Shown here in pieces: positions 1 through 35,127 of a stretch of DNA of 35,127 nt; positions within the stretch are counted from its first letter, which is position 1, and each line of letters opens with the position of its first letter. The stretch is taken from positions 1 through 35,127 of the forward strand of contig CAMFTS010000003.1 in the NCBI GenBank assembly GCA_945988915.1. Reading direction: 5' to 3'. The translations under genes and the position numbers were made by a program. Origin of the DNA: an uncultured Clostridia bacterium. GTDB lineage: Bacteria; Bacillota; Clostridia; Oscillospirales; Acutalibacteraceae. The notes beneath the pieces were generated by a model, which did not search any database, was not told the origin of the DNA, and worked only from the letters and a program-made list of their open reading frames with translations.

Positions 1-2384
1 AAAAAAAGTGGCAGGATAAATGGGAAGAAGAGGGAGTGTTTCACGCTCAGGACAATTCCGACAAGAAAAAATTCTATGCACTTGTAGAATTCCCGTATCC
101 GTCAGGCGCAGGTATGCATGTCGGTCATATCAAGGCTTATTCGGGTCTTGAGGTTGTTTCAAGAAAAAGAAGACTTGAGGGCTACAATGTGCTTTTCCCG
201 ATAGGCTTTGACGCTTACGGTCTTCCTACGGAAAATTATGCAATTAAAACAGGTATTCATCCGAGAAAAGTTACCGATATGAATATCGAAAAATTCACAA
301 GTCAGCTCAAGCGCGTAGGCTTCTCTTTTGACTGGACACGGGTTATCGACACAACAGAAGAGGGATACTACAAGTGGACTCAGTGGATATTCCTTAAAAT
401 GTTTGAAAACGGGCTTGCTTTCAGAGATAAGACTCTTGTAAACTATTGCCCGTCATGTAAGGTTGTTCTTTCTAATGAAGATTCTCAGGGCGGTAAGTGT
501 GATATCTGTCATTCGGATATTGTTCAGAAATCAAAGGATGTCTGGTATCTTCGCATTACGGAATATGCTGACAAGCTTCTTGACGGTCTTAACGAGGTTG
601 ATTATCTTCCGAATGTCAGACTTCAGCAGGAAAATTGGATTGGTAAATCCCGCGGTGCTTTCGTAACATTCTCCGTAAACGAGGTTGACGAAAGCTTTAA
701 GATTTATACAACAAGACCCGACACACTCTTCGGTGTTACATTTATGGTTATGGCTCCCGAGCATCCGATTATTGACAAGTATGCAGATAAAATCGGCAAT
801 ATGGATGAGGTTCAGGCATACAGAGCAGAATGTGCAAAGAAGACTGAGTTTGAACGCACACAGCTTGTAAAGGAGAAAACAGGTGTTAAGCTTTCGGGCT
901 TTACAGCTAAGAATCCCGTCAACGGCAAGGATATTCCGATTTACATATCCGACTATGTTATGATGGGTTACGGCACAGGCGCTATTATGGCTGTTCCTGC
1001 ACACGACCAGCGAGACTATGATTTTGCAAAGAAATTCGGCATAGATATTATTGAGGTAATCAAGGGCGGCGACATTTCGGTTGAAGCATATACGGGCGAC
1101 GGCGAAATGGTAAATTCAGGCTTCCTTAACGGCTCAACAAATAAAAAAGATTCTATTGCAAAGATGATAGAATTCTTGCAGGAAAAAGGTATAGGCGAGG
1201 GCGGCGTTCAGTATAAGATGAAAGACTGGGCATTCAACCGTCAGCGTTATTGGGGCGAACCTATTCCGATTGTTCACTGCCCGAATTGCGGTATGGTTGC
1301 CGTTCCTTATGAAGAGCTTCCGTTAAAGCTTCCCGAGGTTGAAAATTTTGAACCCGGTCAGGACGGCGAAAGCCCGCTTGCTAAGATTGATTCCTTCGTT
1401 AATTGCAAATGCCCGAAGTGCGGCGGCGATGCAAAGAGAGAAACCGACACAATGCCGCAGTGGGCAGGTTCAAGCTGGTATTTCTTAAGATACATTGACC
1501 CACACAACGATAAGGCTCTTGCAGACGAAGAAAAGCTTAAATATTGGGGTCCTGTTGACTGGTACAACGGCGGTATGGAACATGTTACGCGCCACCTTAT
1601 CTATTCAAGATTCTGGCACAGATTCCTTTATGATATCGGTGCAGTACCGTTCAAAGAGCCGTACTTAAAGAGAACTGCGCAGGGACTTATTTTAGGACCT
1701 GACGGCGTTAAGATGAGTAAGTCAAGGGGCAATGTTATTGACCCGAATGAAGTTGTTGATGTTTACGGCGCTGATGTTCTTCGTACTTATGTTTTGTTTA
1801 TGGGCGACTATGAACAGGCTGCTCCGTGGAGCGAATCAAGCGTTAAGGGCTGTAAGAGATTTGTTGACAGAATATGGAAATTACAAGATATGCTTACAGA
1901 CGGCGATGAGTATTCAAAAGAATTGTCATCGGCTATGCACAAGACAATTAAGAAAGTCACAGAGGATATTGAAGCTATGAAATTCAACACGGCAGTAGCA
2001 TCGATTATGACTCTTCTTAATGCTATATATGACAACGGAAAAATCAACAGAGCAGAGCTTAAAGATTTGTTACTTATTGTAAATCCGTTTGCTCCGCATA
2101 TTTCAGAGGAAATGTGGACAAACTTGAAGTACGGAGAAATGATTGCAAAGGATGGCGTATGGCCGACCTTTGATGAAGCAAAATGCGTTGATGATACAGT
2201 CGAAATCGCTGTTCAGATCAACGGAAAAATCCGTGCTAAGATAAATGTTGCCGTTGACATTTCAGATGCCGATGCTATTGCTATGGCAAAGCAGGACGAA
2301 AAAGTGGCTGAAGAGATTAAAGGTAAGAATATTATCAAAGAAATCTATGTCAAGGGCAGACTTGTCAATATCGTTGCAAAATAA
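1..2384 (+). CDS. leuS: Leucyl-tRNA synthetase (5' end outside window)
   Basis: This cytoplasmic class I aminoacyl-tRNA synthetase charges tRNA-Leu with leucine. The frame is open from base 3, and its first visible residues (KKWQDKWEEEGVF) match the usual LeuS N-terminus, so the true start lies a few codons upstream of the window. The class I HIGH-type motif HVGH is at 117-128 and KMSKS at 1710-1724. Between them is the CP1 editing domain, with TTRPDTLFG and the GYGTGAIMAVPAHDQRD segment. Cys pairs suggestive of zinc-binding modules (NYCPSC, CDIC, and later CPNC and CPKC) are visible. The C-terminal anticodon-binding and tail regions are complete, ending at a TAA. About 793 codons are visible, close to full length for the family. 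A ribosome-binding-site-like GGTGAT follows at once, so transcription probably continues into the next genes. Confidence 0.98.
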   Translation, partial: KKWQDKWEEEGVFHAQDNSDKKKFYALVEFPYPSGAGMHVGHIKAYSGLEVVSRKRRLEGYNVLFPIGFDAYGLPTENYAIKTGIHPRKVTDMNIEKFTSQLKRVGFSFDWTRVIDTTEEGYYKWTQWIFLKMFENGLAFRDKTLVNYCPSCKVVLSNEDSQGGKCDICHSDIVQKSKDVWYLRITEYADKLLDGLNEVDYLPNVRLQQENWIGKSRGAFVTFSVNEVDESFKIYTTRPDTLFGVTFMVMAPEHPIIDKYADKIGNMDEVQAYRAECAKKTEFERTQLVKEKTGVKLSGFTAKNPVNGKDIPIYISDYVMMGYGTGAIMAVPAHDQRDYDFAKKFGIDIIEVIKGGDISVEAYTGDGEMVNSGFLNGSTNKKDSIAKMIEFLQEKGIGEGGVQYKMKDWAFNRQRYWGEPIPIVHCPNCGMVAVPYEELPLKLPEVENFEPGQDGESPLAKIDSFVNCKCPKCGGDAKRETDTMPQWAGSSWYFLRYIDPHNDKALADEEKLKYWGPVDWYNGGMEHVTRHLIYSRFWHRFLYDIGAVPFKEPYLKRTAQGLILGPDGVKMSKSRGNVIDPNEVVDVYGADVLRTYVLFMGDYEQAAPWSESSVKGCKRFVDRIWKLQDMLTDGDEYSKELSSAMHKTIKKVTEDIEAMKFNTAVASIMTLLNAIYDNGKINRAELKDLLLIVNPFAPHISEEMWTNLKYGEMIAKDGVWPTFDEAKCVDDTVEIAVQINGKIRAKINVAVDISDADAIAMAKQDEKVAEEIKGKNIIKEIYVKGRLVNIVAK

Positions 2385-2393
2385 GGTGATTCA

Positions 2394-2516
2394 GTGAAAA
2401 CACTCGGCGATTATAAAGATTGCTTGGTTGATATTTTCAAAAACACTCGATTGGCTGATATAACTATGTATATGGTATCGGTAATCAAATCATTTTTCAG
2501 AGGTAAGGGAGAATGA
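2394..2516 (+). CDS. Possible 40-residue ORF between leuS and the esterase gene
   Basis: A GTG-initiated ORF of 40 codons starts 9 bases after the leuS stop and is preceded by AAGGTGAT at a usable distance. Its TGA overlaps the ATG of the next gene in an ATGA junction, an arrangement typical of translational coupling. The product begins MKTLGDYKDCLVDIF, has a hydrophobic middle (ITMYMVSVI) and ends in a basic tail (KSFFRGKGE). I do not recognise a family. It could be a real small membrane-associated peptide, a coupling leader for the hydrolase, or chance. The start codon, spacing and overlap are seen directly; coding status is inferred. Confidence 0.35.
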   Translation: MKTLGDYKDCLVDIFKNTRLADITMYMVSVIKSFFRGKGE

Positions 2517-3829
2517 GCAAATATTCAAACAGAATAATCAGTACAGTGCTTATTATTTCCCTTACTTTAGGGATTTGGTATCAAACGGATGCTTTTGCCA
2601 AAAGAGCTGATTTTGCGCAAAAGGTAAACTCGGAAACACAAACCGAAATTGTCTATGGCGAATATGATGAGATAGACAGAGAGTTTGCTTCAAATAAAGA
2701 AAATCTCGTCGGACTTATAGAATCTGCCGGTCTTGCCGATGACGAGAATTTCACTTTCAGAGTCAAGTCTTTGTTCGTTGAGCTTTACGGCTTCTTAAAG
2801 GATATCTTTGTTCAGGGCGGCAAGGTTACGGATATGGATTCCGCGGAGCAAAGATTTACAAGCATATTCAACGGACTTTTTGAGTTGGATACAAAGCTGA
2901 ATGAAATCAATCCTGAGGCTATGGGAGAGCTTACAAACAAGGGATTTGTAACCTCTGCGATTATGATAGTCTGGGATTTGGTAACCGCTTTTGATAATAA
3001 CCGCGTCAATTCGCAGACTATGGAGTCCGGAGTTACAAGGCTTGAAGATATTTCATACATAGACGACGGCACAAATGAGCATATGCTTGATGTGTATTAT
3101 CCTGAAGGCACAAGCGAAAAGCTTCCCGTGATTATTGATATTCACGGCGGAGGACTGATGATGGGTGATAAGGATTCAAACAGAGTTTATTGCTCGGTAC
3201 TTGCCAAAAAAGGATATACGGTAGTCGCTGTCAATTACAGACTTTGTCCCGATGTGCTTTATCCGTCACAGGTGCAGGATATTATGGCGGCTTTCAGATG
3301 GGTACACGATAATGCCGACAAATACTATATTGACCTCGACAAAGTGTATGTTACAGGCGACTCGGCAGGCGGAAATCTCGCGTATTATGTGCCTCTTGTA
3401 AATACAAGTAAAGAGCTGCAGGAGCTTTATTCGGTTGAGCCGTCAGGACTTTCAATAGACGCGCTGGGATTGGTTTCCGGTATGTTCGATATGAAAAACG
3501 GCTTTAACGGACCGCTGATTTCTTCATATCTGGGATTTGACTATAAGAATTCTCCGTATTATAATTATTTACAACCGGAGGAAGCTTTGCCGTTGGGTGA
3601 ATTACCTCCATGCTATGTGGTTACTTGCACAAGAGATTTTCTTCATGCATCAGGCGTGGCGTTTGATGAAGTATTGACAGAAAAGGGAATAGAACATCAA
3701 TTCCGTGATTGGGGCTTGACGGTCAACAAGTCGTCAGGACATATTACGAGCGTTGCTTATCCCGAGCTTGAAGAAAGCAAGACTACAATAAATGAAATGT
3801 TGGCTTTTTTTGAAAACCATACATATTAA
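2513..3829 (+). CDS. Secreted alpha/beta hydrolase (HSL/esterase-type)
   Basis: This is a predicted exported carboxylesterase/lipase-like hydrolase of 438 residues. Residues 8-28 form a hydrophobic signal segment, followed by an AFA-K cleavage-like site. Residues about 35-175 are a largely helical region with no recognised family. The C-terminal half is an alpha/beta-hydrolase fold-3 domain: the oxyanion-hole motif HGGG is at 211-214 (DIHGGGLMMGD), the nucleophile elbow GDSAGG has Ser284, and the likely remaining triad residues are Asp375 (CTRDFLH) and His410 (SSGHITS). All core catalytic residues are present, so it should be active. Its substrate is unknown; with a secreted dockerin protein next door, deacylation of plant or cell-wall polysaccharide is possible but unproven. 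The start overlaps the end of the small upstream ORF, and the downstream gene begins 22 bases after the stop. Confidence 0.88.
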   Translation: MSKYSNRIISTVLIISLTLGIWYQTDAFAKRADFAQKVNSETQTEIVYGEYDEIDREFASNKENLVGLIESAGLADDENFTFRVKSLFVELYGFLKDIFVQGGKVTDMDSAEQRFTSIFNGLFELDTKLNEINPEAMGELTNKGFVTSAIMIVWDLVTAFDNNRVNSQTMESGVTRLEDISYIDDGTNEHMLDVYYPEGTSEKLPVIIDIHGGGLMMGDKDSNRVYCSVLAKKGYTVVAVNYRLCPDVLYPSQVQDIMAAFRWVHDNADKYYIDLDKVYVTGDSAGGNLAYYVPLVNTSKELQELYSVEPSGLSIDALGLVSGMFDMKNGFNGPLISSYLGFDYKNSPYYNYLQPEEALPLGELPPCYVVTCTRDFLHASGVAFDEVLTEKGIEHQFRDWGLTVNKSSGHITSVAYPELEESKTTINEMLAFFENHTY

Positions 3830-3851
3830 TTTTTTGAAAGGGGATACCTAT

Positions 3852-5867
3852 ATGAAAAAGACAAAAATTTTAAGCGCTGTTTTAACAGTTGTTATGCTGC
3901 TTTCGCTTCTTCCCGTGAATGTGTTTGCGGCAAAGAGAAATGATTCTGTAGTAAGCGGTTCTCTTGTCCTTTCCGAATCCCATATGGGCAAAAGAGTTAC
4001 GGGCGCAATACCTCAGGGCTTGCCGGAGATTAAGAATGCCGCAGCTACATACAAGTTCTATGACAATCTTACGGATTTCCAAAAGCGCATCTATAACGAG
4101 TTTCTGGCAACAGAGGGTGTGCTTGGACAGAATATCAGTCTTTTATGCAGTGAAAGTGAATTGGGCGGCCTTGATTTGGAAGTGATATCCACAAATATAT
4201 ATTATGCTTTAGCGTCGTTTTTTGAGGATAATCCCGAATATTATTGGTTGCTTTATGCACCGCTGCAATTCGAGATTAAGGAACAGGGCAGCGACTACAT
4301 ATTAGAATTGAAATTGGATTACGAAAGTATTCCATATTCAAATGAAGCAGAGCTCAGAAGCGAATACAACAGAACATTGCAAGCTGTTGAAGACTTCTCC
4401 GTTTCAGGCTCAACAAGATATGAAAAAGTTAAGAGTATCAATGACGGTCTTTGTGAGCTTGCAACATACGCTGATTTGACCGGTGAAGTTAGTGAAAAAG
4501 TGTTTTACCCGTCAAGCTGTTTGCTTTATCCTTATGAAACTGTTTGCGACGGTTACTCAAAGGCTTTCAAGCTTATTTGTGACAGAGAGAATATTCCCTG
4601 TATTATAGTTTGCGGCTACGGCTATGTATATAATATGTCCGGTGAACTTGAACCCGGAGGTCACGCATGGAACTATGTTCAGATGGAAGACGGAAAGTGG
4701 TACGCAGTTGATGTTACCTGGAATGATTCAGCTTATGATTCCGGTGCTCATGACTTGGCATATGATTACTTCCTTAAGGGAAGAAACAGCATTGACAGCT
4801 CAGGTGACAGATTTGCGGTAACTCACGATCCCGTAGGCGACAGATTTGTTGTTCCCGATGAATTCGGCAGAGAAAATCTTATTTGCATGTCATATCCTGA
4901 ACTCAGCGAGTCGGAATACGATCCGAATACGATTGTAGATCCGATTCCCGATAATCCCGGCACAGATGTAGTTGCCGATGTCAACGGTGACGGTAAGCTT
5001 TCGGTCGTTGACGCAAAATGGATTTTACAGTCGCTTGCCGGACTGAGAAACTTAAATTCTGCTCAAGACTCAGCTGCCGATGTAAACGGAGACGGTAAGC
5101 TTTCGGTTGTTGACGCAAAGTGGATTTTACAGGCACTTGCAGGCTTGAGAGTGCTTGGCGAAGAGGAGTCACATGTTATCAAGAACTACCCAGAATTCCC
5201 AGCTCTGGATTTAGGCGCATACTTTGATGTTCCTTACATTGATAAGGTTTATGATTATGGTCCGGAGTATGGCGATATTGGTAATTTACCACCAGCAGAT
5301 GCACCTTTGGTTGAAGTTGAATACATTTATAGACAAAGCGATATAGAGAGCGTTGGTTTTGTAGATGATTACTCAAACCTTCTAAGGAATAGTGGCTTTG
5401 TATATCTTGGAACAACTGCTTTAGTTGGTTGGTCTTATTATTCAGAATTCTATTCCAATAATTCTGTTGGCGTATCAATAAAATATTATGACAACGGAAA
5501 TTTAGGCGTGCGGTTGTATAAGTCTAATTATATTTACCAATATTCTGATTACGATCTCCCAGACTTTGGCGAAATCTTTGATGTTCAATATTGGCATTTA
5601 AGGTCATATAGTGATGGTTCTGCGACTTACGATTATGAGCTATCACAAGCAAAAGAGGCTGACCCTAATAACGAATATTTTAACATACTTAAAGAAAACG
5701 GTTTTGCTTTAGTTGACCAAAGCTATTTTGAAAATTGCGGAGAGTATTATACAGAATGGGTATTTGAAAATTCTAAAACAGGAGTTCGTTTAACTGTTCA
5801 GACTGATGATACCTATTATACAATAATGTTTGGCTTGATAGCGAACCTTGATCGCAATGACTGGTGA
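3852..5867 (+). CDS. Secreted transglutaminase-like protein with type I dockerin and duplicated C-terminal domain
   Basis: A predicted exported 671-residue protein. The start chosen is the ATG at 3852, preceded by GAAAGGGGAT and followed by a clear signal peptide (MKKTKILSAV...VFA-AK); an in-frame upstream ATG at 3792 lies inside the preceding gene. Residues about 200-300 hold a transglutaminase-like core with triad Cys232 (TVCDGYSKAF), His271 (GGHAWNY) and Asp287 (VDVTW). Residues 376-433 are two dockerin repeats, each DVNGDGKLSVVDAKWIL with intact calcium ligands, which should dock to a cohesin on a scaffoldin. The region after about residue 500 carries two related copies of an unrecognised domain (near 507-560 and 609-660, both starting Y-x-N-L/I-L-x-x-x-G-F). 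Its codons look more AT-rich than the first half. The gene is followed directly by a strong terminator. Confidence 0.85.
   Translation: MKKTKILSAVLTVVMLLSLLPVNVFAAKRNDSVVSGSLVLSESHMGKRVTGAIPQGLPEIKNAAATYKFYDNLTDFQKRIYNEFLATEGVLGQNISLLCSESELGGLDLEVISTNIYYALASFFEDNPEYYWLLYAPLQFEIKEQGSDYILELKLDYESIPYSNEAELRSEYNRTLQAVEDFSVSGSTRYEKVKSINDGLCELATYADLTGEVSEKVFYPSSCLLYPYETVCDGYSKAFKLICDRENIPCIIVCGYGYVYNMSGELEPGGHAWNYVQMEDGKWYAVDVTWNDSAYDSGAHDLAYDYFLKGRNSIDSSGDRFAVTHDPVGDRFVVPDEFGRENLICMSYPELSESEYDPNTIVDPIPDNPGTDVVADVNGDGKLSVVDAKWILQSLAGLRNLNSAQDSAADVNGDGKLSVVDAKWILQALAGLRVLGEEESHVIKNYPEFPALDLGAYFDVPYIDKVYDYGPEYGDIGNLPPADAPLVEVEYIYRQSDIESVGFVDDYSNLLRNSGFVYLGTTALVGWSYYSEFYSNNSVGVSIKYYDNGNLGVRLYKSNYIYQYSDYDLPDFGEIFDVQYWHLRSYSDGSATYDYELSQAKEADPNNEYFNILKENGFALVDQSYFENCGEYYTEWVFENSKTGVRLTVQTDDTYYTIMFGLIANLDRNDW
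4977..5150 (+). repeat. Dockerin DNA direct repeat (two about 72-base copies)
   Basis: The two calcium-binding dockerin segments are encoded by near-identical stretches at about 4977-5048 and 5079-5150. By eye they differ at around ten positions, mostly silent or conservative. They are separated by a 30-base linker encoding NLNSAQDSAA. The similarity suggests fairly recent duplication or gene conversion, as is common in dockerin modules. Confidence 0.85.
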
Positions 5868-5874
5868 TAAAACA

Positions 5875-5910
5875 CCCCATACGGATTTTTTCCGTATGGG
5901 GCTGTTTTTA
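5875..5910. terminator. Bidirectional intrinsic terminator between convergent units
   Basis: An 11-bp perfect stem (CCCCATACGGA at 5875-5885 with TCCGTATGGGG at 5891-5901) has a T-rich 5-base loop and is followed by CTGTTTTTA on the plus strand. On the minus strand the stem is followed by TGTTTTATC. It lies 7 bases after the dockerin gene and overlaps the stop codon of the minus-strand holin gene, so it can end both converging transcripts. Confidence 0.92.
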
Positions 5911-6153
5911 TTTATTCAACTGTTTTACTATTTGATTTCCGTAAACGGCTGCACCCGATACAAGCACGCCCTGAATTACGGAATTTACGCTCAAGCCCAT
6001 AATTCCCAGGCATCCGAGTATTCCGAAAAACAGAAGTATAACCGGAATGTATTTATCGGGAATTTTTTTCGTGTGCTTTATCATCATACCGATAATATTC
6101 AGCGCGGGTATGAGTATCAGCGCATTTTTAAATATATAATTTAAAATATTCAA
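5908..6153 (-). CDS. Phage-type holin (Hol44 / holin superfamily V-like)
   Basis: An 81-residue small membrane protein with two or three hydrophobic segments (about 5-24, 36-54 and 57-73) and a basic C-terminal tail (KQLNK). The pattern resembles the Hol44-type holins found beside endolysins in clostridial prophages. Holins make lesions in the cytoplasmic membrane and let an endolysin reach the wall. Translation starts at a TTG at 6153 preceded by GAGGTGAT. The gene begins 9 bases after the lysozyme stop and ends inside the shared terminator, making it the last gene of the minus-strand cassette. The precise holin family is inferred from memory of similar proteins; the role is supported mainly by size, topology and the adjacent lysozyme gene. 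Confidence 0.75.
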   Translation of the reverse strand: MNILNYIFKNALILIPALNIIGMMIKHTKKIPDKYIPVILLFFGILGCLGIMGLSVNSVIQGVLVSGAAVYGNQIVKQLNK

Positions 6154-6162
6154 TCAATCACC

Positions 6163-7053
6163 TCAAGTAATATCTGACTTGTTAACATAACCCGTGACAT
6201 TTTTGTATAACGGCTTTTTACCTGCGCGTTCCGGTTTATTTGTTATCCTGAAGCGAGAATTTATGAGTATGCCGTCATAAATATAATATGCACCGCTTTT
6301 CCTGACTGACAATTTCTTGGTGTCGGCGGAGATATATACAGGGGTATTTTTAAGCGTAATCTTTTGTCCCTTGACAAAGTCCGGCTTGCTTGTCTGCGTC
6401 GGCGGTTTATCGATTGCAGGCTTTGCATCGGAATTATCTTTGAAACCGTTGAATCCCCTCGATTTAATGATTGCGGGATAGTCTTTGTATGCCTCGTTCA
6501 TATCAACGCTGCCTCGGATTCCGTTGACCTTGCCTGTCGCTGAATACTGCCACATACCGTATTTGCCCTTGTAAGTGTTTTCCTTTGACCACTGTGCAAC
6601 CCAACAGTCATATTTATTTTTACACTCGTCATCAATAAAGCGGTCAAACCAGTGCTTGCTGCTGTAAACACCGATATAATAACCGGATTTTTCCATTTCG
6701 TTGCAGAATGTTTTAATTAACTGCGACACAAATTCTTTGCCTTTATCGGATTGACTTTTTTCTTCAATATCAAAAATGACGGGCATTTCAAATTTTTTTC
6801 CACTGAGCCATTTAAGAAAAGTCTGCGCTTCTTTTTTTGCGTCATCGGCTGACTTTGCATAGCTGTAAATATATGCACCGAGCTTGATGCCTGCCTTTTT
6901 TGCGGCAGCGTAGTTTTCTTCAAATTTTTCGTCTTTTTGATTGTCGTATTTTCCGTATCCTGCGCGAAGAATTGCAAATTCAATTCCGTCGGCTCTGACC
7001 TTCTTCCAATCAATTGTTCCGTTGTGCTTAGAAACATCAATGCCTTTCATCAT
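6163..7053 (-). CDS. GH25 lysozyme (phage-type endolysin)
   Basis: A 296-residue N-acetylmuramidase-type endolysin that would hydrolyse the MurNAc-GlcNAc bond of peptidoglycan. Residues 1-200 form a GH25 barrel: it opens with GIDVSKHNG (Asp6), has the catalytic DxE pair Asp95/Glu97 in PVIFDIEE, and has the C-terminal barrel signature CWVAQWS followed by MWQYS and a GSVDMN segment. After a Pro/Thr/Lys linker (about 210-225), residues 228-296 look like an SH3-type wall-binding domain. No signal peptide is present, so export would depend on the neighbouring holin. The start ATG at 7053 overlaps the preceding gene's stop as ATGA and has AAAGGA about ten bases upstream. Confidence 0.92.
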   Translation of the reverse strand: MMKGIDVSKHNGTIDWKKVRADGIEFAILRAGYGKYDNQKDEKFEENYAAAKKAGIKLGAYIYSYAKSADDAKKEAQTFLKWLSGKKFEMPVIFDIEEKSQSDKGKEFVSQLIKTFCNEMEKSGYYIGVYSSKHWFDRFIDDECKNKYDCWVAQWSKENTYKGKYGMWQYSATGKVNGIRGSVDMNEAYKDYPAIIKSRGFNGFKDNSDAKPAIDKPPTQTSKPDFVKGQKITLKNTPVYISADTKKLSVRKSGAYYIYDGILINSRFRITNKPERAGKKPLYKNVTGYVNKSDIT

Positions 7054-7274
7054 ATTACTTCATTCCTTTCAATATTTTCGATTCTCGTTTCCTGACTTTT
7101 GATTTTCTCCTCTATAACAGGTATTCGTTCTGCGAAATTATTATGCTTGTCAACTTTCTTTTCAAGCTGCTGAAGTCTGTAATTTGTAAGCTTTGCGCTG
7201 GCTAAAATTCCGCCTATTGTACCGAACATTGTGCCGAAAAATGAAACAACAGATACAATGATTTCAGTATTCAT
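7050..7274 (-). CDS. Small membrane-anchored coiled-coil protein of the lysis module (XhlA-like)
   Basis: A 74-residue protein with one N-terminal membrane helix (about residues 4-27, glycine-rich TMFGTIGGILAS) and a charged heptad-like C-terminal half (LQQLEKKVDKHNNF...IPVIEEKIKSQETRIENIE). Proteins of this shape regularly sit between the fibre and endolysin genes of clostridial phages and resemble haemolysin XhlA-type accessory lysis proteins. Assignment is by architecture and position, not by catalytic motif. It starts directly after the fibre gene stop and overlaps the lysozyme start by 4 bases, indicating coupled translation. Confidence 0.7.
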   Translation of the reverse strand: MNTEIIVSVVSFFGTMFGTIGGILASAKLTNYRLQQLEKKVDKHNNFAERIPVIEEKIKSQETRIENIERNEVI

Positions 7275-8819
7275 TTAATCACCGCCCCATTTGTTTGTTG
7301 CACTGACAATATATTTTGATGTTTCAAGTAATGGCACAGAACTCTGTACCGTTAAATAAAATCTGTTTTTGATTGCTGTCGGAAGAACAGCAAAAGTTTT
7401 TAATATACCGCTTTTTGAAAGCTCGGTGTTTTTATTGGCTTTGGTTTTTGAAAAACTGTATTCTGTTGTCAATATGCCGGTAACTTCATCAAATTTCTGC
7501 GAAACAAAAGCAAATATATCGGTACTGTTAAGCAAATCACCGTCAATCGTAAATTGTATAACAATGCCCGATGCATAACCGATACTGATTTTATATGCTT
7601 CGGTTTGCAGCTGCGACAAATGCAATTCAATATATATGTTTCGCTCACCCAGTCTGTCAATCGTTTTTGAAGTAATATTTGCAGTAATTGTTTCATTCAA
7701 TACTTCTTTATATTTGTATTTGTCTAAAGTGTCATAAATTACTTTATTTTGTAAGGGATTTTCGCTTGTTCCGTTCAGTTCGCTGTCAACAGTTACCGTA
7801 TAATTTAGCTTTTCAACAACTTCATTACTTAACTTGTTTTCTGTGATTACACCGTTTGATATTTTTTCATTTGTTATTGCATATGTCTGAAGCTTATCGG
7901 TTGAAATTGCACCGGGGAAAATATGGTATGCTTCAACAGCCTGAGGTTTAATTTTGCTGTTGGTTACAGCACTGTTTGCTATTTTTTCCGTTGTGACCGA
8001 TACATCCTGAAGATGTGATGTCTTTATGATGTTGTTTATATTGTTGAGTTTTTTGTTTTCAACATCCGTTACTCTGGTGCTGAGACTGTTAATTTCAGAT
8101 GCTACCAAGCAATTCATTGCGGCATTTTCCGAATATTCGGAAAGAAAATCGTCAACAACGGTGTTATTCGCATTTTCCTGAATTGAGTTAAGCTTGTTTT
8201 TGAGTTCATCGGTAAAATCGTTTGTTGTGAGAGTTTTTCCGTTTTGCTTGTCAACCTTGTTGTTTAATTCATTGGTGACAGCCTTGTTTTCTATTGGGTT
8301 GGTACTGTTTGAATTCAATGCCGAATCTACGGTTGTAGGTTCGCCTTTATCACCTTTGTCACCCTTATCGCCTTTGTCGCCCTTATCGCCCTTGAAGTCA
8401 CCGTTTTTTATTGCTTCAAGCATTGCATTTATTGAAAAATCGTAAGAATTTGCAAGGTCTTTGCTGTCGCCTTCTACCGAACTGAATGTAAGTTTAATTG
8501 TCGTTGCTTTGTAGAGATATGTTGTGGCATAAGTTACAGGGTCAACCTTTGCAACATTGAAACAGCATAAGACAGACATCTGACTTGTAATTGCGGCAGG
8601 AAGCGGAAAGATAAGGTTGCCTGAACTGTCAGGGGTAAGATAATCTGTTCTGACAATACCTGACGGAGTCGCAAAATCTAAATAGAATTTATAACTGCCG
8701 TTTAAAAATTCAGTAGCAATTTTAAAATAGAGCTTTTTAGCGTTATTCTCAAACATCAGGCCGCCGTCCATTTCGTAATCGGCATGGGTTGATGTTATAT
8801 AAATAGTCGAAGTAGCCAA
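7275..8819 (-). CDS. Phage baseplate/tail-fibre-like protein with collagen-like stalk
   Basis: A 514-residue structural protein. Residues 1-135 resemble the BppU-type N-terminal domain of phage upper baseplate proteins. Residues about 143-162 are a collagen-like Gly-Asp-Lys run ending GEP. The region to about 375 contains fibre-type motifs: two copies of VDSxLN...NPxxNK, near residues 174 (NPIENK) and 354 (NPLQNK), and repeated I-T-x-E-K-I-x-N-G-x-I-T segments. The last 140 residues are a beta-rich head with no family I recognise, a plausible receptor-binding tip. It begins with TTG at 8819 behind AAGGAGGAACT, 2 bases after the regulator's stop. With no capsid or tail-tube genes here, it is either a remnant or a domesticated fibre. 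The phage-like architecture is clear; the binding target is unknown. Confidence 0.82.
   Translation of the reverse strand: MATSTIYITSTHADYEMDGGLMFENNAKKLYFKIATEFLNGSYKFYLDFATPSGIVRTDYLTPDSSGNLIFPLPAAITSQMSVLCCFNVAKVDPVTYATTYLYKATTIKLTFSSVEGDSKDLANSYDFSINAMLEAIKNGDFKGDKGDKGDKGDKGDKGEPTTVDSALNSNSTNPIENKAVTNELNNKVDKQNGKTLTTNDFTDELKNKLNSIQENANNTVVDDFLSEYSENAAMNCLVASEINSLSTRVTDVENKKLNNINNIIKTSHLQDVSVTTEKIANSAVTNSKIKPQAVEAYHIFPGAISTDKLQTYAITNEKISNGVITENKLSNEVVEKLNYTVTVDSELNGTSENPLQNKVIYDTLDKYKYKEVLNETITANITSKTIDRLGERNIYIELHLSQLQTEAYKISIGYASGIVIQFTIDGDLLNSTDIFAFVSQKFDEVTGILTTEYSFSKTKANKNTELSKSGILKTFAVLPTAIKNRFYLTVQSSVPLLETSKYIVSATNKWGGD
8341..8394 (-). repeat. 9-base tandem repeat encoding Gly-Asp-Lys collagen triplets
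   Basis: Six consecutive 9-base units (consensus on the plus strand TCRCCYTTR, variable at third codon positions) encode the GDK triplets of the fibre stalk. Gain or loss of units stays in frame, so the stalk length can change without disrupting the protein. Confidence 0.85.
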
Positions 8820-8821
8820 AA

Positions 8822-9217
8822 TTAGTTCCTCCTTGTAGTTGATTTTAATAATTCTTCAAGATTTGCGGGAGGATTTATAAGTGTAAAGCCGCAGCAGTAA
8901 ACATATTTTAAATTCTCATAGAGCTTTTTTGAGGCTTTTTCCAACACTCTGTAAACGGATTGACGGCTTACAGAATATTTCCGGGCAATATCACCGACTC
9001 TCATAAGAAGAAAGTATTTATCGTTGATATATTTCTTTTCTGTTTCATCAAGCTCATTTTCAATAGCTAACTTCATCACTCGCTCAAAGTTTTGCTGACG
9101 CATACTGACAATGTATTTCGGTAATTCCTTTACATCATCTGCTGTCATCATTTCGAATTTTTCACTTAAAAACAGATATTCGTCACGGCTTAACTGTGTA
9201 GGATTATTGTTCTTCAT
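8822..9217 (-). CDS. Small HTH regulator with sigma-region-4-like domain
   Basis: A 131-residue protein, first gene of the minus-strand cassette. The start chosen is the ATG at 9217, which has AGGAGG six bases upstream; an in-frame upstream ATG at 9241 lacks a ribosome-binding site. The N-terminal half is charged and helical. Residues about 75-110 hold a helix-turn-helix (VGDIARKYSVSRQSVYRVLEKA) like sigma-70 region 4 or phage late-gene regulators. No region 2 is evident, so it is probably a transcriptional regulator, not a complete sigma factor. Its position suggests it controls the fibre/lysis genes, perhaps also the divergent polysaccharide promoter. Similar layouts with a regulator leading a holin-containing unit are known (tcdR and tcdE of Clostridioides difficile), but homology to TcdR is not claimed. 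Confidence 0.7.
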   Translation of the reverse strand: MKNNNPTQLSRDEYLFLSEKFEMMTADDVKELPKYIVSMRQQNFERVMKLAIENELDETEKKYINDKYFLLMRVGDIARKYSVSRQSVYRVLEKASKKLYENLKYVYCCGFTLINPPANLEELLKSTTRRN

Positions 9218-9250
9218 CGTTATCCTCCTGAAAAATGGCATAAATTAAAA

Positions 9251-9292
9251 CAACACCCAAGAAGGAATATCCCTCTGAGGTGTTGATTTTTT
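9251..9292. promoter_or_regulatory. Leader hairpin / possible attenuator before the phage-like cassette
   Basis: CAACACC (9251-9257) pairs with GGTGTTG (9279-9285), and an inner arm AGAAGG...CCCTCT pairs with one mismatch. On the plus strand the stem is followed by ATTTTTTATC and on the minus strand by TTTTAATTT. It lies between the minus-strand promoter and the regulator's ribosome-binding site, so it would sit in that transcript's 5' leader. It may be an attenuator for the cassette or a terminator that insulates the two divergent units. Confidence 0.6.
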
Positions 9293-9315
9293 ATCTTTGT
9301 TCACTCGCATATATT

Positions 9316-9344
9316 ATTTTAGACGAAAGTTTGTTACTTGTCAA
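9316..9344 (-). promoter_or_regulatory. Sigma-A promoter for the phage-like cassette
   Basis: On the minus strand TTGACA (9339-9344) is followed after exactly 17 bases by TAAAAT (9316-9321). The predicted start is near 9309, giving a leader of about 90 bases to the regulator gene at 9217. Confidence 0.8.
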
Positions 9345-9409
9345 CACATAATTTGCTTTGTTTACCAATATTTATATTATACAAAAGGTCGATAAAATAC
9401 GGCTGTTTA

Positions 9410-9438
9410 TTGACATTTATTATGTGTAGTTATATAAT
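9410..9438 (+). promoter_or_regulatory. Consensus sigma-A promoter for the polysaccharide operon
   Basis: TTGACA (9410-9415), a 17-base spacer and TATAAT (9433-9438) form a perfect consensus vegetative promoter. The predicted start is near 9445. No other comparably good promoter was noticed within the roughly 22 kb downstream gene run. Confidence 0.88.
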
Positions 9439-9591
9439 ATAAATACTTATAATCTAATATTATGGGTAATTGTATGTGTTTGCGGATTTATTGAGTTTTG
9501 AAATAAAAATTCCCGATAAATTTTAGCAAAATAATCTGTTTTATAAGCTTTTAAAATATAGAAACCGTGTGTTAATTTAGGGAGTTAAAGA

Positions 9592-11538
9592 ATGAAGAAA
9601 CAAAGAAAAATTCGTTGGCAGCTTGTTATATATGATTTGTTGATATTACTTGCTGTTGATTTCTTGTTGCTTGTGCTTTCGGGCAAGTCAATCGATCATT
9701 TGAGTATATTTATTCAAATTGCATTGGAAATAGTCTGCATATTCGGCGCAAGAATTATCGGCAATGTGTACGGACAGATTTGGAGATATGGCGGTATTCA
9801 GTGCTATCTGCGTCTTTTAGTTACTGACGGAATTGCATTTGTCATAAATGTTATTATCGAAAGAGCGCTTCCTCATTCAATAGCACATATCACTTTCGCA
9901 AGGATGATGGCAATTGCATCTACTAACTTGCTTACGGTTTTATCAATCAGAATGTTATACCGTTATGCTTTTAAGTGCGGAAACGAAGTAACTCCTTTCG
10001 GAAGATTTCTCCTGCTTCTGCTGAAGATGTTTGCAGGCAAAAAAATTGCCGGAGAAAGAAATGTAAATTCCAACAAAATTAAAATTGCAATTATCGGCGC
10101 AGGACGCGTAGGTGTTAGCTTGGCAGAGGAATTGCTCAATAACTCGGCTGCTGCATATATTCCGCGCTGCTTCGTCGATGTCAGTCGAGAAAAAGTCGGC
10201 CGTGACATTCACGGTATTCCCGTATTGCTTGAAAACGAAGCTACTCTCGAACAGTTGAAAAATCTCGGGGTTCAGGAGGTTGTGTTTGCAATCCGCGGAC
10301 TTGAAGATGAGAATAAAAAAAGACTTTATGAATATTACAGAGATGCAGGCTATAAGATTAAAGTGTATGACTATCCCACCATGCATACGGCAGGCAAAAA
10401 ACGCCGCTTGCGTGAGTTCGATATCGAAGAACTGCTCTTCAGGAAGCCCATTGTTGTTAAGGATGAGAAAACACTTTCATATTACCGCGACAAAGTAATT
10501 CTGATAACGGGCGGCGGCGGTTCTATCGGTTCCGAGCTTTGCCGTCAGCTTGCAACCATGCAGCCTAAGCAGATTATTATTCTTGATATCTATGAAAACG
10601 GCGCATATGAAGTTCAGCAGGAATTAAAAATCGCATACGGCGACAAGCTTGATATCCGCATAGAGATAATGTCTATCACAAATAAGCCGGCAATGGCTAA
10701 GGTGTTTGAAGCATACCGTCCGCAAATTGTTATAAATGCCGCTGCACATAAGCATGTTCCGCTTATGGAGCACAACTGCGTTGAAGCGGTTGAAAACAAT
10801 GTTTTCGGCACGGAGAATGTAATTGAACTGTGCGAAGAATACGGCGCTGAAAGATTTATGATGGTATCAACCGATAAGGCGGTTAATCCGACTAATGTTA
10901 TGGGCGCAACAAAGCGTATGTGTGAAATGCTCGTTCAAAGCGCAAGTACATACGGAAATGTTAAGTACAGTGCGACACGCTTCGGTAATGTTCTGGGCTC
11001 GGCAGGCTCCGTTATTCCGTTGTTTAAAAAGCAGATTGCCAACGGCGGTCCCGTTACCTTGACAGATAAGAGAATTATCCGTTACTTTATGACTATTTCC
11101 GAAGCAAGTCAGTTGGTTCTTCAGTCGGGCGCTATGGCTCAGAACGGAGAATTGTTCGTTCTTGATATGGGCCGACCCGTAAAAATTCTTGATCTGGCAG
11201 AAAATATGATTAAGCTTTCGGGCGCTCAGGGTATTGAGATTTTAGAAACAGGCTTAAGACCTGGTGAAAAATTATATGAAGAGCTTCTTACTAAAAACGA
11301 GGATCTCGACAAAACGGAAAACAGTCTTATCTTTATTGAAAGAGACTGCCCGTTGGATAAGGCAGAAATCGACAGTAAAATGGCTTGTCTTAAAGCGGCT
11401 TGTGATACGGGTAACGACGAAGAAGTTAAGCAGGCTTTGATGAAAGTTGTTCCGACCTTCCGCAAGCCTGAGGAAGTAAACGAAAAAGCCGATGAAGCAG
11501 AGGAAATGCAAGACAAGAGAGAAATTTTAATGGTTTAA
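9592..11538 (+). CDS. Membrane-bound UDP-sugar 4,6-dehydratase (PglF/WbpM/CapD-like)
   Basis: This 648-residue enzyme probably converts UDP-GlcNAc to UDP-2-acetamido-2,6-dideoxy-4-keto-hexose. The N-terminal 135 residues contain about four membrane helices. Residues about 160-275 form a first Rossmann unit (AIIGAGRVGVSLAEE). The catalytic SDR domain begins with the NAD-binding GGGGSIGSE at residues 307-315. The active-site region STDKAVNPTNVMGATKR has Asp428-Lys429, with Met at the usual Tyr position before the GxTK segment, as I recall for the long WbpM/PglF subfamily. Length and architecture are complete. It is the first gene of the operon, 31 bases before the initiating sugar transferase. 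There is no PglE-type aminotransferase in the window, so the fate of the keto sugar is open. Confidence 0.93.
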   Translation: MKKQRKIRWQLVIYDLLILLAVDFLLLVLSGKSIDHLSIFIQIALEIVCIFGARIIGNVYGQIWRYGGIQCYLRLLVTDGIAFVINVIIERALPHSIAHITFARMMAIASTNLLTVLSIRMLYRYAFKCGNEVTPFGRFLLLLLKMFAGKKIAGERNVNSNKIKIAIIGAGRVGVSLAEELLNNSAAAYIPRCFVDVSREKVGRDIHGIPVLLENEATLEQLKNLGVQEVVFAIRGLEDENKKRLYEYYRDAGYKIKVYDYPTMHTAGKKRRLREFDIEELLFRKPIVVKDEKTLSYYRDKVILITGGGGSIGSELCRQLATMQPKQIIILDIYENGAYEVQQELKIAYGDKLDIRIEIMSITNKPAMAKVFEAYRPQIVINAAAHKHVPLMEHNCVEAVENNVFGTENVIELCEEYGAERFMMVSTDKAVNPTNVMGATKRMCEMLVQSASTYGNVKYSATRFGNVLGSAGSVIPLFKKQIANGGPVTLTDKRIIRYFMTISEASQLVLQSGAMAQNGELFVLDMGRPVKILDLAENMIKLSGAQGIEILETGLRPGEKLYEELLTKNEDLDKTENSLIFIERDCPLDKAEIDSKMACLKAACDTGNDEEVKQALMKVVPTFRKPEEVNEKADEAEEMQDKREILMV

Positions 11539-11568
11539 TTGATTTAACTTTTTGTGGAGAGTTTGAGA

Positions 11569-12252
11569 ATGAATACAGCTATTACCGAGCAGAAGAGAAA
11601 AGCCGCATATGACGGTATATATAACAGATATATTAAAAGAATTATTGATTTTACCATTACCGGTATTGCTCTCTTAATCCTATGGCCGCTTTATTTGATT
11701 ATCAGTCTTGCAATAGCTGTTGAAGACGGCACACCTGTATTTTACCGTGCCGAGCGTGGCGGATATAAAGGCAGACCGTTTAAAATATGCAAGTTCAGAA
11801 GTATGGTTAAAAATGCGGATAAAATAGGCGGAGGAACAACAGCATTAAATGATCCGCGCATAACAAAAACAGGAAATATTCTCAGAAAGACAAAATTAGA
11901 TGAGATTCCTCAAATCGGTCAGGTGTTTTTGGGAAAAATGAGTTTAATAGGACCACGACCCGAATTATTGCGCTATGTTGACCAATATTGCGGTGATGAA
12001 AAGGATATTCTTCAGGTCCGTCCCGGAATTACCGATTTCAGTTCCATGGAATTTATTAACTTAGATGAAATTGTTGGCGGTGACAACGCCGATGAAATGT
12101 ATGAAAAATATGTTTTGAAAAGGAAAAATGAACTTCGCGTAAAATATGCACATGAGGTGTCGTTCAAAACAGATACATACATTCTTTTTAAAACTCTTTC
12201 TGCGGTATTTAAAAAAGCATTTGGCTTCTTATTCAAAAATGAGCACAGATAA
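11569..12252 (+). CDS. Initiating sugar phosphotransferase (PglC/bacterial sugar transferase family)
   Basis: A 227-residue phosphoglycosyl transferase that would transfer a sugar-1-phosphate from a UDP-sugar to undecaprenyl phosphate on the cytoplasmic face of the membrane, starting the repeat unit. It has one N-terminal hydrophobic (probably re-entrant) helix at about 22-46, the PVFYRAERGGYKGRPF and KFRSM motifs, the Asp-Glu dyad of KLDEIPQ, and GPRPEL. It is of the small monotopic PglC type, not the long WbaP type. The start ATG at 11569 has GGAGAG about seven bases upstream; an in-frame GTG at 11554 is less likely. Following a PglF-like dehydratase, its natural substrate would be a 6-deoxy-HexNAc derivative or a related UDP-HexNAc. 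Confidence 0.93.
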   Translation: MNTAITEQKRKAAYDGIYNRYIKRIIDFTITGIALLILWPLYLIISLAIAVEDGTPVFYRAERGGYKGRPFKICKFRSMVKNADKIGGGTTALNDPRITKTGNILRKTKLDEIPQIGQVFLGKMSLIGPRPELLRYVDQYCGDEKDILQVRPGITDFSSMEFINLDEIVGGDNADEMYEKYVLKRKNELRVKYAHEVSFKTDTYILFKTLSAVFKKAFGFLFKNEHR

Positions 12253-12279
12253 TAAGCATTTCAGTTAACGGGGACAATT

Positions 12280-13215
12280 ATGGAATATCTTGTTTTAAAA
12301 AATTCAGATTTGAAGGTTTCAAGGCTTTGCATGGGCGGATGTCCTATGGGCGGATACGGTTGGGGAGATACCCGGGAAGCCGAATTGACAGCTGCTGTTC
12401 ACACAGCGTTAGACCAAGGCGTTACCATGTTCGACACCGCTGATACTTACGGTCTCGGACAGTCAGAAATTACATTAGGTAAAGCTTTGGGAAGCCACAG
12501 AAAAGATGTTGTTATTGCCACAAAGTTCGGTGTGCGTGTCGGCGGCGGCAAAACTACATACGACAACAGTCCTGAATGGATTAAAACGGCTTGTGATGCA
12601 AGCTTGAACAGATTGGGCACGGATTATATAGACTTGTATCAAGTACATTACCGTGATTCAAAAACTCCTGTTTCAGTTGTTATTGATGCTTTGGAAGAAT
12701 TGAAAAAATGCGGAAAAATCAGATATTTCGGCTTGTCAAATATCTATGAATCTGATATTGAAGAATTAAAACCTTTTGTCGGCAAATTCATTAGCTTTCA
12801 GGATGAATACAGTCTTGCCTGCAGAAAAAATGAAATTCAAATGCGAAGCATTGCAGAAGAATTGCAAATGAATCCCATGACTTGGGGCAGTTTAGGACAA
12901 GGAATCCTTACAGGGAAATATACTAAAGAAAGCACATTCGGTGCTGACGACAGAAGAAGCCGTGATATTTATGTTAATTTCCACGGCGACAAGCTTTTGA
13001 AGAATCTTGAAATCGTTGATGTGATGAAAGAAATTGCACTCAAGCATAACAAACCTGTTTCAGCCGTTGCAATTCGATTTATATTAGATTATTTTCCGGA
13101 TTCGGTTGTGCTTTGCGGCGCAAAACGCCCAAGCCAGGTTTTGGGTAATGTTGAAGGCGCTGACTGGCACTTGGATAAAGAAGATATCCGAAAATTAGAT
13201 GAGGTTTCAAAATGA
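12280..13215 (+). CDS. Aldo/keto reductase of the polysaccharide operon
   Basis: A 311-residue NAD(P)H-dependent oxidoreductase of the aldo/keto reductase superfamily. The catalytic tetrad is intact: Asp52, Tyr57 (FDTADTYG), Lys82 (IATKFG) and His123 (YQVHYRD). Later signatures include IRYFGLSN and, near the C-terminus, the cofactor-binding GAKRPSQV. In sugar-nucleotide loci such enzymes can reduce keto-sugars, although many are of unknown substrate. Its placement between the initiating transferase and the acyltransferase/transketolase genes suggests it acts on the 4-keto sugar or on the product of the transketolase-like pair. Its end overlaps the next gene start as ATGA. Confidence 0.88.
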   Translation: MEYLVLKNSDLKVSRLCMGGCPMGGYGWGDTREAELTAAVHTALDQGVTMFDTADTYGLGQSEITLGKALGSHRKDVVIATKFGVRVGGGKTTYDNSPEWIKTACDASLNRLGTDYIDLYQVHYRDSKTPVSVVIDALEELKKCGKIRYFGLSNIYESDIEELKPFVGKFISFQDEYSLACRKNEIQMRSIAEELQMNPMTWGSLGQGILTGKYTKESTFGADDRRSRDIYVNFHGDKLLKNLEIVDVMKEIALKHNKPVSAVAIRFILDYFPDSVVLCGAKRPSQVLGNVEGADWHLDKEDIRKLDEVSK

Positions 13216-14273
13216 GTGACAAAAAACACAATTATGTAATTGATGTTTTATATGCTTTCGGTACAGTTTTAGTTATTGCAGGACATTCTCATTCAAGTGA
13301 TTGGAGTACATTTTCCCATACTGTTTTAAACAGCATTATTGGTTTTATTTACTCATTTCATATGCATTTGTTTTTCTTTATTGCAGGATTTTTGTTTGTT
13401 AATTCAAGCAGTTTGCAAAACAAAGGATTCAAAAAGTGGATTGGTGAAAAGGGGTTAAGATTATTAGTACCGTATGCGGTGCTTTCAATAGTTGCTGCTG
13501 TTCCGAAGTATTATTTCGAGAACAGAACATTTCACGGCTTAGGCAAGAGCTTAATTGAGTTTGCACTTATGCCGAGAAAGGGCGTGTGGGGTCATCTTTG
13601 GTTTTTACCAATACTCTTTGCGGTATATTTTATTGTAGGCTTTGTTTGGTCTTTACTGAAAGATGATAAGCACAAGAAAATATCAATGTTTGTAATGTCG
13701 GCAGTTTTTCTTGTTGCTTACTATATCCCTGCCGATACTTATTTCTTTGGCATTAGTGATTTAAAGAAATTTTCGTTCTTTTTTGCCGTCGGTATGATAG
13801 TAAAAGAATATGTATATGACCGCTTAGTGTTGTTGTCAAAGAAATACAAAGCATTATTGTGGATATTGTGTTTTGTCGTTGGCACGATACTTATTGTTAA
13901 CTTCAGAGAAAATATCCGTTTCCAAATTATCAACGCATTACTTATGATTAGTGCATGTGCCTTATTTGCATCGCTGATGCCTGAATTAAAAGCTGTTAAA
14001 TGGATAAGCAAAAATAACTATACCATTTATCTTATAGCATGGCCGTTTCAGTCAGTAATGATGGCAGTTTGCGGTAAAATGCATTTTAATTGGCGGGTCA
14101 CAAGTATAAGTATGTTCTTAACAGGAATTATTCTTCCTGTGATTTTCATTATTGTTTATGATAAATGCAAATTTTTACATAATAAATTCTTTAATCTTGT
14201 CCTGGGTTATAACGGAGGTGAAATAAATGACAAGCGAACAATTAGCTTGGAAAATCAGAAGACACGGAATTGA
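13212..14273 (+). CDS. Acyltransferase-3 family membrane O-acyltransferase
   Basis: A 353-residue polytopic protein of the acyltransferase-3 (OafA-like) family, with roughly ten hydrophobic segments. The N-terminal region includes DVLYAFGTVLVIAGHSH, with the family's conserved His after the first membrane helix, and FHMHLFFFIAGFL. WGHLWFLPILF is another typical family segment. Such proteins add acetyl or other acyl groups to surface sugars. The start overlaps the aldo/keto reductase stop, and the 3' end overlaps the transketolase gene by 47 bases, so its last 15 residues (after GYNGG) are read in another frame as the start of the next protein. Confidence 0.88.
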   Translation: MSDKKHNYVIDVLYAFGTVLVIAGHSHSSDWSTFSHTVLNSIIGFIYSFHMHLFFFIAGFLFVNSSSLQNKGFKKWIGEKGLRLLVPYAVLSIVAAVPKYYFENRTFHGLGKSLIEFALMPRKGVWGHLWFLPILFAVYFIVGFVWSLLKDDKHKKISMFVMSAVFLVAYYIPADTYFFGISDLKKFSFFFAVGMIVKEYVYDRLVLLSKKYKALLWILCFVVGTILIVNFRENIRFQIINALLMISACALFASLMPELKAVKWISKNNYTIYLIAWPFQSVMMAVCGKMHFNWRVTSISMFLTGIILPVIFIIVYDKCKFLHNKFFNLVLGYNGGEINDKRTISLENQKTRN

Positions 14274-15225
14274 AATGACGCATCTGTCAGGCGGCAGTCA
14301 TATCGGCGCTATTTTGTCGGTTGCTGATATAGTAGCAATGCTTTATACGGAAGTAATGAATTTTGATTCAAAAAATCCAAAGCTTGAAAGCCGTGACCGT
14401 TTTATTCTCAGTAAAGGTCATGCGGGTGCATCTATTTATGCTGCGCTTGCAGAGAACGGATTCTTCAGCGTTGACGAATTAAAAACTCATTATCAAAACG
14501 GAAGCAGACTTTCCGGACATGTTTCTCATCATCTTCCCGGCGTTGACTTCTCAACGGGATCTCTCGGACACGGATTATCGGCCGGAACGGGAATGGCGTA
14601 TGCGGCTAAAAAGGATGGTAAAACTCATAAGGTTTATGTAGTTCTCGGCGACGGCGAATGTGACGAAGGCTCTGTTTGGGAAGCGGCACTTTTTGCAAAT
14701 CATTTCAGACTCAGCAATTTAATTGCCATTGTTGACCATAACCATATGCAAAGTATGGACTTCCAAGAGAATACATTGGAAATCGAAGACTTTGGCTCAA
14801 AGTGGAAAGCATTTGGCTGGAATGTAATTGAAACAGACGGAAATAATCACGATGAGCTCAGAATCGCTTTCCAAAAAGCTGACGAATACAGTAAAGATGA
14901 AGCACATAAGCCGACAGTAATTATTGCAAATACAATCAAAGGCTACGGTGTTTCATTTATGCAGAATGATATTCTTTGGCATTATCGTTTTCCTCATGAC
15001 GGCTGGGAATATGACTGTGCAGTCAATGAATTACATAAGATAAAGCCTGAAGGCGTTGAAGATATATATACACCAAACGGAATTGAAAATCCGTCTTTAC
15101 CGACATCTCAAGATGATATCGGAAACGATCATACTTTCTCCTATACATGGAATACCGATTATCCGGAAAAGATGCGAAGAGTTGAAGCGCCTTCCGGAAG
15201 CGGCGAAAGAGAACATAAGCTATAA
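14227..15225 (+). CDS. Transketolase-like N-terminal (TPP-binding) subunit
   Basis: A 332-residue protein matching the first part of a split transketolase. The TPP pyrophosphate/Mg motif is visible as GDGECDEGSVWE...LIAIVDHN, and conserved His-containing loops (GGSHIGA, SKGHAG, GSLGHGLS) line the active site. The start has a strong GGAGGTGAAATA and lies 47 bases inside the preceding gene. The C-terminal 65 residues (after WEYDCAVNEL) are polar and probably flexible. It would pair with the next gene product to transfer a two-carbon ketol unit. Its place within a sugar-nucleotide operon argues for a dedicated biosynthetic role, not central pentose phosphate metabolism. Confidence 0.9.
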   Translation: MTSEQLAWKIRRHGIEMTHLSGGSHIGAILSVADIVAMLYTEVMNFDSKNPKLESRDRFILSKGHAGASIYAALAENGFFSVDELKTHYQNGSRLSGHVSHHLPGVDFSTGSLGHGLSAGTGMAYAAKKDGKTHKVYVVLGDGECDEGSVWEAALFANHFRLSNLIAIVDHNHMQSMDFQENTLEIEDFGSKWKAFGWNVIETDGNNHDELRIAFQKADEYSKDEAHKPTVIIANTIKGYGVSFMQNDILWHYRFPHDGWEYDCAVNELHKIKPEGVEDIYTPNGIENPSLPTSQDDIGNDHTFSYTWNTDYPEKMRRVEAPSGSGEREHKL

Positions 15226-15239
15226 GGAGAATAAAACTA

Positions 15240-16163
15240 ATGAGAGATACTTTTGTCAGAACTTTAGTTGAATTGGCTAAAGAGGATAAAAACATAGAAT
15301 TGATTACAGGCGACCTCGGTTTCGGCGTGTTAAAGCCCTATTGGGAGGCAGTACCGAATCAATTTACAAACGCAGGTATCGCGGAACAAAATATGACTAC
15401 CGTTGCGGCAGGAATGGCTTTAGAGGGAAAGAATGTTTTTACTTATTCAATAGGTAATTTCCCGACTTTACGCTGTTTGGAGCAAATACGAAATGACTGT
15501 GCTTATCATAACGCAAATGTAAAGGTTGTGTGCATTGGAGGCGGCTTCGTTTACGGCTCACTCGGTATGAGTCATCAGGCTACTGAAGATATCGCAATTC
15601 TTCGCGCGTTGCCTGATGTAGTTGTTATGGCACCGGGTGACCTGGTTGAAGCAGAGGAATGCACAAAAGCACTTGCTGAATATTCGGGTACGGCTTATTT
15701 AAGACTTGGTCGCGGCGGTGAAAAACGCATACACGATAAAATCGAAAACTTCCGAATCGGTAAGGCCGTAAAGGTTAAGGACGGAGAGAAAATTGCTGTT
15801 TTCTCAACAGGTGCGATTTTTGAAGAAGTACAAAGTGCTTGTGATATCTTAATCGAAAAGGGATATAACCCGGCAGTCTATACATTCCCGACAGTTAAGC
15901 CGATTGATGTTGATACTGTTAAGGCTTGTGCAAATGATTTCGATTTAATTGTTACTTGTGAAGAACACAATGTTATCGGCGGTTTCGGCGGTGCAGTTGC
16001 AGAAGTAATGGCTGAAATGAAATCAAAAAATGCATATTTACTGCGCATAGGATTGGATGATCAGTATTCGGTTAAGGTCGGAAATCAGAAATACTTAAGA
16101 AAACAGTACGGAATGACCGGCGATGAAATCGTAAGAAAGATTGAGGAATCGTTAAATGACTAA
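15240..16163 (+). CDS. Transketolase-like C-terminal (pyrimidine-binding) subunit
   Basis: A 307-residue partner of the preceding gene. It contains the transketolase pyrimidine-binding domain, with the cofactor-activating Glu in NAGIAEQNM, and a C-terminal transketolase domain (about 185-300, CEEHNVIGGFGGAVAEV). The gene starts 14 bases after the N-terminal subunit behind AAGGAG. Its stop overlaps the next gene by 8 bases. Together the pair forms one thiamine-diphosphate enzyme. Similar split pairs occur in central metabolism of archaea and Clostridia, so the sequence alone does not fix the substrate. Confidence 0.9.
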   Translation: MRDTFVRTLVELAKEDKNIELITGDLGFGVLKPYWEAVPNQFTNAGIAEQNMTTVAAGMALEGKNVFTYSIGNFPTLRCLEQIRNDCAYHNANVKVVCIGGGFVYGSLGMSHQATEDIAILRALPDVVVMAPGDLVEAEECTKALAEYSGTAYLRLGRGGEKRIHDKIENFRIGKAVKVKDGEKIAVFSTGAIFEEVQSACDILIEKGYNPAVYTFPTVKPIDVDTVKACANDFDLIVTCEEHNVIGGFGGAVAEVMAEMKSKNAYLLRIGLDDQYSVKVGNQKYLRKQYGMTGDEIVRKIEESLND

Positions 16164-17265
16164 AGTTCTTGTGATAGCAAATGATGAGAGCACAATCTTT
16201 AACTTTCGCAGGGAAATCTTAGAGGCATTTGCAGCTCAGGGCTTTGAGGTTACAGTTTGTTATCCTCTTGGGACTCATACCGATATTATTGAAAATATCG
16301 GATGTAAGGTTGTTAATCTTGAGGTCAGCCGACACGGAAAGAATATTATCAAAGACCTGAAACTGTTGAAAGATTGTAAAAGACTTATCAAGCAATTCAA
16401 ACCTGATGTCGTTTTGACATACACCGTTAAACCAAATATTTATGGCAGTATTGCTTGCCAAATGTTAAAGGTTCCGTACATAAATAATATTACAGGACTT
16501 GGAAGTGTTCTTCAAAAAGAGAGCATTTTATCTAAATTGATATTGTTTCTGCAGAAAGTTGCATACAGAAAGTCATCGTGTGTTTTCTTCCAGAATAAAG
16601 AAAATTATTTAAGACTCAAAAACTCGGGCGTTATTACAGAAAAAACTCCGACAGCTATTCTTCCGGGCTCGGGAGTTAACTTGAAAATGCAGCCATATGA
16701 ACAGTATCCGCAAAATGACGGAATAACTCGCTTTATCATTGTTTCAAGGATTCGTGCCGATAAGGGATATACAGAATTTTTTGATGCGGCTGAAGAAATT
16801 AAGAGCAAATATCCAAATACCGAATTTCATGTTGTCGGTTGGTACGAGGAAGATGAATTAAAAGCCCGTGTCGATAATCTTAATGACCGCGGTATTGTTA
16901 TCTATCACGGAAAGAAACTGCAAACTGAGGTTCATCAGCTCATCAAAAACTGTGACTGCTTAATTCATCCTTCTTATCACGAGGGTATGGCAAATGTTCT
17001 TATGGAAGCGGCAGCAACGGGACGAGCAGTAATTGCTACCGATATTCCCGGGTGCCGTGAAACCTTTGAAGAAGGCATCACGGGCTTTGGATGCGAAGCT
17101 CAAAGCAGTAAGTCATTAGTTGAAGCGATTGAAAAATTCCTTCATACTGATTACGAAAAAAGAATTGAAATGGGGAAAATTGGACGACAAAAGATGGAAA
17201 AAGAATTTAATCGAGATTTTGTTGCCAACGCATATACAGAACAAATCAAAAAAGTAAAGAGGTAA
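16156..17265 (+). CDS. GT4 family glycosyltransferase
   Basis: A 369-residue retaining glycosyltransferase of the GT4/GT-B fold. It has an N-terminal acceptor-binding Rossmann domain (KVLVIANDESTIFNFRREIL), the TYTVKPNIYGSI segment typical of PglA/WbnK-like enzymes, and a C-terminal donor domain with the EX7E motif in HEGMANVLMEAAATG followed by AVIATDIPGCRE. It probably adds the second sugar to the undecaprenyl-diphosphate-linked acceptor made by the PglC-like transferase; a HexNAc or uronic-acid donor is plausible given the TviB/TviC pair downstream. It overlaps the transketolase gene by 8 bases and ends 6 bases before the dehydrogenase. Confidence 0.92.
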   Translation: MTKVLVIANDESTIFNFRREILEAFAAQGFEVTVCYPLGTHTDIIENIGCKVVNLEVSRHGKNIIKDLKLLKDCKRLIKQFKPDVVLTYTVKPNIYGSIACQMLKVPYINNITGLGSVLQKESILSKLILFLQKVAYRKSSCVFFQNKENYLRLKNSGVITEKTPTAILPGSGVNLKMQPYEQYPQNDGITRFIIVSRIRADKGYTEFFDAAEEIKSKYPNTEFHVVGWYEEDELKARVDNLNDRGIVIYHGKKLQTEVHQLIKNCDCLIHPSYHEGMANVLMEAAATGRAVIATDIPGCRETFEEGITGFGCEAQSSKSLVEAIEKFLHTDYEKRIEMGKIGRQKMEKEFNRDFVANAYTEQIKKVKR

Positions 17266-17271
17266 ATAAAA

Positions 17272-18588
17272 ATGAATTCAAGCTTATACGAAAAATTGAT
17301 TGCCCGTGAGGAGAAGTTATCACTTGTCGGTCTTGGTTATGTCGGAATGCCTATTGCGGTTGCATTCGCAAAAAAGATTGATGTTATCGGCTTCGACCTG
17401 AATGCAGCAAAGATTGAGCTTTACAAAAACGGTGTCGATCCTACCCGTGAGGTCGGTGATGAGGCTATCAAAGCAACAACAGTTGACTTTACTGCTGACG
17501 AAACAAAACTTCGTGAAGCAAAGTTCCATATCGTTGCAGTTCCTACTCCTGTTAATGATGACCATACACCTGATTTGTCACCTGTTGAAGGTGCAAGTGA
17601 AATCCTCGGCAGAAACCTTACAAAGGGTTCTGTTGTTGTGTTTGAATCAACTGTTTATCCGGGTGTTACAGAAGATGTTTGTGTTCCGATTCTGGAACGC
17701 GAATCAGGACTTAAATGCGGCGTTGACTTTAAAATCGGTTATTCTCCTGAAAGAATAAACCCCGGCGATAAGGTTCACCGTTTGGAAACAATTAAGAAAA
17801 TTGTTTCAGGTATGGATGAAGAGTCATTAGATGAAATTGCAAAGGTTTATGAACTTGTAGTTGAAGCAGGTGTACACAGAGCAGAAAGCATTAAAGTTGC
17901 CGAAGCAGCAAAGGTTATTGAAAACAGTCAGAGAGATATTAACATTGCTTTTATGAATGAGCTTTCAATTATTTTCAACAAGATGGGCATTGATACTCAG
18001 TCAGTTCTCAGAGCCGCAGGAACAAAATGGAATTTCCTTAAATTCTTCCCGGGTCTTGTCGGCGGACATTGCATCGGTGTTGACCCCTATTATCTGACAT
18101 ATAAGGCTGAAATGTTAGGTTATCACAGCCAGATTATACTTTCGGGCCGCCGTATAAATGATGATATGGGTAAATATGTTGCAGAAAATGTTGTTAAGAA
18201 GTTGATTGCGGCTGACAAAACTGTCCGCAACGCTCGTGTTGCTGTTCTTGGATTTACTTTCAAGGAAAATTGTCCCGATACCCGTAACACTAAGATTATT
18301 GATATTGTAAACGAGTTGCGTGAATACGGAATTGAACCTGTTATTGCCGATCCGACTGCTGATGCTGATGAGGCAAAGAAGCTTTACGGTATTGAATTTG
18401 TTGATATTAACACAATTAAGAATATGGACGCAGTTATATTGGCTGTTGCACATACAGAATTTGAAAAATTGACAATGAGCGATATCGATTCATTGTACGG
18501 CGAAGGCAAAAAGGTATTGGTTGATGTTAAAGGCTTGCTTAACCGTAAAGAATACGAAGATGCAGGTTACAGCTATTGGAGATTATAA
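17272..18588 (+). CDS. tviB: UDP-N-acetylhexosamine 6-dehydrogenase (TviB/WbpO-like)
   Basis: A 438-residue nucleotide-sugar dehydrogenase that oxidises C6 of UDP-GlcNAc or UDP-GalNAc to the uronic acid in two NAD-dependent steps. It shows the N-terminal NAD fold (LVGLGYVGMPIAVAFA), VPTPV, the FESTVYPG segment, active-site Cys267 in GGHCIGVDPYYL, and the C-terminal UDP-binding domain beginning VAVLGFTFKENCPDTRNT. The NS-rich central helix and the overall length fit the TviB/WbpO/VipA group better than UDP-glucose dehydrogenase. It is followed by a TviC-like epimerase, so the pair predicts UDP-GalNAcA. The short 58-base gap after it contains a 12-bp stem-loop. Confidence 0.93.
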   Translation: MNSSLYEKLIAREEKLSLVGLGYVGMPIAVAFAKKIDVIGFDLNAAKIELYKNGVDPTREVGDEAIKATTVDFTADETKLREAKFHIVAVPTPVNDDHTPDLSPVEGASEILGRNLTKGSVVVFESTVYPGVTEDVCVPILERESGLKCGVDFKIGYSPERINPGDKVHRLETIKKIVSGMDEESLDEIAKVYELVVEAGVHRAESIKVAEAAKVIENSQRDINIAFMNELSIIFNKMGIDTQSVLRAAGTKWNFLKFFPGLVGGHCIGVDPYYLTYKAEMLGYHSQIILSGRRINDDMGKYVAENVVKKLIAADKTVRNARVAVLGFTFKENCPDTRNTKIIDIVNELREYGIEPVIADPTADADEAKKLYGIEFVDINTIKNMDAVILAVAHTEFEKLTMSDIDSLYGEGKKVLVDVKGLLNRKEYEDAGYSYWRL

Positions 18589-18597
18589 TATAAAACC

Positions 18598-18630
18598 ATT
18601 TGCTCTCTGTATTTAACGCAGAGAGCAAAT
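18598..18630 (+). other. Intercistronic 12-bp stem-loop
   Basis: ATTTGCTCTCTG (18598-18609) pairs perfectly with CAGAGAGCAAAT (18619-18630) around a 9-base loop. No T-run follows; the next gene's ribosome-binding site (CGGAGGA) lies just downstream. It is therefore more likely an mRNA stability or processing element than a terminator. Confidence 0.7.
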
Positions 18631-18645
18631 ATCGGAGGATAAATA

Positions 18646-19620
18646 ATGAGTTATACAGAATTGAAGTTTCCGGAAAATTCACTTTTCCTTGTAACAGGCG
18701 CAGCAGGATTCATCGGCTCAAATCTTTGCGAGGCAATACTTAATTTGGGCTATCGTGTTCGTGCTTTAGATGACTTGTCAACAGGCAAACAGAAGAATAT
18801 TGATATATTCCTTGATAATCCGAATTATGAGTTCGTAAAAGGTGATATTAAGGATTTGAATACTTGCTTGGAAGCTTGTGAAGGCGTAGATTATGTTTTA
18901 AATCAGGCTGCTTGGGGCAGTGTTCCGCGCAGTATTGAGATGCCTTTGTTCTATTGTGCAAATAATATTCAGGGTACATTGAATATGCTTGAAGCGGCTC
19001 GTCAAAAAGGTGTTAAAAAATTCGTTTACGCTTCATCTTCATCTGTATATGGCGATGAGCCGGTCCTTCCAAAGAGGGAAGGCGTTGAAGGTAATTTACT
19101 TTCTCCGTATGCGGTTACAAAGCGCTGCGACGAAGAATGGGCAAAACAGTACACAAAGCATTACGGCCTTGATACATACGGTATGAGATATTTCAATGTA
19201 TTTGGCCGTCGTCAGGACCCTGACGGTGCTTATGCGGCTGTTATCCCGAAATTCCTCAAATTATTGCTTAACGGCGAAGCTCCCACAATAAACGGTGACG
19301 GAAAACAGAGCCGTGATTTCACTTATATTGAAAATGTTATTGAAGCAAATCTTAAAGCTTGTCTTGCACCGTCTGAAGCTGCCGGTCAGGCATTTAATAT
19401 TGCTTACGGCGGTCGTGAATATTTAATAGATATTTATTACGGCTTGACTAAGGCTCTCGGTGTAGATATCGAACCGAATTTCGGACCGGACAGAGCAGGC
19501 GATATTAAACACAGCAACGCTGATATAAGCAAAGCGAGAGAACTCTTGGGATATGACCCCGATTGGAGCTTTGAAAGAGGTATAGATGCTGCAATTGAGT
19601 GGTATAAGGAGAATTTGTAA
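18646..19620 (+). CDS. tviC: UDP-HexNAc / UDP-HexNAcA 4-epimerase (TviC/WbpP-like)
   Basis: A 324-residue extended short-chain dehydrogenase. The NAD-binding motif GAAGFIGS is at residues 18-25 and the catalytic YxxxK is Tyr155-Lys159 (SPYAVTKR), preceded by the SSSSVYGD serine region. QAAWGSVPRS, the RYFNVFGRRQDP motif and the GDGKQSRDFTYIENV segment are characteristic of the TviC/WbpP group of UDP-N-acetylhexosamine 4-epimerases. Next to a TviB-like dehydrogenase, it would interconvert the gluco and galacto forms to supply UDP-GalNAcA. The length is normal. It starts behind CGGAGGA, and the next gene begins 2 bases after its stop. Confidence 0.92.
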   Translation: MSYTELKFPENSLFLVTGAAGFIGSNLCEAILNLGYRVRALDDLSTGKQKNIDIFLDNPNYEFVKGDIKDLNTCLEACEGVDYVLNQAAWGSVPRSIEMPLFYCANNIQGTLNMLEAARQKGVKKFVYASSSSVYGDEPVLPKREGVEGNLLSPYAVTKRCDEEWAKQYTKHYGLDTYGMRYFNVFGRRQDPDGAYAAVIPKFLKLLLNGEAPTINGDGKQSRDFTYIENVIEANLKACLAPSEAAGQAFNIAYGGREYLIDIYYGLTKALGVDIEPNFGPDRAGDIKHSNADISKARELLGYDPDWSFERGIDAAIEWYKENL

Positions 19621-19622
19621 TT

Positions 19623-20207
19623 ATGGCAAAACGAGGCAGAGATGTCTTTGCAAAGGTTAGCATTGTTTTGAATATTCTTTCTGCTTTATATAAGTTAATG
19701 CCGTTGGGTATGAGAAAAAGAGCTTTTGAAAGACATAGAAATACCCGAGGGAAGCTTGGTCTTGGCATCAGATATGCTATTCTTAAAGCGACAGCATATG
19801 AATGTGGAGATAACATAGCTGTTTATCCCGGTGTTTATATGTTCAATATTGAGAATTTATCAATCGGCAATAATGTCAGTATTCATCCGATGTGCTACAT
19901 TGAGTGCGGATACGAAAAGGGAGCAGTAACCATTAAAGACGATGTATCTGTTGCTCACGGCACAACATTGATGAGTACAAGCCATATTTACGATGGCTTA
20001 GATACTCTTATCAAGGATAAGGGTGTTACTTGTGAGCCTGTTATTATTGAGAATAATGTTTGGATAGGTTCAAAGGTTACTGTTACGGCAGGAACAAAAA
20101 TTGCTTCCGGCTGTGTAATAGGCGCAAATGCGGTAGTAACAAAGGATACTGAAGAAAATGGCGTGTATGTCGGTATTCCTGCGAAGCTGATAAAAATAAG
20201 AGAATAG
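19623..20207 (+). CDS. Left-handed beta-helix O-acetyltransferase (WbbJ/maltose-acetyltransferase-like)
   Basis: A 194-residue hexapeptide-repeat acyltransferase. The N-terminal 60 residues are basic, with a hydrophobic stretch (VSIVLNILSALYKL) that could touch the membrane. From about residue 65, imperfect hexapeptide turns follow (IAVYPG, LSIGNN, VSIHPM, VTIKDD, VSVAHG...VWIGSK, VTVTAG, CVIGAN, AVVTKD), capped by GIPAKLI. The HGTTLMSTSH loop carries the likely catalytic His. It would use acetyl-CoA to acetylate a polysaccharide sugar in the cytoplasm. It is the second acyl-transfer enzyme of the operon, the other being the membrane acyltransferase-3. Confidence 0.88.
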   Translation: MAKRGRDVFAKVSIVLNILSALYKLMPLGMRKRAFERHRNTRGKLGLGIRYAILKATAYECGDNIAVYPGVYMFNIENLSIGNNVSIHPMCYIECGYEKGAVTIKDDVSVAHGTTLMSTSHIYDGLDTLIKDKGVTCEPVIIENNVWIGSKVTVTAGTKIASGCVIGANAVVTKDTEENGVYVGIPAKLIKIRE

Positions 20208-20243
20208 ATTTTATTAAAATCAATAATCGGAGGGTAGAAAAAT

Positions 20244-21368
20244 ATGAAGGTTGTGTTTGTGCATGATCATAAGTTCAGAAGAATAAACGGAAAAATTTAC
20301 TCTCCGGGCGGATTGCCGAATGATGTTCTTACAAGATATGTTAATTGCTTTGAGAATTTAGTCGTTATCGGTCGTATCATTGATGAGGAAAAGGTCAATG
20401 CAAGTTACAGTTATATATCAAATCCAAATATAACCGTAGTGACAAATTCGGAGATGGAAGAGCAAATTAAAACTGCAAGTGCGGTAATCGCAAGATTACC
20501 GAGCATAAACGGATATAAAGCAGTTTTTCTTGCCGAAAAATATAAAAAACCGCTTTTAGCGGAGGTTGTGGGCTGCACATTTGATGCGTATTGGAATTAC
20601 GGGATTAAAGGTAAGCTTTTAGCATTACCGGCATATTTGCTTATGAGATATTGTGTGCGTAAGGCTCCGTATGCTGTATATGTAACCTCTGAATTTTTAC
20701 AGAAAAAATATCCTAACAAAGGCAAAACCGCATCAATTTCAAATGTTACAATTAAGGCAACAACACAGGAAGTTATAGAGCAGAGGCTGAGAAAAATAAA
20801 CAGCGACAGCGATACTGTTGTTTTAGGCACGGCAGGTGCTGTTGATGTTGAGTACAAAGGTCAGGAATTTGTAATTAAAGCAATTTCCGAAATAATTAAA
20901 AAAACCGGAAAAAATGTTCGCTATGAGCTTGCCGGCTCCGGCAGTCCCGAAAGACTAAAGAGAATTGCAGAAGAATGTAAAGTTACTGATAATACCGAGT
21001 TTAAAGGTATTATTAAGCATGATGATATGAACGATTGGTTAGATTCTGTTGACATTTATATACAACCGAGCTTAACCGAAGGTCTTCCGAGAGCAGTTGT
21101 TGAAGCAATGAGCAGAGGATTGCCTTGTATTGCAACTGACTGCGGGGGCAATTCGGAGTTAATAGAAAAGCAATACTTATATAATAAAAATAACAAGAGT
21201 ATTATTCCTGATTTGATTTGCGAACGTATAGAGCTTATCGAAAAAGATTTAGTTTCTGTCGCACAGCGTAATTTCGACTTGGCAAACAGTGAATACAGTA
21301 TTGAAATATTAAATAAACGAAGAGAAGATTTCTTTAAGGATTTTATAAAAGAGTACAATTTATTGTAA
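20244..21368 (+). CDS. GT4-type glycosyltransferase
   Basis: A 374-residue GT-B fold glycosyltransferase. The N-terminal domain is divergent (MKVVFVHDHKFRRINGK, SPGGLPNDVLTRY). The C-terminal domain is typical GT4: LGTAGAVDVEYKGQEFVIKA at the linker, YELAGSGSPERL, and the donor-binding EX7E motif in TEGLPRAVVEAMSRGLPCIATD. The donor and acceptor cannot be read from sequence. It starts behind CGGAGGGT, 36 bases after the acetyltransferase, and ends 10 bases before the polymerase gene. Confidence 0.9.
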   Translation: MKVVFVHDHKFRRINGKIYSPGGLPNDVLTRYVNCFENLVVIGRIIDEEKVNASYSYISNPNITVVTNSEMEEQIKTASAVIARLPSINGYKAVFLAEKYKKPLLAEVVGCTFDAYWNYGIKGKLLALPAYLLMRYCVRKAPYAVYVTSEFLQKKYPNKGKTASISNVTIKATTQEVIEQRLRKINSDSDTVVLGTAGAVDVEYKGQEFVIKAISEIIKKTGKNVRYELAGSGSPERLKRIAEECKVTDNTEFKGIIKHDDMNDWLDSVDIYIQPSLTEGLPRAVVEAMSRGLPCIATDCGGNSELIEKQYLYNKNNKSIIPDLICERIELIEKDLVSVAQRNFDLANSEYSIEILNKRREDFFKDFIKEYNLL

Positions 21369-21378
21369 AGGGTTCAAA

Positions 21379-22806
21379 ATGAGAAATAATAAAATTTCAA
21401 TTAAGAATATCAGTATAATGTTTGTTACTATTGTTCTTACAATAGTGACATATCTTTTATATTTTCAAGAAATAATCGGAACTCAACATGAGCTTAAAGT
21501 TGCAGGTGCCTTATATATTGTCGGATTTTTAATCGGTCTTATAATAATAAAAATTAAAACAGGAACTTATGCAAGCTTAATGACTTTCTTTTGGGTATCA
21601 TTCTTTTTGTTCCACGGAAGTCAGGTAGTTCTGAAAATTTTCGGAATGGGTAATTATAAATCTTTTGACTTGTTCGATTTCTATTCGATGAGCAGTATTA
21701 TTAAAGCAACATATTACAGCACAATTTGTGAGCTGATGTTTTGCTTCGGTATCTTGCTTAACAGAAAGATGTCTTCCAAAAAACGATATGTTTCTTATAA
21801 TAATTACATCACGGTTATTAAGGATTTTTCAAAGATATTACTTCTTGTGTCGGCTGTTCCGTTTGCATTTTATATTATCTTGGTCTTAAGAACAGGTGTT
21901 ACGGAAGGATATGGCGCTATCAATGATTATTCAAACTATGGCAATGCAAGAATGATGAAAATTTTATTGATTTTTGTTGATATGTTTATCATTGGGGCAT
22001 TTTTCTTAATGATTTCATCTTATAAGAAAAAAACAGTTTATTATCCGATTGTTGCAGTAATTCTGTTATATTGTCTTGTGCTGTTGGCATTAGGCGAAAG
22101 AACAGAGCCTACAAGCTTGATTGTTCTTATTCTTTGGATTGACAACTACTTGTGCTTAATGTCAGGTAATGTTTCCGGTGCAAGACGCAAAAGAATTGTT
22201 GCCGGTACTGTTCTCGGAATTTTGATTTTGGTTTTCCCTTCAATTATGGCATTAAGACACAACGGTATCATTACTGTATCTGCATTGGTTAGTAATATTC
22301 GCAGAAACGGCGTGTGGGAATCGGTACAAGAATCAATTGCCGGTTTAGGTTACAGTATGTTACCTCTTATTGAGGTGCGTCGTTTTGTTGAAAACGGTGA
22401 ACCGTTAAGATACGGACTTACATATCTTGCCAGTCTTACAAATGTAGTTCCGGGATTGGGCTTTGCAAAGGCTAATGCAAACTTAGCTACTTGGCTTATG
22501 CAAAAAATGCATTTGGGATACGGTCCGGGCTTCTCTATGGCGGCAGAAGCATATTTGAACTTTAAAAACTTCCCGTTTCCTATGATTATTTTCGGATATC
22601 TTATTTCTAAAATACTTATGTGGAAAAATAATGAAATAGATTTAAGAAAACTGATAAGAGGTATGGCATTTGTAATTACATGCTTGACCTTGCCTCGAAG
22701 AGAATTGTGCGGTCGAGTCAGAGATATAGCTTATTTAGTAATTCTGTTACCTCTTGTTATTGATTTTGTATATCAAAAAAGACAAAAAAAATCAAAACAG
22801 TATTGA
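21379..22806 (+). CDS. wzy: Wzy-like polysaccharide polymerase
   Basis: A 475-residue polytopic membrane protein with around ten to twelve hydrophobic segments, among them ones beginning near residues 10, 37, 60, 150, 195 and 222. It has a large non-membrane loop in the second half (about 310-370, containing LGYSMLPLIEVRRFVENG). This is the usual shape of O-antigen/capsule polymerases, which join lipid-linked repeats on the outer face of the membrane and have little sequence conservation. Context supports this strongly: glycosyltransferases on both sides and a flippase two genes downstream. Because family motifs are weak, the call rests on topology and synteny. Confidence 0.82.
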   Translation: MRNNKISIKNISIMFVTIVLTIVTYLLYFQEIIGTQHELKVAGALYIVGFLIGLIIIKIKTGTYASLMTFFWVSFFLFHGSQVVLKIFGMGNYKSFDLFDFYSMSSIIKATYYSTICELMFCFGILLNRKMSSKKRYVSYNNYITVIKDFSKILLLVSAVPFAFYIILVLRTGVTEGYGAINDYSNYGNARMMKILLIFVDMFIIGAFFLMISSYKKKTVYYPIVAVILLYCLVLLALGERTEPTSLIVLILWIDNYLCLMSGNVSGARRKRIVAGTVLGILILVFPSIMALRHNGIITVSALVSNIRRNGVWESVQESIAGLGYSMLPLIEVRRFVENGEPLRYGLTYLASLTNVVPGLGFAKANANLATWLMQKMHLGYGPGFSMAAEAYLNFKNFPFPMIIFGYLISKILMWKNNEIDLRKLIRGMAFVITCLTLPRRELCGRVRDIAYLVILLPLVIDFVYQKRQKKSKQY

Positions 22807-22825
22807 TATTTCGTCGGAGGGTTTT

Positions 22826-23941
22826 ATGATTAGAGTGCTTCATGTGTTATCCAAATTAGAAAAAGGCGGAGCAGAATCGCGTATCCTTGAAATGCAAAGA
22901 AATTTGTATGATAAAGGTGTTGTTTTTGATTATTTACTCAGAGATGGCGGTAACCACTTTTTTACTCAAGAAGCATTAAGTATGGGAAGTACCATACATG
23001 TAATTAAAAGACCTAATGCTCTGGGAATGATTTCATACATTCTTAAGATTCGAAAATTAGTAAAAAATCAATACAGCATTGTTCATTCTCATCTTGCAGG
23101 ATTTTCAGGCTTTATTTTATTTGGCGCAAAGTTAGGCGGTGTTAAAACAAGAATTGCTCATTTACGCTCCGGCCCGCTTCAATCTGATGTAAAGAATTTT
23201 TCATTTAAACGCAAGTTAATGCTTAAGTTTTATCAATTATTATTAAATTTTACCGCAACAGATTTAGTGTCTTGCAGTACAGATGCAGCTTTATATCTTT
23301 TCGGCGAAAAAGCCGTGAAAAAGGGCAAGGTTACTTATATCAGAAATGCAGTTGATTTCAATAGATTTATCGTTGAAAAATCAGCTGACAGCATCAGAGA
23401 AGAATACCAAATTGATAAAGCTGCAACAGTATTTGTAAATGTCGGCAACCTGTTACCTGTAAAGAATCAGACTTATCTTGCGGAAGTATTCAATGAATAT
23501 TGCAAATACAATGAAAATGCAGTTTTGCTCATTGCCGGTGAAGGCTCGGAAAGAAAGAACATTGAGCAGAAAATAAATGACCTGAATAATAATAAAATAA
23601 GGCTGCTCGGAAGATGTGACCGCGTGCCTGAATTGTTAAGCATTGCGGATTACTTCGTTATGACTTCAAAATATGAGGGTGTTCCGGGTGCCGCAATTGA
23701 GGCAATGGCATCGGGTGTACCTTGCTATCTTTCCGATAAGATTACCCGTGATATTGATTTCGGTGAAAATATTACAAGATATTTTTCAATTTCAGACGAT
23801 GCATCTGAAGTTGCAGAATTGATTTTTAACACTCAGGACAAAATGGAACATTCAAAAGAAAAGTTTCAAGAAATCTTAAATAATAACGGCTATGAAATCA
23901 ATGAGGCATGTACCCGGATGTTAAAGATTTATGAGTCGTAA
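22826..23941 (+). CDS. GT4 family glycosyltransferase
   Basis: A 371-residue GT4 enzyme. The ATG at 22826 with CGGAGG upstream is preferred over an in-frame ATG at 22754 that lies inside the polymerase gene. It begins with the classic IRVLHVLSKLEKGGAESRI segment of exopolysaccharide glycosyltransferases, then VHSHLAGFSGF, FVNVGNLLPVKNQTYLAEVF, and the donor-binding region KYEGVPGAAIEAMASGVPCYLSD, which holds the EX7E motif. Sugar specificity is unknown. It is followed by 176 bases of non-coding sequence before the flippase start I favour. Confidence 0.92.
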   Translation: MIRVLHVLSKLEKGGAESRILEMQRNLYDKGVVFDYLLRDGGNHFFTQEALSMGSTIHVIKRPNALGMISYILKIRKLVKNQYSIVHSHLAGFSGFILFGAKLGGVKTRIAHLRSGPLQSDVKNFSFKRKLMLKFYQLLLNFTATDLVSCSTDAALYLFGEKAVKKGKVTYIRNAVDFNRFIVEKSADSIREEYQIDKAATVFVNVGNLLPVKNQTYLAEVFNEYCKYNENAVLLIAGEGSERKNIEQKINDLNNNKIRLLGRCDRVPELLSIADYFVMTSKYEGVPGAAIEAMASGVPCYLSDKITRDIDFGENITRYFSISDDASEVAELIFNTQDKMEHSKEKFQEILNNNGYEINEACTRMLKIYES

Positions 23942-24117
23942 TTTCTGTGAATTACGATGTCGGAAAACTAAAAAATCTACTGTGCATCAAACAAGAGTGA
24001 GTCGGTTTCAGAAAAGTTTTACGGCAAAAATCATATGGAATTACCGCCTCAAAGAGAAAGAATAACATATGTATGTCAACAATCGGAACAGTGAATAACG
24101 GTAGGGGAGAAGATAAA

Positions 24118-25575
24118 TTGAAAACCAACGCTACGAAGAATTATATATACAATACATTGTATAAAGTGCTGACAATGTTAACTCCGCTTATAACTGCACC
24201 TTTTTTGGCAAGAGTTATAGGAAAGGATAATGTTGGTATATATTCATTTACCTTTTCCATTGCTTACAACTTTTCATTAGTTGCAAAGCTTGGACTCATA
24301 AATTACGGCAGTCGGGCAATTGCAAAAGTGCGTGATGATAAAATCAAGCGCTCGGAAACATTTTCACAGATTTTCTATCTTCAAATTGTTACAACTGTAA
24401 TTGCAACATTAGCTTATTACATTTTTGTTCTTTCCTTTGCAAAGGAATATAAAACTATTCTCCTTATCAACGGTATATATGTTTTCAGTATTTCATTTGA
24501 TATTGACTGGCTGTTTTACGGACTCGAAGACTTTAAAACCGTTTCTTTAAGAAATACATTTGTAAAATTAGTAACGGTTGTTTCTATTCTTGCTTTCGTA
24601 AGAAAAGAAAACGGATTAATGACTTATGTTATCATTATGATTTTAAGTGATATTCTCCGATTTGCTTCAATGTGGCTTAAGTTCGGTAAATCTACTTATC
24701 TTTCAAAAGCATCGGCAAAAGCGGTGTTTTCTCACTTTAAACCAACTTTAGTGCTGTTTATTCCTGTTATTGCGACAAGTATTTATCGTTCTATGGATAA
24801 AATTATGCTTGGTGCTCTGTCTGATATGGGAGAGACGGGATTATATGAATATTCAGAAAAAATAGTATATATGCTGCTTGGCTTTGTCACATCGCTTGAA
24901 GTGGTAATGATGCCCCGCATTTCAAATATGCTGGAAAAAGGCGAGAAGGACTCTGCATTTAAGAGTATTCAGCAGTCAATGACCTTTGTTGTTGCATTGA
25001 CTTGTGCAATGGCTTTCGGCATTTCCGGCATTACAAACAGATTTATTCCTTTGTTTTACGGAGAAGAATTCGACGGTTGCAGGGCTTTGCTGCCGCCGCT
25101 TGCCATAACTCTTATATTTATCGGTTGGGCTAATGTTATTCGTACACAATATATTATGCCCAAAGGTAAGGATAAAATTTATGTTATTTCGACAGTTATC
25201 GGTGCAGTTGTAAACTTAATTGCAAACTTTATATTTATACCGATGTTTAACGCAATGGGCGCGGTAATCGGAACAATAGCAGCTGAGCTCAGCGTTGCAA
25301 TTTATTTGACAGTTATCGTTTCAAAAAAACTTCCGATTCGCTCTTATTTGAAAAACACATTTGCATTCCCGATTATCGGTGTGCTGATGTGGTTCAGCGT
25401 TGACCAAATCGGCAAACATATTGATAATATTTATATATCGTTATTTGTGCAAATCGTCTTCGGCGGAGTATTCTTTATTGCATTATCAATGCTGTTTATT
25501 TACTTTAGTCAACCTGAACTGTTTGATGCGTTTAAGAAGACGGTTACAAAGATTATTAGGAGGATATCAAAATGA
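24118..25575 (+). CDS. wzx: Wzx-like repeat-unit flippase (MATE/MOP superfamily)
   Basis: A 485-residue membrane protein with about twelve to fourteen helices, typical of Wzx/RfbX flippases that move undecaprenyl-diphosphate-linked oligosaccharides across the membrane. It opens with NYIYNTLYKVLTMLTPLITAPFLARVIG, a highly recognisable family start, followed by GIYSFTFSIAYNF and GLINYGSRAIAK. The TTG at 24118 is preferred because GGGGAG lies eight bases upstream; an in-frame ATG at 24073 has no good ribosome-binding site. The 3' end overlaps the next gene by 4 bases. Together with the Wzy-like gene it defines a Wzx/Wzy-dependent pathway. Confidence 0.92.
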   Translation: MKTNATKNYIYNTLYKVLTMLTPLITAPFLARVIGKDNVGIYSFTFSIAYNFSLVAKLGLINYGSRAIAKVRDDKIKRSETFSQIFYLQIVTTVIATLAYYIFVLSFAKEYKTILLINGIYVFSISFDIDWLFYGLEDFKTVSLRNTFVKLVTVVSILAFVRKENGLMTYVIIMILSDILRFASMWLKFGKSTYLSKASAKAVFSHFKPTLVLFIPVIATSIYRSMDKIMLGALSDMGETGLYEYSEKIVYMLLGFVTSLEVVMMPRISNMLEKGEKDSAFKSIQQSMTFVVALTCAMAFGISGITNRFIPLFYGEEFDGCRALLPPLAITLIFIGWANVIRTQYIMPKGKDKIYVISTVIGAVVNLIANFIFIPMFNAMGAVIGTIAAELSVAIYLTVIVSKKLPIRSYLKNTFAFPIIGVLMWFSVDQIGKHIDNIYISLFVQIVFGGVFFIALSMLFIYFSQPELFDAFKKTVTKIIRRISK

Positions 25576-26756
25576 ATCATATAGTTCTTGTATCAAAAGA
25601 TGCGATGCTACCTGATTATTTACCGCAATACGGTAACAAATATTGGGAAACTCCGAATATTGATGATCTGGCAGAAAAAGGAACGGTGTTTAATCAGCAC
25701 TATACAGCAGCGCCGTCAACGGCTATGGCATTTACAAGTATGTTTACCGGTCTTTTTCCGTATCAGCTTGACAGAAAAGATTATACGGAAGTTGAGGAAT
25801 ACAACCAAGGTACAACACTTTTTGATGAAATGTATGAGCGTGGATATGAATGTCATCTTTTATGGAGCTCAAATTATATAAAAATGGCGGACCGTTTTTC
25901 AAAGTGCTACGGAAAGCATACCATTCGCCACGAAGATATGAAATTCAATCAGTCGGTTGGCGTTCATATGCCGAGAGATGAGCAGAGAAATAACTTAGTA
26001 CCTGATGACGAAAAGTCGAAAGAGGTAATGGAATATTTAGTCAGCGTTTTAGATTCTATTGATACGAGTCATCCGATATTCCTTTGGGTACATTTACCGC
26101 ATGTATTATTGGGCAGATGCGGATACGGTCAGGATATAGACCTCTTTGACGAATTTATTGGTGAAATAAGAAAGCGCTTTGGTGATGAAGGCATATATAT
26201 TACCGCCGACCACGGCAATATGAACGGTTATAAAGGAAAAACAACATATGGCTTTGATGTTAATCAGCCGGCAATAAAAATTCCGCTTATTGCTCCTCGT
26301 CTGGAAGGAAAGGAAAGCATTGATTTCCCAACAAGTAATGCTCAGTTAATGGATATTATTTTAAATAACAGGGTTGAAAAACAGGAGTTTATTATAAGCG
26401 ATACTCAATACTACGCACAGCCATACAGAAAAATAGCAATTATAAGAGGAAAATACAAGTATATATATAATAAATTTGAGAAAAACGAAGAGCTGTATGA
26501 TTTGGATTTTGACCCGAATGAGAATATCAACCTGTTAGATAAATTGCTCTACGACACAGACAGAAACCGTTATGTCAACGTTTCACAAGTCATCTTTTAT
26601 CCGTGGATGGACGAAGCTATGGAAAATTATCAGCATATAAAAGAATTCTTTGATTCAATTTGGAAAACTGCCGATAAAGCTACTGAAACAAAGAATTATA
26701 TCATAAGAAAGTTGAAAAATTTTAAGGCTTTGATAAAAAGAAATCTTGGAATATAA
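25572..26756 (+). CDS. Alkaline-phosphatase-superfamily enzyme, candidate phosphonotransferase
   Basis: A 394-residue protein of the sulfatase/alkaline phosphatase superfamily with no signal peptide or membrane helix, so probably cytoplasmic. Metal-ligand candidates are Asp10 (VSKDAML) and Asp213-His214 (TADHGNMNG). The nucleophile region reads AAPSTAMAFTSMFTG: Thr50 falls at the position of the formylglycine Cys of true sulfatases, nine residues before the conserved TG. It is therefore unlikely to be a sulfatase and more like the Thr-nucleophile phosphotransferases and phosphodiesterases. The ELYDLDFDPNENINL motif near residue 310 is a common C-terminal sulfatase-fold signature. The gene overlaps the flippase and sits 12 bases before the PEP mutase fusion, so a role in transferring or trimming the phosphonate group is an attractive inference. 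Confidence 0.8.
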   Translation: MNHIVLVSKDAMLPDYLPQYGNKYWETPNIDDLAEKGTVFNQHYTAAPSTAMAFTSMFTGLFPYQLDRKDYTEVEEYNQGTTLFDEMYERGYECHLLWSSNYIKMADRFSKCYGKHTIRHEDMKFNQSVGVHMPRDEQRNNLVPDDEKSKEVMEYLVSVLDSIDTSHPIFLWVHLPHVLLGRCGYGQDIDLFDEFIGEIRKRFGDEGIYITADHGNMNGYKGKTTYGFDVNQPAIKIPLIAPRLEGKESIDFPTSNAQLMDIILNNRVEKQEFIISDTQYYAQPYRKIAIIRGKYKYIYNKFEKNEELYDLDFDPNENINLLDKLLYDTDRNRYVNVSQVIFYPWMDEAMENYQHIKEFFDSIWKTADKATETKNYIIRKLKNFKALIKRNLGI

Positions 26757-26768
26757 AAGGAGTAAATA

Positions 26769-28778
26769 ATGAAGGTTTTAATATTGAACTCAGGTGTTGG
26801 AAGCCGTATGGGCGTGCTCACGAGTGAACATCCAAAATGTATGACGGAGATTTCTTCAAGAGAAACTATTCTTTCGCGTCAGTTAAAACAAATTGCAGAT
26901 GCAGGAATAAAAGAAGTAGTAATGACAACCGGCAAGTTCGATTCGGTACTTGTAAATTATTGCGAAAGCCTTGACCTGCCTATACATTTTACATTTGTAA
27001 AAAATCCGATTTATAAAGATACAAACTATATTTATTCAATTTACTGTGCAAGAGAATATCTGGATGATGATGATATTATTATGATGCATGGTGACCTGGT
27101 GTTTGAAAATGCTGTATTTGACAAGGTTGTTAATTCAAAAGAGTCTTGTATGACGGTATCATCTACAATTCCGCTTCCCGAAAAAGATTTCAAAGCCGTT
27201 GTTAAGGACGGGAAAGTTCAAAAGGTTGGTGTCGAATTTTTTAATGACGCCATGGAAGCTCAGGCTTTATATCATTTATATAAGGACGATTGGAAAAAGT
27301 GGTTAGATAAAATTGTTGAATTCTGTGAAGCGGATAATACCGGTGTATATGCAGAAAATGCATTGAATGAGCTTAACGGCAGTGCTGATATATCTGCACT
27401 TGATGTTGAAAACCTTCTTTGTGCAGAAATTGATAATCCGGAAGATTTAGCAATTGTTTCTTCAAAGTTGAGCGAGATTGAAGCCCGTACAGTTTATATG
27501 TGTTTCTCAACAGATATGATACACAGCGGTCATATTGCTATTATTCGTAAGGCAGAAAAACTCGGAAAATTGATTATCGGTGTTCTGTCAGATGAAGCTG
27601 TTGTGTCTTATAAAAGATTTCCGTTGCTGCCGTTTGAAGAAAGAAAGACAATGTTTGAAAACATAGCCGGAGTTTATAAGGTAGTTGAACAGAAAACCTT
27701 AAGCTATAAGGAGAATATCGAAAAATATAAGCCTACATATGTTGTTCACGGTGATGATTGGGTAAGCGGATTTCAAAAGCCAATCAGAGATGAAGTATGT
27801 GATATACTTGCAACATATGGCGGAGAACTTGTTGAATATCCGTATTCAAGAGATGATAAATATAATGAGCTTGAGAAAAGGGCAAGAGCAGAGCTTTCAA
27901 CTCCTGACATTCGCCGTGCAAGACTGAAAAAAGCATTGGCAATGAAGGGCCTTGTTTCTGCAATGGAGGCTCACAGCGGATTGACAGGTTTGATAGTTGA
28001 AAATACTGTTGTTGAAGAACACGGCGGAGCTCGTCAGTTCGACGCAATGTGGGTTTCATCTCTTTGTGATTCAACAGCAAAGGGTAAGCCCGATATAGAA
28101 TTAGTTGATATGACTTCACGCTTCAGAACTATTGATGATATTTGCGAAGTTACGACAAAGCCAATTATTTTTGACGGCGATACCGGCGGATTAACAGAGC
28201 ATTTCGTTTACACGGTAAGAAGCCTGGAGCGTATGGGCGTTTCAATGATAATTATTGAAGATAAAACAGGCTTAAAGAAAAACAGCTTGTTCGGCAATGA
28301 AGTTGTTCAGACACAAGACAGCATTGAACATTTCAGCGAAAAAATCCGTGCCGGTAAAATGGCACAGAGAACAAAGGACTTTATGATTTGTGCAAGAATC
28401 GAGAGCTTGATTCTTGAGCAGGGTATGGATGATGCACTTGAACGCGCATTTGCTTTTACCGAGGCCGGCGCTGATGCAATTATGATTCACAGCCGTAAAA
28501 AAGACCCAAGTGAAATATTTGAATTTGTTGAAAAGTATCGCGAGAAGAATCAAACAACTCCGATTGTTGTTGTTCCGACCTCTTTCAATACCGTCACTGA
28601 AGAAGAGTTCAAAGCTCGCGGAGTAAATATTGTAATTTATGCAAATCAATTAACAAGGACAGGATTCCCTGCAATGCAGAACGCTGCCAAAACAATTCTT
28701 GCAAACCACAGAGCGAAAGAGTGCGACGATATGTGTATGCCGTTTAAGGATATCATTCGTCTTATTCCGGAGGAGTAA
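26769..28778 (+). CDS. aepX: Three-domain fusion: nucleotidyltransferase + HxGH cytidylyltransferase + PEP mutase
   Basis: A 669-residue fusion. Residues 1-235 resemble a GT-A-fold NTP transferase (LNSGVGSRMG, then HPKCMTEI and MHGDLVFEN), as in LicC or PntC. Residues about 240-370 are a cytidylyltransferase domain with HSGH at 252-255, SDEAVVSYKR, PFEERKTMF, and an ISTT-like LSTPDIR segment at its end. Residues about 385-660 are phosphoenolpyruvate mutase: DGDTGG at 469-474 and the diagnostic EDKxxxxxNS at 497-506. PEP mutase rearranges PEP to phosphonopyruvate and commits carbon to the C-P bond. Fom1 of fosfomycin synthesis is a known cytidylyltransferase-PEP mutase fusion that makes CMP-2-hydroxyethylphosphonate, so domains 2-3 fit that role. 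The extra N-terminal nucleotidyltransferase is unexplained. Confidence 0.93.
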   Translation: MKVLILNSGVGSRMGVLTSEHPKCMTEISSRETILSRQLKQIADAGIKEVVMTTGKFDSVLVNYCESLDLPIHFTFVKNPIYKDTNYIYSIYCAREYLDDDDIIMMHGDLVFENAVFDKVVNSKESCMTVSSTIPLPEKDFKAVVKDGKVQKVGVEFFNDAMEAQALYHLYKDDWKKWLDKIVEFCEADNTGVYAENALNELNGSADISALDVENLLCAEIDNPEDLAIVSSKLSEIEARTVYMCFSTDMIHSGHIAIIRKAEKLGKLIIGVLSDEAVVSYKRFPLLPFEERKTMFENIAGVYKVVEQKTLSYKENIEKYKPTYVVHGDDWVSGFQKPIRDEVCDILATYGGELVEYPYSRDDKYNELEKRARAELSTPDIRRARLKKALAMKGLVSAMEAHSGLTGLIVENTVVEEHGGARQFDAMWVSSLCDSTAKGKPDIELVDMTSRFRTIDDICEVTTKPIIFDGDTGGLTEHFVYTVRSLERMGVSMIIIEDKTGLKKNSLFGNEVVQTQDSIEHFSEKIRAGKMAQRTKDFMICARIESLILEQGMDDALERAFAFTEAGADAIMIHSRKKDPSEIFEFVEKYREKNQTTPIVVVPTSFNTVTEEEFKARGVNIVIYANQLTRTGFPAMQNAAKTILANHRAKECDDMCMPFKDIIRLIPEE

Positions 28779-28782
28779 GAAA

Positions 28783-29850
28783 ATGAGCCAAAAGATAATA
28801 TACGGTGCAGATGATTTAGCTCAAATTGTGAGTCGGTTTAATAAACCGTTGCTTGTGCATGAGGATTTTTATAATAGCTTTTCTATAAAAAATATTCTCG
28901 ATGCCGTACCACATTCGGATTTCACTCAGTTTTCTTCAAATCCCTTGTATGAAGATGTGTGCAAAGGCGTAGATTTGTTTAAAAATGAAAACTGCGACGC
29001 TATAATTGTTGTCGGCGGCGGCAGTGCCATAGATGTTGCAAAATGCATAAAACTTTTCTGTAAGATGAATCCGAATATAAATTATTTGGAACAGGAAAAG
29101 AAAGATACAGGTATTGAGCTTATAGCAATTCCGACAACTGCAGGTACAGGCAGCGAGTCAACTAAGCACGCGGTTATATATTATGAAGGTAACAAACAAT
29201 CAATTTCCCATGACAGCATTGTACCGAATTGTGCAATACTTATTCCGGAATTGCTTGAAGGATTGCCTGTTTATCAGAAGAAGTGCACTATGTTAGATGC
29301 ACTTTGCCAAGCTGTTGAATCTTGGTGGTCTGTCAATTCAACTGACGAAAGCAAAGAATTTTCAAAGCGCGCAATTCAACTGATTCGTGAGAATTGGGAG
29401 GATTACATTATTAATAATTCAAAAAAGGCGGCAGAAGGCATACTTAAAGCGGCAAACTTTGCCGGTCAGGCAATAAATATTACGGCAACGACTGCTGCCC
29501 ATGCCATGAGTTATAAAATTACATCAATGTATAACTTCCCGCACGGTCATGCTGTGGCTGTTTGCCTGTCAAAGGTGTGGGAATATATGTTATCGCATTT
29601 TGACGGTTGCACAGACGCTCGCGGTGTTGAATACCTGAAGCAGACTATGAATGAAATCGAAGAATATATCAGCTTAAAGGAATTTAACGCTTTGCTTGAA
29701 AAGATGCAAATGAATTATCCGAAATCAGCTCATAAAGCTAACGACTCGGAAATATTAGCTGCATCGGTTAATCCGGTAAGACTTAAGAATAATCCGGTTT
29801 ATTTAAGTACTGAGGTCTTAAAGGAAATGTACGGAGGAATTATACAATGA
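28783..29850 (+). CDS. Fe-containing alcohol dehydrogenase, probable phosphonoacetaldehyde reductase
   Basis: A 355-residue group III (iron-dependent) alcohol dehydrogenase. The start ATG at 28783 follows GGAGGAGTAAGAA; an upstream in-frame ATG at 28699 lies inside the previous gene. The NAD(P)-binding GGGSAIDVAK and PTTAGTGSEST motifs are present. Metal ligands are likely from the DALCQAVESWWS and FPHGHAVAVCL segments. In phosphonate pathways, enzymes of this family (PhpC, FomC) reduce phosphonoacetaldehyde to 2-hydroxyethylphosphonate. The placement between PEP mutase and phosphonopyruvate decarboxylase makes that assignment strong. No aminotransferase for the alternative 2-aminoethylphosphonate route is seen. 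Its stop overlaps the decarboxylase start as ATGA. Confidence 0.9.
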   Translation: MSQKIIYGADDLAQIVSRFNKPLLVHEDFYNSFSIKNILDAVPHSDFTQFSSNPLYEDVCKGVDLFKNENCDAIIVVGGGSAIDVAKCIKLFCKMNPNINYLEQEKKDTGIELIAIPTTAGTGSESTKHAVIYYEGNKQSISHDSIVPNCAILIPELLEGLPVYQKKCTMLDALCQAVESWWSVNSTDESKEFSKRAIQLIRENWEDYIINNSKKAAEGILKAANFAGQAINITATTAAHAMSYKITSMYNFPHGHAVAVCLSKVWEYMLSHFDGCTDARGVEYLKQTMNEIEEYISLKEFNALLEKMQMNYPKSAHKANDSEILAASVNPVRLKNNPVYLSTEVLKEMYGGIIQ

Positions 29851-30968
29851 AAGTTGAAAAATTAGTGGAAATAATTGGTTCCGATTTCTATACGGGAGTG
29901 CCGGATTCACAGCTTAAAGCTCTTTGTAACTATTTAATGAATACTTACGGTATTGACCAAAAGCATCATATTATTGCGGCGAATGAAGGTAACTGTACCG
30001 CATTGGCGGCAGGCTATCATCTGGCAACAGGTAAAGTACCGGTTGTTTATATGCAAAACAGCGGCGAAGGCAATATTATAAATCCGGTTGCTTCTTTATT
30101 GAATGACAAGGTTTATGCTATTCCGGTTATTTTTATTGTCGGCTGGAGAGGAGAACCCGGAATTCACGATGAGCCTCAGCATATTTATCAGGGCGAGGTT
30201 ACAGTAAAGCTGTTGGAAGATATGGGTATAAAAGCATTTGTTATCGGCAAAGATACAACTGATGATGAAGTCGAAAAGGTTATGGAAGAGTATAAGGCAA
30301 TATTAGCAGAGGGTAAAGATGTTGCTTTTGTAATCCGTAAGGGTGCTCTTTCATATGACGAAAGCGTAAAATATGAGAACAGCAATTCAATGATTCGTGA
30401 AGAGATTATTCAGCATATTGTTAAGGCGTCAGATAATGACCCGATAATTTCAACAACGGGTAAGGCAAGCAGAGAATTATTTGAAACAAGAGTTGCAAAC
30501 GGTCAAAGTCATAAATATGACTTCTTAACGGTCGGTTCAATGGGACACAGTTCATCAATTGCGCTCGGTGTTGCAATTAATAAGCCGAACAGTCGTGTAT
30601 GGTGTGTTGACGGTGACGGTGCTGTTCTTATGCATATGGGCTCAATGGCAGTTTTAGGAGCAAATGCACCTAAAAATATGATTCATATAATTATCAATAA
30701 CGGTGCGCATGAAACAGTCGGCGGAATGCCTACCGTTGCAAGCAATATTGATTTGGTTGCAATCGCAAAGGCTTGCGGATATCCCAATGCTGTAAGTGTT
30801 GATACATTTGAAGCACTTGATGAAGAATTAGAAAAAGCAAAGGAAAGAAATGAATTAAGTTTAATCGAAGTTAAATGTTCAATCGGAGCAAGAGACGACT
30901 TAGGCAGACCTACAACAACGGCTCTTGAGAATAAAATCAACTTTATGAATTATCTTAAAGAATTATAA
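29847..30968 (+). CDS. aepY: Phosphonopyruvate decarboxylase (TPP-dependent)
   Basis: A 373-residue single-chain TPP decarboxylase that converts phosphonopyruvate to phosphonoacetaldehyde and CO2, pulling the unfavourable PEP mutase equilibrium forward. The N-terminal pyrimidine domain has FYTGVPDSQLK, the activating Glu in AANEGNCTALAAGYH, and QNSGEGNIINP. The C-terminal pyrophosphate domain has STTGKASRELFE, GSMGHSSSIALG and the Mg-TPP motif DGDGAVLMHMG...INN. These are characteristic of Ppd/AepY and distinguish it from acetolactate synthase, which is much longer. The gene overlaps the dehydrogenase by 4 bases. Confidence 0.95.
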   Translation: MKVEKLVEIIGSDFYTGVPDSQLKALCNYLMNTYGIDQKHHIIAANEGNCTALAAGYHLATGKVPVVYMQNSGEGNIINPVASLLNDKVYAIPVIFIVGWRGEPGIHDEPQHIYQGEVTVKLLEDMGIKAFVIGKDTTDDEVEKVMEEYKAILAEGKDVAFVIRKGALSYDESVKYENSNSMIREEIIQHIVKASDNDPIISTTGKASRELFETRVANGQSHKYDFLTVGSMGHSSSIALGVAINKPNSRVWCVDGDGAVLMHMGSMAVLGANAPKNMIHIIINNGAHETVGGMPTVASNIDLVAIAKACGYPNAVSVDTFEALDEELEKAKERNELSLIEVKCSIGARDDLGRPTTTALENKINFMNYLKEL

Positions 30969-30996
30969 TCGGTGAGAGTTACCGTATGAGCAGAGT

Positions 30997-31566
30997 ATGA
31001 GACAATTTTTTTATGTAGTTAAAAACTTTATAAAAATGCTGTATAATTGCAGACCAAATGTATCCTTTGGTTGGATGGTATTCTGTTTATCGACAGCGGT
31101 TGCGGTTTGGCTGTTTGCAAATTATATGAAAAAGAAGGATAAGCTGAAAGATGTTTCTTCTTTTGCGTTGGCAGGATTCATAGGTTATTCTGTTTGGATA
31201 TTTGTTTCTACTGTTCTCTCACGGGAGAGTGTGGAGTATTACAGATACAGCTTTATTCCGTTTTGGTCTTATAGAACTTTGTTCATAGGCGAGAAGAATT
31301 TGTTGCCTGAGATTTTGTCAAACATATTATTCTTCATTCCGTTTGGCTTTTTTGCTTTTGAATTAAAGAAAATACCGACAAAGCAAATAATACTTTTTGG
31401 ATTTTTATTTTCTTGCTTTATTGAACTTATGCAACTGATAACAAAAGTCGGAATGTTTGAGTTTGATGATATTTTCAATAATACGGCAGGAACAGTGTTA
31501 GGCGTGTTATGCGGTATGGTTTTAGATAAAATCAAAGATAATAAAAAAAGAGCTTACAATGCGTGA
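30997..31566 (+). CDS. VanZ-like membrane protein
   Basis: A 189-residue membrane protein of the VanZ-like family, with an N-terminal hydrophobic helix at about 26-42 and further helices near 55-72, 103-123, 128-147 and 160-177. Characteristic elements are YRYSFIPFWSY, the ILSNILFFIPFGFF segment, FLFSCFIELMQLI, and FEFDDIFNNTAGTVLG. The family's biochemical role is not settled; one member raises teicoplanin resistance, and others are scattered in surface-polysaccharide loci. It is the last gene of the operon, 28 bases after the decarboxylase. Its stop codon lies inside the terminator stem, so translation may influence folding of that hairpin. Confidence 0.88.
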   Translation: MRQFFYVVKNFIKMLYNCRPNVSFGWMVFCLSTAVAVWLFANYMKKKDKLKDVSSFALAGFIGYSVWIFVSTVLSRESVEYYRYSFIPFWSYRTLFIGEKNLLPEILSNILFFIPFGFFAFELKKIPTKQIILFGFLFSCFIELMQLITKVGMFEFDDIFNNTAGTVLGVLCGMVLDKIKDNKKRAYNA

Positions 31567-31595
31567 GTGTCCAGAGGACACTCACGCAGTTTTAT
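31561..31595 (+). terminator. Operon-end intrinsic terminator overlapping the VanZ-like stop
   Basis: A perfect 12-bp stem (GCGTGAGTGTCC at 31561-31572 with GGACACTCACGC at 31576-31587) closes on an AGA loop and is followed by AGTTTTATT. It includes the TGA of the VanZ-like gene and probably ends the polysaccharide operon transcript. Confidence 0.75.
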
Positions 31596-31761
31596 TCGCC
31601 TTTTGGCGAGTGATATTGCTTCGCAGTTATATAATGCTACGCATTGTGATATTGTCCTTCGGACAGTTTTATGCGAATAAAATAACACTGAAATCGAAGA
31701 TTTCAATATCACTATGCCGAAAAGTGCATAATATCACTCTTTCCGAAGGAAAGAATATCAC
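31596..31761. repeat. Array of mini-hairpins with inverted gtgatatt/aatatcac spacers
   Basis: Seven short stems lie in 166 bases: 31596-31609, 31617-31625, 31633-31645, 31653-31665, 31690-31704, 31713-31730 and 31738-31754. Most have 3-base loops. In the left half three loops are TTC or TAC, and GTGATATT occurs at 31610-31617 and 31646-31653. In the right half the clear loops are GAA, and the reverse complement AATATCAC occurs at 31705-31712, 31730-31737 and 31754-31761. The whole is a large imperfect inverted repeat that could fold as a branched cruciform. I see no ORF in it. It looks like a dispersed non-autonomous repeat element, sitting between two converging transcription units. The rest of the non-coding stretch up to 31896 holds a small CCAC/GTGG hairpin (31786-31799) and the terminator at 31815-31852. 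Confidence 0.75.
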
Positions 31762-31814
31762 TTGAAGTTAAAGGCGCACTTACTCACCACTTTTAGTGGC
31801 GGTGCAAAAAAGTA

Positions 31815-31852
31815 AGAGTTAATGTAGCTTTTTGCTACATTAACTCTTTTTT
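31815..31852. terminator. Strong bidirectional terminator
   Basis: AGAGTTAATGTAGC (31815-31828) pairs perfectly with GCTACATTAACTCT (31834-31847) around TTTTT and is followed by a T-run on the plus strand. On the minus strand the stem is followed by TACTTTTTT. It can terminate read-through from the operon and the converging minus-strand nucleotidyltransferase gene. Confidence 0.92.
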
Positions 31853-31896
31853 GTCCTTTAGAGTACGACTCAAAACAGTAAGCTCTTTTTTCGTGA

Positions 31897-33075
31897 TTAC
31901 ATTCGGGTAACACCCAATCTGCTTAAAAGATCGGTTTCGGATTTTTCGGCTTTTGCCGACTCAAGTACATCGGAAACGCGAATGCCTCTCTTGATGGCAT
32001 TTTTTATCCAATAGAATATTTGATAAATCCATGCAAAAGGTTTCAGGTAAGGATGTGACTTTAACAATTTCCAATTTTTACAACCTTTTTCCTGAGCCTT
32101 CTTCAATCCGACAAAAGGATTTTTAAATGCGGACAAAACAGGAACTGTTGATGATTTTGTACTGTTCTTGTGTCCGAAGTTACCGTGGTCAAGTACATAT
32201 TCCATCAGTTCATCGCAAAGTGCAGAATCTGCTTTACACCAGGATATGTCTTTATCAAGCCCCAGATATTTTTTGCACATAGCGGTAGTTGCAACTGCAA
32301 GCTTTTCCAAGCCTATTTTTTTGGCCGCATCAAAAAACTGCGTATTCCAAAAATCATCGTCAAGATATCTCTCGACATAGCACATCCAGTCGATTACCTG
32401 GCGCAAGCCTATTCCGGTCCTGATATGTTGATTTATGTGTGCAAGCAATACCAAGCCGTTTTCCAATATCGGTAAAGTCGGGAATTCATAGCCGTACAAC
32501 TCCGAGTTCTCTTTTCTGTCAATAGCATTGAAAATATATTCATCAAGAATATCCGACTGTTCAGAATTATCACTTGTAGAAAAATGATCGTGCAGTTCAA
32601 TTTCTATTCCTTGAGCAGAATGAAAGCCTATATGCCTATAATAGTTTTCGGGTGTTTGCTCAGCTTTATATCCGGCATTGCAAAGCATTGTATATGCCGA
32701 GCTGAAATCATCAGGCTTAACAATAATATCAATGTCACCCATACTGCGGTATTCAGGCTGAGGATAATTCATTGCAGCTGCGGTACCTTTTAATATTACA
32801 ACATCAATACCGCTTAATACATTTAACACCTTTTTTTGTTCAGCTAAAATAGAATAAAAAATCTGAATGTTTCTGCCGACAGTCTGAGTGTATTTTGCCG
32901 CCTGTTGCGGACTGATTTTTGCCTTATCTATTTGATTTGCCGGTATAGCGTGTACGCAGTGAGCGATTAACTCATCATAAATATTTTGCCATTCCGATAT
33001 TTCCGTTTCGCCGGAAGTACATTCGTGTAAAGCGTCAGAAAGCAGCTTCAGCATACAAATATTTTCATTTGTCAT
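31897..33075 (-). CDS. Nucleotidyltransferase-fold protein (NTP_transf_5-like)
   Basis: A 392-residue cytoplasmic protein resembling the uncharacterised nucleotidyltransferase family PF14907. The core motif is LKGTAAAMNY...RSMGDIDIIV (Lys96, Asp114, Asp116), followed by GIEIELHDHFS with a further acidic/His pair that could complete the metal site, and HINQHIRTGIGLRQVIDW downstream. The C-terminal third is basic. The start chosen is the ATG at 33075, preceded by AGGAGGTGCAGGAAATA; an in-frame GTG at 33087 overlaps that ribosome-binding site. The family is often found near capsule or peptide-modification genes, but its substrate is unknown. It is monocistronic, transcribed toward the polysaccharide operon from its own promoter. 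Confidence 0.8.
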   Translation of the reverse strand: MTNENICMLKLLSDALHECTSGETEISEWQNIYDELIAHCVHAIPANQIDKAKISPQQAAKYTQTVGRNIQIFYSILAEQKKVLNVLSGIDVVILKGTAAAMNYPQPEYRSMGDIDIIVKPDDFSSAYTMLCNAGYKAEQTPENYYRHIGFHSAQGIEIELHDHFSTSDNSEQSDILDEYIFNAIDRKENSELYGYEFPTLPILENGLVLLAHINQHIRTGIGLRQVIDWMCYVERYLDDDFWNTQFFDAAKKIGLEKLAVATTAMCKKYLGLDKDISWCKADSALCDELMEYVLDHGNFGHKNSTKSSTVPVLSAFKNPFVGLKKAQEKGCKNWKLLKSHPYLKPFAWIYQIFYWIKNAIKRGIRVSDVLESAKAEKSETDLLSRLGVTRM

Positions 33076-33099
33076 TATTTCCTGCACCTCCTACAATGT

Positions 33100-33128
33100 A
33101 GTATAACTTTAAAGCTTAAAAAAGTCAA
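33100..33128 (-). promoter_or_regulatory. Sigma-A promoter for the nucleotidyltransferase gene
   Basis: On the minus strand TTGACT (33123-33128), a 17-base spacer and TATACT (33100-33105) form a good vegetative promoter just upstream of the AGGAGG of the nucleotidyltransferase-fold gene; the transcript leader would be about 20 bases. Confidence 0.78.
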
Positions 33129-33233
33129 TGTGAGCGTGATTTGCTTTTAAATCTGCTCTTTTTTTATGCCCTTTTTTATGACAAAATTTTTATTTCGCTT
33201 AATATACAATCAATTCAGAAAGGAATGAGAAAA

Positions 33234-33575
33234 ATGCAAACAAGAATTGAAATCAATGAAAGTATTGTTACGGCATATCTTTCGGGTGAAATAGACCACC
33301 ACAACGCGCCTGAAATAAGAGAAGCAATAGATGAATGTATTATCAGCAGAAAACCGAAAAGGCTGATTATTGACTTTAAAGATGTTACATTTATGGACTC
33401 TTCGGGAATAGGACTTGTTATGGGCAGATACAGACTGATTGAGAATACAGACTGTAAAATGGCAATAATTAATCTTTCCGTTCACGCTTACAGAGTTATG
33501 CAGCTTGCGGGAATGGATAAATTAGCTGTCCTTAAAAAGAAACCTAAGGAGGAAAAAAACAATGAAATCGCTTAA
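33234..33575 (+). CDS. spoIIAA: Anti-sigma F factor antagonist SpoIIAA
   Basis: A 113-residue STAS-domain protein. When dephosphorylated it binds SpoIIAB and releases sigma F in the forespore. The phosphorylation motif is FMDSSGIGLVMGRY, with Ser56/Ser57 at the site equivalent to Ser58 of Bacillus subtilis. The ATG at 33234 is chosen because AAAGGA lies about ten bases upstream; earlier in-frame ATGs would add a hydrophobic, unrelated N-terminus. It overlaps spoIIAB by 14 bases, the conserved order of the spoIIA operon. I could not identify a convincing sigma-H promoter upstream. Confidence 0.95.
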   Translation: MQTRIEINESIVTAYLSGEIDHHNAPEIREAIDECIISRKPKRLIIDFKDVTFMDSSGIGLVMGRYRLIENTDCKMAIINLSVHAYRVMQLAGMDKLAVLKKKPKEEKNNEIA

Positions 33576-34002
33576 TTCAGTGAAAATTCAAATAGAAAGC
33601 CGTTCGATAAATGAAGCGTATGCAAGAGTAGCTGTATCTGCATTTGCTTCTCAGCTCGACCCGACGGTTGAAGAAATAAACGATATCAAAACCGCGGTAA
33701 GCGAAGCTGTTACAAACTGTATAGTTCACGCATACAGGAACGGATTGGGAATAATATACATAACCGTAAACATTCTGGAAAATTCTGTTCTTGAAATTAA
33801 AATCCGCGACAGAGGCTGCGGAATAGAAAACATAAAAAAAGCTATGGAGCCTTTGTTTACCACGGGCGGCACAGACAGAGCGGGATTAGGCTTTTCCGTA
33901 ATGGAGAGCTTTTCCGACAAGGTAAAGGTTCGTTCAAAGGTCGGAGTGGGTACAACAGTTACAATTATTAAAAGAATACGGGGCAGAGCTTCGCTTGTAT
34001 GA
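33562..34002 (+). CDS. spoIIAB: Anti-sigma F factor / serine kinase SpoIIAB
   Basis: A 146-residue GHKL-family ATPase that binds and inhibits sigma F and phosphorylates SpoIIAA. The N-box is EAVTNCIVHAYRN, the G1 box IRDRGCGIENI and the G2/lid region GGTDRAGLGFSVMESF. Length matches the family. The start has AAGGAGG about ten bases upstream. The 3' end overlaps sigF in an ATGA junction, consistent with tight stoichiometric control of the anti-sigma and sigma factors. Confidence 0.96.
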   Translation: MKSLNSVKIQIESRSINEAYARVAVSAFASQLDPTVEEINDIKTAVSEAVTNCIVHAYRNGLGIIYITVNILENSVLEIKIRDRGCGIENIKKAMEPLFTTGGTDRAGLGFSVMESFSDKVKVRSKVGVGTTVTIIKRIRGRASLV

Positions 34003-34652
34003 CAAACCGTGATTTGATTGAAGGCAACCTTGCCCTTGTCCATTCATGCGCAAATCGTTTCAGAAACAAGGGGATTGAATACGATGATTTGTATCAGGCA
34101 GGGTGCTTAGGTCTTGTAAAGGCGGCAGACGGATTTAAAGAGGAATTGGGCTTTAAGTTCTCGACATATGCCGTACCTGTAATTCTCGGTGAAATAAAGA
34201 GACTGTTCCGTGACGGAGGCGCGGTTAAGGTCAGCCGCACCATGAAAGAAAAGGCGCGCCTTGTATTAAAGCAGAAAGAAATGCTTGAATCAAAGCTCGG
34301 CAGAGAACCAAGCGTTAAGGAAATTTCCGAAAGTCTCGGGATTGACAGCTTTGAAACGGCAGAGCTTCTGAATGTATCGCTTCCGCCTGTTTCATTGACG
34401 GCAGCGGATGACGAAGAAGAAAGGCAAACAGATATTCCTGTTGAATCGGAGGAAGAAAACATACAGAATATTCTTGCCTTGAGAGAAATACTCTCACATC
34501 TGCCCGAAGATGAAAGGCAGATAATTTTCCTGAGATATTACAGAGGCTTGACTCAGACTCAGACTGCCGAAAAAATAGGTGTTTCGCAGGTTCAGGTGTC
34601 GAGAAAGGAAAAAAAGATTATAAGCAAGGTTAAAAATTGTATGCTGGAATAG
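33999..34652 (+). CDS. sigF: Forespore sigma factor SigF
   Basis: A 217-residue sigma-70 family protein directing early forespore transcription. Region 2 includes GIEYDDLYQAGCLGLVKAADGF and FKFSTYAVPVILGEIKRLFRDGG. Region 3 holds KVSRTMKEKAR and LGREPSVKEISESLG. The region 4 helix-turn-helix is LTQTQTAEKIGVSQVQVSRKEKK. It is somewhat shorter than the Bacillus protein at its N-terminus, as in other Clostridia. Its place directly after spoIIAB settles the identity as SigF, not SigG. Confidence 0.95.
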   Translation: MTNRDLIEGNLALVHSCANRFRNKGIEYDDLYQAGCLGLVKAADGFKEELGFKFSTYAVPVILGEIKRLFRDGGAVKVSRTMKEKARLVLKQKEMLESKLGREPSVKEISESLGIDSFETAELLNVSLPPVSLTAADDEEERQTDIPVESEEENIQNILALREILSHLPEDERQIIFLRYYRGLTQTQTAEKIGVSQVQVSRKEKKIISKVKNCMLE

Positions 34653-34683
34653 ATTTATAGTAGAATTATGTTGAAATGTGTGT

Positions 34684-34709
34684 TATTATAATATTGATAT
34701 ATTATAATA
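34684..34709. promoter_or_regulatory. AT-only inverted repeat upstream of the lipoprotein gene
   Basis: Eleven-base arms at 34684-34694 and 34699-34709 are perfect inverted copies around TGAT and contain two overlapping TATAAT sequences. It lies 20 bases before the lipoprotein start and might be an operator or promoter region. No well-spaced -35 box is seen, and pure AT palindromes arise easily by chance. Confidence 0.3.
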
Positions 34710-34728
34710 TTTTGAGAGGGATAATTTT

Positions 34729-35127
34729 ATGGCTTTGAAGAAAAGGTCTGTTCTTATCAAAACTGTTGCAATTACTTCTGCGCTGATTCTTGCCGTTTTG
34801 TCTTTTGCATCCTGCACAAAGGCAAAGGGTGCACTCTCTGCAAAAATCGGAGAAGTTGAGGAAACGAAAGCAGTATTTTCAAATAATGATTATCATTTTT
34901 CAAATGAAGACAATCTTGTCTTTGTTGCGTCTTCGGGTTTGATTGAACTGTATTTTGACAACACCGCTTACTCAATAGCTGTCAAAGATACAAATACCGG
35001 TAAAATCTGGTATGCTCTTCCCGTCGGTGACGAGAAAAGCGACGAATGTTTTTCATCAGTGTTAAATGTAATGGTTTCAAAGGATAATAAGGTTTATTAT
35101 CTGAATTCACAGGACAATTCCGTTGCC
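34729..35127 (+). CDS. Lipoprotein, possibly DUF5696-like (3' end outside window)
   Basis: The first 133 codons of a gene that runs off the window. The start ATG at 34729 has GAGAGGG upstream. The N-terminus is a lipoprotein signal: basic ALKKRSVLIK, a hydrophobic core, then LSFASC with the candidate lipidated Cys, followed by a Lys-rich linker. The mature part has GLIELYFDNTAYSIAVKDTNTGKIWYALP, a beta-rich segment that resembles the start of the DUF5696 family of surface proteins in Firmicutes. Function is unknown and the family call is tentative because most of the protein is missing. It lies 76 bases after sigF and may be transcribed separately. Confidence 0.7.
   Translation, partial: MALKKRSVLIKTVAITSALILAVLSFASCTKAKGALSAKIGEVEETKAVFSNNDYHFSNEDNLVFVASSGLIELYFDNTAYSIAVKDTNTGKIWYALPVGDEKSDECFSSVLNVMVSKDNKVYYLNSQDNSVA

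Follow-up and report, generated by a model that had tools for sequence, protein, structure and literature searches.

A dockerin-bearing transglutaminase-like protein with a duplicated, unnamed C-terminal domain in an uncultured Acutalibacteraceae bacterium

The gene and its surroundings

The window analysed here is a stretch of 35,127 nucleotides from contig C3 of the genome of an uncultured gut bacterium of the Clostridia (G000; 1.22 Mb in 147 contigs, 68.8% complete). On its forward strand we located a gene for a predicted secreted protein in which a transglutaminase-like core, a dockerin and a long C-terminal tail follow one another (Table 1). An in-frame ATG also exists upstream, at position 3792, and from the sequence it seems the less likely start, since the ribosome-binding-like stretch lies in front of the ATG at 3852 and the signal peptide begins there. 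The esterase-like gene on the 5' side is probably co-transcribed with it. Directly after the stop codon lies a terminator-like hairpin, graded as strong, which indicates that the tail belongs to the gene.

Table 1. Features of the transglutaminase-dockerin gene and its immediate flanks, in window coordinates.
Feature	Position	Strand	Basis or remark
Alpha/beta-hydrolase (esterase-like) neighbour	2513..3829	+	22 bases upstream; neighbour also in G001 and G002
Ribosome-binding-like AAAGGGG	3837..3843	+	upstream of the ATG at 3852, read from the sequence
Coding sequence, 671 aa	3852..5867	+	open frame; dockerin-bearing transglutaminase-like secreted protein; homologues found
Signal peptide, residues 1-27	3852..3932	+	judged by eye
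Transglut_core (PF01841), residues 182-287	4395..4712	+	Pfam E 1.3e-6, 29.1 bits, cut-off 23
Cys232 codon, putative catalytic	4545..4547	+	invariant in 40 aligned sequences
His271 codon, putative catalytic	4662..4664	+	invariant in 40 aligned sequences
Asp287 codon, putative catalytic	4710..4712	+	invariant in 40 aligned sequences
Type I dockerin (PF00404, Dockerin_1), residues 375-429	4974..5138	+	Pfam E 1.9e-8, 34.8 bits, cut-off 22.9
Tail domain copy 1 (R1), residues ~452-557	5205..5522	+	local alignment, profile matches
Tail domain copy 2 (R2), residues ~569-661	5556..5834	+	local alignment, profile matches
Terminator-like hairpin	5875..5901	+	just 3' of the stop; found on both strands

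Beyond the hairpin, the minus strand (5900-9241) encodes a holin-like short frame, a GH25 lysozyme, a collagen-like protein with head-repeat-like sequence and an HTH regulator, which we read as a phage-like lysis cassette and which are kept in three species. A polysaccharide (capsule or exopolysaccharide) cluster occupies positions 9592-31566, between the HTH gene (8822-9241) and a STAS gene (33141). The genes flanking this site are close neighbours in two related genomes (G001 and G002), which marks the cluster as a variable island some 24 kb long. It is followed on the forward strand by a Gut-1 RNA (RF01706) at 31587-31657, scoring 58.1 bits, above the gathering score. Finally, three genes at 33141-34652 with STAS, histidine-kinase-like ATPase and sigma-70 domains stand in the order spoIIAA-spoIIAB-sigF, an arrangement that suggests a spore former.

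The sequence-only reading of this locus had proposed a transglutaminase-like core with a Cys232-His271-Asp287 triad, and our results bore this out. The Pfam score for PF01841 exceeds the gathering cut-off, the three residues are present in order at those positions, and they are invariant in the 40-sequence alignment, where they occupy columns 206, 245 and 261 (the aligned sequence begins at residue 27). The closest solved structure by sequence was TglA of Streptococcus pyogenes (PDB 9crn), which was also the top structural match of the predicted fold (E 2.9e-14), followed by putative cysteine proteases and TGases.

The dockerin consists of two 22-residue calcium-loop repeats that are identical at 21 of 22 positions. 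With both PF00404 and PF01841 above their curated cut-offs, the proposal that a non-carbohydrase enzyme carries a dockerin holds. Its internal position had been taken as a sign of fusion, a weak argument given that 32 of the 207 dockerin proteins of Ruminococcus flavefaciens FD-1 have an internal dockerin, next to 156 with a C-terminal and 19 with an N-terminal one (PMC2930009). Both the combination of this enzyme type with a dockerin and the internal location are already known; new relative to the sources consulted are the unnamed tail domain as a family and the fact that it is joined to a dockerin protein.

The tail domain and its history

The tail after the dockerin comprises 239 residues (433-671), and not the ~170 of the earlier estimate, but the duplication described within it was confirmed. 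It contains two copies of a domain of ~95 residues, R1 and R2, which are 19% identical. Their local alignment has a score of 63, whereas shuffled sequences averaged 32.3 (sd 5.8) and none of 2000 reached the real value; a single profile recovers both. With moderate confidence (pLDDT blocks of ~41-82), AlphaFold predicted that R1 consists of a short helix and two strands followed by a helix and four strands, and R2 folded alone gave the same order of elements with low confidence (pLDDT 50).

As had been supposed, the domain is unrecognised: nothing in Pfam exceeded its cut-off, NCBIfam contained no named family for it, PHROGs returned a single weak match, for one member of the domain family (E 0.0089), and a search of PDB sequences gave no credible match. 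Candidates that we rejected as not credible were DUF2812 of Pfam (E 0.06 and 0.36 only) and the PDZ and klotho matches of the tail profile against PDB sequences (E ~0.1). A fold search with the full model produced weak matches to domains of ~100 residues (Flpp3, KA1), which were not significant and were not used.

We then searched for the domain across the order, class and phylum with profiles grown from the copies found. Its members share a [VIL]PDFG-like start, a Y-x-Y strand and a helix ending in Y...L...GF. One copy closes two proteins with SLH and Trypsin_2 domains (L165, L166), SLH-like and trypsin-like frames end in two copies (L217) or one (L218), and another protein has Trypsin_2 followed by two copies (L170). 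The domain also follows Big_2 (L167, L168) and Cu_amine_oxidN1, there as one copy (L176) or two (L177), and further families across the Clostridia carry related domains, single or paired. It is uncommon, being present in 2 of the 39 genomes of the genus and, at threshold, in 9 of 394 in the order, a count that includes two matches probably due to chance. L169 and L171, from the order-wide search, were excluded as likely chance matches, on account of a partial profile and the wrong kind of protein. From the architectures recovered, the tail is best described as a domain, so far uncurated, with which surface proteins of Clostridia end and which stands, single or paired, beside unrelated catalytic and anchoring domains; it merits a family entry.

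These occurrences bear on the idea that the tail assists the dockerin, making its hold on cohesin more stable or adjusting it in the manner of the X module of X-dockerin pairs. In G000 and G001 alike the tail does come after the dockerin; we nevertheless consider such a role quite unlikely, as the other family members found sit in proteins without a detected dockerin and none of the other 18 dockerin frames of G000 has a tail domain.

The codons of the tail had been described as AT-rich, and the drop is real. GC3 is 0.403 in residues 1-370 and 0.419 in the dockerin, and the tail value of 0.285 differs from the upstream value of 0.405 with p = 0.0025 when stratified by amino acid. The value is nevertheless within the ordinary local range: among neighbouring genes, values this low occur in 5.7% of the 239-codon windows and one gene falls to 0.26, and elsewhere in G000 the overall GC3 of several dockerin genes is 0.2-0.3, with several lower than the tail. 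In the orthologue of G001, GC3 falls from 0.538 to 0.427 toward the tail, a non-significant change. Composition does not flag the tail as foreign. The inference from a low-GC tail to an acquired module is weak, and we reject recent acquisition inferred on this ground in view of the local GC3 range together with the presence of the domain in the syntenic G001 orthologue.

That orthologue (L039), the best relative, lies in the same gene order on contig Lapin-024 of G001, described as gut-type, with identities of 91% for LeuS, 71% for the esterase, ~42% for the transglutaminase-dockerin gene and 64% for GH25; the synteny further includes the collagen-like protein and the HTH gene. The order LeuS, esterase, transglutaminase and GH25 is kept in G001 and G002. 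In G001 the protein has the transglutaminase core, an extra stretch of ~100 residues, the dockerin and one tail copy, and the positional orthologue of G002 is a transglutaminase-dockerin protein that ends right after the dockerin, with no tail copy. A tree of LeuS and the esterase placed G001 and G002 as sisters and G000 outside them with a support of 100. Given this order and a tail in both G000 and G001, the simplest history is that the tail was present in the common ancestor and was lost in G002. The duplication is not recent either, since R1 and R2 are so divergent and, in an unresolved tree of copies, separated by about the same distance as lies between either of them and the copies of other families.

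The earlier suggestion of a gain by fusion was therefore right in part. A tail of the same composition in all homologues would have spoken against fusion; tail-less homologues exist, that of G002 included, and the modules were joined at some time, but not recently. In its strong form, a foreign module recently fused in this strain behind a normally terminal dockerin, the idea is improbable and already largely refuted. The GC3 drop agrees with it, as do the C93 paralogues of G000 and the G002 orthologue, which end at the dockerin, and the confinement of the domain to so few genomes of the genus; it conflicts with the copy in the syntenic G001 orthologue, with a tree that makes presence most simply ancestral, with the low identity of R1 and R2 that bespeaks an old duplication, and with a tail composition inside the local range.

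Dockerins and cohesins in the genome and the genus

The genome G000 contains 19 dockerin frames. Five are transglutaminase-like: the one in the window, three in tandem on contig C93 and one on contig C7. Pfam identified three of them, and similarity plus the active-site motif the other two, both on C93. Among the rest, four have BspA-type LRRs and two have FIVAR repeats, and single frames have a CHAP-like domain with a ricin-type lectin, a CAP domain, an alpha/beta hydrolase, Big_2 or a pullulanase-like domain (C35); in the remaining frames no other Pfam domain was found. A recognised glycoside hydrolase is present in one of the 19 frames and absent from the other 18, and dockerins in G000 are thus not mainly on glycoside hydrolases or other carbohydrate-active enzymes.

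Three of these loci have features of their own. The genes on C93 (L030) run head to tail and lack the tail domain, the third has a different type of dockerin, and the array resembles the group 4b operon of R. flavefaciens. The C7 protein (L038, 6502-7893; 464 aa) has a signal peptide, an N-terminal dockerin, choline-binding repeats and a C-terminal transglutaminase core, that is, its dockerin and transglutaminase modules come in the order opposite to that of the window protein. A protein of 981 aa on C1 (L026, 7872-10814) unites a CHAP-like domain, a ricin-type lectin, a cohesin-like domain, a dockerin and a further C-terminal region, so that cohesin-like domain and dockerin occur in one protein and the dockerin is again internal.

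Cohesins are few in the genome but not lacking, which makes docking plausible; a complete lack would have refuted the sequence-only reading. Our scan found two matches above the cut-off, one in a protein of contig C6 and the other the cohesin-like domain of the C1 dockerin protein; when searched as whole proteins against Pfam they reached 22.1 and 22.4 bits, below the cut-off of 24.1. The C6 protein has a signal peptide, one cohesin, a Thr-rich linker, a hydrophobic membrane-like segment and a Lys-rich end (KKKDEE), with a degenerate sortase signal (Gram_pos_anchor 15.0 bits, cut-off 20), and has orthologues in G001 (E 3e-57) and G002 (5e-49). One or more cohesins above the cut-off turned up in each of the 39 genomes searched in the genus. 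In G001 and G002, both 99% complete, dockerin matches (57 and 31) far outnumber cohesin matches (3 and 1), so many dockerins may bind something that the cohesin model does not see. G000, 69% complete, may also miss further cohesins; no frame in it has several confident ones, as a multi-cohesin scaffoldin would, and in G001 two sub-cut-off matches fall within one frame of 741 aa.

The sequence-only reading had envisaged recruitment to a cellulosome-like complex. With one glycoside hydrolase among 19 dockerin frames and no multi-cohesin scaffoldin in the incomplete G000, "cellulosome" is probably the wrong picture, and judging from gene content the dockerin system appears to dock proteins singly at the surface instead of assembling a cellulosome on a scaffold. 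The pullulanase-like dockerin protein, and the joint occurrence of cohesin-like and dockerin modules in the C1 and, weakly, the C35 proteins, would fit a genuine polysaccharide-degrading cellulosome or amylosome; weighed against the single recognised hydrolase and the lack of a multi-cohesin scaffoldin in this incomplete genome, membership of the window protein in one is highly improbable.

The same repertoire gives some weight to a non-enzymatic reading, in which the transglutaminase-like fold would serve for binding or structure, with the protein displayed on the surface as an adhesin. Several dockerin proteins of G000 look adhesive (LRR, FIVAR, Big_2), and the gene has diverged faster than its neighbours, its identity being ~40%, compared with 91% in LeuS and 71-73% in the esterase. 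The complete Cys-His-Asp triad in 40 of 40 aligned sequences makes this reading unlikely.

Proposed role and comparison with known systems

We favour, with a rough probability of 55%, a cysteine enzyme with the transglutaminase fold that is docked at the surface and ends in accessory domains for binding. The secreted protein would act on peptide or amide bonds, either as a hydrolase or as an acyltransferase, and its nearly symmetrical type I dockerin would bind a cohesin and so hold the enzyme at the cell surface. The partner would most likely be the single-cohesin, C-terminally anchored C6 protein of G000. The two tail copies would be accessory domains beyond the docking site, probably binding the substrate or a surface ligand and placed as the PDZ domain is in HtrA-type proteases; a role in substrate recognition is weakened by the occurrence of the domain on proteins without protease domains. 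The weak whole-protein cohesin scores, the degenerate sortase signal of C6, the excess of dockerin over cohesin matches in G001 and G002 and the low (R2) to moderate (R1) confidence of the tail models also count against the docked-enzyme proposal.

More tentatively, and with some doubt, we suggest that the genus uses cohesin-dockerin pairs as a general surface display, in which one or a few wall-held cohesins would serve dozens of mostly non-carbohydrase cargoes (transglutaminase-like, LRR, CHAP, CAP and FIVAR proteins). The window protein would be an exposed cargo that captures its target through the paired tail domains, members of an unnamed family also present in SLH-anchored proteases. With non-carbohydrases dominating the dockerin cargo, the genus would be tractable for the study of cohesin-dockerin roles besides fibre digestion. 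That dockerins in gut Clostridia are not confined to fibre digestion is apparent from Candidatus Limousia, for which a "mucinolysome" resembling a cellulosome has been described, with peptidases that bear dockerins and a scaffoldin that is anchored to the wall and highly expressed (PMC12997984).

For the catalytic part, S. pyogenes TglA is the best match in both sequence and fold, with the sequence match confined to that part and an identity of ~20% across the fold alignment. The tail has its counterpart in the SLH-anchored trypsin-like (HtrA-type) proteases of Clostridia (L165, L166, L170, L217, L218), which likewise end in one or two copies of the domain and are, like the window protein, secreted surface proteins with a hydrolase domain; they have an SLH anchor and a serine protease, whereas the window protein has a dockerin and a Cys-His-Asp enzyme.

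The putative cohesin partner recalls ScaE of R. flavefaciens, a single-cohesin wall-anchored protein that binds the dockerins of ScaB and CttA (group 4a; PMC2930009). C6 resembles it in having one cohesin, a linker and an anchor-like C-terminal end; ScaE is anchored by sortase, whereas the sortase motif of C6 is degenerate. The nearest known relatives of the whole arrangement are also in R. flavefaciens FD-1, where ten dockerin proteins were counted as transglutaminase and the operon ORF01263-ORF01267 encodes transglutaminase-like proteins with internally symmetrical group 4b dockerins (PMC2930009). As in the window protein, a signal peptide and a transglutaminase-like domain are combined there with a dockerin of near-identical halves, and tandem paralogues occur in both organisms, in G000 as the three genes on C93. 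The likeness to group 4b lies in the symmetry of the dockerin halves, and the FD-1 proteins end with the dockerin, whereas the window protein adds its two-copy tail.
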